Both the position numbers and the translations under genes were made by a program. Positions 1 to 64,000 of a stretch of DNA of 64,000 nucleotides are shown here, in pieces; the first letter of the stretch is position 1; every line of letters starts with the position of its first letter. Source of the stretch: Flavobacteriales bacterium UBA1494 (lineage in GTDB: Bacteria; Bacteroidota; Bacteroidia; Flavobacteriales_E; Vicingaceae); contig CAJJAT010000011.1 in NCBI GenBank assembly GCA_905182175.1, forward strand, positions 124,001 through 188,000, written 5' to 3'. Below the pieces are notes generated by a model, which saw only the letters and a program-made list of their open reading frames with translations, ran no database searches and was not told the DNA's origin.

Positions 1-426
1 CCTTTGAATGCTGTTCTCATCTAAAAATTGATCAAAATCTACAGAATAAAAACTCTCGATTTTTCCATTATTAGGTTCATTTCCAGTATATTTCTCAACC
101 TCAATACCGTTCTCTGAAATAGAATAATTGACTATTGGAATTTCAGTAAATTCAGGCTGAAACCCGTAAATAAATTCTTGTAAAAACGATTGAGAAGTGC
201 TTTGAAGATTAGGAAGCAAAAGAACATCAACGAAAAATCCTGGGGGTTTTCGCGCTAATTCCAAGTGCTGAACATTAGCTTTAGGGGAGGAATCAGGCCG
301 TAAGATTGGACCTGCAACTGCAATCAACAAAAAAGCAGAAATAACCAAAAGGCCAAGTATAGCAATTTTATTTTGTACTAATTTCTTCCAAACTAATTGA
401 AGTGGAGATAGGTTTTGTTTACTCAA
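1..426 (-). CDS. ABC transporter permease, OppC/DppC type (5' part of gene, runs off window)
   Basis: This is the N-terminal 142 residues of an inner-membrane permease of the peptide/nickel ABC importer class. The reading frame starts at a TTG (no ATG is available, and a TAA lies in frame just upstream) and gives the typical OppC_N opening: a short basic cytoplasmic segment ending in QNKIAILGLL, one hydrophobic helix, then AGPILRP. After the helix it enters a long hydrophilic periplasmic insert (about residues 50-142), a feature of Bacteroidota versions. The permease core with the EAA loop lies beyond the window. It begins 5 bases after the glycosyltransferase stop, so it is the third visible gene of one operon. 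The substrate cannot be told. Confidence 0.72.
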   Translation of the reverse strand, partial: MSKQNLSPLQLVWKKLVQNKIAILGLLVISAFLLIAVAGPILRPDSSPKANVQHLELARKPPGFFVDVLLLPNLQSTSQSFLQEFIYGFQPEFTEIPIVNYSISENGIEVEKYTGNEPNNGKIESFYSVDFDQFLDENSIQR

Positions 427-431
427 ACTAG

Positions 432-1532
432 TTAGATTTTACGCCCTTTCCATTGCGGTTTATAAAACAAAGATAATAAAGCAATTCCCACAGAATAAAA
501 AGGATAAAAAATTGACAATAAAAAAGTCCATTTTACAATTGACTTAGGTCGAAGGTGTGGGGTAAGCCGTTGTAAAAAAAGTAAATCTAACACCCACTTA
601 AACAAAAAACATCCAATAAAAAATTGGATTGAATACAATTGAATTGCTGCACCAATTCCAACAACCAGGATAGCGAGGTTCGCTGAAAAAATTACCGCTC
701 CAATCTTTAACGTATCATAATCCCTATAATTTTTTGACTTTGAAGCCCACCTTACTCGTTGGTCGAAAAAAGACGAACAGTTCTCTTTTGTTTTAGTGGT
801 AATGACAGATTCCTTACTCTCTGAGAAAGCGATAGAACTATTGCCAAACTTTCTTTTAAAACTATGCAAGAGAAAAACGTCGTCCCCGGTGTTAACAGAC
901 CAATTCCCTGCATACGCGTCACTTTCTTCAAAAGCTGACTTTCTGAAAGCGTAATTTGCTCCATTGGACATAATCGCTCGTTTTCTTCGGCACATGAGCA
1001 GAGTCATGGCCATTAACGTTGAAAACTCAACCTGCTGTAATTCATGGAACCACCCTTTTGGACCGTTCAACTTTACTGCGCCTAAAACCATTTTTATTTC
1101 TTTATTTTCAAAAGGCAAAACCATTGTTTTTATCCACTTTAAGTTTGGCTCACAATCTGCATCAGTACAAACCATTATATCATAAATGGCATTGGATACA
1201 CCAAGAGAAATAGCAGCTTTTTTACCCTGATTACTCTCTAAGTTGAAAAGCTTGATTGTTAATTTAGACCTCCGAATTAGCTGTTGAATCAATTGCAAGC
1301 TTCCATCTGTTGAATGATCATTTACAAGAATTAACTCTAGGTTCGATTTATCGATTAACTGATCTTCAATAGAATTAATCAGACGCGTTAAATTGTCTCG
1401 TTCATTACGGTATGCAATAACTAAGGAAATTGGCTCTTTGCAATTGCTTGGCTTATTTCCATTATTTCCCCTCCTACCTAAAATAAGCCATCCCAATACA
1501 ACCGAATACACTAAAAAAATAAATCCAATCAT
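432..1532 (-). CDS. Membrane-anchored family 2 glycosyltransferase
   Basis: GT2-type transferase that would move a sugar from a nucleotide-sugar onto a lipid or polysaccharide acceptor at the inner membrane. An N-terminal membrane helix (residues 1-20) is followed by the GT-A domain: SLVIAYRNERDN near 36-47, D72 in VNDHSTDGS, the DAD metal motif at 124-126, GDD near 217-219 and a QRVRW motif at 258-262, the signature of cellulose-synthase-like processive enzymes. Two or three hydrophobic segments close the protein (about 278-360). Its start overlaps the end of the flippase-like gene by 4 bases, so the two are translationally coupled. That pairing suggests a glycolipid or exopolysaccharide role, but the product is unknown. 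Confidence 0.82.
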   Translation of the reverse strand: MIGFIFLVYSVVLGWLILGRRGNNGNKPSNCKEPISLVIAYRNERDNLTRLINSIEDQLIDKSNLELILVNDHSTDGSLQLIQQLIRRSKLTIKLFNLESNQGKKAAISLGVSNAIYDIMVCTDADCEPNLKWIKTMVLPFENKEIKMVLGAVKLNGPKGWFHELQQVEFSTLMAMTLLMCRRKRAIMSNGANYAFRKSAFEESDAYAGNWSVNTGDDVFLLHSFKRKFGNSSIAFSESKESVITTKTKENCSSFFDQRVRWASKSKNYRDYDTLKIGAVIFSANLAILVVGIGAAIQLYSIQFFIGCFLFKWVLDLLFLQRLTPHLRPKSIVKWTFLLSIFYPFYSVGIALLSLFYKPQWKGRKI

Positions 1533-2491
1533 ATTTTCTGTTGATTTATGGTAGGAAATAACATTGGTGTCTTTGCAAGATAGAACCCAATCAATGCAGG
1601 CACAAGCAAGTTAATAAGCCATAACAGCGAAGATACAACAACTCCAATTTCTCCTGCACCTAGAACACTCTGAAATACAAAAAAGCTAACACCCCCTCTT
1701 ACTACAACGCTAGAAAACCATCCAGTAGGTATAATAGCAGAACAAAGGAACACAAAAGCGATACTGCTGAACGTTTCATATACACCTAAGTCTGATTTAA
1801 AACAAAGTAATAACAGGTAAAATTGAGAACAAAAAACTATATACCTAATGAGACTCAAAAGTAAAATTTTGAGTCGATCCAGAAGAGACAGCTCAAAAGA
1901 GACGTGTTGGTTAAACTTCAGAAGAAAGCTCTTTACAAACTTGAAACGAAATTTAGATTGAAAATAAACCCAAAATCCAGCTCCTATCAAAAGCCAAGAG
2001 ATTAAATCGATTATCAAACTGGGAAGTGGGAAATTAATTTGGTCTTTTACAACTAACAAACCGAACAAACCAAATACAAAGGTTACGAGCAATTGACTGA
2101 AAGATAAAAACCCATTGCGAAAAAGTGCCTGACTTCTATTTTTACTTTCAATCCCTAACATTCTACCACCATAATCTCCAATGCCATTTGGTGTAACAAT
2201 TGAGAGTGCCACGCCACAAAGAACAGACTTTACACTCTGTAACCAAGATAAATTTTGTACATCCTTCAGTATCCATTTCCATTTTACTATTTCGATACCC
2301 CAGTTTAAAGGAACTAATAAGACGACAATTATAAATAGCACATAATTCCTAGAAATAGTATCTACAGTAAGTGACCAATCGACGCTATTTAACTTTGAAT
2401 TATATATCGATTTTAAATAATACAGACACAATAAAACCACGATTATAGTAACCGCAGTATTGCCTAATTTATATAGCTTTGCTTTTTCCAA
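1529..2491 (-). CDS. Lysylphosphatidylglycerol synthase/flippase-like membrane protein (UPF0104)
   Basis: A 320-residue integral membrane protein with about seven to eight hydrophobic segments and the GIGDYGGR-type motif (near residue 101-108) seen in the transmembrane half of MprF and in stand-alone UPF0104 proteins. These flip or hold lipids; the aminoacyl-transferase half of MprF is absent, which is normal for this family. No ATG is available: a TAG lies three codons upstream in frame, so TTG is the likely start, and this start codon touches the ruvC ATG head to head. Co-transcription with the downstream glycosyltransferase points to export or assembly of a lipid-linked glycan. The lipid is unknown. 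Confidence 0.75.
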   Translation of the reverse strand: MEKAKLYKLGNTAVTIIVVLLCLYYLKSIYNSKLNSVDWSLTVDTISRNYVLFIIVVLLVPLNWGIEIVKWKWILKDVQNLSWLQSVKSVLCGVALSIVTPNGIGDYGGRMLGIESKNRSQALFRNGFLSFSQLLVTFVFGLFGLLVVKDQINFPLPSLIIDLISWLLIGAGFWVYFQSKFRFKFVKSFLLKFNQHVSFELSLLDRLKILLLSLIRYIVFCSQFYLLLLCFKSDLGVYETFSSIAFVFLCSAIIPTGWFSSVVVRGGVSFFVFQSVLGAGEIGVVVSSLLWLINLLVPALIGFYLAKTPMLFPTINQQKI

Positions 2492-3060
2492 TGAAGGCTA
2501 AAGTTAAAGAAGTAGAAAAGATTATTTTGGGTATCGACCCAGGTACGTCAATCATGGGTTACGGAGTAATATCTGTGCTTAAAGGAGAAATAAAACTCCT
2601 TGCACTTGGCGTAATTCACCTTGCCAAACTGGGAGATCATTCTATAAGACTTCAACGAATTTATGAGCGTACTGTGTCCCTTATTGATGAGTTTAAAGTT
2701 GATGAGATGGCTATTGAGGCACCTTTTTATGGAAAGAATGCTCAATCCATGTTAAAGTTAGGTAGAGCGCAAGGAGTAGCGATGGCAGCTTCTATTTCGA
2801 GAGAGGTTACTGCAACTGAATATGCTCCAAAAAAAATAAAAAAGGCGGTAACAGGCAAAGGAGCTGCCTCTAAAGAGCAAGTAGCTGCGATGGTAAAATC
2901 TATTGTAAAATACAAGGAAGACCCTAAATACTTGGATGCAACAGATGCACTAGCAGTTGCAGTGTGTCACCACTTTCAGGGTAAGGTGTCAGTAAACAAC
3001 CAAAAGTCATATTCTGGTTGGGATTCTTTTTTAAAGAATAACCCCGGTAGAAAAGTTTAA
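2491..3060 (+). CDS. ruvC: Holliday junction resolvase RuvC
   Basis: Crossover junction endodeoxyribonuclease that cuts four-way junctions made by recombination, working with RuvAB. The 189-residue protein has all four acidic metal ligands of the RNase H-like fold: D16 in GIDPGT, E76 in AIEAPF, and D149 and D152 in DATDALAVA. The ATG is chosen over an in-frame TTG 12 bases upstream because it leaves the usual short leader before IILGIDPG. It starts exactly where the divergent membrane-protein gene starts, so both promoters must lie inside the opposite gene. Its stop overlaps the HIT gene stop by 4 bases (convergent). Confidence 0.96.
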   Translation: MKAKVKEVEKIILGIDPGTSIMGYGVISVLKGEIKLLALGVIHLAKLGDHSIRLQRIYERTVSLIDEFKVDEMAIEAPFYGKNAQSMLKLGRAQGVAMAASISREVTATEYAPKKIKKAVTGKGAASKEQVAAMVKSIVKYKEDPKYLDATDALAVAVCHHFQGKVSVNNQKSYSGWDSFLKNNPGRKV

Positions 3061-3443
3061 GAATTAATTTTCAAAGCAATTTCCTCCAATGTTTCCATTG
3101 AAACATTCAATTTAGGTGCAGCAAAATTAATGTCGTTTACATTATTTATTGGGACTAGATGGATATGAGCATGAGAGACCTCTAATCCTATGACTGCTAT
3201 ACCAATTCGTTTGCACTCTATTGCCGATTTTACTTTCTTCGCTACAATTTGTGCGAACTTCCACATTTCAGAGTACTCTTCAGAATCCATATCGAAAATA
3301 TAATCTGTTTCAATTTTTGGAATAACCAAAGTATGTCCTAACGCTAGGGGTTGGATGTCTAAAAACGCAAGAAACCTCTCATTTTCTGCAATTTTAAAAC
3401 TTGGAATTTCTTCACTTATAATTTTCGAGAATATGGTGGCCAT
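3057..3443 (-). CDS. HIT family hydrolase (histidine triad nucleotide-binding protein)
   Basis: Small soluble nucleotide phosphoramidase/hydrolase of the HIT superfamily, 128 residues, usual length for Hint proteins. The histidine triad HAHIHLVP lies at 91-98 and the conserved GHTLVIPK at 36-43; the N-terminal TIFSKIISEEIPS is typical of the Hint branch. Its ATG overlaps the greA stop as TAATG, so greA and this gene are translationally coupled; this greA-HIT order is common in Bacteroidota. The natural substrate is not predictable, with purine nucleoside phosphoramidates (such as AMP-lysine) the known test substrates of the family. Confidence 0.93.
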   Translation of the reverse strand: MATIFSKIISEEIPSFKIAENERFLAFLDIQPLALGHTLVIPKIETDYIFDMDSEEYSEMWKFAQIVAKKVKSAIECKRIGIAVIGLEVSHAHIHLVPINNVNDINFAAPKLNVSMETLEEIALKINS

Positions 3444-3916
3444 TATCTACTAATTTCAATAACCTCAAACTTCACTACCCCTGAAGGAACAATAACTTCT
3501 GCAAATTCCCCAACCTTTTTACCAAGTAAACCTTTAGCTATTGGGGATTCGACTGAGATGCGTTTTTCAGCCATGTTCGCTTCTTTTTCGGAAACAATAG
3601 TATACTGCATTACAGCCCCATTCGTTACGTTTTTAATCTTCACTTTCGATAAGATTAAAACTTTCGTCGTATCCAATTCAGATTCATCAACAACCCTCGA
3701 GTTGGCGACTAAAGTTTGTAGCTTGCTAATCTTCAATTCCAGTAGTCCTTGTGCCTCTTTAGCAGCATCGTACTCCGCATTTTCAGACAAATCTCCTTTA
3801 TCTCTTGCTTCCCCAATTTGCGCGGAGATTGAAGGTCTCTCAACCTTCTTTAAATGGTTTAACTCATCCTTTACTTTTTGTAAACCTTCTTCTGTAAAAT
3901 AACTAATTTGACTCAT
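3443..3916 (-). CDS. greA: Transcription elongation factor GreA
   Basis: GreA rescues backtracked RNA polymerase by stimulating cleavage of the nascent transcript in the secondary channel. The 157-residue length matches the family. The N-terminal coiled coil (about residues 8-75) carries the tip acidic pair in GDLSENAEYDAA (residues 42-53), required for cleavage; the C-terminal FKBP-like domain ends with SPIAKGLLGKKVGE and a short strand. It precedes the HIT gene with a TAATG overlap, and the terminator of the barrel operon lies between it and the next upstream gene, so it is transcribed from its own promoter within the roughly 80-base gap. Confidence 0.97.
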   Translation of the reverse strand: MSQISYFTEEGLQKVKDELNHLKKVERPSISAQIGEARDKGDLSENAEYDAAKEAQGLLELKISKLQTLVANSRVVDESELDTTKVLILSKVKIKNVTNGAVMQYTIVSEKEANMAEKRISVESPIAKGLLGKKVGEFAEVIVPSGVVKFEVIEISR

Positions 3917-3943
3917 AATTTGTGCACTAATTATATATAATTC

Positions 3944-3976
3944 AAAAAGAGAACCCCTCTCGAGATTCTCTTTTTT
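3944..3976 (-). terminator. Intrinsic terminator of the receptor/giant protein/barrel operon (bidirectional form)
   Basis: A perfect 10-bp stem, AAAAAGAGAA paired with TTCTCTTTTT, encloses a 12-base loop and ends in T runs on both strands. It sits 21 bases beyond the stop of the PorV/PorQ-like gene and before greA, so it probably ends the long minus-strand operon and insulates greA. Confidence 0.75.
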
Positions 3977-3997
3977 AAATTTAAGATTTTTTTAAAT

Positions 3998-5080
3998 TTA
4001 GAAAGTAAACCTGACGCCAATTGCATGCGATCCGTCAAACGCTCTAGTAACTCTATACGAGTAATCTAATCCAATTGTTCCCGCACCGTCTTTACTGGTT
4101 GGAACTTCAAGTGTTGCACCCAAAGTTGGTCCGACGGACGTTGTACGCGCCTCAACTTCGTCGCCTCCATCGGTTTCAAATACATATCCTGCTCTTACCA
4201 TGAACTTCTCCTGAAATGCGTATTCTGCTCCAGCCCTAATTTGATCTTTTGTAAAAGAATTTGAAGTAAAAGTACCGCTTGTTGTAATTCTATGTTCCGC
4301 AACAAAGTTACCATTCTCTAACTCTTCAGGCGTAGTCAAAAAGAAATCATACGAGGCTCCTATATTTACCATTGAAGGTAATTCAAAATCGTTCGCTCTC
4401 CTTTCAAATGTAAGTACCTGGTCAGTATTTATTTTTTCAGCTTGAAAAGATAGACCATTTCCTGAATACTTGGTTGTTGGACCCACATTTCTCAACGTAA
4501 TGCCGAATTTAAAAGCATCGAACTTAGCCGTTTTATAATTAACCCCTGCATCTATAGAAATACCAGAAGCATTTACATCAGCTGTTGACTCTGATATTAA
4601 TCTTACTACAACGCCACCACTAATGCTGTTAGAGAATCGTTTTGAATAGGCAACTCCTATATTAAGGTAATTAGGTTGGAAAGTACCAATGCCTCCGTCA
4701 GGTAAATCTGCCGTAGTAATTTGCATTTCGCCAAAACTCATTCTAGTTACGCTTAAACCTAACACTCCAGATTCTCCAACTTTTTTTGCAAATCCAAAAT
4801 TTAGAATATTAATATCGGCTCCACTTAACCATCTAGTGTTTGAGAAGATCATCTCGGTATTTTCTGTAAAAGCCAAACCTGCGATGTTCAAATTCATTGA
4901 CTCAAGCCCCTTTGCGCTAGCAGTATTTGCTCCACCCCAACCTGAACTTCTTGCCCACGGATTGATAAGCAACTCAGAAGCACCTGCCTCACCAGCCCGA
5001 TCCTCATTTCCCGCAAATCCATCAAAAGAAATAAATACTAATGCAATTGCTATTGTATATGTAATGTTTTTCATAATCAT
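3998..5080 (-). CDS. PorV/PorQ family outer-membrane beta-barrel protein
   Basis: A 360-residue outer-membrane barrel of the PorV/PorQ (UPF0164) family. PorV shuttles type IX secretion cargo from the SprA translocon to the attachment machinery; PorQ helps deliver PorZ. The signal peptide covers roughly residues 1-24. The mature start GASELLINPWARSSGWGGAN (about 33-52) is the family signature, followed by alternating amphipathic strands and a terminal aromatic F (GVRFTF), as barrels end. Two nearby ATGs (first and third codon) are equally possible starts. It begins 3 bases after the giant exported protein and is the last gene of the operon, so it may serve that one cargo rather than being the general PorV. 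Not classed further. Confidence 0.8.
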   Translation of the reverse strand: MIMKNITYTIAIALVFISFDGFAGNEDRAGEAGASELLINPWARSSGWGGANTASAKGLESMNLNIAGLAFTENTEMIFSNTRWLSGADINILNFGFAKKVGESGVLGLSVTRMSFGEMQITTADLPDGGIGTFQPNYLNIGVAYSKRFSNSISGGVVVRLISESTADVNASGISIDAGVNYKTAKFDAFKFGITLRNVGPTTKYSGNGLSFQAEKINTDQVLTFERRANDFELPSMVNIGASYDFFLTTPEELENGNFVAEHRITTSGTFTSNSFTKDQIRAGAEYAFQEKFMVRAGYVFETDGGDEVEARTTSVGPTLGATLEVPTSKDGAGTIGLDYSYRVTRAFDGSHAIGVRFTF

Positions 5081-5083
5081 TTT

Positions 5084-8000
5084 TTAGAAATTTGTAAAAT
5101 CAGCCGGTCTTACAGTTCCAAACCATTTAATAATTCGCTCACCAACATTTGGTACTTCTATATGGATAATATAGACTCCACTTGCAATCGGAACACCTAC
5201 TTGATTTGTTACATCCCAATCCAAGAAATTATCAGGACTTGACTTATTATATCTTCGAATTAATGTACCATAGCTGTTATAAATAGTCAAGATACAATTC
5301 TCAGGTAAATTTGTAAATTTCACGGTATTATCAAGCTGAGTTGTCTCATATCCACTTTGTGAATAGTATGGATTTGGAACCACATTCAATTGATCTAATG
5401 CACCTTTCAAATCAGCAGTTTGACGAGTAAAGGAACCCTTTCCAATTGTATTGAACTTATACACAGGCACACCTTTATTTTCTAACACTTGATTTAAAAC
5501 TGAATCCCCTTCTCTAATTGAGCTTTGCTTCGTATCAAATGGCTTGCTGACGTTAACATCAATTTGCACGTCATTAGACAGCAAAGTCTCTCCCGATATG
5601 ACTACAGGTAGCGTAACCCAAGTGCAACTTCCCCAACCTAATTGTGTCAATAAACCGTTTAAACCTCCACCTTGAAGGCTCAATAGCCTTCTCGCTTGCT
5701 TGCCATAGTCATATACCGGCATCTTCGCGTTGAATCTATTATACAAAACAGAGTCTTCGTCATTTTCTGTTTCTCTGAAGATATAAACATAATGCTTACC
5801 TCCCCACACCTGGCTAATAAATCTAGGGTCTATCCCTTCCACAACTGTAGATGTAGGATTCCACAACATATCATCTCCGTTGTTTAAACTATATCTAGAG
5901 TCTTCTCCAAACGCCATGTTAAGTCGATCTCCTGTCTCCTTATTAATTACGTAGCCGGGGAACCATCCCATTCCAAATGCGCTAATAAATGCGGCGTCGC
6001 CTTCTAACGTATCTCCATTTGCCGCAATTGTTGAGTCTGTTTGCGCTCTAGTTAAGTTGCCAAATCCAGTCGTATCAGTAGGATTACCTTCCTTATCTAC
6101 AGACAGTCTTGTCACTTTAACTTGGTTTTTATTGTGCAGATTCTTTGTAGGATTGTTGGGGTCTTGTAACCCATCATCTTTAGTCTCAACAACAGGACAC
6201 CTAGTCCATTTTGTTTTGTCATCCGTAATTACGAATTGGATAGACATTAACCTATCTAATGTTGATCTTCTAACATCAGATAAATCTCTAGCAGGAGCAT
6301 TCAATGCACTTACATCGCCTTGTCCTAATACGAACCTTGTTAAGCCATATGGTGCAATTGTTCCACCTAAAATACCCTCAAAATCTTCATCTGGATCTAA
6401 AAATGGATCCCCGTTAAAACCAAGATAATCTAAAAAGAATCCAGAAGGCGATTGAGAACCTGTCCCAGAAAGAATCCAGTTAAAAGGTCCTTCTGAATCA
6501 TTGTCAGGGATACCAGATAACCATTCTCTTTCGGGATCTTCAAACGTTATGCTTGCAGATAGAAAGCCGTTATTAGTTTCAGGCTCTTGAGTACCAGGCT
6601 CCACACCATCTTTAATCGTAATTGAAATTCCCCATTTAGGATTAAAAATTAACAATTGCTGGTTTAAGAACCCAATGGCCTTATCGGAATAAACAGTATC
6701 TATTCCTCCTCTTCTCCAAATTCTCCAATATGTGGAATCAGAAACCCTCTGATTATCTAAACTGTCGATGAATTGAACATAATACTCTCCCTCTTCAATA
6801 TTAAGTGGATCAACAACAGACACAGAGAACGGGGCTCCACCATCTTGATAAGTAATCTCGTTTACCGTGCTATCTGGAGAATCCCATGCTTTATTTAAAA
6901 GTATACCTTCAACAGTCTCATCTGTCAAAGATAATGCCTCTCCTCCATTGCCTTTACCTTGCAACCTTGTTATTCCTATTGATTCCCCAAAACTGGAATA
7001 AAATACAGTTCCTCCATTTTCAAATATTGGTGGATGAGGGATTCCTGTGAAGGCTGAAACCTCGCCACCAGTTCCGGACTTTCTACTTGGCAAATACACC
7101 CTTGTTTGACCGTCAAAAGCGGGTTTAAATGGATTTGCGCTATCGGGCGCTGCACCTTGCAAATATGGCTTAAACTCGTTATACCCGTATGCAATTGCTA
7201 AATAATAATATGTTTTATAGTTCATTAGCGCAGCATCTCCATCTGCAAATGCATCTAGATTCACGGAAAAACTTCTTTGAATTCCTTCATTAGCCGCTGT
7301 TACTTTTTTAACAGGAAGATTAGCATTTAAAGACTTGTCAAAATTGAAATTTATTAGATCAACAACATCGTCTTTGATATCACACTGAAAAACTAACCTT
7401 GCTTTACTAGGATCCTCTACATCATTTACTGATATTCCGGGACCTGCCAATTGATATACTTGATAGCCTTGGAATCTATATTTATTGTCATAAAAAATAG
7501 GAGGATTAGCATCTGCTAAAAAGTCGGGTGTTACAATATTGGGATCGGATTCCTCGTAAGTTTCATCTGCGTTGTTAGATGTTTCAGGATTTACAATGTA
7601 AAAAATCAACTCTTTATTCAATTCTTGCACCTGTAAATTTGGAGCATCAGGACCACTCAATACTTGAAAGCAATTATCAAATAAGGCTTGCGCCTTGTCA
7701 TCTGCTACTAGCAAATCTGCTACAGACGCCGCAGCTCCGCCACTTTGTGCTTGAGCAAACACAACGCCTACAGTAATGTCATTTACGTTTCCAGGATTTA
7801 GAGTAAAAGGACCGGCTGACTGTAAAAATCTTCTGTCTCCGATCGGGTTTAAAGGCTCGCCTCCTCCTGGATTATCTTCACTCCAGTCTATATTTGTGGG
7901 AATTGTTGTAAATCCATTCTCATCTGTAGTTCCCCAGTGCAATGGGTCACTAGATCCAGGAAACATAAAATCTGTAGGTATGTCTTCAACTCCTGCAGAA

Positions 8001-9340
8001 TTAAATCCATTTCCCCCGTGTCTCATTCTTCTACCGTTCTTCCAAATACCTCTCATGTAGTTGTAATAGTGAACGGCTAAATCAGGATCACCATTTGCCG
8101 CTGTTCCGATGTTGTAATAAACAAACCTTCTCATACCAAATCTTTCGTTGTCCGTAATCAAATCCGGATTTCTATCCGAAGGGTTGAAATAACCTAAGCC
8201 GTTCAATGCCTCTCCCGGTCCTATTCCGTAAGCGTTATTTTTATTATCTGCATCTTGGTATGGTCCCTCGAAGAAATCAATCCCAATCGCTGGAGGATTC
8301 GCACCGTAACCAGCCTGTCCACCTTGTCCTGGATCAAATTCAACTCCATTGTACGCATATCCAAGACCTCTTTCTACATCACATCCAACGTAATCGTCAG
8401 TAGCATCTCCAACATCCGGATCAACGTAACTAGCAAAATAAGTGTTTGTCAAAGTAAACGTAGACCTGTTTATCAACTCAAAATTATAAAAGGTCATGTT
8501 ATTAATCTCATCATTCGTAGCAAAAGCAAAAGCTTGTCCGTGAATCTCCATTCCTATTGAAGGTGCGTTAGATTCAGTATGCAAGTTACCCTTATCATTA
8601 AAAATCCACCAATATGTTTTGTCACCGAATAATGGTCTACGTCCACTTATTGTGCGATCTTCATTAAATTTCCTACAATCAACATCTCCTTTTAAATCGT
8701 AGTATGGATAATCCCCTAACTCCGGCTCATATGATTCGTCTCCACCAACATTCTCGTATGGAGCCAATCTAAAATCCTGACCTTTTGATACATCTCCATT
8801 GCCTGGCCAATCTCTAATAGTGTTAGGCATTTGGTAGTCGGGAAACTTTTCCGTGGCAGTACCTTCACGAATGGATATATTGTAAGCCTTAAACTGCGCA
8901 ACCTCAGATCTTGTTAATTCAAAGAAACGATCATAATCAGCGCAGGTTACATCATCAATTTCCGCCGTCCCAGTTGTATCTAATGGACCAGTATAGTAAT
9001 CCACACCTTGTCCAAATTTACTTACGGCTGCCTTTAGTTGGCCATTTACATCTGTTCCTGCTAACCAAAGTCCACCTGCATATAAAGCAAAACTGTTAGA
9101 CCCTTTTGGCACCTCGTAATCAGCTACTCCATTCGCCCGATCTTGCCACCATATCCCCCCGGCCTCAACTCGTGTTCTAACGTTGTTGAATTCTAGAAAT
9201 ATAAGTCTACTTGCTGGGGCACAACCAGCCGCAAGATTTAACTGAGCTCTCGATTGATTCTTAACTTTTTCTCCCCCCGCACCAAACAATAAAGCTGGAG
9301 CTAAAAGACCTACCAAAATTGAAATTTTTAATCTTTTCAT
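5084..9340 (-). CDS. Giant exported protein (1418 aa) with T9SS-like C-terminal domain
   Basis: A very long secreted protein with no enzyme motif that I recognise. Residues 1-21 form a signal peptide (LLAPALLFGAGG). The mature N-terminus carries the block GGIWWQDRANGVADYEVP (about 61-78) and AGGLWLAG (89-96), a conserved opening of this Bacteroidota family. The body is Asp/Asn/Gly-rich, suggesting calcium-binding or Ig-like repeat folds. The last 110 residues contain VVPNPYY, FTNLPENCILTIYNSYGTLI and a GVPIASGVYIIHIEV strand, the layout of FlgD-like/T9SS C-terminal domains, but the tail ends in GTVRPADFTNF instead of the usual basic KKVVVK-type strand. It lies 21 bases after the receptor gene and 3 before the barrel gene. 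Surface location is inferred. Confidence 0.72.
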   Translation of the reverse strand: MKRLKISILVGLLAPALLFGAGGEKVKNQSRAQLNLAAGCAPASRLIFLEFNNVRTRVEAGGIWWQDRANGVADYEVPKGSNSFALYAGGLWLAGTDVNGQLKAAVSKFGQGVDYYTGPLDTTGTAEIDDVTCADYDRFFELTRSEVAQFKAYNISIREGTATEKFPDYQMPNTIRDWPGNGDVSKGQDFRLAPYENVGGDESYEPELGDYPYYDLKGDVDCRKFNEDRTISGRRPLFGDKTYWWIFNDKGNLHTESNAPSIGMEIHGQAFAFATNDEINNMTFYNFELINRSTFTLTNTYFASYVDPDVGDATDDYVGCDVERGLGYAYNGVEFDPGQGGQAGYGANPPAIGIDFFEGPYQDADNKNNAYGIGPGEALNGLGYFNPSDRNPDLITDNERFGMRRFVYYNIGTAANGDPDLAVHYYNYMRGIWKNGRRMRHGGNGFNSAGVEDIPTDFMFPGSSDPLHWGTTDENGFTTIPTNIDWSEDNPGGGEPLNPIGDRRFLQSAGPFTLNPGNVNDITVGVVFAQAQSGGAAASVADLLVADDKAQALFDNCFQVLSGPDAPNLQVQELNKELIFYIVNPETSNNADETYEESDPNIVTPDFLADANPPIFYDNKYRFQGYQVYQLAGPGISVNDVEDPSKARLVFQCDIKDDVVDLINFNFDKSLNANLPVKKVTAANEGIQRSFSVNLDAFADGDAALMNYKTYYYLAIAYGYNEFKPYLQGAAPDSANPFKPAFDGQTRVYLPSRKSGTGGEVSAFTGIPHPPIFENGGTVFYSSFGESIGITRLQGKGNGGEALSLTDETVEGILLNKAWDSPDSTVNEITYQDGGAPFSVSVVDPLNIEEGEYYVQFIDSLDNQRVSDSTYWRIWRRGGIDTVYSDKAIGFLNQQLLIFNPKWGISITIKDGVEPGTQEPETNNGFLSASITFEDPEREWLSGIPDNDSEGPFNWILSGTGSQSPSGFFLDYLGFNGDPFLDPDEDFEGILGGTIAPYGLTRFVLGQGDVSALNAPARDLSDVRRSTLDRLMSIQFVITDDKTKWTRCPVVETKDDGLQDPNNPTKNLHNKNQVKVTRLSVDKEGNPTDTTGFGNLTRAQTDSTIAANGDTLEGDAAFISAFGMGWFPGYVINKETGDRLNMAFGEDSRYSLNNGDDMLWNPTSTVVEGIDPRFISQVWGGKHYVYIFRETENDEDSVLYNRFNAKMPVYDYGKQARRLLSLQGGGLNGLLTQLGWGSCTWVTLPVVISGETLLSNDVQIDVNVSKPFDTKQSSIREGDSVLNQVLENKGVPVYKFNTIGKGSFTRQTADLKGALDQLNVVPNPYYSQSGYETTQLDNTVKFTNLPENCILTIYNSYGTLIRRYNKSSPDNFLDWDVTNQVGVPIASGVYIIHIEVPNVGERIIKWFGTVRPADFTNF

Positions 9341-9361
9341 AATCTTTCTCTTTAAGGTAAT

Positions 9362-12300
9362 TTAGAAGCTTAACTGCGCTCCTAATCTAATTCTTCTTGG
9401 TAATTCATAATTGAATGGATTCTGTAATCTAAATCCATATTGATCTCTAAACGCCTGCTCACTTACTTGCTGTCTTATCTCATTTTGAAAACGAGCTGCA
9501 TTCAAGTAACCATCATCGTCAGGATTTCCGGTAAAATCATAAACGTTTCGAATATTTTTAGCATTTAATACATTCAACACCTGCAAATAAACATTCAAGT
9601 TAGACTGCTTCTTTCCTTCCTTCCACAATTTCTCATTTGCATCGCTTTTAGACCCCCAGTTAATATTGAATGATCGATCTAATCTTGCATCCATTCTGAC
9701 AGTCCAAGGTAATCTAGAGCCGTTAATATCTCCCTGAACAGGCTGTCTTGTCGCAGATCCATTAGCTAGTTCTACACTACCTGGTAGTGATCTTTGTGTA
9801 TAAGGATTACCTGAACCTGCTATAAGAACAATATTCAATCCTGTATTTTGAAGGATATTCTCCCCAGCCACCCTTGGGCCATTGTAGTCGCTTCCACTTC
9901 CATATCTGTAATCAATTGTTGAAGTAATTTGATGACGCTGATCATACGAGTATGGAAAAATTGTTCTTAAATTCGGTTGGTCCGAAGTAACTAAATTAAG
10001 TGCTGATGTTGATCCTGATCCGGTTCCCTCTGCAAACTGGATAGTATAGTTTATTCTAAGTGAGATATTGTTTGTTCTCCTCATATCATAGTTAATAGTA
10101 AAACCTTTAACTGTTCCAAAATCTAAGTTATCGTACGTTAAGTAATCTTCAGGGAAAGCTCCTATTAGTCTTCTTACCTGAATTTCGTCTCTTTGTTCCC
10201 TGTAATAAGATGAAAGAGATAAAGCTCCATTGCTGCCTAACTTCTGCTTGAATCCAATTTCATATGAAATTGTTTTCGTTGGCTTTAAATTTGGATTATT
10301 AATAATTCTATTGTGATTGGTAATAAAAATTAAATCTAAAGGCTCCAACCCATTCTCACCTGAAGGACGTTGAGTTAAAATGTCATAATTAGCAAAGAAC
10401 GTTGCTTCATCTGATATTGGAAAAGAAAAAGATATTCTGGGCATTAATGTATACTGCGGTGCGTAATCTTTAAAGGATTCAGTTGTCATATCTTGAGACG
10501 GCGTAGTTTGATTTGGATTTACCAACCAAGGAGCTATACTTGAACCAGCCTGCAGTGAAGAAGGATCATTTAATCGAACACCTTGAGCATTGAAAAATTC
10601 ATTTGTTTCAGGGTCTCTATATCCAACTATGCCTGTTGAAGACGGATTCTCAATATCATTCACATATACAACAAAATTATCCCCGATGTTTCCGGGAGTC
10701 TCTCCCAAACCTTGTGACCTAGCATAAGCTACATCTCGTGTTGGAAATAAAGAAAAAGGATCTTTTAATACAGGTTGGTTTGCATCAAATCTGTCTAAAC
10801 GTAACCCAATTCTAAAAATCAAATCATCAAATGCAAACTTATCTTCCAGGTATCCTGCAATATATATCGGCTGATACGCAGGTACTGGTCTTGTTTTGAA
10901 TCCCAATTCGTTTTTTTCAGTAAAGAAATCGTCTAATGATGGTGATGCATTTAATTTTTTTCCTTTGTAATCGTATCCACGGTATAGTAAGTTAATGCTG
11001 TTTGCAGGATTGATCAATTGATCAGCAGAGAAAAAAGAAACGTTGTACAAATCTATATCGTAAGAGTCGAAATCAATAAAATCTATTCCTTCCGTATTTA
11101 ACCCCAAAGCGTTTCTCATGTTGTATGCGAAATAAGTTCTGTTATCTCCATCATATCTTCTCTCAAAAGTAACCGTTGGATCAATTGGGTTTGGAGCAGA
11201 ATAATTAATTGAATAATTTGAAGAATCAATTTGTAGGATATGACTGTTTACAGAGAGACGACCTAAATCCCATAAATCTCTTGGATTCATTTGGTAGAAT
11301 CTTTCGATACGCTGTTCGTACTCAAAACCTAGAACTATGGCGTGGTTTCCAATATCAGCTGAACCCCTACCACTTAATCTAATTTGATCACTTTCTGATT
11401 TACTATAGTTATCTTGAACTGTACCTACAGCAGACCACATATCATAAACTCGACCATCGTTTAAGTCACCTCCATTTATAATTCCGTTAAAACCTTCTAC
11501 ATTTACAGCAGTTGAATATCTTATGTCTCCCTCAGGAAAAAAGCTGTAGAAATTAGAAGTATAATTGGCTAAAGTTGGATTAATATCCGATGCAGTATAG
11601 TCATATGAGATTGGACTATCAAAAGCAGTTAAGAAATTACCCCTGTATTCATTTCCATTGTCTAATGTCACGGGTTTAAAATTATTATCATCAAATGAAA
11701 GCTGAGTATTTGCGACAAACCTTCCTAAATAGCCGTACTTAAAAAAATCATTTTGGTGATTTCTATCTTGGGTCAGCCTACTCCTTCTTGAGAAATCTGC
11801 TTGGATAGAAAAGAAAGCATTTTTAATTAATGACTTGTCTTTTTCTCTAGTATTTTCATCTTCTTCAGGATTTGCGAAGCGCATTAAATATCTACCAAAA
11901 ACTCTAATATCTGAACTTAATCCTTGCTGGTTATTATTGTAATTATACAGTGAGTTTCCTCTACTGTAATTATTATTATTACTATAATTGACAGTACCTC
12001 CAAAAGACAATTTACTTAATTCAGACACCACTATGTCGAACTTACCGTTAATATCAAATCGTATATCATCGTCATTCAGTCTAAAATCAACTTCTTCAAA
12101 ATCATCTCTCGTCAATAATTGGGCTCTTTGAACTACTCCATTATTCCCTTCTTGAAAAATTAGTGGATTAGACCTTAATTGTTGCTCAATATCGTCTTTC
12201 GGCTTAAAGATTGGAGTTACTGATTGACCGCTTAATGAATGACGAATTTCCCCTGTTAATAAGAACCCAAATGGAGAAGTAACCTCCCCGTTCTTATCCT

Positions 12301-13117
12301 TTTTTCTAATAATCGGCCCACCTAAAGCAAATCCAAACAGGTTGAACCCCCATTTGTCTAGCCCTATAGAAGTGGTCTCTCCTGTTTTAAATCCGGAAGA
12401 GAGAACCTCTGCGCTACCAAAATACTCGGTAAATGCCCCTCTTGTGGTAACGGTAGTTACTGCACCTGTTACATCACCATACTGTGCTGACAAACCTCCA
12501 GTCTTAACTGAAACTTCTTCAATTGCAGACTTAGGGAGGTTAGTTGACCCAATTACTTTTACACCATCAATAAATGTTACTGAGCTACCTGATCTTTGTC
12601 CTCTAACAAATGTAGCTCCAGACCCGTCATCTTTAGATGAAATACCATTACCAGCAGCCTTCGTAATATCAGCAACAGAACGGACAGCCATTTGCTGAAT
12701 TTTAGTCCTGTTAAAACTTTCCCCTGTTTCTGTTTGATCAATCTCTATCAACCGCTCAGCATAAATCTCAACTTCTTCGATATCGATACCCTTCGAAAGC
12801 TGTGCATCCAATATTTTTAATTTACCAGAACTTACTGAAACTCCTGTAACAGGTTTTGGCGAAAATCCAACATATGTGTACTTTATATCGTACGTTCCCG
12901 GCGGAATAGGTTTTAGGGTATAAACACCATCAAAATCGGTAGTTGTTGCAAGGATTTGTTCTTTACCTCGGTATAGCACCACATTTGCAAAAGGCACAGG
13001 TTCTCCATTGGCTTTCTCAGTTACTGTGCCTTTAATTGTACCTTGTCCTACCTGAGCGTTTGCAGCAGTTGCAAATCCCATGGCTATCGCTAGCGTTAAG
13101 AGTAATTTTCTTAGCAT
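9362..13117 (-). CDS. TonB-dependent receptor with carboxypeptidase-like regulatory domain
   Basis: A 1251-residue outer-membrane receptor. Signal peptide at 1-21 (ending ANAQV), then a CarboxypepD_reg-like beta sandwich (about 25-115: GTIKGTVTEKANGEPVPFAN, GVYTLKPIPPGTY), then the plug (about 140-235) with SGSSVTFIDGVKVIGS and GLSAQYGDVTGAVTTVTTRG, then a very long 22-strand barrel with extended loops ending in RRIRLGAQLSF. It is not followed by a SusD lipoprotein, so it is not a SusC/D glycan importer. Instead the next genes are a giant exported protein and a PorV/PorQ-like barrel, all under the promoter upstream of this gene. Substrate unknown; it could equally act as part of an export or anchoring assembly. 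Confidence 0.87.
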   Translation of the reverse strand: MLRKLLLTLAIAMGFATAANAQVGQGTIKGTVTEKANGEPVPFANVVLYRGKEQILATTTDFDGVYTLKPIPPGTYDIKYTYVGFSPKPVTGVSVSSGKLKILDAQLSKGIDIEEVEIYAERLIEIDQTETGESFNRTKIQQMAVRSVADITKAAGNGISSKDDGSGATFVRGQRSGSSVTFIDGVKVIGSTNLPKSAIEEVSVKTGGLSAQYGDVTGAVTTVTTRGAFTEYFGSAEVLSSGFKTGETTSIGLDKWGFNLFGFALGGPIIRKKDKNGEVTSPFGFLLTGEIRHSLSGQSVTPIFKPKDDIEQQLRSNPLIFQEGNNGVVQRAQLLTRDDFEEVDFRLNDDDIRFDINGKFDIVVSELSKLSFGGTVNYSNNNNYSRGNSLYNYNNNQQGLSSDIRVFGRYLMRFANPEEDENTREKDKSLIKNAFFSIQADFSRRSRLTQDRNHQNDFFKYGYLGRFVANTQLSFDDNNFKPVTLDNGNEYRGNFLTAFDSPISYDYTASDINPTLANYTSNFYSFFPEGDIRYSTAVNVEGFNGIINGGDLNDGRVYDMWSAVGTVQDNYSKSESDQIRLSGRGSADIGNHAIVLGFEYEQRIERFYQMNPRDLWDLGRLSVNSHILQIDSSNYSINYSAPNPIDPTVTFERRYDGDNRTYFAYNMRNALGLNTEGIDFIDFDSYDIDLYNVSFFSADQLINPANSINLLYRGYDYKGKKLNASPSLDDFFTEKNELGFKTRPVPAYQPIYIAGYLEDKFAFDDLIFRIGLRLDRFDANQPVLKDPFSLFPTRDVAYARSQGLGETPGNIGDNFVVYVNDIENPSSTGIVGYRDPETNEFFNAQGVRLNDPSSLQAGSSIAPWLVNPNQTTPSQDMTTESFKDYAPQYTLMPRISFSFPISDEATFFANYDILTQRPSGENGLEPLDLIFITNHNRIINNPNLKPTKTISYEIGFKQKLGSNGALSLSSYYREQRDEIQVRRLIGAFPEDYLTYDNLDFGTVKGFTINYDMRRTNNISLRINYTIQFAEGTGSGSTSALNLVTSDQPNLRTIFPYSYDQRHQITSTIDYRYGSGSDYNGPRVAGENILQNTGLNIVLIAGSGNPYTQRSLPGSVELANGSATRQPVQGDINGSRLPWTVRMDARLDRSFNINWGSKSDANEKLWKEGKKQSNLNVYLQVLNVLNAKNIRNVYDFTGNPDDDGYLNAARFQNEIRQQVSEQAFRDQYGFRLQNPFNYELPRRIRLGAQLSF

Positions 13118-13164
13118 AATAGAAATTTTATGTTATCGTGTTGTTGTAAAAAACTACAGGGCCG

Positions 13165-13196
13165 TAAAGATATACATTTATTAAAACGAATAACAA
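13165..13196 (-). promoter_or_regulatory. Bacteroidota-type promoter of the receptor operon
   Basis: Read on the minus strand there is TTG, 21 bases, then TATCTTTA, which matches the phylum consensus TTG-N19-21-TAnnTTTG at all but the final base. It lies about 48 bases upstream of the receptor ATG, giving a leader of about 40 bases. Confidence 0.6.
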
Positions 13197-13246
13197 ATCT
13201 TAACAACTTGTTAGTGCCCCTTTTTAAGGCTTTCTTTTTCATTAAA

Positions 13247-13549
13247 CTATAACCGTTTGAACCATCTTTTTACAAAAAATTCTTTTTTATTATCGTTGTT
13301 TCTTTTAGATTTCCTTCTCGTTTTCTTCATTCGCTTTTGAACCGCTTTTGTCTGCATTTCAATGTGCGCTTTTCGTTTTATTTCTTCTTGTTTCTTGCCT
13401 TCTTTTTTCTTTTCCTCTTTATCTTTACCTAGTTGTTCAGTGCGTTTATCAACAGTTTTTTGAACTTTCCGCTGAGATTGAGCCTGAAGATTCATACCAA
13501 TGACACTAAGTAAAAATAAAACGATGCCTCGAAAAATATTTTTTTTCAT
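13247..13549 (-). CDS. Small, highly basic exported protein (unknown function)
   Basis: A 100-residue protein that I do not recognise by function. A clear signal peptide (residues 1-24, ending NLQAQS) is followed by a mature part of about 76 residues that is almost entirely charged and lysine/arginine-rich (runs such as KEEKKKEGKKQEEIKRK and KKTRRKSKRNN) with no hydrophobic core, ending VKRWFKRL. Such composition implies an unstructured or helical polycation in the periplasm or on the surface. The reading frame is chosen for its ATG, signal peptide and lack of competing frames. It is separate from the receptor operon downstream (gap of about 130 bases holding that operon's promoter). Confidence 0.65.
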   Translation of the reverse strand: MKKNIFRGIVLFLLSVIGMNLQAQSQRKVQKTVDKRTEQLGKDKEEKKKEGKKQEEIKRKAHIEMQTKAVQKRMKKTRRKSKRNNDNKKEFFVKRWFKRL

Positions 13550-13597
13550 TTTAGTTTAATTTGCCATTAATATTGTAGTCAACTTTGAAAATTCAGG

Positions 13598-14044
13598 ATG
13601 ACGAAAATAACCATACTTCCACTAAAAAAACAACTTCTTTTTGTCGGCTTAGTTACGCTGACTTTTTTTAACTCTTGCGACTCAGATGAAGCTTCAAATA
13701 TTCCACTTGTAAATGTGAATTTTCAATACAACATTAACTTACCTGCATACCTTCCTCTTCAGACCATTGGTGGGTCAGTAGAGGTTTTTGGTGGTTCGAG
13801 GGGAATTATTCTTTACCGCGCTTCACAAACTGAAATAAAAGCCTTCGATAGGCATTGCACCTTTGAACCTTCAAACACTTGTGGGTTAGTTTCTGCCGAT
13901 CCGAATCGAATAACTGGCACAGACAATTGCTGCGGCTCTAGCTTTTTACTAACCAGCGGAGGCGTCTCTCAGCCACCCGCTGCAGTTCCTTTAAAGGAAT
14001 ACACCTCAATATTTAATGATCCTATACTTACTGTTACTAACTAA
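13598..14044 (+). CDS. Lipoprotein with degenerate Rieske-like fold
   Basis: A 148-residue exported lipoprotein: N-terminal hydrophobic stretch with the acylation cysteine at C27 (FFNSCDSDEA). The rest has the layout of a Rieske [2Fe-2S] domain: AFDRHCTFEPSNTCG at 82-96 in place of the CxH box and DNCCGSSFLLTSGG at 109-122 in place of the CxxH box, then a PL-EY strand. Histidine ligands are not in the canonical places; cysteines C87, C95, C111 and C112 remain, so either a disulfide-stabilised relic or an unusual metal site. It is monocistronic, convergent with ahcY. The Rieske relationship is by motif spacing; a role in redox is not shown. Confidence 0.62.
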   Translation: MTKITILPLKKQLLFVGLVTLTFFNSCDSDEASNIPLVNVNFQYNINLPAYLPLQTIGGSVEVFGGSRGIILYRASQTEIKAFDRHCTFEPSNTCGLVSADPNRITGTDNCCGSSFLLTSGGVSQPPAAVPLKEYTSIFNDPILTVTN

Positions 14045-14049
14045 AAAAA

Positions 14050-14075
14050 GCCATTACATAAATGCAATGGCCTTT
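14050..14075 (+). terminator. Weak intrinsic terminator between convergent genes
   Basis: A 6-bp stem GCCATT/AATGGC flanked by A-rich (5') and T-rich (3') sequence sits 6 bases after the lipoprotein stop and before the end of ahcY. It could serve both strands. The stem is short, so strength is uncertain. Confidence 0.45.
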
Positions 14076-14099
14076 CTATTTTATTTTCAGTCAGCTCTA

Positions 14100-15410
14100 C
14101 TAGTATCTGTAGTACTCAGGCTTGTATGGTCCTTCAACAGTTACTCCAATATATTCAGCTTGATCTTTTCGCAACTCTTCTAATTCAACACCAATCTTAG
14201 CCAAATGAAGCTTTGCCACTTTTTCGTCTAGGTGCTTTGGTAATGTATAAACTTTGTTCTCATAGTTGTCACTATTTTTCCAAAGCTCAATTTGAGCCAA
14301 CGTTTGATTTGTAAATGAATTTGACATTACAAAAGATGGATGACCAGTAGCACAACCTAAGTTCACTAATCTACCTTGAGCTAATAATATAATATCTTTC
14401 CCGTCTAAATTGTACTTGTCAACTTGTGGCTTAATTTCAATTTTTTCTGCTCCTGAAGTGTCTAAAAAATTCACATCAATTTCATTATCAAAATGACCAA
14501 TGTTACATACTATAACTTTATCCTTCATTTTTCTGAAATGAGCTTCTGAAATAATGTCTTTGTTTCCAGTTGCTGTAACAACGATGTCTACTTCCTCAAC
14601 AGCGTTGATCATTTTCTTCACCTCGAAACCATCCATTGCTGCTTGTAACGCGCAAATAGGATCCACTTCCGTTACGATAACTCTCGCTCCGGCACCTGCT
14701 AAAGAGGCTGCAGAACCTTTACCTACATCGCCATAACCTGCAACAACAGCAACTTTTCCAGCCATCATTATGTCAGTCGCTCTTCTAATAGAATCAACTA
14801 GTGACTCTTTACAACCATATTTGTTATCGAACTTAGATTTAGTTACCGAATCATTTACATTGATTGCAGGCATAACTAATGTCCCGTTCTTTTCTCTTTC
14901 GTACAATCTATGCACACCAGTTGTTGTTTCTTCAGACAATCCTCTTATACCATCGACTAATTCAGGGTAGTTATCAAAAACCATGTTGGTCAAATCACCA
15001 CCATCGTCTAGAATCATATTCAACGGCTTCCTATCCTCTCCAAAGAAGATTGTTTGCTCAATACACCAGTCAAACTCTTCATCTGTCATACCCTTCCAAG
15101 CATATACAGGAACTCCTGCTTCAGCCATAGCTGCTGCGGCTTGGTCTTGAGTTGAGAATATATTACAAGAAGACCATGTAACATCAGCACCGAGTGCGAT
15201 TAATGTCTCAATTAAAACTGCAGTCTGGATTGTCATGTGCAAACAACCTGCGATTCTAGCTCCTGCTAAAGGTTGCTCGTCTTTGTATTCTTCTCTTAAT
15301 GCCATTAGTCCCGGCATTTCAGCCTCAGCTAATTCAATTTCTTTTCTTCCCCAATCAGCTAAGGAGATATCTTTAACTTTAAAAGGTAAATATTTTGTTT
15401 CTGTGCTCAT
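14100..15410 (-). CDS. ahcY: Adenosylhomocysteinase (SAH hydrolase)
   Basis: Cytosolic NAD-dependent enzyme that splits S-adenosylhomocysteine into adenosine and homocysteine, clearing the by-product of methyl transfer. With the ATG used here it is 436 residues, the usual length. Landmarks: [20 protein letters not shown] near the N-terminus, the nucleotide-binding [20 protein letters not shown] with the following TEVDP, DNEIDV and the C-terminal KPEYYRY that completes the neighbouring subunit's NAD site. An in-frame extension of 65 codons upstream exists but runs through the divergent promoter region into the PPTase gene and is not part of the family. On the minus strand TAAATTTG elements, matching the phylum -7 box, precede the start. 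Confidence 0.97.
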
Positions 15411-15488
15411 AAGATATATTTTTTTTCGGATGGCAAATTTACCAAATTTATTAATGTTATTTTCGTCTGAAACAGTTGAACAAAAGAT

Positions 15489-16118
15489 ATGTTTGAAAGC
15501 CTCAACATTAGTCCCACCTACAAGATTCATACTGCTGCTGTAGAATACGATAGAAGCGATGAAATGTTTCACTATCTCAAGGGTAAAAAAATTAATATGA
15601 GTCACCTAGATAATGTGACAAACGAGAAGAGAAAGGCAGAATGGATGTTTATAAGAGAAATAATATGCAGAACAATGCCACATTCGGAAGATATTGTTTA
15701 CGATCTACATCGGAAACCTAGTTTCAAAAATTCAGCCAATTTTCTCAGCATTTCGCATTCTAGCGAAAGAGTTGCCGTTGCGATTAATGAGGTTCACGCT
15801 ACTGGAATAGATTTACAATATATTACCCCTAAAATTCTAAGAATTAAATCCAAATTCTTGAACGAAGAAGAACAGTCAAAAATAACTGACGATTCAATTG
15901 AACTAACTTGTTATTGGTGTATAAAAGAGGCATTATTTAAAATTTATGGAAAAAAAGATGCTTTCTTAAAAGAAAACTTTGAAGTACAGAATTACTCCTT
16001 CGACGGAAGCAGAGGAAGGGCAATCGGAATTACGAGAGCTAATGGACAAGAAACGATGCAAGCAATGGAATTAAGAAAGCTCGGAAAATACATGATGGCT
16101 TACAGTGTGAATTATTAA
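15489..16118 (+). CDS. 4'-phosphopantetheinyl transferase superfamily protein
   Basis: Transfers the phosphopantetheine arm of CoA onto a carrier-protein serine. The 209-residue protein fits the Sfp-like pseudo-dimer: a weak N-terminal half, then SISHS (87-91), the metal motif GIDLQ (D108) and [13 protein letters not shown] (143-155, with the W-K-E residues W143, K146, E147). Which carrier it serves (fatty-acid ACP or a secondary metabolite) cannot be told; no polyketide or peptide synthetase is present in the window. It is divergent from ahcY (78-base gap) and heads a plus-strand run with the GGGP synthase 22 bases downstream. Confidence 0.86.
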
Positions 16119-16140
16119 TATTGTAGTAGAATTTAAAATC

Positions 16141-16893
16141 GTGAAAAAACCAATATACCAAAGATTAAAAAAACAGAAGGAGGAGGGAAAAAAAATGATT
16201 GCAGTGCTAATTGATCCCGATAAAGTTGATTATTCACTCCTAGGTGCAACCATGCAGAAAGCAAATCAAGCACATGTAGATCTCATTTTAGTTGGGGGAA
16301 GCTTATTAACGGATGGAGATTTAAACAGAACAATTAAAGAAGTTAAATCTTGTAGTACAATTCCCGTTATTTTATTTCCAGGCAGCACGTCTCAAATTTC
16401 TGCAAAAGCAGATGGAATTCTTTTTTTATCATTATTGTCAAGCAGAAATGCTGAGATGATTATTGGCCAACAAGTAGCGGCTGCACCCTACTTGCGAAAA
16501 ACGAACTTAGAAATAATTTCTACAGCGTATTTATTAATCGACTCGGGCAAACAGACTACCGCTTCATACATGAGTAACTCTAACCCGATACCGGCCAACA
16601 AGCCTGAAATTGCAGCAAGCACGGCCTTGGCTGGAACGTACCTTGGAATGGATACAATTTATTTAGACGGCGGAAGCGGAGCACAGAACCCAGTGCCCTC
16701 AGAAATGATCTCAAAAGTGAAAGAATACACCAATCAACTTCTTTTTATTGGAGGAGGAGTAAATTCAATAGAAAAAGCAGAAAACGCGTTTAATGCTGGA
16801 GCTGATATTGTTGTTGTTGGCAATGCCGTAGAGAATGATAGCTCCTTCTTAATCGAATTGGGCATAGTAAAAAATCGGTTTAACTCAAAGTAA
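16141..16893 (+). CDS. Geranylgeranylglyceryl/heptaprenylglyceryl phosphate synthase
   Basis: A TIM-barrel prenyltransferase (PcrB/GGGPS family) that makes the ether bond between sn-glycerol-1-phosphate and a polyprenyl diphosphate, the first committed step of archaeal lipids, and found in Bacteroidota as the group II enzyme. The 250-residue sequence shows the metal/phosphate motif VLIDPDK (22-28), VGGSLLT, ILFPGS, YLDGGSGAQNPVP and the final phosphate grip FIGGGVNS. It starts with GTG and ends 1 base before the PnuC gene, so both are co-transcribed. The downstream fate of its ether product in bacteria is not settled; no glycerol-1-phosphate dehydrogenase is visible here. Confidence 0.92.
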   Translation: MKKPIYQRLKKQKEEGKKMIAVLIDPDKVDYSLLGATMQKANQAHVDLILVGGSLLTDGDLNRTIKEVKSCSTIPVILFPGSTSQISAKADGILFLSLLSSRNAEMIIGQQVAAAPYLRKTNLEIISTAYLLIDSGKQTTASYMSNSNPIPANKPEIAASTALAGTYLGMDTIYLDGGSGAQNPVPSEMISKVKEYTNQLLFIGGGVNSIEKAENAFNAGADIVVVGNAVENDSSFLIELGIVKNRFNSK

Positions 16894-16894
16894 A

Positions 16895-17494
16895 ATGCTC
16901 GACTTTTGGACTAAATTAACTACCGAAGCTTCGGTCTTTAATACCCTTGAAATTACGGCAGTAGTCAGTGCCCTAGCCTATGTTATTTTAGCTTCAAAAG
17001 GAAACCGTTGGTGTTTTTTGTTTGGCTTAATCAGCTCTGCAATATATATTTACATTACCTATCAACTCAACTTCTTTTTCGACGTTGGCATTAATTGCTA
17101 TTATATAATTATGTCATTTTATGGTTGGTTCGCTTGGTCTAATCAGGCTAACGAAACTAAATTAATAGTAAAAAAAACACCGAAACGCCTACTCCCAATA
17201 TTTGCATTGTCAGGAATTTCACTTACTTTAATTCTAGCCTTTGGAGCAGAAAGATTTAGCGCCGCGGAGTTAGCTTATTTAGATGCCTTTACAACGGTAT
17301 TCGCAATTTTTGCCACATATATGGTGGTTAAGAAATACATTGAGAATTGGTTGATTTGGATTGTAGTAGATCTAGTCGCTTCGGGCATGTATTTTTACAA
17401 AGAACTTTACTTTACCTCATTACTATTTCTAATTTATACGCTAATCGCAATTTTTGGATACTTCAAATGGAAGAAACTCATCGTAAACGCATAA
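16895..17494 (+). CDS. PnuC/PnuT-type vitamin transporter
   Basis: A 199-residue inner-membrane facilitator with about seven hydrophobic helices. The aromatic-rich CFLFGLISSAIYIYITYQ and CYYIIMSFYGWFAWSN stretches are the PnuC signature; family members carry nicotinamide riboside (PnuC), thiamine (PnuT) or riboflavin (PnuX), trapping them by phosphorylation inside. The next gene, overlapping by 28 bases, is a NadR-like kinase, which fits such a trap. Since the following element is a TPP riboswitch controlling a TonB receptor, thiamine is as likely a substrate as nicotinamide riboside. The gene itself lies upstream of that riboswitch. Confidence 0.85.
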   Translation: MLDFWTKLTTEASVFNTLEITAVVSALAYVILASKGNRWCFLFGLISSAIYIYITYQLNFFFDVGINCYYIIMSFYGWFAWSNQANETKLIVKKTPKRLLPIFALSGISLTLILAFGAERFSAAELAYLDAFTTVFAIFATYMVVKKYIENWLIWIVVDLVASGMYFYKELYFTSLLFLIYTLIAIFGYFKWKKLIVNA

Positions 17495-17997
17495 AAGTTG
17501 CAATTGTAGGTCCTGAATCATCCGGTAAAACGACGCTTTGTAAAGACCTCAGTGAGGCGTTAAACGCCCGGTGGGTGCCAGAATTTGCCCGTGAGCAACT
17601 AACTATTAACCCGGAGTATTCCCAAGAAGATTTAGATTCTATGCTATGTCAACAATTACTAAATGAGCAGAAACTAAAAACTCATTTACTTTTCTGCGAC
17701 GGAGACCCAGTTTCATTTAAAATTTGGTCCAGCTACAAATATGGTTCGGTAAGTCCTTACATTGAAGAAATGGTCACTAAATCAAAATATAATTATTACT
17801 TACTTCTTCGTCCAGACCTTCCTTACCAAGAAGATCCATTAAGAGAAAACAGCTCAGAAATAAATCGAAAGGAACTTTTTCATCTTTTTGAAAGTGAACT
17901 CATTCGAAACAAATTTAACTACTCTATTGTAAATGGGAAAAATAGTGAAAGAATAAATGTTGCATTAAAAGCTCTTCGTAAACAAAATTTAGTATAA
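17467..17997 (+). CDS. NadR-type P-loop kinase (AAA family ATPase)
   Basis: A 176-residue soluble P-loop protein. Walker A GPESSGKTT lies at 15-23, followed by WVPEFAREQL and a LLFCDGDPVSFKIW stretch, all typical of the ribosylnicotinamide kinase domain of NadR and its stand-alone relatives. The expected role is ATP-dependent phosphorylation of a vitamin nucleoside delivered by the transporter encoded immediately before it. The ATG used here (MEETHRK) overlaps the transporter's 3' end by 28 bases; an earlier in-frame ATG would add 40 residues of non-homologous sequence and is rejected. A nucleotidyltransferase half is absent. Substrate (nicotinamide riboside or thiamine) is not determined. 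Confidence 0.8.
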   Translation: MEETHRKRIKVAIVGPESSGKTTLCKDLSEALNARWVPEFAREQLTINPEYSQEDLDSMLCQQLLNEQKLKTHLLFCDGDPVSFKIWSSYKYGSVSPYIEEMVTKSKYNYYLLLRPDLPYQEDPLRENSSEINRKELFHLFESELIRNKFNYSIVNGKNSERINVALKALRKQNLV

Positions 17998-18009
17998 TTT
18001 TACCATCTA

Positions 18010-18088
18010 ACATATACAGGGGTGCCGAAAGGCTGAGATTATACCCGTTGAACCTGATTTCGATAATGCGAACGAAGGGAGTAAGTGA
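18010..18088 (+). ncRNA. TPP riboswitch (THI element)
   Basis: The conserved aptamer core is directly readable: CAGGGGTGCC, a short P3 region, GGCTGAGA, ATACCCGTTGAACCTGAT, then GATAATGC and GAAGGGAGTAAGT. These match the thi-box at all diagnostic positions (CUGAGA and ACCUGAU-like blocks binding the pyrimidine and pyrophosphate). It lies 60 bases upstream of the TonB-dependent receptor start, so the receptor is expected to be repressed by thiamine pyrophosphate. Confidence 0.95.
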
Positions 18089-18120
18089 ATTCATCATTTC
18101 CGCTACGGATAGTACCAGCT

Positions 18121-18143
18121 AATTGCGTCTCCCGCAATTTTAA
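18121..18143 (+). promoter_or_regulatory. Putative riboswitch expression-platform hairpin
   Basis: A 7-bp perfect inverted repeat AATTGCG/CGCAATT with a 5-base loop, followed by a short T run, lies between the TPP aptamer and the receptor ATG. It could be a weak intrinsic terminator or hide the ribosome landing region. Function is inferred from position only. Confidence 0.5.
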
Positions 18144-18149
18144 ATAACG

Positions 18150-20648
18150 ATGAAGAAACTATTATCCATTGCATTTCTTGCACTACCATTTCTAGCGAAT
18201 GCTCAATATGAACTCAACGGAAAGGTGTACGACAAGAGCGATCAACAAGAATTGGTTGGTGCCAACATTTATCTAAAGGGAAGCTTTAATGCAGCTTTTA
18301 CAGATGAAAACGGAATATTTAAGTTAACCAAAATAAAATCACAAAAAGTTAACGTAATCGTTTCTTATATAGGATATAAAACTGATACAGTCGACATTGA
18401 TATCAAGAACGGCGAGCTTGTTAGTATTCCAATGACACCACTTAGTTATCAAACTGACGAAGTAATTGTAGCGAGTACTAGAGTTGCAGGTAATGCCCCT
18501 GCGACTAAGACTTATGTTAGCAAAGAGGACCTTGCTAAAAATAACCTAGGTCAAGATTTAACCTATTTACTGCAACAGACACCATCAGTTGTAACTACAT
18601 CTGATGGCGGAACGGGCATAGGCTATACAGGAATTAGAATTCGAGGTAGCGATGCTAGCAGAACAAACGTTACCATCAATGGAATACCGTTGAACGACCC
18701 TGAATCTCACGGAGTATTTTGGGTTAATATGCCAGATTTTGCCTCTTCGCTAAACTCAGTTCAAATCCAGCGAGGAATTGGAACATCCACGAACGGAGCA
18801 GGTGCTTTTGGTGCAACTATTAATTTGGAAACTAAGTTACTTAGCGCAGAGCCATACGGTGAAATTTCGAATTCTGTGGGTTTCTTAGAAAACAATAGTG
18901 AATTAACAAATGTCCAATACAACAACCGCAAGCACACTGTTCAATTCGGTAGCGGACTCATAAATAATAAATTCGCATTTGAAGGTAGACTTTCGAATAT
19001 TCAGTCTGAAGGATATATCGATCGCGCCTCTGCCGACTTGAAATCATACTTCCTATCTGGAACCTATTATGGCAAAAACACCGTTCTGAAAGCAATCACT
19101 TTTGGCGGAAAAGAAAGAACGTATCAATCTTGGAACGGAACGCCACAAGCGAGAGTGGAGAATGATGTTGAAGGAATGTTAGCCTCAGCCGGTAATAACG
19201 GTCTTTCACAATCTCAAACAACTAATTTATTAAACTCAGGAAGAACATATAACCTTTATGAGTACGATAACCAGGTAGATAATTACAATCAAGACCACTA
19301 CCAGTTACACGTTTCACATGAATTCAGTGACAAGTTAACTGCAAATGCAGCATTGCATTACACTAAAGGATATGGCTATTTTGAAGAATTTAAAGAAGGT
19401 CAAAAGTTTGCGAATTATGGTTTAAACGACGTAATGAACACATCTGACACGATTACAAGAACTGATTTAGTCCGAAGAAGATGGTTAGACAACGATTTTT
19501 ACGGAATGACCTACTCCATAAATTATGACCCCACAAAAAAATTGAACTTCAACTTGGGTGGCGGAATTAACAATTACGAAGGCAGTCATTTTGGAGAAGT
19601 AATTTGGGCTGAGTTTGCATCAAATGGCTTTCCAAAAGAAAATTATTATGAAAGTACCGCTCAAAAATTTGATGCAAATGTTTATTTGAAAACAAATTAC
19701 ATTGTAAACAATAAACTTAGCGTGATGGCAGATTTACAGATCAGACAAATTAATTACAAGACAAAGGGAAATGATAACGACTTAAGAACTTTCGACATTG
19801 ATGAAAGCTATACCTTTTTCAACCCTAAGGTTGGCGCAAATTATAAGGTGAATTCAAACTGGAACAATTATATATTTGCAGGAATTGGAAATCGTGAACC
19901 TAACCGTTCTGACTTTATTGATCAGTCTCCAAATACTCCAAAGAGAGATGCAAATGAGCCAGAAACGATGTACAACTTAGAGTTAGGTTCTGAATACAAA
20001 TCGGAAAAATACAGCCTTTCTGCCAATTTTTATTACATGTATTATATCAATCAGTTGGTTGCAACCGGCCAGTTGAATGACGTTGGATCACCACTAAGAC
20101 AAAATGTTGACCGCAGTTTTAGAAGAGGAATTGAATTGCAAGCAGGAGTTAAACTTATTGAAAACCTTAGGTGGAATGTTACTGCTACGCTAAGTCAAAA
20201 TAAGATTGAACAATACAACGAATTACTATACTCGTACGATGCGACGTTCAGCTTAGATTCCATCTTTTCGTTTGATTTAGAAAATACAGATATTGCTTTA
20301 TCACCAAGTGTAATTGTAGCTAGTGAACTATCTTACAAGCCTACTGAAAATATAGAAATAGCGTTATTAACAAGGTACATCGGCAGCCAGTATTTAGACA
20401 ATACACAGTTTAAAGGCAGAAAATTAGATGCTTATTTGATAAATGATATTAGAGTGCAGGCTATTATTCCACAAAAACTTTTTAAAGAAGTTAAATTTCA
20501 ACTCCTTATAAATAATGTATTAGGAGAAGAGTACTCTGCAAATGGTTACACCTACTCTTACGATTTCGATGGAACTAAAGCGACAGAGAACTTCGTCTAT
20601 CCGCAAGCCTTAAGAAATTATATGGTAGGATTGAATTTAAAATTTTAG
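18150..20648 (+). CDS. TonB-dependent receptor under TPP riboswitch control (probable thiamine receptor)
   Basis: An 832-residue outer-membrane receptor. Signal peptide 1-18 (LPFLANAQ), CarboxypepD_reg-like domain about 19-105 (YELNGKVYDKSDQQELVGAN), then a plug with YTGIRIRGSDASRTNVTING and GIGTSTNGAGAFGATINLET, then a 22-strand barrel ending in YMVGLNLKF. The barrel length is normal for small-vitamin or siderophore receptors. The TPP riboswitch in the leader makes uptake of thiamine or its precursors the best prediction; similar receptors under THI elements are known in Bacteroidota. Energy would come from TonB-ExbBD, not encoded in this window. Separated from the downstream peptidase by 47 bases. 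Confidence 0.88.
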   Translation: MKKLLSIAFLALPFLANAQYELNGKVYDKSDQQELVGANIYLKGSFNAAFTDENGIFKLTKIKSQKVNVIVSYIGYKTDTVDIDIKNGELVSIPMTPLSYQTDEVIVASTRVAGNAPATKTYVSKEDLAKNNLGQDLTYLLQQTPSVVTTSDGGTGIGYTGIRIRGSDASRTNVTINGIPLNDPESHGVFWVNMPDFASSLNSVQIQRGIGTSTNGAGAFGATINLETKLLSAEPYGEISNSVGFLENNSELTNVQYNNRKHTVQFGSGLINNKFAFEGRLSNIQSEGYIDRASADLKSYFLSGTYYGKNTVLKAITFGGKERTYQSWNGTPQARVENDVEGMLASAGNNGLSQSQTTNLLNSGRTYNLYEYDNQVDNYNQDHYQLHVSHEFSDKLTANAALHYTKGYGYFEEFKEGQKFANYGLNDVMNTSDTITRTDLVRRRWLDNDFYGMTYSINYDPTKKLNFNLGGGINNYEGSHFGEVIWAEFASNGFPKENYYESTAQKFDANVYLKTNYIVNNKLSVMADLQIRQINYKTKGNDNDLRTFDIDESYTFFNPKVGANYKVNSNWNNYIFAGIGNREPNRSDFIDQSPNTPKRDANEPETMYNLELGSEYKSEKYSLSANFYYMYYINQLVATGQLNDVGSPLRQNVDRSFRRGIELQAGVKLIENLRWNVTATLSQNKIEQYNELLYSYDATFSLDSIFSFDLENTDIALSPSVIVASELSYKPTENIEIALLTRYIGSQYLDNTQFKGRKLDAYLINDIRVQAIIPQKLFKEVKFQLLINNVLGEEYSANGYTYSYDFDGTKATENFVYPQALRNYMVGLNLKF

Positions 20649-20695
20649 AAGCCGAGAAGAGCTGCTTACATTTGAATTTCACTTATTTTAAAGAA

Positions 20696-21985
20696 ATGAA
20701 GTATCTCCCAATCGATTCCAATTTATTTATAAAGAACAGAAACAAACTAGCGGAACTAATGATTCCCAGGTCGTTAGCCATTTTTAATGCTAACGACCTT
20801 TTACCTACCAATGCGGACGGTACTATGGCTTTCAAGCAAAACAATGATTTGTTTTATTTGAGTGGAGTTGACCAAGAAGACTCTGTTTTAGTCATTTTTC
20901 CCGATGCTCCCAACGAAAAGCATCGAGAAGTTTTATTTCTAAAAGAAACAAATGAAGAGATTGCTGTTTGGGAAGGCGAAAAACTGACAAAAGAAACGGC
21001 TTTTTCTTCGTCAGGAATTAAAACTGTGTATTGGCTACAGGACCTTCATAAGGTGCTAAGAACTCTTATGTTTGAAGCAGAAACCATTTGCTTGAATGAT
21101 AACGAACACGTAAGAGCCGACACTGCCGTGCAAACAAGAGACGATCGCTTCAGAGATTGGTGTAAAAAGGAATTTCCATTACACAACTATGAGCGTATAG
21201 CTCCGGCTTTGCACAATTTAAGAGCAGTAAAAGAACCTGAAGAAATTCAATTAATGCAAACCGCATGTAATTTAACAGCCAAAGGTGTAGAAAGAGTGCT
21301 TAAATTCATAAAACCTGGAGTAATGGAGTATGAAATTGAAGCGGAATTAATGCACGAGTTCATTAGCAACCGATCAAAAGGCTTTGCTTACTCTCCAATT
21401 ATTGCCTCAGGATTTAACGCTTGCGTACTGCATTACATTGAAAATAATCAAGAGTGTAAAGCAGGCGATGTAATTTTAATGGACATAGGAGCAGAATATG
21501 GAAATTACGCCTCAGACTTGACTCGATCAATCCCGGTGAGTGGAAAGTTTACTGTGAGGCAGAGAGAAGTATACGAGTCTGTTTTAACAGTAATGAAAAA
21601 AGCCAATACCATTTTGAGGCCAGGAATAATAATGGCAGATTACCATGCAAAGGTAGGAACGTTTATGACAGAGGAATTATTAAAACTTGGACTGATCACA
21701 CAAAAAGAGGTCGAAGATCAGAATCCTGAATGGCCGGCTTATAAAAAATATTTCATGCACGGCACGTCTCATTACATTGGATTGGACGTTCATGATGTTG
21801 GAAGTTATCATTCTCCAATTGAAGAAGGAAGCGTTTTTACCATTGAGCCGGGAATTTACATTCGTGAAGAAAGCTTGGGAATTAGGTTGGAAAACGACTT
21901 TTTAATTGGGGCGGATAAAAACACTGACTTAATGGCCCATATTCCCCTTGAAGCAGATGACATTGAAGCTGCAATGAAAGGCTAA
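20696..21985 (+). CDS. Xaa-Pro aminopeptidase (peptidase M24B)
   Basis: Dinuclear-metal aminopeptidase P that removes N-terminal residues preceding proline. 429 residues from the ATG used here (a TTG 24 bases upstream is not needed). N-terminal creatinase-like domain about 1-170 (FYLSGVDQEDS), then the pita-bread domain with the metal ligands in LMDIGAEYGNYASDLTRS (two Asp), HGTSHYIGLDVHDVG (His), FTIEPGIYI (Glu) and IRLENDFLI (Glu). No signal peptide, so cytosolic. It is followed 2 bases later by an alpha/beta hydrolase, likely in the same transcript. Confidence 0.94.
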   Translation: MKYLPIDSNLFIKNRNKLAELMIPRSLAIFNANDLLPTNADGTMAFKQNNDLFYLSGVDQEDSVLVIFPDAPNEKHREVLFLKETNEEIAVWEGEKLTKETAFSSSGIKTVYWLQDLHKVLRTLMFEAETICLNDNEHVRADTAVQTRDDRFRDWCKKEFPLHNYERIAPALHNLRAVKEPEEIQLMQTACNLTAKGVERVLKFIKPGVMEYEIEAELMHEFISNRSKGFAYSPIIASGFNACVLHYIENNQECKAGDVILMDIGAEYGNYASDLTRSIPVSGKFTVRQREVYESVLTVMKKANTILRPGIIMADYHAKVGTFMTEELLKLGLITQKEVEDQNPEWPAYKKYFMHGTSHYIGLDVHDVGSYHSPIEEGSVFTIEPGIYIREESLGIRLENDFLIGADKNTDLMAHIPLEADDIEAAMKG

Positions 21986-21987
21986 AT

Positions 21988-22773
21988 ATGCTTGGCAATT
22001 TTGTATTTAGAGGCGCAAATATTTCGTATACCGTCAAAGGGAAAGGAAGAAGCATCTTATTAATTCATGGGTTTTTGGCTTGTAAAGAAATTTGGAAAGA
22101 TTACGACAGTAGGCTAGAGAAGAACTTTAGAGTTGTAACACTAGATCTCCCAGGTCATGGAGAATCAGACTGTATTGGCTATGTACACAACATGGAGCTT
22201 CTTGCCGAGTGCATTAAAAAGCTGCTTCAACTTTTAGTTATTAGAAAAACAATAGTTGTTGGCCATTCCCTTGGAGGTTACGTTGGATTAGCTTTCGCAG
22301 AAAATTATCCAGACTCCGTGCTAGGTTTATTGATGGTAAACTCTTCCGCAAAAGGAGATTCCGAGCAACAAAAAAAATCTAGAGTGCAATTAATAGATTT
22401 AATCAAAAAAGATAAAAACAGAGCAATCGAATTGTTAGTTCCTAGCTTCTTTACCTTGAAGTCTCGGAAAACGACTTGGCAAGTTAAAAGCTATTTAAGA
22501 ATGGCTAAAAAATGCAGCGAACAAGCAATTATTGCAACCGTTGAAGGAATGAAAATAAGAAAAGAACGAGAGATTATTCTCAAGTTCGCTCCGTTTAAAT
22601 ACCATTATATTATAGGACTTCAGGATGCGATTCTAAATCTCCAACAATTAAAACTCGAAGCAACCATGGGTACTAAAGGAGATTTTACAATTATTGCAGA
22701 CGCCAGTCACATGAGTATAGTTGAAACAAAAGAACAAGTTTTTAAGACAATAAAGCTCTTTTCTAAACGGTAG
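21988..22773 (+). CDS. Alpha/beta-fold hydrolase
   Basis: A 261-residue serine hydrolase of the BioH/PcaD-like branch. Oxyanion HG motif in LLIHGFLACKEIW, TLDLPGHGESD, the nucleophile elbow VGHSLGG near residue 91-97, and the catalytic histidine in DASHMSIVE near the C-terminus. There is no signal peptide, so it acts in the cytosol. Substrate cannot be predicted from sequence; the lid region is lysine-rich. It follows the aminopeptidase gene after 2 bases and precedes ispG by about 55 bases. Confidence 0.86.
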   Translation: MLGNFVFRGANISYTVKGKGRSILLIHGFLACKEIWKDYDSRLEKNFRVVTLDLPGHGESDCIGYVHNMELLAECIKKLLQLLVIRKTIVVGHSLGGYVGLAFAENYPDSVLGLLMVNSSAKGDSEQQKKSRVQLIDLIKKDKNRAIELLVPSFFTLKSRKTTWQVKSYLRMAKKCSEQAIIATVEGMKIRKEREIILKFAPFKYHYIIGLQDAILNLQQLKLEATMGTKGDFTIIADASHMSIVETKEQVFKTIKLFSKR

Positions 22774-22828
22774 TTAAGCAACAGAGGAAGAAAGTCATTT
22801 ATTTAAAACTCGCTTTAAACTTAAAAAG

Positions 22829-24784
22829 ATGAGAAACGTTATGTTTGTAAAAAAAATCATGCCTGAATTCTGCGACAGCCCTCATTCATTTAAGCGAAAT
22901 TCCACCAGAGAAGTTACCATTGGCAATAAAATAATTGGCGGCAACCAACCTATTCTGATTCAATCGATGACGACCACCGACACGATGGATACTGAGGGCA
23001 CAGTTCAGCAATCTATTAGAATGATTGATGCCGGCTGTGAAATGGTAAGAATAACTGCCCCAAGCAAGAAGGAAGCTGAAAATTTGAGAGTAATTAGAGA
23101 TCAGTTAAGGGCGAAAGGTTACGATATTCCATTGGTTGCAGACATTCACTTTACGCCAAATGCAGCAGAAATTGCAGCGACAATTGTAGAGAAAGTTCGG
23201 GTGAATCCAGGAAATTATGCAGACAAAAAAAAATTTGAAGAGATTGATTATACCGACAAAAGTTATCAAGACGAACTAAACAGAATTGAATTAAAATTCA
23301 CCCCTCTTGTTAAATTATGTAATGAAAATAATGTTGCCATGCGAATTGGCACCAATCACGGCTCTTTGTCTGATAGAATTTTAAGCAGATATGGGGACAC
23401 TCCTCTAGGGATGGTCGAGTCTGCAATGGAGTTTCTTCGTATTTGTGTTAAGCACGAGTTCCACAACATTGTACTTTCTATGAAGGCGAGTAATACGCTA
23501 ATTATGGTGCAAGCATACCGTTTGTTAGTGAAAACTATGAGAGAAAACGGAATGGATTACCCTCTTCATTTAGGCGTTACTGAAGCAGGTGATGGCGAGG
23601 ATGGAAGAATAAAATCTGCGGTTGGAATTGGGACCCTTCTACAAGACGGCCTTGGCGATACAATTCGAGTTTCATTGACGGAAGAGCCAGAATATGAAAT
23701 CCCTGTAGCACAAAAGCTAGTTGCAGCTTTCAGCAACTTGGAGAATCATTCTCCAATTCCTGATTTAAAAATTAACCCAATTGACTTTTACGCCTATAAC
23801 AAAAGAAAATCGAGTAACGCAGGTAATATTGGTTCAAAAAATGTACCAGTCGTTATTGGTGATTTAGCTACGGTTGATGAAATTAAGACGAGTCATTTCT
23901 TTCCTTTCGGATATAATTACTCAGTTCCACTTGACAAATGGAACATCGCCGACCAAGCAGTTGACTATTTATTCATTGGAAACAACACTGTAAATTTTGA
24001 AATCCCAGGTACACTAGGATTAATTCAAAACATGGACAATTGGGAGCAAAAAGATAGACATTTCCCACTACTTACTTTTAGTCAACTAAATGCAGCAAAA
24101 AAACTGAACAACACAATTGTTTTTATTGAGGCTAAAGCAAATGAATTAATTGGTTCGACAGTTGAACTTCTAGAAATTGGCGCTATACCCAATGCAGTGC
24201 TTGTTTTAAGAACCGACCACTCCAATAGTATGGCAGAACTGCGAAGGGCTACCATGGAATTGATGAGTCTAAATATTGATATTCCAATTGTATTTAAACG
24301 AGAATACAAGTCAATGGATTATGAAAGTTTTCAATTGTCAAGTTCAGCTGAGCTTGGAGCATTGTTTATTGATGGCTTAGGTGACGGAATATGGATAGAC
24401 GCTCCAAATTGTGGCGGAAATAAATTACTTACTTCAACCGCTTTTGGCATCCTTCAAGCCACCAGAACTAGAATTTCAAAAACTGAATATATTTCATGCC
24501 CATCTTGTGGTAGAACACTTTTTGATTTACAGGAAACAACTGCTAAAATTAGAGCAGTAACTTCCCATTTAAAAGGGATCAAGATTGGAATTATGGGCTG
24601 TATTGTAAACGGTCCAGGCGAAATGGCTGATGCTGATTATGGATATGTAGGAACCGGTCCGGGAAAAATAACGTTGTATAAAGAGAAAGAAGTCGTTCAA
24701 AAGAATGTTCCTGAAGCTGAAGCTGTGGATGCCCTAATTAGCTTGATTCAAGAGCATGGAGATTGGGTTGAAGCAAGAGTATAA
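22829..24784 (+). CDS. ispG: (E)-4-hydroxy-3-methylbut-2-enyl-diphosphate synthase, long form
   Basis: Iron-sulfur enzyme of the non-mevalonate isoprenoid pathway that reduces the cyclodiphosphate MEcPP to HMBPP. At 651 residues it is the three-domain form found in Bacteroidota, Chlamydia and plants, with a roughly 250-residue insert (about 290-540) between the TIM barrel and the cluster domain, absent from the 370-residue proteobacterial enzyme. TIM barrel motifs: ILIQSMTTTDTMDT, VADIHFTPNAA, RVNPGNYAD, LGVTEAGDGEDG. Cluster ligands C557, C560 (CPSCGRT) and C591 (GCIVNGPGE), with the catalytic Glu in the same motif. Several in-frame ATGs (codons 1, 5, 11) leave the exact start open. A strong terminator follows the stop by 18 bases. 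Confidence 0.96.
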   Translation: MRNVMFVKKIMPEFCDSPHSFKRNSTREVTIGNKIIGGNQPILIQSMTTTDTMDTEGTVQQSIRMIDAGCEMVRITAPSKKEAENLRVIRDQLRAKGYDIPLVADIHFTPNAAEIAATIVEKVRVNPGNYADKKKFEEIDYTDKSYQDELNRIELKFTPLVKLCNENNVAMRIGTNHGSLSDRILSRYGDTPLGMVESAMEFLRICVKHEFHNIVLSMKASNTLIMVQAYRLLVKTMRENGMDYPLHLGVTEAGDGEDGRIKSAVGIGTLLQDGLGDTIRVSLTEEPEYEIPVAQKLVAAFSNLENHSPIPDLKINPIDFYAYNKRKSSNAGNIGSKNVPVVIGDLATVDEIKTSHFFPFGYNYSVPLDKWNIADQAVDYLFIGNNTVNFEIPGTLGLIQNMDNWEQKDRHFPLLTFSQLNAAKKLNNTIVFIEAKANELIGSTVELLEIGAIPNAVLVLRTDHSNSMAELRRATMELMSLNIDIPIVFKREYKSMDYESFQLSSSAELGALFIDGLGDGIWIDAPNCGGNKLLTSTAFGILQATRTRISKTEYISCPSCGRTLFDLQETTAKIRAVTSHLKGIKIGIMGCIVNGPGEMADADYGYVGTGPGKITLYKEKEVVQKNVPEAEAVDALISLIQEHGDWVEARV

Positions 24785-24802
24785 TGGTCACTAAATAAAA
24801 AA

Positions 24803-24835
24803 AGGCTATCCCCAAAATAGAGGATAGCCTTTTTT
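24803..24835 (+). terminator. Intrinsic terminator after ispG (bidirectional)
   Basis: A 9-bp perfect stem AGGCTATCC/GGATAGCCT, extended by A:T pairs, with a T run on the plus strand and a matching one on the minus strand, lies between the convergent ispG and solute-binding genes. Confidence 0.88.
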
Positions 24836-24853
24836 ACTGCAAGTTTTATTATT

Positions 24854-25708
24854 TTAATCTAATTCAACCTTATCGATAATTTCAAAACTCAAATGTTTTT
24901 CTAAAATCGTATGATATTCTTTGGTAGAGGTGAATCCAAACCCACTTTCAAAAAATTCATTCACCACATTATCCCAATCAGTAGTTTGTGGCATAATAAA
25001 CCCAAACTCTTCACCCTTCTTGTTTGCAATAGAATGCATTTTGATGTAGTGATCCGTATTAAATTTTAAGTACTTCCAAAAAGAAATCACATCTACGTAA
25101 CCGTAATATTTTGCACTTTCTTTGATTTTATTTGGAATGTCAGTTACTTCTTCTACATAGACATACTTCCTCTTTTCCATATTTCGATCTATATATAAGT
25201 GATCTAAATGTGTTTGATGAATACTTCCTTTAATAGTTACAGGCGCTAGACTTAATATTTCACTTATTAACCCTTCTTCATTTCTAGCGGTAGAAACTGT
25301 TCCATCTGTGACAAGTACGGATACATTTTTAAGGTATGGAGCACTGAACTTAACCTCATTTAAACGATTCTCAGTAATGGTTACAGAACCAAGACCGATA
25401 GAATTCATTGGAGCAGTCTGAATTTGTGCATAAAAGCTACTGAATTCAGAAAATGGCATAAACTTTAATTTTAGCTCTATTCCTTTTTCTGATTTAATCC
25501 AAGTAACAAAAGAGTTCATAATGTCAATCTCTATGCCTACCAAATCACCTTTCTCATTCTTATATGCGTAGGGCTCATTTTCAAAATACATTACATTCAA
25601 CGTTGCTTTTTTACTCTCGCTAGCGTTTTCAAAACTTTGAGCAGATACCGCAGTTATAAAAAGCACTAAAACTAGGCTTAACGAAAATTTCAATTTGTTA
25701 TAATTCAT
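24854..25708 (-). CDS. Family 3 extracellular solute-binding protein (orphan)
   Basis: A 284-residue periplasmic protein with signal peptide 1-23 (ITAVSAQS) and a single SBP_bac_3 domain: NVMYFENEPYAYKNEKGDLV, GIEIDIMNSF, then the hinge sequence TITENRLNEVKFSAPY and VLVTDG, the pattern of polar amino-acid binding proteins. No ABC permease or ATPase gene is adjacent, and no lipobox is present. It may feed a transporter encoded elsewhere, or act as a sensor or MltF-like domain without a lytic module. Divergent from the coiled-coil lipoprotein, the two sharing a 113-base region. Confidence 0.8.
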   Translation of the reverse strand: MNYNKLKFSLSLVLVLFITAVSAQSFENASESKKATLNVMYFENEPYAYKNEKGDLVGIEIDIMNSFVTWIKSEKGIELKLKFMPFSEFSSFYAQIQTAPMNSIGLGSVTITENRLNEVKFSAPYLKNVSVLVTDGTVSTARNEEGLISEILSLAPVTIKGSIHQTHLDHLYIDRNMEKRKYVYVEEVTDIPNKIKESAKYYGYVDVISFWKYLKFNTDHYIKMHSIANKKGEEFGFIMPQTTDWDNVVNEFFESGFGFTSTKEYHTILEKHLSFEIIDKVELD

Positions 25709-25821
25709 TGTTTTAATTTTTGCGCAAAAGTAATTTTTTTAAATAGGATAGCACTAATTTAATGTGATAGAATGAATAAGTGAAGTATAAATCTATTACC
25801 TTTCAACTAAATTTCCAAACT

Positions 25822-26676
25822 ATGAAAAAAATAGCGGTTTACAGTTTTACTTTAACCTTGTTAGCATTTACAGCATGTAACCAAGATAAAATTGATCAGT
25901 TAAACAAAGAAAAATCAGAGTTGACCACTCTTTCTAGCTCTCAAGAACAGTCAATAGAAAGCATGTTAGCTTCATTCAACCAAATTCAGGAGAATTTGAA
26001 TGAAATTAAGACAAGAGAAGGCATAATAAGAATTGAAGCCAATGGAGAGGACACCGCAAATGTTGCAGAAAAAATAAGTTCTGACATCGAAGCTATTAAT
26101 CAATTAATGAAAGAAAATGAAGGAATGATTAAAAAGCTCAATGGTAAATTGAGAAACTCAAATATCAAAATGTCTCAATTAAAGCGCTTAATCAATAGCT
26201 TGAACGGCCAATTAGATAAAAAAAATGGCGAAATATCTACGCTTAACCAACAACTTAAAAATAAAAAAATATTAATTGGCCAACTTTACTTTAAGAACGA
26301 CTCCTTAACTTATGCGCACAAAGTAACAGGACAAAAATTAGAGAACACCATTGACGAAATGAACGAAGCCTTTTATGCGTATGGAACGTACCAAGAGTTG
26401 AAAGAGAAAAATGTTCTTACCAAAGAAGGTGGATTTTTGGGGATTGGTAAAAACAAAGAATTAAAAGATGATTTTAACCAAGACTACTTTTCTAAAGTAG
26501 ACAAGAGGCTTCAGAAATCATTTTTACTGTATGCTAAAAAAGCGAAAATTATAACGAATCATCCAAGCAATTCTTATGAAATTATGGGAGACGATGGTAC
26601 CGTAGATAGTCTTGTAATTAAAGACATAGATGCATTTTGGAATGCATCTAAATATTTAGTAATTGTGGTAGACTAA
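25822..26676 (+). CDS. Coiled-coil lipoprotein (unknown function)
   Basis: A 284-residue exported protein, starting at the ATG that gives a lipoprotein signal (VYSFTLTLLAFTACNQ, acylated Cys near residue 19). An in-frame ATG 42 bases upstream would place extra residues before the signal and is rejected. From about 25 to 175 the sequence has heptad-like Leu/Ile spacing (INQLMKENEGMIKKL, STLNQQLKNKKILIGQL), a long parallel coiled coil, followed by a compact C-terminal domain with GGFLGIGKNKELKDDF and HPSNSYEIMGDDG. This resembles Cbp1/ BatD-neighbour type coiled-coil anchors found in Bacteroidota, but no specific role can be assigned. Its stop overlaps the convergent M20 gene stop. Confidence 0.75.
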   Translation: MKKIAVYSFTLTLLAFTACNQDKIDQLNKEKSELTTLSSSQEQSIESMLASFNQIQENLNEIKTREGIIRIEANGEDTANVAEKISSDIEAINQLMKENEGMIKKLNGKLRNSNIKMSQLKRLINSLNGQLDKKNGEISTLNQQLKNKKILIGQLYFKNDSLTYAHKVTGQKLENTIDEMNEAFYAYGTYQELKEKNVLTKEGGFLGIGKNKELKDDFNQDYFSKVDKRLQKSFLLYAKKAKIITNHPSNSYEIMGDDGTVDSLVIKDIDAFWNASKYLVIVVD

Positions 26677-27854
26677 GCGTTTAATTGCTGAATTGCAATA
26701 TATGCCATTAGTCCAACTCCCGTTTCTAATGCCGTCTCATCAACCTCAAATTCGGGATGGTGCACGCTTTTATTTATTTTTTTCGATTTATTTCCTACAC
26801 CTAACCTGTAAAAACAAGAAGGAACCATTTGGCTGAAATAAGAGAAGTCCTCTGCGGTCATTCTTAAATCAAGTAGTTCAACTTTGTCTTGACCTAAATA
26901 GTTTTGAGCAAAATGAATAGACCTTTGAGTTATGAGGTCATCGTTCACCAGAAATGGATACCCTTTTCTGATGTCAACTTCACAGCTACCGCCGTGTCCT
27001 TCTGCTATGGCCATACAAATTTGTGTAATCTTTTTATGAAAAACCTCCCTCCACTCTTCATTAAAAGTCCTCAAGGTACCTTCTAATTTCACCTCACTTG
27101 GAATTACATTGGTTGCTCCTTCTCCAATAATTTTTCCAAAAGAAAGCACGGTAGGTAAAGTTGGAGGTGCAACTCGACTTGCTACTGTTTGCAGGTCTAT
27201 AATAATGGATGCTGCAATTAATATTGGGTCTATATTCCTATGAGGCAAAGCTCCATGTCCTCCTACACCTTTCACTGTAAGGTATATTTCATCGGCAGAA
27301 GCCATGTACATTCCAGACTTAAACCCAACTTTTCCTACCTCAAATTCAGGATAAACATGCTGAGCCAATATCAAATCCGGTTGGTATTTATCTAGTAACC
27401 CTTCTTCAATCATCAAAGAAGCTCCTCCAGGCAATTTCTCCTCTCCTGGCTGAAAAATAAGGACAGCTTTTCCCTTCCAACACTCTTTAGTCTCCGTTAG
27501 TATTTTAGCAACCCCCACTAAACAAGCCGAATGCACGTCGTGGCCGCAAGCGTGCATTTTGCCATCAACTTTAGACTTATACTCCACCTCAGCTTTCTCT
27601 AATATAGGCAAAGCATCTAAGTCAGCTCTAATTGCAACTGTCTTTCCTGGTCTTCCTGAGTCAACGACCACTGTAAAGCCGGTACTAACCCAATCTTGGT
27701 CTATCTTTATTCCCCAATCTTGCAATCTGGCCTTCAGGTATTTTGATGTCTCATATTCTACGAAAGAAAGCTCCGGGTTTTGATGTAGGTGCCTTCTTAT
27801 ATCCTGTATATCAGAAAAATATTGACTCGCTAATTCTTTTATTCTTTTCTCCAT
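26673..27854 (-). CDS. M20 family amidohydrolase/peptidase
   Basis: A cytosolic dinuclear zinc hydrolase of the IAA-amino acid/N-acyl-amino acid (HipO, AmhX) branch, 393 residues. The metal ligands are visible in HACGHDVHSACLVG, FQPGEEKLPGGA and the C-terminal SVHHPEFEVDE. The dimerisation lid (about 180-290, VGGHGALPHRNIDPI) is intact. These enzymes cleave N-acyl or amide bonds of amino acids or peptides; substrate uncertain. The next gene upstream on this strand, 6 bases away, is the TauE/SafE protein, so they may be in the same transcript. Confidence 0.9.
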   Translation of the reverse strand: MEKRIKELASQYFSDIQDIRRHLHQNPELSFVEYETSKYLKARLQDWGIKIDQDWVSTGFTVVVDSGRPGKTVAIRADLDALPILEKAEVEYKSKVDGKMHACGHDVHSACLVGVAKILTETKECWKGKAVLIFQPGEEKLPGGASLMIEEGLLDKYQPDLILAQHVYPEFEVGKVGFKSGMYMASADEIYLTVKGVGGHGALPHRNIDPILIAASIIIDLQTVASRVAPPTLPTVLSFGKIIGEGATNVIPSEVKLEGTLRTFNEEWREVFHKKITQICMAIAEGHGGSCEVDIRKGYPFLVNDDLITQRSIHFAQNYLGQDKVELLDLRMTAEDFSYFSQMVPSCFYRLGVGNKSKKINKSVHHPEFEVDETALETGVGLMAYIAIQQLNA

Positions 27855-27860
27855 TTATTT

Positions 27861-28244
27861 TTATTTTGAAAAGAATACCATTTTAATCGAAATGAACATC
27901 AAAATGAATCCAAACACTTTTTTCATAGTGGCTTCACTCAAATAAGTAATCGACATTTTTGACCCAAAATAGCCACCTATGATAAAAGCCACAGCTATAA
28001 CTGCTGCATATTTTACGTTCAACTCCCCTGCTTTGTAGTAATTCATGGCTGCCAATACACCTATTGGCGGCAGCATTAAAGCAAGACTGGTTCCTTGCGC
28101 TGACACTTGTGACAACCCTAATAAAAAGACCAAAGCAGGCACTATTATTATTCCCCCACCTACACCAATCATTCCACTTAAAAAGCCAGCGAGTAGTCCA
28201 ATACAAATTAAAATAACTAGAGTTGAAACCGTCATATTTTTCAT
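27861..28244 (-). CDS. TauE/SafE family membrane protein, half-size
   Basis: A 127-residue inner-membrane protein with four hydrophobic segments and the GFLSGMIGVGGGIIIVPALVF motif of the TSUP (sulfite/organosulfonate exporter) family. Full members have two such repeats of about 125 residues; this is a single repeat and would need to dimerise to form the pore. ATG overlaps the stop of the upstream 1078-residue gene as TAATG, and the M20 gene follows after 6 bases. Half-length TSUP proteins occur in Bacteroidota, so truncation by mutation is not implied. Substrate unknown. Confidence 0.82.
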   Translation of the reverse strand: MKNMTVSTLVILICIGLLAGFLSGMIGVGGGIIIVPALVFLLGLSQVSAQGTSLALMLPPIGVLAAMNYYKAGELNVKYAAVIAVAFIIGGYFGSKMSITYLSEATMKKVFGFILMFISIKMVFFSK

Positions 28245-31200
28245 TAAATATCTAATGTGAGCGAAAACATAATTATTCTGTCTTTACTTATTATTCCATT
28301 CTCAATACCCCAAGCAACATCTACCCGAACAAAATAGCCCAGTAAGGTTGATCGTAAACCAAAGCCAACTCCTCCAACAATTGGGTCGTTTATGTTTTCA
28401 TACGTAATTGTTATCGGGACTGGACCTGAACTGTTTCTCGGAATTGGTAGGGTTTCGCTATTTAATAGGTTCTCATCAGCAAAAGGGGAGGCCCCTTCCC
28501 AAGCTGTTCCAATATCTGCAAAACCAACTACTTGAAAATCTCTTAAAAATGGTTTTTCAACAGGTCTGCGCATAAAATATTTCACAATTGGCCATCGTAA
28601 TTCTGTATTTATTAATGCAAAAGCACTCCCGTTTCTAATGTTTTGCTTAAAACCTCTCATATTAGCTGCCAATGCCTGAAAACCATAATTCTGAGTATCG
28701 TCTATAGGAGTTGTTCTATCAAATTGATCTTGGCTTATCCATTCATCTGTTCCACCTAGATAATAAATTAAAGGCGTTTTTCCAAATGATTTACTTGCTG
28801 CAAATCTAGTAACCAAAATCATCTCTCGGTGAATCTTTTGATAATATCTAAAGTCTGCTCCTATTACTTGAAAATTAGAAATTCCTAAGCGAGCGTCGGA
28901 GTATAGTCTTTCGTAATGCTCTCCAAAAATTCTAAACCTTGTTCCACTTAAAATATTTACAGCCAACTCTCGAGTGTTGTCATATACATAGGCAACTTTA
29001 ACAGACCCATAGAATTCATTAAAAAACTCGGTCTCCAATGCTCCTTGATCAGTAGATAAAGGAATTATTTTATCATTTCTTAACGAAACAACTCCACGCA
29101 AACTGGTTACTTCTGAAAATGGGTACGAATAACTTGCTATTCCACGCAGTGTCTTCAAATCGTAAGGAGAAGAAATGGATACATTACCCCTAGTAAAAGG
29201 CTGCCCCCCGGATATACGATCTCTTGTTCTTGTTATCGTATATTCTTTATCCAGTCTATTTTTTAAATTCTGGTAGCTTAGTGAGTACTCTATTAGGTTG
29301 CCTGCATATCGAAACCCTCCATATACCTTATGATCCTCCATTAAGTCAACAATTCCAATCTTTGTATTAATTCCAATACCGGAGTTCGTATATGGCCCTC
29401 CATTATATACTTCATACTGGCCGTTTATGAATGTATGATTCAACTGGAGCATGGTATTATCAGTTCTAAAGTTCAATCGATACAGCCGCTGTGTCGGGAA
29501 ATCTAACGCTTCAAAGTCAACTTCTTTTTCTTTGGGGTCTTGTGCGATGCTTTCAACAGGCTTGGCTGTGTTATTATTAAACTCATAGGTTGTGTAATCA
29601 AAACTAAGTTTGGTAGCCTTTTCATAAAACACTTGGAATGACTCTTTAGGAAGATCCACTTTAGAGATAATTCGTTTACTGCTGTCTGAGCGACCTATTT
29701 TACTGCCCCTTATCTGTTTTTTATAAAATTGAAATGTCCCTTTATTAAACCCACTTTGATAAATAACCCCGTCAGATGTAGCAGATTGTGATAGAACAGG
29801 CGAAGAATAGTCAATAATTCTGTTTGTCTCATAAAAATAACGGTAATGTATAATGGTATCTATCTTACTTACAACGCTATCATATTTTGCACTGTATTGG
29901 GAAGTCTTGCCCTTATGCTGAGCTAGGTAGCTCAATGTACCGTTTAATAAAATTGGAGCAGTTTCCTTTAGGCCAGGAGTGTTAGTGACAGACTGAATAA
30001 AATTATTTTGGTTTAAATCTAGAACAAATATGTCTTTTTCATGAGAAAACTCCCCCTCATGATGATCTGCATTTAAGCTATCATTCAATCTGTTGGAAAC
30101 GAAAAATACGTTAGCAGAGTTATCATCTATTGTTGGCAAAAGATCATCGTAAATATCGTCTGTTAATTTTTTTTGGGTGTTCCCTAACATATTGTACAAG
30201 TACAAATCAGACTGGCCTTCATTAACTCCAGAAAAAACAAATTGCTCTCCACTTTTTAAAAATTGATACGAAAGCACTTTTTCCATTTTAAAGATTGGCT
30301 TTACAGCTAACTCTTCACTCTCAATAGTATAATTATAAAACAGCAAATCCCCTTTATCTTCAGAAATGAAAGTTAGAAAATCTCCTGAAGGATGCCACTC
30401 AACAATCGGATACGAATAATCTTGAATCCGTTCAAGTTTATGTTCTCTCTTGAAAATCTTTTCTTTTTTATTGGTTTGTAAATCGTGCAAGTAAACCTTG
30501 TACTGACCTTCCTGATTAGTTGAGTAACTTATATATCTTTCGTTAGGACTGACTTTTAAATTCTGGTAGCGCCTGTTCTTCTTCATTTTAACAAGCATCT
30601 TCTCTCCCATGTTGTCACTCCCATTTGGCTCTGCTTGCATGTACCTAGATTTTGCTTGCATTCGCCATTCTTCATATAACTGATCCAGGGAAAGACCAAT
30701 TACATACAAGAAACCGTCGTTCACCTCTCGGGCAATACGAGTCATGTATAAAATATTAGGTATTACCTCATCTCCATAGGTATTAGATACATATTGCCAC
30801 AACCCATGTCCAACAATTTCAGCTTGTTCATTGCTTAAGGTATTAAAGCGTTTAAACTTGTTATTGATGATTCCATCCTTAATTTTTGCTTGAATAAGCG
30901 GATCGTGCTCATTAACCATAAAAGAAATCAATCCTTTGGAATACCATTCTGGCAGATCTACTAAAGTAGAATTTCGGATAACCTCTCTCCAATTTCCGCC
31001 ATATACTATTTGGTTAATCAGCACTTCAATCAACCCCGCATCCAATTGCTTTTCAAAAGAATCATAATCTCCTTCGAAATAAACAAACGCTTTGTTTCCA
31101 ACTATTTTTGTAATTCCCCCTAAATTCTGGTTTCGCTCACTGCCTAACCCAACATTACTTTGACGGTAATGAGACTGTTTGTTATAAATTACAAACTGAA

Positions 31201-31480
31201 TTCGATCTGACATTTGATAATCAAAAAACGATTCTAACTCAGGAATACGCAAATTCAAGTACTTTGCTGCGTGAACAGACATTTCCTTACCGCCGGTATA
31301 GAAATAGGTTTCATATTTTGGAAAACGATAAAACTGCCACTTAAAGTCGTCATACTGAACTCTGTTTTTTCCAAAATCTATTTTTGTTCCGTTATAGAAC
31401 TGAGCAGTTGTTTGCGTTGGAAGCAGCAATTGCAAAATAATACAACCTAAAAAAAATAAAAATTTAGACGAGCTTTTCAA
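28244..31480 (-). CDS. Pseudo-peptidase / PD40 propeller / outer-membrane barrel fusion
   Basis: A 1078-residue exported protein starting at TTG (no in-frame ATG nearby) with a signal peptide (1-27, TTAQF). Residues about 40-285 have a peptidase-MA (gluzincin) layout, but the HExxH zinc site is replaced (GLIEVLI at 149-155) and the downstream W-x-x-E-G ligand motif reads LPEWYSKG at 176-183, so it is expected to be inactive. About 290-620 contains repeated TolB/PD40 blades (such as YISYSTNQEGQYKVYLHD). From about 680 to the end the sequence alternates into membrane strands with BamA/OmpH-like features (GGVGFGLRSTLLGYFVRVD) and ends MFSLTLDI, a barrel closure. Overlaps the TauE gene as TAATG. 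Role in envelope biogenesis is inferred. Confidence 0.7.
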   Translation of the reverse strand: MKSSSKFLFFLGCIILQLLLPTQTTAQFYNGTKIDFGKNRVQYDDFKWQFYRFPKYETYFYTGGKEMSVHAAKYLNLRIPELESFFDYQMSDRIQFVIYNKQSHYRQSNVGLGSERNQNLGGITKIVGNKAFVYFEGDYDSFEKQLDAGLIEVLINQIVYGGNWREVIRNSTLVDLPEWYSKGLISFMVNEHDPLIQAKIKDGIINNKFKRFNTLSNEQAEIVGHGLWQYVSNTYGDEVIPNILYMTRIAREVNDGFLYVIGLSLDQLYEEWRMQAKSRYMQAEPNGSDNMGEKMLVKMKKNRRYQNLKVSPNERYISYSTNQEGQYKVYLHDLQTNKKEKIFKREHKLERIQDYSYPIVEWHPSGDFLTFISEDKGDLLFYNYTIESEELAVKPIFKMEKVLSYQFLKSGEQFVFSGVNEGQSDLYLYNMLGNTQKKLTDDIYDDLLPTIDDNSANVFFVSNRLNDSLNADHHEGEFSHEKDIFVLDLNQNNFIQSVTNTPGLKETAPILLNGTLSYLAQHKGKTSQYSAKYDSVVSKIDTIIHYRYFYETNRIIDYSSPVLSQSATSDGVIYQSGFNKGTFQFYKKQIRGSKIGRSDSSKRIISKVDLPKESFQVFYEKATKLSFDYTTYEFNNNTAKPVESIAQDPKEKEVDFEALDFPTQRLYRLNFRTDNTMLQLNHTFINGQYEVYNGGPYTNSGIGINTKIGIVDLMEDHKVYGGFRYAGNLIEYSLSYQNLKNRLDKEYTITRTRDRISGGQPFTRGNVSISSPYDLKTLRGIASYSYPFSEVTSLRGVVSLRNDKIIPLSTDQGALETEFFNEFYGSVKVAYVYDNTRELAVNILSGTRFRIFGEHYERLYSDARLGISNFQVIGADFRYYQKIHREMILVTRFAASKSFGKTPLIYYLGGTDEWISQDQFDRTTPIDDTQNYGFQALAANMRGFKQNIRNGSAFALINTELRWPIVKYFMRRPVEKPFLRDFQVVGFADIGTAWEGASPFADENLLNSETLPIPRNSSGPVPITITYENINDPIVGGVGFGLRSTLLGYFVRVDVAWGIENGIISKDRIIMFSLTLDI

Positions 31481-31553
31481 TTAAAAAATATAGGAACAAT
31501 AAAAGTAAGCAATTTGGGCAATTCAGTATTTTCGTAATCTATATAAAATCCCT

Positions 31554-32192
31554 ATGATTCGAATTAAGAAATTTACGTTCAACCCTTTTCAAGAAAATAG
31601 CTATTTATTGATTAACGAACGAAATGAGTGCATTGTTGTTGACCCAGGCTGTTTCAGCGGAGAAGAGGAACGCGAGTTAAGCAGCTATATTGAGACCAAT
31701 AAATTAACTCCTACAAAGCTTGTTAACACCCACTTTCACATCGACCATGTGTTGGGAAACAATTTTGTAGCAAAAAAATACAATCTGGAAGTTACTGCTT
31801 ACAAGTCTAAAATAAATATGGTTGAGATGGCAAAGCGTTCAGCTGAGTTATATAACATTCCTTACAAAGAATCGCCTGAACCATCAAAATTCCTAAACGG
31901 AGGTGATGTTATAAAATTCGGAAACAGCGAATTACAAGTTATTTTTGTGCCAGGACATGCCCCAGATCATATTGTTTTAGTTTGTGGGGAAGAAGATTTA
32001 ATGATTGGCGGAGACGTGCTGTTTAAAGGTAGCATTGGAAGAACAGATTTACCGGGTGGGAACCATCAAGATTTAATACAGAACATTGAGCAGAAAATTT
32101 TTACACTAAAGGAAACGATCGTCGTTTACTCCGGTCATGGAACAGAAACGACCATTGGCGAAGAGAAACGCAACAACCCTTTTTTTAAATAG
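31554..32192 (+). CDS. MBL-fold metallo-hydrolase (glyoxalase II-like)
   Basis: A 212-residue metallo-beta-lactamase-fold hydrolase of the GloB/YcbL type. The zinc-binding THFHIDH motif sits at 59-65, followed by GHAPDHIVL and GGDVLFKGSIGRTDLPGG, with the last ligand in YSGHGTETTIGEE. The short C-terminus, without the HAGH domain, suggests a YcbL-like enzyme acting on small thioesters (S-lactoylglutathione or similar) rather than a full glyoxalase II; persulfide dioxygenases share the fold. Its 3' end overlaps the convergent outer-membrane gene by 8 bases. Confidence 0.88.
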   Translation: MIRIKKFTFNPFQENSYLLINERNECIVVDPGCFSGEEERELSSYIETNKLTPTKLVNTHFHIDHVLGNNFVAKKYNLEVTAYKSKINMVEMAKRSAELYNIPYKESPEPSKFLNGGDVIKFGNSELQVIFVPGHAPDHIVLVCGEEDLMIGGDVLFKGSIGRTDLPGGNHQDLIQNIEQKIFTLKETIVVYSGHGTETTIGEEKRNNPFFK

Positions 32193-32991
32193 TAGGCATA
32201 TTTTTTAGTCTTGGAGCATTGCAATTCACCGGATCCTTTCTTAAAATCATGAATTTGAGACTAATTATAAGGGGCTGATAATTCACATTTAAAAACTGAA
32301 TAGATGGCTCTATATTCCCTGTTGGTAAAATAGAAACTAGTGGTGTTTCCAAAGTTGGAATAAACAGCAAATGTTTCGACATTTTAAAAGCATATCCTAA
32401 CTGAAAGTGTGCTCGTAATGCATGCTTATTCTCAAATGGTTGATCGGTAACGTATCCTTCCGGAAAGTCTGAATCCACCTCATCCGCTATGCGGTAATCG
32501 TAATTCACTCCCAATCCCCATGTTATAAAACCCTTCGGCTTTTGCCACGCAATATCAATAACTCTCAACGCAGCGGTTATTGTTTGGTACTCCCAAGAGT
32601 TCTCAAGTTCAGTTGAAAATGAGCCACTTGTCCCACTATGAGACCTTACTACCTTACCCTCTAAATAATGAACCCCACTAAATCTGCGATACGAAATTGC
32701 TGCCTCAAAATAATCCCCGACCTTATATCCCTCAACAAATTTAAGGTACCCAAGCTCTAAACCAGCATTCCAAGTCCCCCTGCCAGTTTCGGTATAATTA
32801 TACTCTACGTCCGGAGTGTTAGAAAAGCTTAAATCATCCTTCTTATTTCCGAATGAAACAGTTGCCAAAGGAGCAATACTAAAGCCTGTTTTTTTGAATT
32901 CTCGAGAAAGCGGGAATGTTTTACGATTCACCTGAGCCTCAAGCAAAGTTACTTGAGACAGTAAAAACCCAAAAAGAAGTAATCTACTCAC
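32185..32991 (-). CDS. Putative outer-membrane beta-barrel protein downstream of kmo
   Basis: A 268-residue exported protein of unknown function. GTG start 2 bases after the kmo stop, signal peptide 1-19 (LLEAQV), then amphipathic alternating segments (GTWNAGLELGYLKF, KHALRAHFQLGYAF) that suggest a small beta barrel or lipocalin-like sheet. It is the third gene of the kynurenine operon, an unusual place for a membrane protein. No catalytic motif is seen. I do not assign it a function; linkage to kynurenine metabolism is positional only. Confidence 0.6.
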   Translation of the reverse strand: MSRLLLFGFLLSQVTLLEAQVNRKTFPLSREFKKTGFSIAPLATVSFGNKKDDLSFSNTPDVEYNYTETGRGTWNAGLELGYLKFVEGYKVGDYFEAAISYRRFSGVHYLEGKVVRSHSGTSGSFSTELENSWEYQTITAALRVIDIAWQKPKGFITWGLGVNYDYRIADEVDSDFPEGYVTDQPFENKHALRAHFQLGYAFKMSKHLLFIPTLETPLVSILPTGNIEPSIQFLNVNYQPLIISLKFMILRKDPVNCNAPRLKNMPTI

Positions 32992-32993
32992 GG

Positions 32994-34328
32994 CTAAATC
33001 ATTTCTAATATCTCATCTTCCACTTCCTTACTGTCCCAAATTGTTTCAATATTTTCCTTCGCCATAATGGAATCCATTATTTTTTCTTGTCGATTGCCAT
33101 TCGCTAGTGCCTCCGAATAGGGTGTGTGGCTAAAGGTAACTTGAGAGTATAATGGGACCCATTTTTCAGGGTATTTTGAATATATTTTCTTTTCTATTTT
33201 CTTTCGTAGCAAGAAACTTTCATCTGCAACTAAGTCTCTCATTTCAATAAAATTCTGCAAAGCTAAATTGGAAATTGCATCCGCATCTTTTTTACGAGTA
33301 TTAGAGAAAGACCTAAAGCTTTTACTCCAATCGTGATTATTTGCCTCAAATATTTCATTAAAAACAGTGCAATCTTCAAACCCTGAATTCATTCCTTGAC
33401 CATAAAAAGGGACAATAGCATGCGAAGAATCTCCCATCATAATAATTTGATCCTTGTAATTCCATGGCGAACAGCGCACGGTAACCAATGAAGCTGTAGG
33501 ATTTTCGAAATATTCCGCCATTAAGTTTGGCATCATTGCTACTGCATCCGGAAATACTTTGTTAAAGAAAGCTGATACTTCTTTTTCAGTTTTTAGCGAT
33601 TCGAAAGAATTCACCCCCTCGTATGGAAAAAACAAAGTACACGTAAAACTACCGTCTTCGTTTGGCAGGGCAATCATCATGTACTCTCCCCGAGGCCAAA
33701 TGTGCAAGGCATTTTTATCAATTTTAAACCCACCGCCTTCTGCAGGAGGAATTGTTAATTCCTTATATCCATGGTCTAAATACATTTGTTGATAGTTAAA
33801 CCTATCTGTTTTCATTAACTTCTTTCGGATTGAAGAAAACGCTCCATCTGTAGCAAATATTTTACCATCAGAAACGATTTTTTCCTTGTCGGTTATTGTG
33901 TCTAAAAAAGTTAAGCCATTCGTTTTTAAATCAACATCTAAACATTTATGATTAAAAAAGAAAGTTACATTCTCAAACTCCCCAGCACAACTCATTAACT
34001 TTTGGTTCAGTAAACCTCTACTAACCGAGTATATTGCCTCATCTTCTTTGCCATATTGTTGAAAAGTAGTGTTCCCTTCTTCATCGTGCATCATTCTGCC
34101 TTTCATTGGAATAGAAATTTTCTCAATTTCAGATTCTATTCCAGCTTCAGAAATAGCCTTCCAGCCTCTGTTAGAAAGCGCTAAATTGATAGACCTTCCG
34201 GCCACCATTTTAATTTGTCGCATGTCAGGTCTGCGTTCATAAACTTCTACTTGATATCCTTTTTTTGCCATATTAATGGCTTGTAATGAACCTACTAAAC
34301 CAGCTCCGACTATAATAACTTTTTCCAT
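32994..34328 (-). CDS. kmo: Kynurenine 3-monooxygenase
   Basis: FAD-dependent hydroxylase converting L-kynurenine to 3-hydroxykynurenine with NADPH and oxygen. 444 residues. Dinucleotide fold GAGLVGSLQA near 8-17, VYERRPDMRQ, the substrate/FAD motif AGRSINLALSNRGW, and the second FAD motif MMGDSSHAIVPFYGQGMNSG, all match bacterial KMO. Follows kynU after 1 base in the same operon. The remaining route to quinolinate (3-hydroxyanthranilate dioxygenase) is not in the window, so the operon as seen gives 3-hydroxyanthranilate; NAD synthesis or catabolism depends on genes elsewhere. Confidence 0.95.
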   Translation of the reverse strand: MEKVIIVGAGLVGSLQAINMAKKGYQVEVYERRPDMRQIKMVAGRSINLALSNRGWKAISEAGIESEIEKISIPMKGRMMHDEEGNTTFQQYGKEDEAIYSVSRGLLNQKLMSCAGEFENVTFFFNHKCLDVDLKTNGLTFLDTITDKEKIVSDGKIFATDGAFSSIRKKLMKTDRFNYQQMYLDHGYKELTIPPAEGGGFKIDKNALHIWPRGEYMMIALPNEDGSFTCTLFFPYEGVNSFESLKTEKEVSAFFNKVFPDAVAMMPNLMAEYFENPTASLVTVRCSPWNYKDQIIMMGDSSHAIVPFYGQGMNSGFEDCTVFNEIFEANNHDWSKSFRSFSNTRKKDADAISNLALQNFIEMRDLVADESFLLRKKIEKKIYSKYPEKWVPLYSQVTFSHTPYSEALANGNRQEKIMDSIMAKENIETIWDSKEVEDEILEMI

Positions 34329-34329
34329 C

Positions 34330-35604
34330 TTAATTTAATTCGTCAATAGATTTTTCTATGATTTGTCCAAAGTAAAAAACATCTCTAAATGAATTATACA
34401 TTGGAACTGGAGCAACTCTAATAACATTAGGTTCCCTCCAATCTGCTATAACACCGTTCTCTGCCATTTTGTTGAATAATTCTTTACCTTTTCCTTCAGT
34501 TAAGATAGAAAGCTGGGACCCTCGCTCTTTAGGTGTTATGATTGTAAAGTTAACTGAAGAGATCCGTTCAGAAATATCCCGAAGCACGAATTCTAAATAT
34601 GAGGTAAGCAGTTTTTGCTTTTCAACTAGGTTTTCTACACCCGCTTGCAAGTGGAGGTCCAACGCTACTTTATGAACTGCCATAGACAATACAGGAGCAT
34701 TACTCAACTGCCAAGCATCCGCTCCTTCAGCAGGAATAAAACCTTTCTCCATTTGAAATCTGTCTTCTGAAGGGGTTCCCCACCAACCTGCAAAACGATT
34801 TAGATCGTTGTTTTCAGAATGCCTTTCGTGCACGTAAATTCCAGCCACACTTCCAGGCCCTGCATTTAAATATTTGTAAGAGCACCATGCCGCAAAATCA
34901 ACTCCCCAGTCGTGCAAGTTTAATTTTACATTTCCCGCAGCATGAGCCAAATCAAATCCTACAATTGCACCAACATCGTGACCTGCCTTGGTTATTTCTT
35001 TCATTGGAAAAACTTGCCCCGTATAATAATTAACACCGCCAATCATTATCAACGCCAATTCATCGCCTAGCTCCTTAATTTTAGTCAGTATATCTTCTTC
35101 ACGGATGCCTACTTCGCCATCTCGAGGAAACAATTCAACAATTGCCTCACTTGAGGTAAATCCATGAAATTTAACCTGTGTTTCTAAGGCGTACTGATCT
35201 GAAGGAAAAGCCTTTCCTTCGCACAATATTTTTATTCTCTTCCCCTTAGGTTGATAGAAAGAAACCATTAAAAAATGAAGATTTGCCGTTAACCCCCCCA
35301 TAGGAGTTACCTCAATTTCTTTAGCTCCAACTACTTCTGCCAATCCTTTTTTGAAAAACTCGTGGTAGGAATACCAAGGGTTTTTGGCTTCAAAATGACC
35401 ATCTACTCCGAATTCGGCCCAATCATCAAGTTCTTGCAGCAAAGCGTCTTTCCCTTTTTTAGGCTGTAACCCCAAAGAGTTCCCTGCAAAGTAAATTTTA
35501 TTTTCGCCTAAGTGTTGAGGAAAGTAAAACTCATCTCGAAAACGTTTCAATGCATCTGTATTATCCAGATCTTCGGCAAATCCGTACGTATTTTTAAAAT
35601 CCAT
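34330..35604 (-). CDS. kynU: Kynureninase
   Basis: PLP-dependent hydrolase cleaving kynurenine or 3-hydroxykynurenine to (3-hydroxy)anthranilate plus alanine, 424 residues. The opening FPQHLGENKIYFAGNSLGLQ, the substrate arm IMIGGVNYYTGQVFPM, VGFDLAHAAGN and the Schiff-base lysine in AWCSYKYLNAGPG are diagnostic. First gene of a three-gene minus-strand operon, followed by kmo after 1 base. The region upstream (36 bases to the neighbour's stop) is short, so a promoter would lie in the small gap. Confidence 0.96.
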   Translation of the reverse strand: MDFKNTYGFAEDLDNTDALKRFRDEFYFPQHLGENKIYFAGNSLGLQPKKGKDALLQELDDWAEFGVDGHFEAKNPWYSYHEFFKKGLAEVVGAKEIEVTPMGGLTANLHFLMVSFYQPKGKRIKILCEGKAFPSDQYALETQVKFHGFTSSEAIVELFPRDGEVGIREEDILTKIKELGDELALIMIGGVNYYTGQVFPMKEITKAGHDVGAIVGFDLAHAAGNVKLNLHDWGVDFAAWCSYKYLNAGPGSVAGIYVHERHSENNDLNRFAGWWGTPSEDRFQMEKGFIPAEGADAWQLSNAPVLSMAVHKVALDLHLQAGVENLVEKQKLLTSYLEFVLRDISERISSVNFTIITPKERGSQLSILTEGKGKELFNKMAENGVIADWREPNVIRVAPVPMYNSFRDVFYFGQIIEKSIDELN

Positions 35605-35660
35605 GGTCTACTTTTTATAGAACCATAAAATTACGATTTGTAACTTCTAAATCGGGCTAC

Positions 35661-36278
35661 TTAATTACCAGAATCTGCTAGTTCAAAAATTACAAACGAA
35701 CCAATCATACCTAAAGCAGAGTAGGCCAAATTGTTTAGGAACCGTTTACCTTTTGCAACTCTAGTGTATCCTTCTTTGTATGGAAACTTGTCATGAATTG
35801 AAGCATTGTCCTTATTTTTTTGAATGTGCGCTTTGGGAAGAGTCATGACAGAGGCGAAAAAAATAGGACTTGCTGTAACAATTCCTCCCCCATCAGCAAC
35901 AAAGTAGCCTGCAACCACCCCAGCAGCTAAAGCTGAAATTTTAGTCCATTTTGTGTTATGGTACAAATCTACATGTCTCTCACCTACCATGTATTGTTTC
36001 ATTTCAGAAATCTGATAAAAATTCCCTATCTCGGGGTTGTATTTGTACAGCTGAACTTCGGGTTGTCCTTCTTTTTTGAAGGAAAAGATCTCATCAGTAG
36101 TTCTGACTTGGAAGCTTGTTTTTTTCGAATTCAAAGGTTGAAAGGATATTGACCCTTCAGAAATCACTTCAATTTTTACGTTAATCTCACCTCCATTCAT
36201 CAGCCGCAAAGTGTCTTGACAATTGGCGGAAAAAGAAGCCACTACAAAAACTAGTGCCATTAAATAAACATTTTTCAT
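35661..36278 (-). CDS. Exported protein with C-terminal membrane helix (unknown)
   Basis: A 205-residue protein of unknown function. An ATG (in-frame TTG two codons earlier is not needed) opens a signal peptide ending near ASFSANCQ. Residues 22-75 form a small beta domain (DTLRLMNGGEINVKIEVI) like the N-terminal domain of other Bacteroidota exported proteins that begin with a strand of the form DTIRLKNG. A hydrophobic segment near 110-140 (ALAAGVVAGYFVADGGG) and a second at the C-terminus (AYSALGMIGSFVIFELA) suggest membrane association. It is divergent from gcvP across a 138-base gap. Confidence 0.6.
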   Translation of the reverse strand: MKNVYLMALVFVVASFSANCQDTLRLMNGGEINVKIEVISEGSISFQPLNSKKTSFQVRTTDEIFSFKKEGQPEVQLYKYNPEIGNFYQISEMKQYMVGERHVDLYHNTKWTKISALAAGVVAGYFVADGGGIVTASPIFFASVMTLPKAHIQKNKDNASIHDKFPYKEGYTRVAKGKRFLNNLAYSALGMIGSFVIFELADSGN

Positions 36279-36416
36279 AATCAACTAATTAAAAGAGGGT
36301 TATCAAAAGCGAAAATACATAAAAAACTTTATGTCAACTAATGCGTTTCAACGACGTCAATAAAACCAAAAAAATAAACTTTAAATTATATTTGCATTCT
36401 AAAAATTTATTGAAAA

Positions 36417-39281
36417 ATGACTTCAACTCCTTTCAGTTCCCGACACATTGGCGTTAATGACCAAGATATAGCTCACATGCTTAAAACTATCAATGAAGAT
36501 AGCCTTGAGAGCCTAATTGCAAAAACAATCCCAAATTCTATTCGCTTGGCGAAACCTCTAAGCTTGGATAAGCCTATGAGTGAATATCAATACCTTAATC
36601 ATTTAAAAGAGATAGCCTCAAAGAACAAGGTTTTTAAGAGCTACATCGGTTTAGGATATTACAATACAAAAGTTCCTGCCGTAATCCAACGGAATATATT
36701 AGAAAATCCGGCATGGTATACAGCTTACACGCCTTACCAAGCTGAGATTGCACAAGGCAGATTGGAAGCACTGTTGAATTATCAAACAATGGTAACAGAT
36801 TTAACAGGAATGGACCTTGCAAACGCTTCATTATTAGATGAGGGAACAGCAACAGCTGAAGCAATGACATTAATGTACAATGTAAGGTCAAAGGAATTGA
36901 AAAAAGCTGGTGTAAAAAGTATTTTCGTGGCAGATGATTGTTTTCCTCAAACAATAGATATTTTAAAAACAAGAAGCGAACCGTTAGGAATTAAGCTAAT
37001 TATTGGTGATGCATCTAACTATGACTTCTCTGATGACATTTTTGGAGCTATCATTCAATACCCTTCCATGAATGGTGAAGTTAGAGACTACGAAAACTTT
37101 ACAAAAAAAATTCATGAAAAAGGGGCTTTAGTGACAGTAGCTTCGGACTTATTAAGCTTAGCTCTATTTACTCCTCCGGGGGAGTGGGGCGCAGATATTG
37201 TTTGCGGAACGACGCAACGCTTTGGAATACCCATGGGTTATGGTGGTCCTCACGCTGCATATTTCGCCACTAGAGATGCGTACAAAAGAAGTATTCCTGG
37301 AAGAATTATTGGCCTTTCAGTGGATATGGATGGAAATCCAGCCCTAAGAATGGCATTGCAAACAAGAGAACAGCACATTAAACGAGACAGAGCGACATCT
37401 AATATCTGCACTGCTCAAGTTTTATTGGCAGTAATGGCTAGTATGTATGCAGTTTACCATGGCAAAGACGGGATTAGAAAAATTGCTGAAGGAATTCACA
37501 ATTACGCTTCCACTGTAGCAAAAGAAATTCAAAGCTTCGGGTACGAAATTGTTCACCAGAACTACTTTGATACCCTGTTAATAAAAGACAATGAAGGTAA
37601 AGTAGATGAGTTAATCGCTTTCGCAGAAAAGCATACAATTAATTTAAGAAAAGTCGATCATGAACATTTTGCAATAAGCTTAAACGAAACGATTGAGCTT
37701 ACTGAACTAAATAATCTTATCCGACTTTTTGCAGAATTCAAAAAACATTCTTTCCAAAACATTGACCATACAATAGGTAACTCGACAACTACAGCATCTT
37801 TAAAAAGGACGAGTAGTTACCTAACTCATCCAATTTTTAACAGTTATCATTCAGAAACTGAAATGATGCGCTACATTAAAAGACTAGAGAATAAAGATTT
37901 CTCCTTAGTTCATGGGATGATTCCATTAGGATCTTGCACCATGAAGTTAAATGCAGCAACAGAGTTATTGCCTTTAACTTGGAATGAGTTTGCCAACATT
38001 CATCCATTTGCTCCTCAAAATCAAGCAGAGGGATACGCAGAAATGTTGCATAAATTAGAGAGAGACCTTTCTGAAATAACCGGTTTTCATACCACATCAT
38101 TGCAACCAAACTCCGGAGCACAAGGAGAATATGCCGGATTAATGGTTATTAGAGCGTATCATTTAAGCAGAGGAGATGACCACAGAAAGATAGCAATCAT
38201 ACCCTCCTCAGCTCACGGAACCAATCCTGCAAGCGCGGTAATGGCCGGAATGAACGTAGTTGTAACTAAATGCGATGAAGCAGGTAACATTGATTTCGAT
38301 GATTTAAAGGAAAAAGTTGAATTGCACAGCGAAAATTTAGCTGCTTTAATGATTACTTACCCATCAACACATGGTGTTTTTGAAGAAGCCGTAATCGAAA
38401 TTACAGACTTAATACACCGGCATGGCGGACAAGTTTATATGGATGGTGCGAATATGAATGCTCAAGTTGGATTAACAAGTCCAGGAAATATTGGAGCAGA
38501 TGTTTGTCATTTAAACTTGCACAAAACCTTTGCAATTCCTCATGGTGGTGGTGGACCGGGTATGGGACCCATTGGAGTAGTTGAGCATTTAGCACCGTTT
38601 TTACCCTCAAATCCGATTATTAAAATTGGACAGAAAGAGGCCATAACTTCGATTTCAGCAACTCCATTCGGAAGCGCTCTAGTGTTATTAATTTCTTACG
38701 GTTACATCAAAATGCTTGGCGAAGAAGGATTAAGGAAGTCAACAGAGGCAGCAATTTTGAGTACCAACTACATTAAGAAACACCTAGAGGAAGATTATCC
38801 AATTTTATATCAAGGAAAAAACAATACTGTTGCTCATGAAATGATTTTGGATTGTCGAGATTTCAAACAGTCTGCAGGAGTGGAAGTAGTTGACATTGCA
38901 AAGAGATTAATTGATTACGGATTTCATGCTCCTACTGTATCGTTCCCAGTTGGAGGAACATTAATGGTAGAGCCTACAGAAAGCGAGAGCGTTGTGGAAT
39001 TAGATCGTTTCATTTCAGCAATGAAGTCGATTCGAACTGAAATTAGAGCGATAGAGTCAGATACGGTTGACAGAACTAATAATGTTTTGAAGAATGCACC
39101 CCATCCAGAATTCCTATGCACTGCTGATGAGTGGGACTTACCTTATGCTAGGTCTCAAGCAGCTTACCCAATGGAAGGGCAACGAAAAAATAAATTCTGG
39201 GCGACTGTAAGACGAGTAGATGATGCCTATGGCGACAGAAATTTGATTTGTAGCTGCCCAGCCATCGAAGAATATGTTTAA
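36417..39281 (+). CDS. gcvP: Glycine dehydrogenase (decarboxylating), P-protein
   Basis: The PLP-dependent P-protein of the glycine cleavage system: decarboxylates glycine and loads the methylamine group on lipoyl GcvH. Single-chain form of 954 residues, usual for Bacteroidota. N-terminal half with SRHIGVND and [12 protein letters not shown]-terminal half holds the cofactor motif [20 protein letters not shown] with the PLP lysine at K703. GcvH and GcvT are not nearby. A TATATTTG sequence, matching the phylum -7 box, lies 23 bases upstream of the ATG, but no clear -33 is seen. Confidence 0.97.
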
Positions 39282-39398
39282 CCCTTTTTTCAAAATACTT
39301 TGTCTATCGTAAAACACAATTCATCTAAAACTTAACTTGAATATTAAAAAATGGTTATCTTTATGAATTGAAATAATTGTTTAACTAAAATTTTTAAC

Positions 39399-41426
39399 AT
39401 GAAAAAGAATTACACTTTACTGACAGGGTTGGTTTTAGCTTCTTCTTTCACTTTCGCTCAAGATAGAATGAGCAAAGAGAGAATAGCTGAATTCGAAGTT
39501 CCTGCAGCACTAACATCTGAAGCTAGATCAGTTGATCCTGATTTGTTGAAAGCTCCAAAATTTAACTCAAAATCTTTTGGCGATACGTTGTATTCTCAAG
39601 ACTTTGCAGGCGGTTTGCCAGCAGGATGGTCCGTAGTGAATAATAACCCCAATAACTTTCAGTGGGTTTGGAATACGGTTTACCAAAATGGTCAATTTTC
39701 TGCCGCTACTAACATTATTACATCTACATCTGCAGCAAACGGATTTATGGTAATGACTGGAGATTTCTTTAACACTCCAATTCCTGGGCCAGGAGCTGTA
39801 GCCATGGATTCTTACTTTGAATCAGATGCAATTGATTTAACAAAAGGTGGAACTGTACTTGGCGGGTTTGGTTCTGTTTGGGTAACGTACCAACAAGCTT
39901 TAAGATACTGTTGTAGTAGTGCAAATAGATTGGTTTTACAGGCAAGTACAGATAACTTTATAACTTTTCAGGAGTATGACGCAACCAATGCAATTCCTGT
40001 AAATAGTGCAACTGGAACTGTATCTAATGTAATTAACATCAGCACTGCAGCAGCTAATGCAGGTAGCGTTAAAATTAGATTCGTATCTGAAGGTAATTCT
40101 CATTACTATTGGATGATTGACGATTTTGCTATTGTTGAAGGTCCTTCTAACGATATGGAAATAAGAGATCCTTATTTAGAATTTAATTTTGATTACGTAT
40201 ACAATCCATTTTACGGTCAAACTCCGTATGATTTATTCCCAGCACTACCGTTGTCTGCTTTAGTTTACAACAATGGTTCTAATGATGCTACAGGTGTAAC
40301 ATTAGAAGGTGAAATTTTTCACACAGCTGACCCTTCAGGTGGGCCAGGAATCGGTTCTGTGTATGCTACAGCTTCAACTCCAGTTTCCTTGCTATCAGGA
40401 ACAACAAGAGATACTGCTGACTACACTGTAACAAACTCTCCTAGATTTGTCCCATTACTATTGGGTGAATTCAGAACTGATATGATTCTTACTTCTGACA
40501 GCGTTGATGAAAACCTAGGAAACGAAAGTTATTCCCAAACATTCACAACTTCTGATACCGTCTATGCTAGAGATGATAACGGTTATGGTGGTGGTACCGG
40601 TCCTGGTTCTTACGTAAGAGGTGGACAAACTGGTGGACAAGTACCAGGTGATGCTTTTGGAACAATGTACATAGTAGAGTCTAGAACTGGTAGTAATCAA
40701 ATCACTAAGGTTCCAACATCTATTACATTTGCTGTTTCTGACGATGCTGCAAACATTGGTGTAGAGATTATTCCTACTGTTTGGAGATATGAAGAAGATT
40801 CTCTTTTCGCTCCAGCTTCAGGAACAATTGCAGCTGCATTTTCAGGTGGAGTTGTTGCAACTTCGTTTATTCCTTACACGATTCTTTCAACAGACACAAA
40901 CACATTATTAACTTTACCGTTAGACAACGGTTCAGGCGTATTTAATGGGTTAGATTCTGGTCAGTACATTGTAGGATGGACGGTTTCAAATACAAACGGT
41001 GGTAACAGTTTTGAGGTTTACGAAGATGAGTCTTCAGGTGTATTTCAAGATGCCGTTACATCTTTTATTGATTTAGCCCACTCTCCAGGTTGGGGATGGG
41101 TAAGTGCATTTCCAGTTATTCGATTGAACATGGCTAACCTCCCTATTTCTAGTCGAGTTCAAAATTCAATTGCTAGTTCTACTGAGTTTTCTGTAAATCC
41201 AAACCCAAATAATGGTTTATTTACAGTTAACATTTCTACGAAACAAGCTGTTACTTACAACTTAAATGTGAGAAACATGTTGGGTCAAGAAGTTTACACT
41301 GATCTAATCACTGTAAACGGAACATCAACTGAACAAATGGACTTAACACAATTCAATAAGGGAGTTTACTTTGTAACTCTTGAGAACGGTGCTGAAAAAT
41401 TATTAAAGAAGGTTGTTGTAAAATAA
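39399..41426 (+). CDS. T9SS-secreted choice-of-anchor protein, copy 1
   Basis: A 675-residue surface or secreted protein, the first of three tandem relatives. Signal peptide 1-20 (SSFTFAQ). Residues about 60-250 look like a choice-of-anchor J/cleaved-adhesin lectin-like domain (GWSVVNNNPNNFQWVWNT, RYCCSSANRLVLQAS, YWMIDDFAIVEG), then Ig-like regions (SALVYNNGSNDATGVTLEG; GSGVFNGLDSGQYIVGWTVS). The last 80 residues are a type A T9SS sorting domain: NPNPNNGLFTVNI, NMLGQEVYTD, GVYFVTLENGAEK and a final basic KKVVVK strand. It would cross the outer membrane by T9SS and be tethered or released. Weak -7 box TATCTTTA lies 35 bases before the ATG; a terminator follows. Confidence 0.88.
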   Translation: MKKNYTLLTGLVLASSFTFAQDRMSKERIAEFEVPAALTSEARSVDPDLLKAPKFNSKSFGDTLYSQDFAGGLPAGWSVVNNNPNNFQWVWNTVYQNGQFSAATNIITSTSAANGFMVMTGDFFNTPIPGPGAVAMDSYFESDAIDLTKGGTVLGGFGSVWVTYQQALRYCCSSANRLVLQASTDNFITFQEYDATNAIPVNSATGTVSNVINISTAAANAGSVKIRFVSEGNSHYYWMIDDFAIVEGPSNDMEIRDPYLEFNFDYVYNPFYGQTPYDLFPALPLSALVYNNGSNDATGVTLEGEIFHTADPSGGPGIGSVYATASTPVSLLSGTTRDTADYTVTNSPRFVPLLLGEFRTDMILTSDSVDENLGNESYSQTFTTSDTVYARDDNGYGGGTGPGSYVRGGQTGGQVPGDAFGTMYIVESRTGSNQITKVPTSITFAVSDDAANIGVEIIPTVWRYEEDSLFAPASGTIAAAFSGGVVATSFIPYTILSTDTNTLLTLPLDNGSGVFNGLDSGQYIVGWTVSNTNGGNSFEVYEDESSGVFQDAVTSFIDLAHSPGWGWVSAFPVIRLNMANLPISSRVQNSIASSTEFSVNPNPNNGLFTVNISTKQAVTYNLNVRNMLGQEVYTDLITVNGTSTEQMDLTQFNKGVYFVTLENGAEKLLKKVVVK

Positions 41427-41450
41427 TCCTACTTAATATAGATTAAAGGA

Positions 41451-41479
41451 AGCCACGCATTTTATGCGTGGCTTTTTTT
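41451..41479 (+). terminator. Intrinsic terminator after copy 1
   Basis: A perfect 10-bp stem AGCCACGCAT/ATGCGTGGCT with a TTT loop and a run of six T follows the first copy by 24 bases, so the tandem copies are separate transcripts. Confidence 0.92.
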
Positions 41480-41539
41480 ATTTTCAACAATTTAATTTAA
41501 AAATATGCTATATTTAGATTTAATTTAAAAGAACATACT

Positions 41540-43546
41540 ATGAAAAAAATCTACTTTTTTAGCCTATTATCTTTAATTGCAGTAAGTATTTCTGCGCAGC
41601 AAGCTGTTAAACCTACGGTTCCCCCTGCTGAAGATAACTTGGAAATAGAGGATGTAAGAAATGATTTAGAAACAAATTTTTACTCAAAAAGAAAATATAG
41701 CAATAAAGCATTTGGTGACACATTGTTTTACGAGGATTTTAGAGCAGGTTTAGCAGGTTGGACTGTAATTAATAACAACCCGAATAACTTTGTATGGGAA
41801 TGGAATACCGTGTACAGACAAGGCGCGTTTTCTGGTACAAGAACCGAAATCAAATCGACAACCGCTGGAAATGGCTTTATGTCATTACCATCAGATTTTT
41901 ACAATACACCGACACCCTCTACAGGTAGGGTTGGAATGGATACTTATTTTCAATCCGATACTATTTTTATTACCCCAACACCGAGCGTTTGGGTAACCTA
42001 TCAGCAGTATGTAAGATTCTGTTGTAACTCTGGGAACAGATTGGTACTGCAGGTGAGTACAGATGACTTCGTCACCTTCACTGAGTTTGATGCAATAGAT
42101 GGGTTACCGGTAAATGCAGGTAACACTACAAATACTGTTGGTGGCGCTACCAACATCATCAACATTAGCACAGCAGTAGCAAATGCACCAAACTTTAAGG
42201 TAAGGTTTTATGCTGAAGGTAATGGCCGCTATTTTTGGATGATTGATGACTTTGCTGTCATAGAAGGAGTTGAAAACGATGTGGAATTAAGAACTCCTTA
42301 CTTAGAGTTCAACTTCGATTACGCTTACAATCCATTTTACGGTCAAATTCCTTATAATTTATTTACTCCACTTCCACTTTCGGGTTTCGTCTACAATAAT
42401 GGTTCAAATGATTTAACAGGTGTAAAAATAGAAGGAGATATTTTCCACACAGCATCTGCAAATGCAGGACCAGGTGTTGGTCTAATTTATTCTACAGCCT
42501 CAGCACCTTTACCTTTGCAATCAGGCGTAACAAGGGATACTGCTGATTATGTGGTGACAAACAACCCGAGGTTTGTTCCTACCATTTTAGGTGAATTCAG
42601 AGTTGACATGGTCGCTACTTCTGATAGTGTTGATGGTAACTTAGGAAATGAAACTTATTCCCAAACATTCACTACTTCTGATACCATTTTCGCAAGAGAT
42701 GATAACGGTTATGCAGGAGGAACAGGTCCCGGATCGTATGTAAGAAATAGCCAAACCGGTGGCACTGTTGTCGGAGATCGTTTTGGTACAATGTACGTTG
42801 TAGAATCTAGAACTGGTAATGGTGGAAGTGCAAATGTTCCTACTTCTATTACGTTTGCTGTATCTGACGATCCAGCTAACATTGGCGTAGAAATCGTCCC
42901 TAAAATTTGGTCGTATAATGAAGACTCATTATTTACTGCTACCGGGAGCATTGCTGCTGCATTCGCAGGAGGAGAAGTAGCTTCTGCTTTCATTCCTTAT
43001 AGTATCTTATCTACTGATACAAACACACTATTAACGTTACCGTTAGACAACGGTTCAGGCGTAATAAATGGGTTGGATTCAGGACAGTATGTGGTTGGCT
43101 GGGAAGTAACCAATACAAATGGCGGAAACAGTTTTGAAGTTCAGGAAGATGCCTCTTCCGGCATATTCCAAGACAATGTGACTTGTTTTATCGATTTAGC
43201 TCACTCTCCAGGATGGGGATGGGTAGATAGAAACCCAGTCATTAGACTAAACTTTGGAACCCCTACCTTTATAGGTCTAAATAATGTTACCAACTTTTCA
43301 ACTGAGTTCAATATCACTCCAAACCCAAATAACGGTTTGTTCACAATGACGGTTACTTCAAAAGAAACGGTGAATTACAATGTGACTGTAAAAAACATGT
43401 TAGGACAGCAAGTTTACGCTGATCTAATTGCTGTAAATGGAACTGTAACTGAGCAAATGGATTTAACACAATTCGAAAAAGGTGTTTACTTTGTAAGCCT
43501 TGAAAATGGTGCTGAGAAAATTTTAAAGAAGGTAGTTGTAAAATAA
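41540..43546 (+). CDS. T9SS-secreted choice-of-anchor protein, copy 2
   Basis: A 668-residue paralogue of the preceding gene with the same order of parts: signal peptide (SISAQ), J-type anchor domain (GWTVINNNPNNFVWEWNT, YFWMIDDFAVIEG), Ig-like regions, and a T9SS type A sorting domain ending in KKVVVK. Divergence is strongest near the N-terminus and in residues 90-160, whereas the segment around DTNTLLTLPLDNGSGV and the FIDLAHSPGWGW motif is nearly unchanged, also at the DNA level. Function is likely adhesion or glycan binding; no enzyme motif is visible. Confidence 0.88.
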   Translation: MKKIYFFSLLSLIAVSISAQQAVKPTVPPAEDNLEIEDVRNDLETNFYSKRKYSNKAFGDTLFYEDFRAGLAGWTVINNNPNNFVWEWNTVYRQGAFSGTRTEIKSTTAGNGFMSLPSDFYNTPTPSTGRVGMDTYFQSDTIFITPTPSVWVTYQQYVRFCCNSGNRLVLQVSTDDFVTFTEFDAIDGLPVNAGNTTNTVGGATNIINISTAVANAPNFKVRFYAEGNGRYFWMIDDFAVIEGVENDVELRTPYLEFNFDYAYNPFYGQIPYNLFTPLPLSGFVYNNGSNDLTGVKIEGDIFHTASANAGPGVGLIYSTASAPLPLQSGVTRDTADYVVTNNPRFVPTILGEFRVDMVATSDSVDGNLGNETYSQTFTTSDTIFARDDNGYAGGTGPGSYVRNSQTGGTVVGDRFGTMYVVESRTGNGGSANVPTSITFAVSDDPANIGVEIVPKIWSYNEDSLFTATGSIAAAFAGGEVASAFIPYSILSTDTNTLLTLPLDNGSGVINGLDSGQYVVGWEVTNTNGGNSFEVQEDASSGIFQDNVTCFIDLAHSPGWGWVDRNPVIRLNFGTPTFIGLNNVTNFSTEFNITPNPNNGLFTMTVTSKETVNYNVTVKNMLGQQVYADLIAVNGTVTEQMDLTQFEKGVYFVSLENGAEKILKKVVVK

Positions 43547-43610
43547 TTATACGTTAAACACATTGAGGAAAAATGGTAGTTCTTCAATAAATAATACAAT
43601 TATATTTCAG

Positions 43611-43646
43611 AAGGCCCCATTCTATATTTTAGAATGGGGCCTTTTT
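43611..43646 (+). terminator. Intrinsic terminator after copy 2
   Basis: A perfect 13-bp stem AAGGCCCCATTCT/AGAATGGGGCCTT with a 7-base loop and a short T tail lies 64 bases after the second copy's stop. Confidence 0.9.
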
Positions 43647-43743
43647 GATCAACCATGAATCCGAATACTTCAACCATGAATTTGGTGTTCCGTTAGACCT
43701 CATTTCTCCCTTCTTTTGATATTGAATTTTAAAACCTTTCCTT

Positions 43744-45731
43744 ATGAAAAAGAAACACATCCTACTTTTGAATTTTTAATTTTGCTCAATAATTGGCTTT
43801 GCTCAAGACAAAATCAATCAAAAAACAACTACCCACAAGTGCAAGCCGCGCTTTCAGGTCAAGCAAAAAGCGTTGATCCTGATTTCTTAAAAGCTGCAAA
43901 ATTTAATTCTAAAGCTTTTGGTGATACCCTATATTATCAGAGTTTTGATAGTACTGGTTGGTCCATTTTTAATAACAATCCAAACAATTTCCTATGGAGA
44001 TGGGACACTATTTATCCAAATGGTCAATTCTCAAATCCAAATAACGTAATTACATCTACTACAGCTTCGAATGGGTCTATGGTTTTACCAGCAGATTTTT
44101 ATACTACTCCAGTAACTATGGGAGTTTCCATGTCTGCGGCTTTTGAGTAAGACAGTCTCTATTTAACAAAGAATGGTCTTTATCCCAATGGAATTTCGAG
44201 CGTATGGGTAACCTATCAACAAGCCGTGAGATACTGTTGTTCCGGCGCAAATAGACTTGTTTTACAAGTGAGCGCTGACAACTTTGTTTCATTCCAAGAA
44301 TACGATTCTTCAAATGCTATTGCAGTTAATGCTGCTAGCGGAACAATAATCAACACTATTAATACAAGCACCGCCGCAGCTAATGCAACTAATGTTACAA
44401 CTAGATTTCTCGCCGATGGCGTGACTCATTACTATTGGATGATTGATAATGTTGCTGCTGTTGAAGGACCTGAAAAGGACGCTGCGTTACAGAGTCCTTA
44501 TATAGAATTTAATTATACTTATGCATACAATCCTTTTTATGATCAAACACCTTATGACCTTTTCCCTCCACTAAGATTAACCAGCTTAAATTACAATAAT
44601 GGTTCTACTACTCAAACTAACTTACGTTTAGAAGGTAAATTTATTCGCGTATCGGAACCTTCAGGTAATTCAGGAGTAGGAATTGTTCACAGTACCACTT
44701 CTTCTGCCATCCAACTAAATCCATACCAATTTGACACAGCCATAACTACCCACAGCACTTTCTCCCTAGTCTATTGGGAGAATGCAGAGTAGACCTTAAA
44801 GTTGACTCAGATAACTTAGATGAAAATCCGTTCAATAATTTTTACAGTCAATATTTTTCAACTTCTGATACCATTTTCGCAAGAAATCATAATGGCTATG
44901 CTGACAAAACGGGTCCAAGATGTTATGTTAGAGCGTCAAACCGTTGGTACTATTGTCAGAGATCGATTTGGTACAATGTACGTTGTAGGATCTAGAACCG
45001 GTGATCGTAGAATTGCAAATGTGCCTACTTCTATTACGTTTGCTCTATCTAACGATCCGGCTAACATTGGCGTAGAGATCAATCCTAAACTCTGGTCGTA
45101 CAAAAAAATCCATTATTTACAGCAACTGGGAGTATTGCTGCAACCTTTTCCGGAGGTGAAGTGGCCTCGTCACTCATTCCTTATACCATCTTATCTGCTG
45201 ATACAAACACCTTACTAACTCTTCCTTTAGACAATGGTCCTGCCGTGTTTAATGGTTTAGATTCTGGTCAGTACGTTGTAGGTTGGGAAGTTACCAACAC
45301 AAATGGTGGCAACAGTTTTGAAGTTTATGAAGATGCTTCATCAGGCCGATTCCAGCCACTTGCTACTTGTTTCATTGATTTAGCGCATCAACCCGGATGG
45401 GGTTGGTTAGATGCTAACCCAGTTATTCGTTTAAATATGGGAAATCTTCTATCTACTTCCTTAAGATCTGAAGCTGATAGCAATATGAACATATCAGTTC
45501 AACCGAACCCATCAAATGGGGAATTCAGTTTAACATTTCAAACCAATGAAAAAAACCACTTTCCAACTTACTATTCGAAATACAATAGGCCAATTGGTTC
45601 ACTCGGAAAAAATGACTTTTCAAGGAATAAATACAAAACAATTTAATTTTTCAGATTTAGAAAAAGGAGTCTATTACATCTCATTGCAGAATGAATCAGA
45701 AAATAGAGTTGAAACGGTGATTTTGTACTAA
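43744..45731 (+). pseudogene. Decayed third copy of the T9SS-secreted choice-of-anchor protein
   Basis: The whole length of a third paralogue can be traced, but not as one frame. The ATG and signal peptide (MKKKHILLLNF, then stop at codon 12, then CSIIGFAQD) lead to a shift near 43830 into SVDPDFLKAAKFNSKAFGDT; a TAA at 44148 replaces the residue after AAFE; further shifts fall near 44770, 44940, 45110-45160 and 45550. The C-terminal sorting domain (NPSNGEFSLTFQ, DLEKGVYYISLQNESENR) is still readable but split. Two in-frame stops and about five frameshifts mean no functional protein. Codons and spacing match copies 1 and 2, so it is a local tandem duplicate, not an insertion. Confidence 0.93.
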
Positions 45732-45890
45732 CTTCTTCTATTATTGCGGGAAATGGCTCTTTCATTTATTTGTCAGAGCTATTTTTTTGTATTTGCTAAA
45801 CTTAACTCACCAAAGAATGTTGATATTATAGTTAATAAGATTTAAGCTTATTAAGAATGCGTCTAAATAACTTAGATACGTTCCCGGCTT

Positions 45891-45921
45891 TTGAAATCAA
45901 ACAATTCAAGGGCTATCTTTG
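45891..45921 (+). promoter_or_regulatory. Bacteroidota-type promoter of the sdh operon
   Basis: TTG, 20 bases, TATCTTTG: a perfect match to the phylum consensus TTG-N19-21-TAnnTTTG. Predicted transcription start is about 35 bases before the sdhC ATG. Confidence 0.82.
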
Positions 45922-45962
45922 CAAACTTGAATACCTAAATAATTATTTACTTTTAGTACAGC

Positions 45963-46646
45963 ATGGAAAATTCGAAAACATCCATTTTTAGAAAGGTTTT
46001 AATGGCACTATCGGGCTTATTTCTCGTGATATTCCTATTGCAACATTTCGTTATTAACTCTTTATCTGTTATCAGTCCCGATTCATTTAACGAGGTATCT
46101 CATTTTATGGGAACAAATCCTCTAGTTCAATTCTTATTGCAGCCCGTATTGATGTTCGGTGTTGTTTTACATTTAGGAATGGGGATGGTTATTGAACAAA
46201 AAAATCGCAAAGCTAGACCAATTAAATATGCATTTAGCAATGCAAGCGCAAACTCTTCTTGGATGAGCAGAAATATGATTATCACCGGAATTACGGTAAT
46301 GCTATTCTTAGGACTTCACTTTTACGATTTTTGGGTTCCTGAAATGAATACCAAGTACGTAGAAGGAAATATGTCAGGCATGTTAGACGGCGAAGACAGC
46401 TACCGATATTTCACCGAGCTCCAACACAAATTCGTTAGCCCGGTGCGTATTGGAATCTACTGTCTATCGTTTATTTTTCTTTCACTGCATCTTTTACACG
46501 GGTTTCAATCTTCTTTTCAATCTGTTGGATTTAAGAACCGCAAGTTTGCTCCAACAATTGCTAAACTTGGAAATATTTATGCAGTAGCGATTCCTTTAGG
46601 GTTTATTTTTATAGCTCTTTTCCATTTCATTAACTCTAGTCATTAA
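45963..46646 (+). CDS. sdhC: Succinate dehydrogenase cytochrome b subunit
   Basis: Membrane anchor of complex II, single di-haem-type subunit (227 residues, five hydrophobic helices), as in Bacteroidota, Wolinella and Bacillus types; there is no separate SdhD. Histidines in the helices (LQHFVIN near 25, VVLHLGMG near 69, GLHFYDF near 118, SLHLLHG near 178) are the likely axial ligands. Its job is passing electrons from SdhB to menaquinone. Followed by sdhA after 11 bases and preceded by a good promoter. Confidence 0.94.
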
Positions 46647-46657
46647 TCTATTTCTGT

Positions 46658-48667
46658 ATGTCAAAATTAGATTCGAAAATACCTGATGGTCCATTAAAAG
46701 ATAAATGGACCAATTATAAAAACAACATTAACCTGGTAAACCCTGCCAACAAGCGTAACATAGATGTTATTGTTGTCGGAACAGGTCTTGCAGGCGGCTC
46801 AGCGGCCGCGACTTTAGCTGAATTAGGGTACAACGTTAAAGCGTTTTGCTACCAAGATTCTCCAAGAAGAGCTCACTCTATTGCTGCGCAAGGAGGAATA
46901 AATGCAGCAAAGAATTACCAAGGAGATGGTGATTCAACGTATAGATTATTTTACGATACCATCAAAGGTGGCGATTACAGATCGAGAGAGGCAAACGTTT
47001 ACAGACTCGCAGAGGTTTCTACAAATATTATTGACCAATGTGTTGCACAAGGAGTTCCTTTTGCAAGAGACTATGGTGGACTATTAGACAACCGTTCATT
47101 TGGGGGTGTGCTAGTTTCAAGAACATTTTACGCAAAAGGCCAAACTGGTCAGCAATTACTTTTAGGAGCATACTCTGCGATGAACCGTCAAATTGCAAAG
47201 GGTAAAATTCAAATGTTCAACCGTCACGAAATGTTGGACGTTGTAATTGTAGACGGTAAAGCTCGAGGCATTATTGCAAGAAACTTGGTAACCGGGGAGA
47301 TTGAAAGACATTCGGCTCATGCTGTAGTTTTAGGAACGGGTGGTTACGGAAATGTATTTTTCCTTTCTACAAATGCAATGGGTTCCAATACAACAGCCGC
47401 TTGGAAAGCTCATAAGAAAGGGGCCTACTTTGCGAATCCATGTTACACTCAAATTCACCCGACTTGTATTCCAGTTCACGGAACACAGCAGTCTAAGCTG
47501 ACGTTAATGTCAGAATCGTTAAGAAATGATGGCCGAATTTGGGTGCCTGCAAAATTAGAAGATGCTAAAGCAGTTCGTAAAGGAACACTGAAGGCTGTTA
47601 ATATAAAAGAGGAAGACAGAGACTACTATTTGGAAAGAAGGTATCCATCTTTTGGCAACCTAGTACCTCGTGATGTTGCCTCAAGAGCAGCAAAAGAGAG
47701 ATGTGACGAAGGATATGGAGTCGTTGCAAACGACACAAATGAAGGTGTATTCTTAGATTTTTCATCTGCTATTCAACGATACGGAAAAGAAGAAGCTCTT
47801 GTGAAAGGAATTTCAGATCCTTCAAAAGAGAAAATTACGGCACTAGGAGCAAGTGTTATTGAAAACAAATACGGTAACTTATTTGCCATGTACAAGCAGA
47901 TTACCGATGACAACCCTTACGAAACTGCGATGAAAATTTACCCAGCAGTGCATTATACAATGGGTGGTCTTTGGGTGGATTACAACCTGATGACAAACAT
48001 ACAGGGAATGTACGCGATTGGTGAAGCTAACTTCTCAGACCACGGCGCAAATAGATTAGGAGCTTCTGCTTTAATGCAAGGCCTTGCTGATGGCTATTTT
48101 GTTTTACCGTACACAATCGGTGATTATTTAGCAAACGACATTCGAACTGGTAAGATTTCAACTGATTCACCAGAGTTTGCTGAAGCGGAGAAAAAGGTGA
48201 AAGAAGAAATTGATCATTTAGTTAACAATAATGGAACTAAAAAAGTCGATTACTTTCACAAGAAATTAGGATTAATTATGTGGAACAAAGTCGGAATGGC
48301 GAGAACTACAGAAGGCCTAAACGAAGCTATATCAGAAATTGCTGCGCTAAGAGAAGAATTTTATAAAGATGTGAGAGTTCCCGGCGGAGCGGATGAATTA
48401 AACCAAGAATTAGAAAAAGCAGGCAGAGTAGCGGATTTCTTAGAATTAGGTGAATTGTTTGCAAGAGACGCTTTGGAAAGAGAAGAGTCTTGCGGGGGTC
48501 ACTTTCGTGAAGAGTTCAAAACCGAAGATGGCGAGGCTTTAAGAAGAGATGATGAATTTACGCATGTTTCCGCTTGGGAATATACTGGAAAACCTTCAGA
48601 TGCAATTCTTCACAAAGAAAATTTAGATTTTGAAAATGTAGAGTTAAAAACTCGTTCATATAAATAG
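46658..48667 (+). CDS. sdhA: Succinate dehydrogenase flavoprotein subunit
   Basis: Catalytic subunit of complex II: oxidises succinate to fumarate through covalently bound FAD. 669 residues, as long as the diheme-type SdhA of this phylum. Dinucleotide motif [10 protein letters not shown] at 41-50, flavinylation site H73 in AHSIAAQGG, catalytic region [14 protein letters not shown], and the quaternary active-site HXR signature [11 protein letters not shown]. Lies between sdhC and sdhB with gaps of 11 and 6 bases, one transcript. Confidence 0.97.
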
Positions 48668-48673
48668 TACAGT

Positions 48674-49438
48674 ATGTCAACAGTAAAAACATTGAACTTA
48701 ACATTAAAAATTTGGCGCCAGAAGAATAACATTGCCAAAGGTAGTTTAGAGACGTATCCCATTAGTGATATATCTCCGGACAGTTCATTCTTAGAAATGT
48801 TAGATATTCTCAACGGTGGTCTAATTGAAAAAGGCGAAAGCCCAGTAACTTTTGATCACGATTGCAGAGAAGGTATTTGTGGCTCTTGTTCTCTATATAT
48901 TAATGGAGAACCTCACGGTCCTTCTAGGTTAGTAACCACTTGTCAATTACACATGCGTTCTTTCAAAGATGGGGAAACTATCTACATCGAGCCATTTAGA
49001 GCTAAAGCATTTCCTGTGATTAAGGATTTAATGGTAGATAGGAGTGCATTTGACCGAATCCAACATGCAGGTGGGTACATTTCTGTGAATACTTCAGGAA
49101 ATACCCAAGACGCTAACTCTATTCCTATTGAGAAAGAAAATGCAGATGAGGCTTTTTATTCAGCAGCTTGTATTGGTTGTGGAGCTTGCGTAGCAGCTTG
49201 TAAAAACGCATCTGCTTCATTATTTGTTGCTGCTAAAGTTTCCCAGTACGCCCTGTTACCGCAAGGTCAAGTAGAGGCTAAAGACAGAGTTTTAAACATG
49301 GTAAAGCAAGCGGAAAAAGAAGGTTTTGGACCGTGTTCTAACACCGGAGCTTGTGAGGTAGAATGCCCTAAAGGAATTTCTATCGAAAACATTGCAAGAA
49401 TGAATAGAGAATTTTTATCTGCGGCAATCACGAAGTAA
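48674..49438 (+). CDS. sdhB: Succinate dehydrogenase iron-sulfur subunit
   Basis: Carries electrons from FAD to the haems and quinone. 254 residues. The [2Fe-2S] cysteines are C64, C69, C72 and C90 ([15 protein letters not shown]). The C-terminal half holds the 4Fe-4S/3Fe-4S ligand groups in [13 protein letters not shown] and [15 protein letters not shown]. Last gene of the sdhCAB core; a methionine aminotransferase starts 6 bases after its stop, so the operon may run on. Confidence 0.97.
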
Positions 49439-49444
49439 AAGCAC

Positions 49445-50602
49445 ATGCCAAAACTTAGCGCAAGCATAAAAACAAAGCTTCCTAAAGTAGGTACAACCAT
49501 ATTTACTAAAATGTCGGCTTTAGCCACTCAAGAAAAAGCCCTGAACTTGTCTCAGGGCTTTCCTGATTTTGACTGTTCCCCAAAGCTAACCGAATTGGTT
49601 ACAAAAGCAATGAATTCCGGAAGGAATCAATACGCTCCAATGCCGGGGTTATTGAATTTGAGAGAAGCAATTGCTAAAAAAACAGAAGATTTATATACCG
49701 GAATTTATCATCCAGAAACAGAAATAACGGTTACCGCAGGTGCAACACAAGCTATTTTTACAGCTATTTTAGCAACTGTAGCGGCAGAAGATGAAGTCAT
49801 TCTTTTTACTCCTGCTTATGATTGTTATGAGCCTGCTATTGACTTAATCGGAGCAAAAACTGTTCACATAGAATTAAAAGGTCCAGAGTATAGAATTGAC
49901 TGGGATAATGTTAAAAAAGTGATCAATCAGCGCACAAAGATGATTATCATCAATACGCCCCACAATCCGACTGGCACTATAATGACTGCGCAAGACATGC
50001 AGATGTTAGAAAAATTACTACACGGTTCAGATATACTCGTTTTAAGCGACGAAGTATATGAACACATTATTTTCGACGGATACGACCATCAGAGCGTAGC
50101 TCGGTTTCCTAAGCTAGCGGAAAGGAGTTTTATCATCTCTTCTTTTGGGAAAACATACCACACTACCGGCTGGAAAATCGGTTATTGCCTTGCTCCTGCT
50201 GAATTGATGAAGGAATTTAGAAAAGTACACCAATACAATGTATTTTCGGTTCACACTCCATCCCAACAAGCGTATGCAGAATACCTTTCAACTTCAAACG
50301 ACCATCAAGAATTAAGGAAATTCTACCAGCAAAAGCGAAATCTTTTTCGAAACGCTATAAAAGATTCACGTTTTCAACTGGGCGAAACAGCGGGTAGTTA
50401 TTTTCAGTTGTTAGATTATTCCAAAATCTCTGAAGAAAAAGACGTTGATTTCGCTGTTCGATTAACCAAGGAGCATAAAATAGCATCTATCCCTACCTCG
50501 GTATTTTACAGCAAAAGAGTAGAGGGGAAGGTACTGCGCTTTTGTTTTGCAAAAAAAGATGCGACCCTACTGCAAGCAGCTGAAATTATCAATTCGATAT
50601 AA
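49445..50602 (+). CDS. Methionine aminotransferase (YbdL-like, class I)
   Basis: PLP enzyme of fold type I, 385 residues, of the YbdL/kynurenine-aminotransferase/glutamine-transaminase K branch. Substrate-binding opener LNLSQGFPDF, cofactor contacts TAGATQAIFTAIL, INTPHNPTG, LSDEVYEH, and the Schiff-base lysine K236 in SSFGKTYHTTGWK. Members prefer methionine or aromatic amino acids and can use glutamine as donor; the omega-amidase gene 15 bases downstream, which removes 2-oxoglutaramate, supports a glutamine-coupled reaction (methionine salvage or aromatic amino acid repair). Starts 6 bases after sdhB. Confidence 0.9.
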   Translation: MPKLSASIKTKLPKVGTTIFTKMSALATQEKALNLSQGFPDFDCSPKLTELVTKAMNSGRNQYAPMPGLLNLREAIAKKTEDLYTGIYHPETEITVTAGATQAIFTAILATVAAEDEVILFTPAYDCYEPAIDLIGAKTVHIELKGPEYRIDWDNVKKVINQRTKMIIINTPHNPTGTIMTAQDMQMLEKLLHGSDILVLSDEVYEHIIFDGYDHQSVARFPKLAERSFIISSFGKTYHTTGWKIGYCLAPAELMKEFRKVHQYNVFSVHTPSQQAYAEYLSTSNDHQELRKFYQQKRNLFRNAIKDSRFQLGETAGSYFQLLDYSKISEEKDVDFAVRLTKEHKIASIPTSVFYSKRVEGKVLRFCFAKKDATLLQAAEIINSI

Positions 50603-50617
50603 TCTTACATTTATAGG

Positions 50618-51394
50618 ATGCAACATCTCACCATAAGCATCATTCAATCGGATTTAGTTTGGGAAGATGTAGATGCCAATTTAACAGCATTCACTAAAAA
50701 AATTAAAACAGTAAAACAGTCCGATTTAATTGTTTTACCTGAAACATTCAGCACTTCGTTCAGCATGAATTCAGAGCATTTAGCAGAACCTATGAATGGG
50801 AAAACCATGACTTGGATGGCAAAAATGGCCGAACAAAAGAATACAGTAGTTGCCGGAAGCGTCATTTTAAGAGAAAATGACCGCATATTTAACCGATTTA
50901 TTTGGATGAGAACAGATGGCACTTTTGAAACATACGACAAACGACACTTATTTAGAATGGGGGACGAACACAACCATTTTTCTGCAGGCAGTAATCCCCT
51001 AATTGTCGAATTAAAAGGATGGAAAATTTGCCCGCAAATTTGCTACGACTTGCGCTTCCCTGTATGGAGCAGAAATAAAAAGGAAGAATATGATTTACTA
51101 CTTTACATTGCTAATTGGCCAGAGGTAAGAATTACCGCCTGGGAAAAACTGCTCTATGCACGTGCTATTGAAAACCAATGTTACGTTATTGGCGTAAACC
51201 GAATTGGAAAGGATGGTAAAGGTGTAAATTGCAGTGGAAACTCCATGCTAATTGATCCCAAAGGGGATTTAATTTGGAAAGCTGCAGATCAAAAAGAAGA
51301 AACTAAGACAACCCAAGTTTCATTAACCGATTTAAATGATTTCAGAGAGAGGTTTCCGGTTGTAATGGATGCGGATGAATTTAAAATCATTTAA
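50618..51394 (+). CDS. Omega-amidase / nitrilase family protein (YafV-like)
   Basis: C-N hydrolase of the nitrilase superfamily, 258 residues. Catalytic triad visible: E42 in VLPETF, K108 in YDKRHLF, C142 in ICYDLRFPVW. The RFPVWSR and ANWPEVRITAWEKLLYARA segments place it with omega-amidases, which hydrolyse 2-oxoglutaramate and 2-oxosuccinamate. Directly follows a methionine/glutamine aminotransferase, consistent with clearing the keto product of glutamine transamination and making that reaction irreversible. Convergent with pth, nearly touching. Confidence 0.92.
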   Translation: MQHLTISIIQSDLVWEDVDANLTAFTKKIKTVKQSDLIVLPETFSTSFSMNSEHLAEPMNGKTMTWMAKMAEQKNTVVAGSVILRENDRIFNRFIWMRTDGTFETYDKRHLFRMGDEHNHFSAGSNPLIVELKGWKICPQICYDLRFPVWSRNKKEEYDLLLYIANWPEVRITAWEKLLYARAIENQCYVIGVNRIGKDGKGVNCSGNSMLIDPKGDLIWKAADQKEETKTTQVSLTDLNDFRERFPVVMDADEFKII

Positions 51395-51395
51395 A

Positions 51396-51959
51396 TTACT
51401 TCCCGTTAAAATCACTCATTACTCTGCCTAAGGTATTGACTGAGAAAGCTTTTATTATCTGACAACATTTATCTAAGCGTTCCTCTAATTTTTCATTCTC
51501 TTCAACTGACCATTCCCCTAAAACGTAATCAACTTGCTTGCCCTTCACAAACTCATCACCTACACCAAATCTCAATCTGGCATAGTCTTGAGTACCCAGA
51601 ACTTCCGCAATACTTTTAAGGCCATTATGACCTCCGGCACTGCCTTTTCCTTTCAATCGCAACGCACCGAAAGGCAAGGCAAGATCATCTGTAATGATTA
51701 GCACTCTCTCCAAAGGAATTTTTTCAGCTTGCATCCAATAATTTAAAGCCTTACCACTTAAGTTCATATAAGTAGAAGGCTTTAGCAGGATTAGTTTTCT
51801 GCCTTTGTTTTTCACCTCAGCAGTATCGCCTAACCGGCTTGGACTAAAAACAACATTGGATGCCTTAACTAGGGCATCCAATGTCGTAAATCCAATATTG
51901 TGTCTTGTATTTTCGTACTCAGCACCAATGTTACCAAGTCCTACAATCAAATATTTCAT
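51396..51959 (-). CDS. pth: Peptidyl-tRNA hydrolase
   Basis: Releases peptides from prematurely dissociated peptidyl-tRNA. 187 residues, full length. Catalytic His20 in ENTRHNIGF and the conserved [28 protein letters not shown] and [11 protein letters not shown] blocks are present. Third gene of prs-rplY-pth, 8 bases after rplY. This gene order is common in Bacteroidota. Stop almost touches the convergent omega-amidase stop. Confidence 0.97.
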
Positions 51960-51967
51960 CTTTATTA

Positions 51968-52573
51968 TTATTCCGCAGCAGCTTCTGCTTCTGGAGCCAC
52001 ATCATCATCATCATCACCTGCAACGGCAACCCTAGAAGTTTTAATTGCGATAATTACAGAGTTTTCATTGTCTAAACACTCTACTTTATCTAACGAAATA
52101 TCTTTAACTTTAATGGAGTCTCCAATCTTCATCTCACTAATGTCAATTGATACAGTTTGAGGCAAATCAGCTGGCAATGCTTTTAATACCATTTTCCTCA
52201 ACTTCTCTCTTCTCTTACCACCATTTAGCACACCTTTCGAAGTCCCAATAAATTCTACGGGCACTCCCATTGTTACAGGCTTATCAGCAGTAACCTCCAT
52301 AAAATCAATGTGGAGAGGGTGATCAGTAACAGGGTGAAACTGCACGTCTTTTATCACTGATTTGGTGGTTTTATCCCCAAAATTTAAATCGATGAAGTAC
52401 ACTTCATTTGTTTCGATAAGCTTTGTAAAAGCTATGTTATCTACGTGAAAATTTACGATTTCTTTACCACCGTATATAATAGCAGGTATCCTACCCTCCT
52501 TTCTTAGTGACTTGAGTGCTGCTTTTTTACGCACTTCACCTCGGCTTGTAGCTTCTAATTGAACAGATTTCAT
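51968..52573 (-). CDS. rplY: 50S ribosomal protein L25, general stress (CTC) form
   Basis: 5S rRNA-binding protein of the large subunit. 201 residues: an N-terminal L25 RNA-binding domain (about 1-90, [25 protein letters not shown]), and the C-terminal CTC beta domain (about 91-185, [21 protein letters not shown]). The tail is a run of Asp and Glu ([17 protein letters not shown]), a feature of this phylum's L25. Lies between prs and pth. Confidence 0.96.
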
Positions 52574-52600
52574 ATATCTATTTTTAAGGTTTATAATTAA

Positions 52601-53533
52601 TTAAAATATAAAGTATGAGCTTATAGACTCATAAGAATGTACTTTGTAAATCACTTTGGCAAATAAATCTGCAACAGAAATCACTCTGATTTTATCGCTT
52701 TTTTGCTTTAGTGGAATTGTGTCGGTAACCAATAATTCGGTTATTCTTGAATTCTCGATTCGACTATATGCCTCTCCAGACAATATCGGATGCGTGCAAA
52801 TTGCCCTTACAGAATTTGCTCCTTTCTCCATCATAATATCAGCAGCCTTGGTTAATGTTCCGGCGGTATCTATCATATCGTCTACCAACATAACATCTTT
52901 GCCTTCCACTTCTCCAATCAAAAACATTTTATCAATGCTATTGGCTTTCTTTCGTTGTTTGTAACATACAACTACCTCTGTTCCGAAATGCTTCGCGTAG
53001 GCATATGCCCTTTTAGAACCTCCCATGTCAGGAGATGCCATTACCAAATTGGGCAAATTCATTTCTTTCAGCGCTTCAGAAAAAATTGCTGAAGCATATA
53101 GGTGATCAACTGGTACTTCAAAAAACCCTTGAATTTGATCTGCGTGTAAATCCATCGTCATAACACGAGTTACGCCCGCTGCCGTTAACATATTTGCAAT
53201 TAACTTAGATCCAATAGGCACTCTAGGCGCATCTTTTCTGTCTTGACGTGCAAAACCGAAATAAGGAATTACTGCTATTATTCTTCTTGCAGAAGCTCTT
53301 TTCGCAGCGTCAATCATCAAAAGCAACTCAAAGATATTATCAGTTGGGGGGTTTGTTGATTGCACAATAAAGACATCACAACCTCTTACCGATTCTTCGA
53401 AAGCGGGCTGAAATTCTCCATCGGAGAATTTATTTAATGATGTTTTACCTAACTCAACACCAAAGGTTTTGGCTATGCTAAGCGCTAATACATTGGTACT
53501 TGATCCTGAAAATATCTTTACTTGACTTGACAT
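52601..53533 (-). CDS. prs: Ribose-phosphate pyrophosphokinase (PRPP synthase)
   Basis: Makes PRPP from ribose-5-phosphate and ATP for nucleotide, histidine, tryptophan and NAD synthesis. 310 residues with the ATG used here (a 12-codon extension upstream is rejected since it lies in the promoter leader). ATP/Mg motif AVIPYFGFARQDRK, TMDLHADQIQGFF and the ribose-phosphate loop VLVDDMIDTAGTL (residues in the MLVDDMIDTAGT core) are intact. Heads prs-rplY-pth and has a strong promoter. Confidence 0.97.
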   Translation of the reverse strand: MSSQVKIFSGSSTNVLALSIAKTFGVELGKTSLNKFSDGEFQPAFEESVRGCDVFIVQSTNPPTDNIFELLLMIDAAKRASARRIIAVIPYFGFARQDRKDAPRVPIGSKLIANMLTAAGVTRVMTMDLHADQIQGFFEVPVDHLYASAIFSEALKEMNLPNLVMASPDMGGSKRAYAYAKHFGTEVVVCYKQRKKANSIDKMFLIGEVEGKDVMLVDDMIDTAGTLTKAADIMMEKGANSVRAICTHPILSGEAYSRIENSRITELLVTDTIPLKQKSDKIRVISVADLFAKVIYKVHSYESISSYFIF

Positions 53534-53557
53534 GGTTTCCTGATGTAAAAAGGAGCG

Positions 53558-53588
53558 CAAAAATATCAATTTTTATCAGCGCTCACAA
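53558..53588 (-). promoter_or_regulatory. Bacteroidota-type promoter of prs-rplY-pth
   Basis: On the minus strand: TTG, exactly 20 bases, then TATTTTTG, a full match to TTG-N19-21-TAnnTTTG. It lies 25 bases upstream of the prs ATG, implying a very short leader of under 20 bases. Confidence 0.8.
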
Positions 53589-53675
53589 GCGTTAACGAAT
53601 TCAATGAAGTAATAAATATAAAATTTATTCTTCAGACTAAAAAAAATCAATAATTTTGACATCCCAATTCAAATT

Positions 53676-53757
53676 GCCCGGATGGCGGAATTGGTAGACG
53701 CGTTGGTCTCAAACACCAATGTCTTCGGACGTGCCGGTTCGAGCCCGGCTCCGGGTA
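53676..53757 (+). tRNA. tRNA-Leu(CAA)
   Basis: 82 bases with a long (class II) variable arm. Acceptor GCCCGGA pairs with TCCGGGT (terminal G-T wobble), D loop GGTAGACGC, anticodon stem TTGGT/ACCAA around loop CTCAAAC, anticodon CAA (reads UUG), T arm GCCGG/CCGGC around TTCGAGC. The 3' CCA is not encoded (A then CAA follows), so it must be added by the CCA enzyme. Confidence 0.95.
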
Positions 53758-53758
53758 C

Positions 53759-53795
53759 AAAGCTCATTTCGTTATTACGAAATGAGCTTTTTTTA
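53759..53795 (+). terminator. Intrinsic terminator after tRNA-Leu
   Basis: A perfect 14-bp stem AAAGCTCATTTCGT/ACGAAATGAGCTTT with a TATT loop starts 2 bases after the tRNA and ends in a run of T. Confidence 0.93.
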
Positions 53796-53884
53796 TATTT
53801 TATAGTTTGTTGCTATTTCTCTTGTTATAATTGTCCTTACCATCTCAAATTATCTAATTACCTTTGAACTAGGTATTTTAGAGT

Positions 53885-55144
53885 ATGACAAAGCCACTAA
53901 TTTTCACTTTACTGCTTTTTTGTTTCCTAACAACCGCAGCTCAAACAGAGGAGCAACAGAAAAAATTCAACAAAATAGACGACTTAGTTGGGAGAAACGA
54001 AATTGATAAAGCAGAAAAAAAATTAATTGCTTTTTTAGAAATAAACTCCTCTTATGGAGACGCTTGGGATTTATTGGCAAGTATTAAATTGTACCGTTAT
54101 CAGAATGAAATACAAATACCAAACCTCTTCGAGAATATAGTCTTTTCCACTACCGACGAGGATGGCAATCAGGTGGAAAATGAAAGCAATACAAAAGCAC
54201 TAACCAATCTTCTATCCAGCATCAATCCGCACCAAAGAGGTTACGACACATACTTAAGCAGTCTCAAATTAGGATTAGCTCACTCGACGACTACTTACAA
54301 AAACTCCATGAATTTGAGGCATGCGTTGCGAGAGAATTACAGCGATACAACCTTGGGAAAAGAGGAGGAAGAATTATTCAGAGAGGCTGAAGTGGAGTTT
54401 AGCACAAAAAATTATAACAAGGCAGCAATTCTTTATCAAAAAGCCCTCGATATAAAACCTCAGTATTATAAAGCTTCTTTGTACCTAGGCGACTGCTATT
54501 ATATGATGGGGAATTACATTGATGTCATCGAAAAATTTGAGATCTGCGTTCAACGATTTCCTAATTTTCTGGAACCTAGAAAGTATATCGTTGACTCTTA
54601 TTTACAGGAAGGGTGAAACGAAGATGCATTAAAAGCGGCTATCGAGTCAAAACTAGTTTATCCAGACTTAATTCTTAATTTAAGAAAGTTTCAGGCTGCA
54701 GGTAGACTCGCAAAAAGTAATTCTATAAAGTGGACCGAACGATTCGTTTTAACCAATAAATCTTTTAAGGAAAAATTCAACATCGTTCAACCATTGTCGA
54801 CCCTTCCGGAATTTGAAATTTCGAAACACTGGAAAACCTACCAAGATGCCTTAGCTAAAATTAATATCTACTGCGATAGCAATGGAATAGTTGTAAAACA
54901 CACAAGCCTCACCAAAAACAAATACTTGGAAGTGTATGGTTGGGAAGAAATGTTAAGAAGTGAAACACATAAAGATCTTGAAACGGCAAAAGAAATGCAA
55001 AAGTTGGGTTATCTTGATTGTTATGCTTTTCTTACCTGTTTTCACGATGACTTTTACCAACAATACCAGCACTTTGTTAAAAACAATAAAAAAAAGGTTA
55101 GAAGATTCTACACTGAAATTGTCCTTAAATCTAACGGTTACTAG
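53885..55144 (+). pseudogene. TPR protein gene interrupted by one in-frame TGA
   Basis: One reading frame of 419 codons encodes a signal peptide (1-19, LLLFCFLTTAAQT), TPR-like helical pairs (about 35-65 and 165-235: EAEVEFSTKNYNKAAILYQK, KASLYLGDCYYMMGNY) and a C-terminal domain of about 130 residues (about 290-419: ISKHWKTYQDALAKINIYC, LDCYAFLTCFHDDFYQQYQH). Codon 244 is TGA in EG-TGA-NEDAL; a Trp (TGG) would restore a full-length protein, and the sequence beyond continues with no other defect. Ordinary stop TGA is used elsewhere in the window (the next gene ends in TGA), so this is a nonsense change or an assembly error. The first gene of a tight three-gene operon (next ATG 2 bases after its end). 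Confidence 0.85.
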
Positions 55145-55146
55145 CT

Positions 55147-55977
55147 ATGAAATTATATACCTGTCTTTTAATTTCCCTACCCCTCTTCGGATTTACTCAA
55201 ACCGATACCCTTGCTGTTTATTTTGACATCGGAAAGTTTGAGATAAATTCAACTGATTTAGAAAAACTAAAGGCCGAAAAAAAGAATTGGCAAAAGGTTG
55301 ATATTGTTTCTTACACCGATTATTTAGGTTCGCAAGAGATGAATAAGAAACTATCAATGCGCCGTTCTCGAGAAGTGAGGGCGAGATTAGTGCAGTACGG
55401 CCTAGACACAGAAATACTAGGTGTTGTTAAAGGCCTTGGGGTTTTAGGCGAAACACTAAAACACTCAGAAGGAATTCGCGAGAATCGAAGAGCTGATGTT
55501 ATCATTTACAAATCAGTTAAGATTAACGGGAGAGTTGAGGTTGAAGAATACCCAATTGTTGGAACCAAGAAGATAAAACTTCAAGATGCGCTTGCAAATG
55601 CGAAAGTGGGAGACCATTTAGTTCTGAGCGAAATGATCTTCTTGCCTGGTCAACATTTTTTGACCGAAGAAAGCACAGTGGCTTATGACGAACTCTTTCA
55701 AGTACTAAAAAACAACCCCAACTTAAAAATTAAAATAGAAGGACACATATGCTGTAAATTAGACAATGAGGACGGATTAGATTTGGCAACCAGCAAATAC
55801 AACCTGTCTGAAGCTAGAGCCGAATATGTATATGAGATGTTACTCGAAGACGGAATAGAAGAAAGTCGTTTATCGTTCGAAGGTTTTGCAAGAGAAAAAC
55901 CACTTTATCCTGATGAGAAGACAGAAATGGAAAAACAGCTTAATAGAAGAGTTGAGATTAGAATTGAAAATATATGA
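55147..55977 (+). CDS. Tandem double OmpA-like domain protein
   Basis: A 276-residue exported protein with two OmpA/MotB peptidoglycan-binding domains in tandem and no barrel or linker. Signal peptide 1-18 (PLFGFTQT). Domain 1, about 22-120: VYFDIGKFEIN, MRRSREVRARLVQYGL, ENRRADVIIY. Domain 2, about 160-276: ILEMIFLPGQHFLT-type strand, then NPNLKIKIEGH, NLSEARAEYVYEMLLEDGI, LNRRVEIRIENI. Both keep the peptidoglycan-contacting region with Asp/Arg. It could bridge two wall sites. It begins 2 bases after the TPR gene and ends with a TGA overlapping the ATG of the next gene (ATGA), so all three are translationally coupled. Confidence 0.83.
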   Translation: MKLYTCLLISLPLFGFTQTDTLAVYFDIGKFEINSTDLEKLKAEKKNWQKVDIVSYTDYLGSQEMNKKLSMRRSREVRARLVQYGLDTEILGVVKGLGVLGETLKHSEGIRENRRADVIIYKSVKINGRVEVEEYPIVGTKKIKLQDALANAKVGDHLVLSEMIFLPGQHFLTEESTVAYDELFQVLKNNPNLKIKIEGHICCKLDNEDGLDLATSKYNLSEARAEYVYEMLLEDGIEESRLSFEGFAREKPLYPDEKTEMEKQLNRRVEIRIENI

Positions 55978-57281
55978 TAGAAAGAGCAATACTATTCGTC
56001 TTTTTTTTGTTCATTCTTTCAAACTCGACTTATGGCCAGTTATCATCAGTTGACTATAAAGGAATAGGTTACTTCTATGATGAAGGTGGATCTCTCATTA
56101 ACTTTTACATTGATGAATCATATCGTCCTAAAAATCAACTGCAATTCATTGGAAAAATAAAAGATGAAAAAATAAGGACCTTTCGAGAGAATACAATTGC
56201 AACATTTGATAACTACCTCTTTACATTTGAGTACAGAAAAGGTTATTATGGAAATTATAAGAAAGTTTTTTTTGTAACGTACAAAAACAATAAAAGGGAG
56301 CGGTTAAAGTATTTTAAAGGTGGATTTCAAAAACAATTGATAACCCTATTTCCTGAATACACTATTCCTCTTCATCTTAGAGAATCCGACAAACTCAGAA
56401 TTTCATTCACTTACTCCATTATACGACTTCTGCAATTAGAATACTCTCATAACCTAGGTCGTGTAACGTATTTGAATAAAATTTCAGACTTTTTAGCAAC
56501 CAATGTGGATGCGAGGTATTACTTAAAGGTTGATTCGATAACTGCTCAAAAAGTATTTCTGAAAAAATATTCTAACAAGGGGCTTTTACTCGTTAGAAAT
56601 ACAATTTTGTTGGAAAACCCAAACAAAAAGAATGATTGGTTTCATTTCTATAATGATCAAGGGATCCCAACTAAATCGTATTATTATGATGCAAACGAGA
56701 TAGACTCCATTAAAACGTATTATAGTAATGGGACTTTATTCGAATCCTTTTTTACTCAAAATTTTGATCACACTTACTTTTCAGTAAAGGATTCAGCCGG
56801 GAACGAAATTTTAGATTCCAACAATAACGGTCTAGTTTCATTCTACGACTTTATGCAACATCGCAGAATTTTTAAGCAATACAAAAATGGGAAACTACTT
56901 CCCACATTTTATATTACAGATAACACTAAAAATTATCTTTACACAGAAAAGCAGGCCTCCTATGAGTTTTTTGACCAATTTTATGACTCATTCAACAAAG
57001 AATTTAAACCTAAGATGAAAGTAAAGTCCATATTAAACGAAGGGGTTTCTCTATTTCTTTGTTTAATAGATGAAGAAGGTAAAATTGTAACCGCAAAAAT
57101 AATGCAGAGTGTAAATCAAAATCAAGATGAAAGAGTTATAGAATGGCTAAAAACTAGAACCAAAAAGATATTTGACCCTGCACTTATTGAGCAAAAAAAT
57201 ATGCCACAAGAATTACTTATTCCATTAAGTTACTATACTTATGTAAAAGACAGATACAGGTTTGGCCTTTTCTTTTTCTAA
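55974..57281 (+). CDS. Exported protein with MORN-like repeats and TonB_C-like C-terminus
   Basis: A 435-residue protein of unknown function. Signal peptide 1-21 (FILSNSTYGQ). The central part (about 190-330) has loose YYDANEIDSIKTYYSNGTLF and DSAGNEILDSNNNG-type repeats like MORN/YwqK modules. The last 90 residues resemble the TonB C-terminal domain: KSILNEGVSLFLCLIDEEGK, AKIMQSVNQNQDERVIEWLK, FDPALIEQKNMPQELLIPLSYY. It may contact a TonB-dependent receptor or use that fold as a plain module; energy coupling is doubtful, as there is no cytoplasmic membrane anchor beyond the signal. Coupled to the OmpA-like gene. Its stop overlaps the convergent amidohydrolase stop. Confidence 0.62.
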   Translation: MIERAILFVFFLFILSNSTYGQLSSVDYKGIGYFYDEGGSLINFYIDESYRPKNQLQFIGKIKDEKIRTFRENTIATFDNYLFTFEYRKGYYGNYKKVFFVTYKNNKRERLKYFKGGFQKQLITLFPEYTIPLHLRESDKLRISFTYSIIRLLQLEYSHNLGRVTYLNKISDFLATNVDARYYLKVDSITAQKVFLKKYSNKGLLLVRNTILLENPNKKNDWFHFYNDQGIPTKSYYYDANEIDSIKTYYSNGTLFESFFTQNFDHTYFSVKDSAGNEILDSNNNGLVSFYDFMQHRRIFKQYKNGKLLPTFYITDNTKNYLYTEKQASYEFFDQFYDSFNKEFKPKMKVKSILNEGVSLFLCLIDEEGKIVTAKIMQSVNQNQDERVIEWLKTRTKKIFDPALIEQKNMPQELLIPLSYYTYVKDRYRFGLFFF

Positions 57282-58423
57282 TTAATCACGTAAGACTCCC
57301 CATTTACTAGCTGATTAACAGACGCAAATTTCCCTTTTTCAAAGCTTCCGTATTTTTTTTCAATTCCTAAAAACTCCGCACCGTTTAACGTTCCCCATTG
57401 AATTAAAGTAGCCATTGGTATTTGAGGAAATTGTTCTTTAATCGTTTTAATTTCCTCCCAAATACTCAAAGTATCATTTGACGCTAGGCTATCTGTGCCT
57501 AATGCGCATTTTACTCCCTTTTCAATAAATTGAGGAATATTTGGCAGTCGATTTTCGATATAAAGATTTGCTTTGGGACAAAAACACCAATACAAGTTTT
57601 GGTGAATATTTTCAGCTTTGTCAATGTCTTCTTTCGATGTAAACGTATTGTGCACCAGTAACAAAGGTATTTCTTTTGAGAGTCGTTGCAAATAACTTTG
57701 AAGTGCAGATTTTCCTGTTTGTGTAAAATCCAGCATATCATTCCCAAAGCTTTTCATCATTTCAACTAACTTTCCGTCACCACTCTCAAACATATCGTTT
57801 TCCGCCTGCGATTCTTGATTGTGAATACTAATTGGTGTATTTTTTTCCTCCTTAGCAATGTGGCCGAAAAGCTTTTCCGACACCGAATACGGACTGTGCG
57901 GAACGATTGAGCTGTTCAATTCCAATTCAGTAAAAGATGCTTTTAATTTTTGCCCTTGCTCCAATATAGATTTAGCAAGGTGAGTTCTGAACCCAAACAA
58001 TTCCACGAAAGTGTGGTAAAAAAGAGAGGAGAAAGACTTTGTATTTTGCGTAGAATCGCCATTTGAAATATCTCCCACTGCAACAATTCCTGCATTCTTC
58101 ATTTCTGTGTCTGCTGCTTCGATTGCATTTTGTTTTTCTTCTTCGCTTGCGTTACGAATCTTCTGCAACTCAACAATAAAATTATGAATTCCTGTTTTCT
58201 GACTCACCTTCCCTTTTAAGTGAGAGAGCTCTAAATGACAGTGTGTATTTACAAACCCGGGACAAAGTGCACCTTCGAAATATTCTATAGCAATTCCGCT
58301 TGAAATTAAATTTTGCCCTACGGTAACAATCTTATTCTTGTCATCAATGGCTATCATTCCATCCGTAATGAAGTCACCTTTCCCGGTATATAATTTGTCT
58401 GTTTTAAGAAGTCGCTGAATCAA
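57278..58423 (-). CDS. Amidohydrolase (SsnA/TrzA deaminase-like)
   Basis: A 381-residue TIM-barrel metal hydrolase of the COG0402 class. Metal ligands and landmarks: LCPGFVNTHCHLELSHLKG (HxH), SIVPHSPYSVS, SIHNQESQAEND, LVHNTFTS and LGTDSLASNDTLSIWEEI. Such enzymes deaminate purines, pyrimidines or aminofutalosine-type nucleosides; the true substrate is open. TTG at the start is chosen as the only start codon fitting the family N-terminus; a longer frame upstream would run antisense through the rlmN gene and is rejected. A TATTTTTG -7-like box lies 23 bases upstream on the minus strand. Divergent from rlmN. Confidence 0.8.
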   Translation of the reverse strand: MIQRLLKTDKLYTGKGDFITDGMIAIDDKNKIVTVGQNLISSGIAIEYFEGALCPGFVNTHCHLELSHLKGKVSQKTGIHNFIVELQKIRNASEEEKQNAIEAADTEMKNAGIVAVGDISNGDSTQNTKSFSSLFYHTFVELFGFRTHLAKSILEQGQKLKASFTELELNSSIVPHSPYSVSEKLFGHIAKEEKNTPISIHNQESQAENDMFESGDGKLVEMMKSFGNDMLDFTQTGKSALQSYLQRLSKEIPLLLVHNTFTSKEDIDKAENIHQNLYWCFCPKANLYIENRLPNIPQFIEKGVKCALGTDSLASNDTLSIWEEIKTIKEQFPQIPMATLIQWGTLNGAEFLGIEKKYGSFEKGKFASVNQLVNGESYVIN

Positions 58424-58508
58424 AGTGGAGTAATTTAATGTACCGCAAAAATATAGATTATTGACATGGCGGCTGAGTCCAGAGTTTGGTGTTACCTTTG
58501 CAAATGCT

Positions 58509-59564
58509 ATGAAATCAACAAAGCAAAATATACGGAATTTAACCTTGGATGAAATGAAAACTCTTTTCGTCGAAAAAGGAGAAAAAGCATTTAGGGCCAA
58601 GCAACTACACGAATGGTTGTGGAAAAAGTCGGCTCGTACTTTTGATGAAATGACAAACCTGTCGATAGAATTAAGGGATAAACTACAAGTAGACTTTGAG
58701 ATCCCTGCAGTAACAGTTGTAGAAGAGCAGATTAGCGAAGACCAAACCATTAAAAATGCGTTTCGATTAGCCGATGGCAAGATAACGGAGGGCGTATTAA
58801 TTCCAACTCCGAGAAGAGTAACAGCTTGTATATCGTCGCAGGTTGGTTGTAGCTTAACTTGTAAGTTCTGCGCTACAGGCAAGTTAAAATTGATGCGCAA
58901 CATTCAGTTTGACGAGATTTACGATCAAGTTGCAATTATAAGAGAGCAGGCCGAAAAGCATTACAATAGACCACTTTCAAACATTGTTTACATGGGCATG
59001 GGCGAACCTCTGCTAAATTACAGTCAGGTTTTGAAGTCTATTGAACGAATAACTGCTGAGGATGGACTCGGTATGTCTCCTAAAAGAATAACGGTATCTA
59101 CAGCAGGCATTGCAAAATTAATTAAGAAATTAGGTGACGATAAAGTAAGATTTAACCTAGCTGTTTCGCTTCATGCTGCTAATGATGAGAAGCGCAGTAA
59201 GATCATGCCAATCAACGACCAAAACAATTTAGAAAACTTGGCGGATGCGTTAAAGTACTTTTACGAACGAACAGAAACTAGAGTAACCTTTGAATATATA
59301 ATTTTCAAGGATTTTAATGATGAAATTCAAGATGCTATAGAATTAGCAGAGTTCTGCCAACACATCCCTTGTAAGATTAACATCATTGAATACAACCCTA
59401 TCGATGATGCTGATTTTCATCAAGCTAGCACCAAAAAAGTAGATGCTTTTGCAGGATACCTAGAGAAACAACACCTAATTGTAAACATTAGAAGGAGCCG
59501 TGGAAAAGATATTGATGCTGCTTGCGGACAATTGGCCAACAAAAACGGTGCAATTGCTGTCTAG
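58509..59564 (+). CDS. rlmN: 23S rRNA (adenine-2503-C2)/tRNA methyltransferase RlmN
   Basis: Radical SAM enzyme that methylates A2503 of 23S rRNA and A37 of some tRNAs. 351 residues from the ATG giving MKSTKQNIRN (an upstream TTG extension is rejected). Radical SAM cysteines C114, C118 and C121 (CSLTCKFC), the GEPLLNY-type motif MGMGEPLLNY, and the catalytic methyl-carrier cysteine near the C-terminus in AACGQL. Starts a plus-strand run with polyprenyl synthase 22 bases downstream. Confidence 0.96.
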   Translation: MKSTKQNIRNLTLDEMKTLFVEKGEKAFRAKQLHEWLWKKSARTFDEMTNLSIELRDKLQVDFEIPAVTVVEEQISEDQTIKNAFRLADGKITEGVLIPTPRRVTACISSQVGCSLTCKFCATGKLKLMRNIQFDEIYDQVAIIREQAEKHYNRPLSNIVYMGMGEPLLNYSQVLKSIERITAEDGLGMSPKRITVSTAGIAKLIKKLGDDKVRFNLAVSLHAANDEKRSKIMPINDQNNLENLADALKYFYERTETRVTFEYIIFKDFNDEIQDAIELAEFCQHIPCKINIIEYNPIDDADFHQASTKKVDAFAGYLEKQHLIVNIRRSRGKDIDAACGQLANKNGAIAV

Positions 59565-59586
59565 TTAGTGTAAATTTGAAGCGTAA

Positions 59587-60567
59587 ATGAGCAAAATTAG
59601 CGTTAAAGAAATAAAGGCTCCGGTAGCAAAAGAAATGCAGGAATTTGAGGTACACTTCAAAGAAAGCATGAAAAGCACAGTGCCCCTTTTAGATAAGATC
59701 ACGCATTACATAGTAAAACGAAAAGGCAAGCAAATGCGCCCACTTTTTGTTTTCTTAACTGCAAAATTATTTAACAATCTAAATGCATCTACGTATCGCG
59801 CAGCTTCACTAATTGAGCTTTTACACACTGCCACTTTAGTGCACGATGATGTGGTAGACGAATCCTATAAAAGAAGAGGTTTTTTTAGCATTAATGCTCT
59901 TTGGAAAAATAAAATTGCCGTTTTGGTTGGCGATTATTTGTTATCTCGAGGACTTTTACTCTCTGTTGAAAACGAAGAATTTGATTTACTAAAAATTGTT
60001 TCTACATCAGTTAAATTAATGAGCGAAGGCGAGCTGCTTCAAATTGAAAAAGCTCGAAAATTAGATATTGAGGAAGATGTTTATTTTGATATTATCACTA
60101 AGAAAACAGCAACGTTAATTGCCTCTTGTTGCGCTACCGGTGCAAAATCAGCAGAACAAAGCGACGAAGTAGTTGAAAAAATGAGACTGTTTGGAGAGAA
60201 GGTTGGCATTAGCTTTCAAATTAAAGATGACTTGTTTGATTATGGCAGTGGAGAAAACCTCGGGAAACCAACAGGCATAGACATTAAGGAGAAAAAAATG
60301 ACCTTACCTCTAATTTACGCCTTGAGAAAAGCGAATAAAGCAGATCGAAGGCGCATCATTAACATTGTTAAGAAAGACAACAACAACGAAAAGAAAATCA
60401 AAGAGGTAATTGATTTTGTTATTCAATCTGGAGGATTGGAATATGCTACTGAAAAAATGTTAGCGTACAGAGATGAGGCGTTAAAGATATTGGAAGGTTT
60501 CCCGTCTGGTGAAGCGAAGAATTCTTTAAAAAATTTAGTTTTATATACCACTGAACGAACAAAGTAA
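59587..60567 (+). CDS. Polyprenyl (octaprenyl-type) diphosphate synthase
   Basis: Trans-isoprenyl diphosphate synthase that builds the side chain of menaquinone. 326 residues. First aspartate-rich motif LVHDDVVDES (D87, D88, D91), second FQIKDDLFDYG, plus GKQMRPLF and GDYLLSRGLLL typical of IspB-like long-chain enzymes. Chain length cannot be read reliably. Followed after 4 bases by a MORN lipoprotein gene, so probably one transcript with rlmN. Confidence 0.92.
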   Translation: MSKISVKEIKAPVAKEMQEFEVHFKESMKSTVPLLDKITHYIVKRKGKQMRPLFVFLTAKLFNNLNASTYRAASLIELLHTATLVHDDVVDESYKRRGFFSINALWKNKIAVLVGDYLLSRGLLLSVENEEFDLLKIVSTSVKLMSEGELLQIEKARKLDIEEDVYFDIITKKTATLIASCCATGAKSAEQSDEVVEKMRLFGEKVGISFQIKDDLFDYGSGENLGKPTGIDIKEKKMTLPLIYALRKANKADRRRIINIVKKDNNNEKKIKEVIDFVIQSGGLEYATEKMLAYRDEALKILEGFPSGEAKNSLKNLVLYTTERTK

Positions 60568-60571
60568 ATTG

Positions 60572-60997
60572 ATGAAAAGAATATTAATCCTGTTAATCTC
60601 GGTTATTTTATTTGCTTGTACAAATGATAAGCCCGAGCCAAAGAATGAAGTTTTTGAGAGAGACGTAGCCCAAGTTTTAGAACACTACCCCAACGGGAAG
60701 AAGAAGCTAGAAGGAGAAACCGTTAATGGCAAGCGACATGGAGTTTGGAAGTACTACTTCAACAATGGATTTTTGTGGAGTGAAGGGAAATATTGGTATG
60801 GGGAAAGGAAAGGTTTCTCATCAATTTACTATGAGGATGGTAAAAAACAGATGGAAGGAAACTATAAAAAGGATCTTAAAATTGGAACCTGGAAGCTTTG
60901 GAATCCTGACGGTTCGTTGAACAGGACATTAGATTTAGACCAAATGCTTACGGCCGAAGACTCAGTAAAACTTGAGTTAAAACCTGCTAAAAAGTAG
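60572..60997 (+). CDS. MORN-repeat lipoprotein (YwqK-like)
   Basis: A 141-residue exported lipoprotein. The first ATG gives a lipobox ending ILFACTND (C near residue 16). The rest contains three or four MORN-like repeats: YPNGKKKLEGETVNGKRHG, YYFNNGFLWSEGKYW, YYEDGKKQMEGNYKK. In some bacteria these repeats go with toxin-immunity neighbours, but none is visible. Located between the prenyl synthase and dnaG, 4 and 5 bases from each. Role unknown. Confidence 0.78.
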   Translation: MKRILILLISVILFACTNDKPEPKNEVFERDVAQVLEHYPNGKKKLEGETVNGKRHGVWKYYFNNGFLWSEGKYWYGERKGFSSIYYEDGKKQMEGNYKKDLKIGTWKLWNPDGSLNRTLDLDQMLTAEDSVKLELKPAKK

Positions 60998-61002
60998 CGG
61001 AA

Positions 61003-62979
61003 GTGATACCAAAAGAAACCGTCAGCCAAATTATTGAAACTGCCCGTATCGACGAGGTAGTTGGAGAGTGGGTGAACCTTAAGAAAAGAGGCGCTAACAT
61101 GCTCGGGCTATGTCCATTTCACAATGAAAAATCACCCTCTTTTACAGTTTCTCCTGCCAAAGGCATTTATAAATGTTTTGGTTGTGGAGAAGCCGGAGGT
61201 TCGGTGAACTTTGTAATGGCACATGAGCAGTATTCTTACCCCGAAGCACTCAAGTTTTTAGCCAATAAGTACAACATTGAGATTGAAGAAGAGGAACAAA
61301 CGCCAGAGCAAGTTCTTGAAGCCAATGCCAAAGAAAGTTTATTTATCGTTAGTGACTTTGCCTCAAATTATTTTCACGATCAACTAATAAATTCAGAGAA
61401 CGGCCGTGCCATTGGACTAAGCTACTTTAAAGAACGCGGGTTTAAAGATGAGACCATTGAAAAATTCAAATTAGGATATAGCCATGACGAATGGACCAAC
61501 TTTACAGATGCAGCATTAGAAAATGGCTACAACCTAGACTTTCTTGGCAAGACCGGCTTAACCATTGTAAAAGAGGACAAAAAATTCGACCGTTTTAAAG
61601 GGCGAGTGATGTTCCCGATTCAAAACATTTCGGGCAGAATTATTGGGTTTGGTGGACGAACCCTTAAAGCAGACAAAAACGTAGCGAAGTATCTAAACTC
61701 TCCCGAGTCTGATATTTACCACAAGAGTAGAGTTCTTTATGGATTAAATTTAGCAAAAAAATCCATTATTTCTTTGGACAGATGCTTTCTTGTAGAAGGC
61801 TACACCGACGTGATTTCCATGCATCAAAACGGTATTGAGAATGTTGTTTCAAGTTCCGGAACTTCTCTAACCACTGATCAAATTCGTTTAATCAAACGCT
61901 ACACTCAAAACATTACCATTCTCTTTGATGGCGATACAGCAGGAATAAAGGCAGCCTTTCGTGGAGTAGATATGATCTTAGAAGAAGGCTTGAACGTTCG
62001 TGTTTTAGCTTTCCCAGACGGAGAGGATCCAGATTCTTATGCTAAAAGTCACAGCACAGACGAGATAAAGGAATTTTTAGATAAAAAGTCGTTTGATTTT
62101 ATTCGGTTTAAAACCAACTTGCTGTTAGAGGAAACAGGAGACGACCCAATAAAGCGAGCAGGTCTGATAAAAGAGATTGTTAGCAGCATTGCTCTTATTC
62201 CTGATCCGATTGCACGCTCAGTGTACTTGCAAGAGTGCAGCAACTTAATGGATATAGGTGAACAAGCCTTACTCAGCGAACTAAATAAGATTCGCAGAAA
62301 TAAACTTACCAAAAAAATTCAACAACAAGAACGAGACCAAGGAAGAGACGAAGGTCCACCACCTGAATTTTTTCATGAAATAGGTCTACCTGATGAAGGA
62401 GAAAGGAAAGGAGTAGTTAATGTTATTGCTGAACAAGAAAAAGACATCATTCGAACGTTTGTCAAATACGGTACGATAGAGATAGATATTCCAACCAATC
62501 CAGATGCTGCAAAAGAAGAACAAGAGTTCATAAAAGCCACAGTTGCTGAATATTTAGTTTACGAAATTGAAAAAGATGAATTGAGATTTGACAATCCTGT
62601 CTTTAACAAGGTTTACAGTCTTTACAAAGTAGCATCAGAAAAAGAAACACAAGTCGAAGAAAAGCACTTGGTTACCAATGAAGATAAGGAAATTAGCAGC
62701 TTCACTATTGAGTGCTTAATGGAAAAGTATACCTTAAGTTTAAACTGGGCAGAAAAGCACAAGATCTCAACACTCACTGAAGATTTAATATTGCCAAAAA
62801 AAATCCATAAGGGAATTTGCTCTTGGAGACTCAATAAAGTTGAACAGCTAATTGATGAAAAACAACAGCAATTAAAAGTAAAAGATGCGGATTATGGCGT
62901 AATCTTGATTGATATTATGAAATTAATGGAGGCCAAAAAAAAATTAGCTCACGAACTTGGTAGAATAATTTTACACTAA
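61003..62979 (+). CDS. dnaG: DNA primase
   Basis: Makes RNA primers for replication. 658 residues, GTG start. CHC2 zinc site C37, H40, C58, C61 (LCPFHNE, CFGCGEAG), catalytic core with RVMFPIQNISGRIIGFGGR, TOPRIM motif LVEGYTDVISMHQNG and DGDTAGIKAAFRG, then a helicase-interaction C-terminal domain. Between core and C-terminal domain, about residues 445-485, is an acidic, glutamate-rich linker (QGRDEGPPPEFFHEIG) longer than in E. coli. Stop overlaps the next start as TAATG. Confidence 0.97.
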   Translation: MIPKETVSQIIETARIDEVVGEWVNLKKRGANMLGLCPFHNEKSPSFTVSPAKGIYKCFGCGEAGGSVNFVMAHEQYSYPEALKFLANKYNIEIEEEEQTPEQVLEANAKESLFIVSDFASNYFHDQLINSENGRAIGLSYFKERGFKDETIEKFKLGYSHDEWTNFTDAALENGYNLDFLGKTGLTIVKEDKKFDRFKGRVMFPIQNISGRIIGFGGRTLKADKNVAKYLNSPESDIYHKSRVLYGLNLAKKSIISLDRCFLVEGYTDVISMHQNGIENVVSSSGTSLTTDQIRLIKRYTQNITILFDGDTAGIKAAFRGVDMILEEGLNVRVLAFPDGEDPDSYAKSHSTDEIKEFLDKKSFDFIRFKTNLLLEETGDDPIKRAGLIKEIVSSIALIPDPIARSVYLQECSNLMDIGEQALLSELNKIRRNKLTKKIQQQERDQGRDEGPPPEFFHEIGLPDEGERKGVVNVIAEQEKDIIRTFVKYGTIEIDIPTNPDAAKEEQEFIKATVAEYLVYEIEKDELRFDNPVFNKVYSLYKVASEKETQVEEKHLVTNEDKEISSFTIECLMEKYTLSLNWAEKHKISTLTEDLILPKKIHKGICSWRLNKVEQLIDEKQQQLKVKDADYGVILIDIMKLMEAKKKLAHELGRIILH

Positions 62980-63863
62980 TGATTGAAGAGGAAGCAAAAA
63001 GTATTTGGAAAGGTGTTCAAGAAATACTGGAATACCACATTATAGAACTTGGAGAATATCACCTTTCGATATACAACATTATTGTAGTGGCAGGAATACT
63101 CTTGACTGCCAAATTAATAACCACCAACTTATCTAAGTATTTAAAACGCAGAATTACTCGAAACGAAGATCCCACAGACGGCAAAGCCTTAGCTCTAATA
63201 CAAATTGGTAAGTATACTATCTTTTTACTTGCTGTTTTGCTCTCTGCTAGAAGTATTGGATTCGACATAACTCCCATCCTTTTTGGATCTTCTGCCCTAT
63301 TTATCGGTTTAGGTTTTGGATTGCAGGACGCTTTCAAAGATTTTATTTCCGGACTCATCTTATTATTCGAAGGTGATATGGTAATCGGAGACGTCATCGA
63401 ATTTGAAAACGGTATACTAGGAAAAGTCAGAGAAATCAAACTAAGAACATCAAAAGTACGCACAAGGGATGGCATTGTAATTTTTGTACCTAACTCCCAA
63501 CTCACGAACAACAGGGTTATTAATTGGACAAATAGTAATGTAATTACAAGATTTCATGTAAGTGTTGGGGTGGCTTATGGATCCGACACGAGATTGGTAG
63601 AGAAAATACTGACAGAAGTCGCTCTAGCGGACAATGCTGTGCATACGAAAATCAAACCTTTTGTACGTTTTATGGACTTTGGGGACTCTTCTTTAGACTT
63701 TGAAATACATTTTTGGTCGGTAGAAGTATGGCGAATTGAATTTGTAAAAAGTAGAATTCGATTTGCGATTGATAAGGGATTCAGAGAGAACCAAATATCT
63801 ATCCCTTTTCCGCAAATAGATTTGCATTTAAAAAGCAATGAAGCAAAGCTTGGCGCCAAATAA
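62979..63863 (+). CDS. Small-conductance mechanosensitive channel (MscS family)
   Basis: A 294-residue inner-membrane channel that opens under membrane tension, relieving osmotic shock. Three helices about 15-115, TM3 being the pore-lining FGSSALFIGLGFGLQDAFKDF region, then the beta domain (GDVIEFENGILGKVREIKLR, FVPNSQLTNNRVINW) and the mixed C-terminal domain (PFVRFMDFGDSSLDFEIHFW). ATG overlaps the dnaG TAA. A further plus-strand gene starts 4 bases after its stop. Confidence 0.95.
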   Translation: MIEEEAKSIWKGVQEILEYHIIELGEYHLSIYNIIVVAGILLTAKLITTNLSKYLKRRITRNEDPTDGKALALIQIGKYTIFLLAVLLSARSIGFDITPILFGSSALFIGLGFGLQDAFKDFISGLILLFEGDMVIGDVIEFENGILGKVREIKLRTSKVRTRDGIVIFVPNSQLTNNRVINWTNSNVITRFHVSVGVAYGSDTRLVEKILTEVALADNAVHTKIKPFVRFMDFGDSSLDFEIHFWSVEVWRIEFVKSRIRFAIDKGFRENQISIPFPQIDLHLKSNEAKLGAK

Positions 63864-63867
63864 TAAG

Positions 63868-64000
63868 ATGAAAAGTTTAATTTATCCGCTCATTCGCTTT
63901 TATCACTCTCTGCCAATTCGCGCTAAAATGTGGCATAGAAGCTTCTTAATTTGGCGACACAAACATCTAAATAACAGGCAGTTTATCTTATTATTAAGCG
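63868..64000 (+). CDS. Probable ClC-family chloride channel (5' end only)
   Basis: ATG followed by 44 codons before the window ends: a basic, aromatic N-terminus with LIYPLIRFYHSLPIRAK and FLIWRHKHLNNRQFILLLS. This opening, with a NRQF-type motif running into a first helix, is typical of Bacteroidota ClC proteins (often with CBS domains). Too short for certainty. Confidence 0.5.
   Translation, partial: MKSLIYPLIRFYHSLPIRAKMWHRSFLIWRHKHLNNRQFILLLS

Follow-up and report, generated by a model that had tools for sequence, protein, structure and literature searches.

Results

A three-gene operon upstream of greA

Within the window (the whole stretch of 64,000 nucleotides analysed, lying on contig C11 of a 3.3 Mb host genome, G000), three adjacent minus-strand open reading frames encode a TonB-dependent receptor (TBDR), a giant exported protein and an outer-membrane barrel (Table 1); we refer to them together as the trio and to their order as T-G-B. 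A first-pass annotation of this DNA had described three genes separated by 21 and 3 nucleotides, and the coordinates of the reading frames bear this out (21 nt between the TBDR and giant genes, 3 nt between the giant and barrel genes). A Sec-type signal peptide can be recognized by eye in all three products. The same annotation placed one promoter in front of the genes and one terminator behind them. Both are readable by eye, and A/T runs border the putative hairpin on both sides; a consensus scanner, however, listed neither the promoter-like nor the terminator-like sequence of the trio, so that this part of the annotation is best regarded as plausible. Downstream, greA is followed on the same strand by a gene of the HIT family, named from its sequence.

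Two small genes lie on the upstream side. Just upstream of the putative promoter, positions 13247-13549 (minus strand) encode an apparently exported protein of 100 residues, very rich in Lys and Arg and without a family. Divergent from the operon, positions 13598-14044 (plus strand) encode a small lipoprotein-like protein of 148 residues, Rieske-like by eye (CTFEP ... NCCGSSF), for which no significant Pfam match was obtained; a homologue occurs upstream on the opposite strand at 54 of 125 trio loci.

Table 1. Features of the trio locus, with positions in the window
Feature	Position	Strand	Basis
TonB-dependent receptor (TBDR), 1251 aa	9362..13117	-	ORF; Pfam/NCBIfam
Giant exported protein, 1418 aa	5084..9340	-	ORF; signal peptide by eye
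PorV/PorQ-family outer-membrane barrel, 360 aa	3998..5080	-	ORF; NCBIfam; predicted fold
Giant, N-terminal module (residues ~36-575)	7616..9235	-	Common to other proteins of the genome
Giant, C-terminal sorting-like domain (last 109 residues)	5084..5413	-	Profile matches; ends RPADFTNF
Putative Bacteroidota-type promoter (TTTG, 21 nt, TATCTTTA)	~13165..13197	-	By eye
Putative terminator hairpin (AAAAAGAGAA ... TTCTCTTTTT) between barrel gene and greA	~3944..3976	-	By eye
greA, downstream syntenic neighbour, outside the module	3443..3916	-	Named from sequence

The barrel and the receptor

The barrel matches the PorV/PorQ family model NF033709 with 155.9 bits against a curated cut-off of 90, and its orthologues do so in 35 of 35 cases. 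It falls far short of the equivalog models for PorV (NF033710, 87.4 versus 250 bits), PorQ (NF033711, 78.9 versus 220 bits) and PorV2 (NF052325, 33.6 versus 325 bits), as well as of the PorP/SprF family TIGR03519 (25.1 versus 90.55 bits). For BamG (NF053685, cut-off 250 bits) the barrel of the window gave no match at E<=0.001, and one of the 35 orthologues matched weakly. We considered and rejected the possibility that it is the PorV, PorQ or PorV2 of this genome, since all three are encoded elsewhere (440, 377 and 460 bits, respectively). The structure predicted with AF2 (pLDDT 86.8) has a FadL-like fold nearest to PorV (top PDB entries 8gl6_F and 6h3i_F); in the fold ranking Flavobacterium johnsoniae PorV comes first, including the translocon with a RemA sorting domain bound, and FadL follows. 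When the barrel profile was compared with PDB sequences, PorV was the sole match (E 4.8e-17). By these profile scores the barrel is a distinct subfamily of PorV/PorQ. A second set made of a TBDR and a PorV-family barrel occurs in the same genome (L011, G000:C1:185056-188940), where the next gene, in the place of the giant, encodes a lipoprotein resembling an NHL-type beta-propeller. Genomes outside the class (G399, G530 and others) have up to 25 PorV-family barrel matches each, the trio barrel possibly among them.

The receptor is composed of a signal peptide, a CarboxypepD_reg domain, a Plug and a TonB barrel according to Pfam and NCBIfam, and it passes the cut-offs of both receptor families (PF07715, 25.6 versus 23.9 bits; PF00593, 45.5 versus 27 bits). 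No SusC/RagA model is found among its NCBIfam matches and no susD gene in the operon; its identification as SusC was rejected, and the operon does not encode a SusCD pair. In a profile comparison (E<=1e-60), one trio-type TBDR was found in each of four trio genomes and in none of 20 genomes lacking the trio, although these 20 still hold 9 to 101 first-look TBDR candidates each.

The giant and its C-terminal domain

No Pfam or NCBIfam domain was detected in the giant above cut-off, and a search of plasmid records with this protein gave no match. Its N-terminal module recurs in other proteins of the same genome that bear canonical type A sorting domains. Residues 36-1235 were modelled as a single chain (pLDDT 78.8, pTM 0.71), the C-terminal domain lying outside the model. 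A fold search with this model returned weak PDB matches with low TM-scores, the best being a dextran dextrinase (E 2.4e-4), followed by sugar phosphorylases, GH116 and fibronectin-type domains; these matches may hint at a carbohydrate-related sandwich and fall short of a function. An assignment of the giant as a lipoprotein was rejected by eye. It has an invariant C40 in an AAGC motif, yet this cysteine lies some 20 mostly polar residues beyond the signal peptide's hydrophobic core, so that no lipobox adjoins the signal peptide.

The C-terminal domain, which comprises the last 109 residues, had been said to resemble a sorting domain, and this has held up: the profiles of PorZ, of type A domains (TIGR04183) and of PorU match the C-terminal domains of 35 of 35 orthologues at E<=1, and the best profile matches in the PDB are PorZ, then PorU. 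The domain nevertheless remains below the cut-offs for type A membership (TIGR04183, 21.3 bits as an isolated domain and 15.5 in the whole protein versus 23; PF18962, cut-off 27), does not figure among the genome's 118 PF18962 matches, and also scores too low for type B (PF13585, CHU_C, 14.9 versus 27 bits). The claim that it lacks a basic final strand was mistaken. The last strand carries a near-invariant Lys (K in 122 and R in 3 of 125 domains). In 124 of the 125 domains the tail beyond this position is exactly 13 residues long, and likewise in 124 it ends with Phe, Tyr, Leu or Ile. Canonical type A domains of the same genome, in contrast, stop a few residues past the last strand. Both between genomes and when operon and orphan copies of one genome are compared, this domain is the most conserved, or nearly the most conserved, part of the giant. 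With a domain below cut-off and a tail of fixed length, the giant was rejected as an ordinary type A cargo. By its profile matches, its C-terminal domain is clearly related to the T9SS type A sorting domain and closest to those of PorZ and PorU. The earlier suggestion of a distinct signal class is reasonable in a narrower sense, that of a type A subtype with a distinctive tail; its kinship with type A stands.

Elsewhere in the window, three PF18962 type A sorting domains are spaced by ~2.1-2.2 kb on one strand (~41196-45722, plus strand), which is likely a tandem array of T9SS proteins of ~680 residues each.

Occurrence of the trio across genomes

Our sample of the class of the host comprised 296 genomes at least 90% complete, many of them metagenome assemblies. 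The giant has matches in 243 of these genomes (240 at E<1e-50), and a strong trio-type barrel (E<1e-30) is present in 235, weaker matches being other PorV-type barrels. Comparing the tables by hand at these two thresholds, which were picked after viewing them, we counted 235 genomes with giant and barrel, five with the giant only (G052, G118, G180, G206 and G287) and 56 with neither; the score gap around the thresholds is wide, the exceptions being G287 and G313 (1e-27, 3e-29) and G112 (5e-34). The first-pass annotation had suggested looking for joint occurrence in a phylogenetic profile, and this is indeed observed, a barrel without the giant being found in 0 of 296 genomes. Whole families of the class have no trio, which is thus not generally essential. 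Orphan giants without a barrel of their own also exist; they keep the sorting-like domain, and where this was checked the same genome also holds a trio. The gene sprA was found in 288 of the 296 genomes, and seven of the eight genomes without it also lack the trio, the single apparent exception (G100, 95% complete) having a trio and no sprA match. Since many genomes with a T9SS have no trio, the latter is at most a client of this system and not a core part.

The gene order is conserved. Within the taxonomic order of the host, matches to all three proteins occur in the 46 genomes, and the genes are adjacent in every intact locus fetched. In G009 the receptor and barrel genes lie at two contig ends with the giant in the gap between them, so that its absence reflects the assembly. 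All intact loci of the host's own family are arranged as T-G-B, as are 32 of 40 fetched loci of the class, from many families; the remaining loci are giant copies with neither partner. Among 80 named loci, which include Acidiluteibacter ferrifornacis and Crocinitomix catalasitica (both of which carry the trio), Fluviicola, Lentimicrobiaceae and rumen Bacteroidales, the order holds for 56 of 81 giants, most others being orphan or contig-cut, and the median gaps are 21 and 22 nt. In other Bacteroidota classes T-G-B was found at no fewer than 16 of 20 loci, with shorter giants (~1050-1290 aa); 20 genomes of this kind, chosen for having a relative of the giant, contain at most two trio-type barrels each (>200 bits) among 3-25 PorV-family matches. 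After removal of duplicates, the arrangement recurs in order at 121 non-redundant loci, far beyond chance. Within the class, greA lies at most 1 kb downstream in 94 of the 100 loci that offer sufficient sequence (the gap has a median of 86 nt among unique loci having greA), and it was found within this distance at none of the loci of other classes. Conserved order and the downstream greA indicate that the locus is ancient and fixed; within the class, the trio is a vertically inherited fixed locus and not a mobile cassette.

Several relatives (L055-L059, L064-L070) show contig breaks inside or beside the giant gene, and some of the contig ends share identical stretches of 76-141 bp; these would be near-identical ends of several gene copies, which perhaps recombine. 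On contig PACT01000037.1, a TBDR-giant pair (L146) and a giant-barrel pair (L158) lie ~40 kb apart in opposite orientation, and their giants are identical or nearly so across the last 600 residues. This corresponds either to an inversion between giant copies or to a misassembly.

Distance co-variation between parts of the proteins

Since the trees all agree, plain correlations of pairwise distances are uniformly high (all r>0.84) and uninformative; the parts could be told apart with partial correlations only. We therefore used rank-based partial correlations on 104 non-redundant trios of the class, with subsampling, the distances sharing phylogeny. The barrel is correlated with the C-terminal domain of the giant (0.29, subsample range 0.19-0.41) and with its distal middle (0.29), as opposed to its N-terminus (-0.01). 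The C-terminal domain is its best giant partner in only 47% of the subsamples; in the remainder this place goes to another part of the giant, for the most part the distal middle. For the barrel of the TBDR, the best giant partner in all subsamples, at 0.33 (range 0.26-0.40, versus ~0.1 for the middle), is the N-terminal module in its first part, but this barrel also correlates with the C-terminal domain (0.21), so that the split is not clean. The pattern, indirect and no substitute for a contact map, suggests that the outer-membrane barrel co-varies with the C-terminal half of the giant, co-variation being what the first-pass annotation had proposed to look for, and the TBDR with its N-terminal domain. 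The latter tendency favours an arrangement in which the giant would act as a cap or present a ligand over one in which the receptor would be the anchor.

Discussion

From the co-inheritance, gene order, locus, family membership, C-terminal signature and distance pattern observed here, we propose with moderate confidence that the trio forms one surface complex assembled with the help of the T9SS, the barrel acting as shuttle and anchor and the giant lying over the TBDR. For its export the giant would use first Sec and then the general SprA translocon, as its signal peptide, its sorting-like domain and the presence of sprA suggest. Its C-terminal domain would be received by the dedicated neighbouring barrel and kept there uncleaved, this barrel then serving as shuttle and permanent anchor as PorQ does for PorZ and PorP for PG1035. 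The N-terminal half would extend over the dedicated TBDR, presenting or gating a ligand for TonB-dependent uptake. This is the weakest step, and what points to uptake is the family to which the receptor belongs. A single shuttle serves orphan cargo of type B (PMC12618676), and orphan giants would likewise use the barrel of the operon. A shuttle-anchor barrel with a giant bridging to the receptor is thus conceived by analogy with PorZ-PorQ, with PG1035-PorP, described in a complex with PorE (PMC9143113), and with type B domains, whose cognate shuttles are encoded downstream (PMC12618676).

The strongest competitor, which we regard as unlikely, is that the barrel is a transient dedicated shuttle that takes the giant from SprA to cleavage by PorU and then to release or LPS anchoring, the TBDR being co-regulated without contacting the giant. 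Such a scheme suits a C-terminal domain related to type A, and dedicated shuttles do exist for type B cargo (PMC12618676). However, the closest relatives of the domain are those of PorZ and PorU, which are retained: the sorting domains of PorU and PorZ are reported to stay uncleaved, on PorV and PorQ respectively (PMC10202324). A tail of fixed length also suggests a lasting contact, as does the fact that the barrel co-varies with both the distal middle and the C-terminal domain, and the distances of the TBDR follow the N-terminal domain of the giant.

Less probable still is a complex for envelope assembly or outer-membrane housekeeping rather than uptake, comparable to the BAM dome of Bacteroidota, in which the FadL-like barrel BamG holds surface proteins (PMC12578637). 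Beyond this precedent and the FadL fold of the trio barrel, the synteny of the greA locus across the class and the presence of one or two trio-type barrels per genome outside it would fit such a function. The barrel nevertheless belongs to the PorV/PorQ family, a single weak BamG match among 35 members notwithstanding, and whole families of the class do without the trio.

We give little credence to a scheme in which the barrel transports hydrophobic ligands in the manner of FadL, the giant feeds both channels as a surface receptor or scavenger, and the general PorV exports the giant. FadL structures do rank after PorV in the fold search. Moreover, type A domains are reported as all recognized by PorV (PMC12618676); as the domain of the giant is type A-related, the general PorV might handle it. 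Against a transporter, the barrel profile matches PorV alone in the PDB, all 35 members fall in the PorV/PorQ family, and the barrel co-varies with the sorting-like domain. Finally, it is hardly credible that the gene order reflects mere co-regulation without a complex in a slowly rearranging region beside greA, for although the neighbourhood of greA, the HIT family gene and SAHH is itself conserved, the genes are lost jointly (the barrel by itself occurs in no genome, and the TBDR disappears along with the other two) and the trio is intact in other classes, at loci that showed no greA in the first 1 kb downstream.

The surface complex that we favour shares traits with several known systems. 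As in the PorZ-PorQ pair of the T9SS attachment complex (PMC10202324), a sorting-domain protein would stay uncleaved on a PorV/PorQ-family barrel, and the C-terminal domain of the giant is most similar to that of PorZ; however, the trio barrel reaches 79 versus 220 bits for PorQ, the genome has a separate PorQ, a TBDR is adjacent, and the giant has no PorZ match outside its C-terminal domain. PorV with its type A cargo resembles the trio in the family and fold of the barrel and in the type A-related domain, but here the barrel gene adjoins that of the cargo, its PorV score is low (87 versus 250), PorV is encoded elsewhere, and the giant has its own C-terminal tail. Type B cargo with PorP/SprF barrels (SprB-SprF, PG1035-PorP; PMC9143113, PMC12618676) are probably alike in that the shuttle gene directly follows that of the cargo and that orphan cargo may share a shuttle, whereas the trio barrel is of the PorV/PorQ family (PorP/SprF, 25 versus 90.55 bits) and the domain of the giant is type A-like (CHU_C, 14.9 versus 27). 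The SusCD uptake pair likewise combines a TonB receptor and a large surface partner in one operon; the trio differs in having neither a SusC/RagA match nor SusD, in a giant that looks T9SS-exported and has no lipobox, and in occupying one fixed locus in the class. With the BAM dome (BamG-BamH; PMC12578637) the trio has in common a FadL-fold barrel and a large extracellular assembly, unlike which its operon has no BamA, the barrel of the window no BamG match, and the giant is not a lipoprotein.

A search of open-licence papers revealed none whose title and abstract describe the trio, no paper combining PorV, Ignavibacteria and TonB receptors, and nothing on SusD-less receptors. Barrels dedicated to a cargo are known; as far as we can tell, what is new is one from the PorV family that is dedicated to a type A-like domain and accompanied by a TonB receptor. 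A more ambitious proposal, which we advance tentatively and consider possible rather than probable, is that the trio represents a third way of building a TonB-coupled surface complex, and one ancestral to Bacteroidota. The cap would be a giant T9SS-exported protein instead of a SusD lipoprotein, and its own PorV-family barrel would hold it by means of a new sorting-domain subtype, whose hydrophobic-ended tail is fixed at 13 residues.

The trio provides single-locus targets in cultured species and is thus directly testable. This three-gene surface module occupies a single locus in about 80% of the genomes sampled from the class, and it recurs in other Bacteroidota classes. If our reading is true, cognate pairing of barrel and cargo in the T9SS would extend beyond type B domains, type A-like domains would also have dedicated shuttle-anchors, and the TonB receptors of Bacteroidota would have a type of partner besides SusD.
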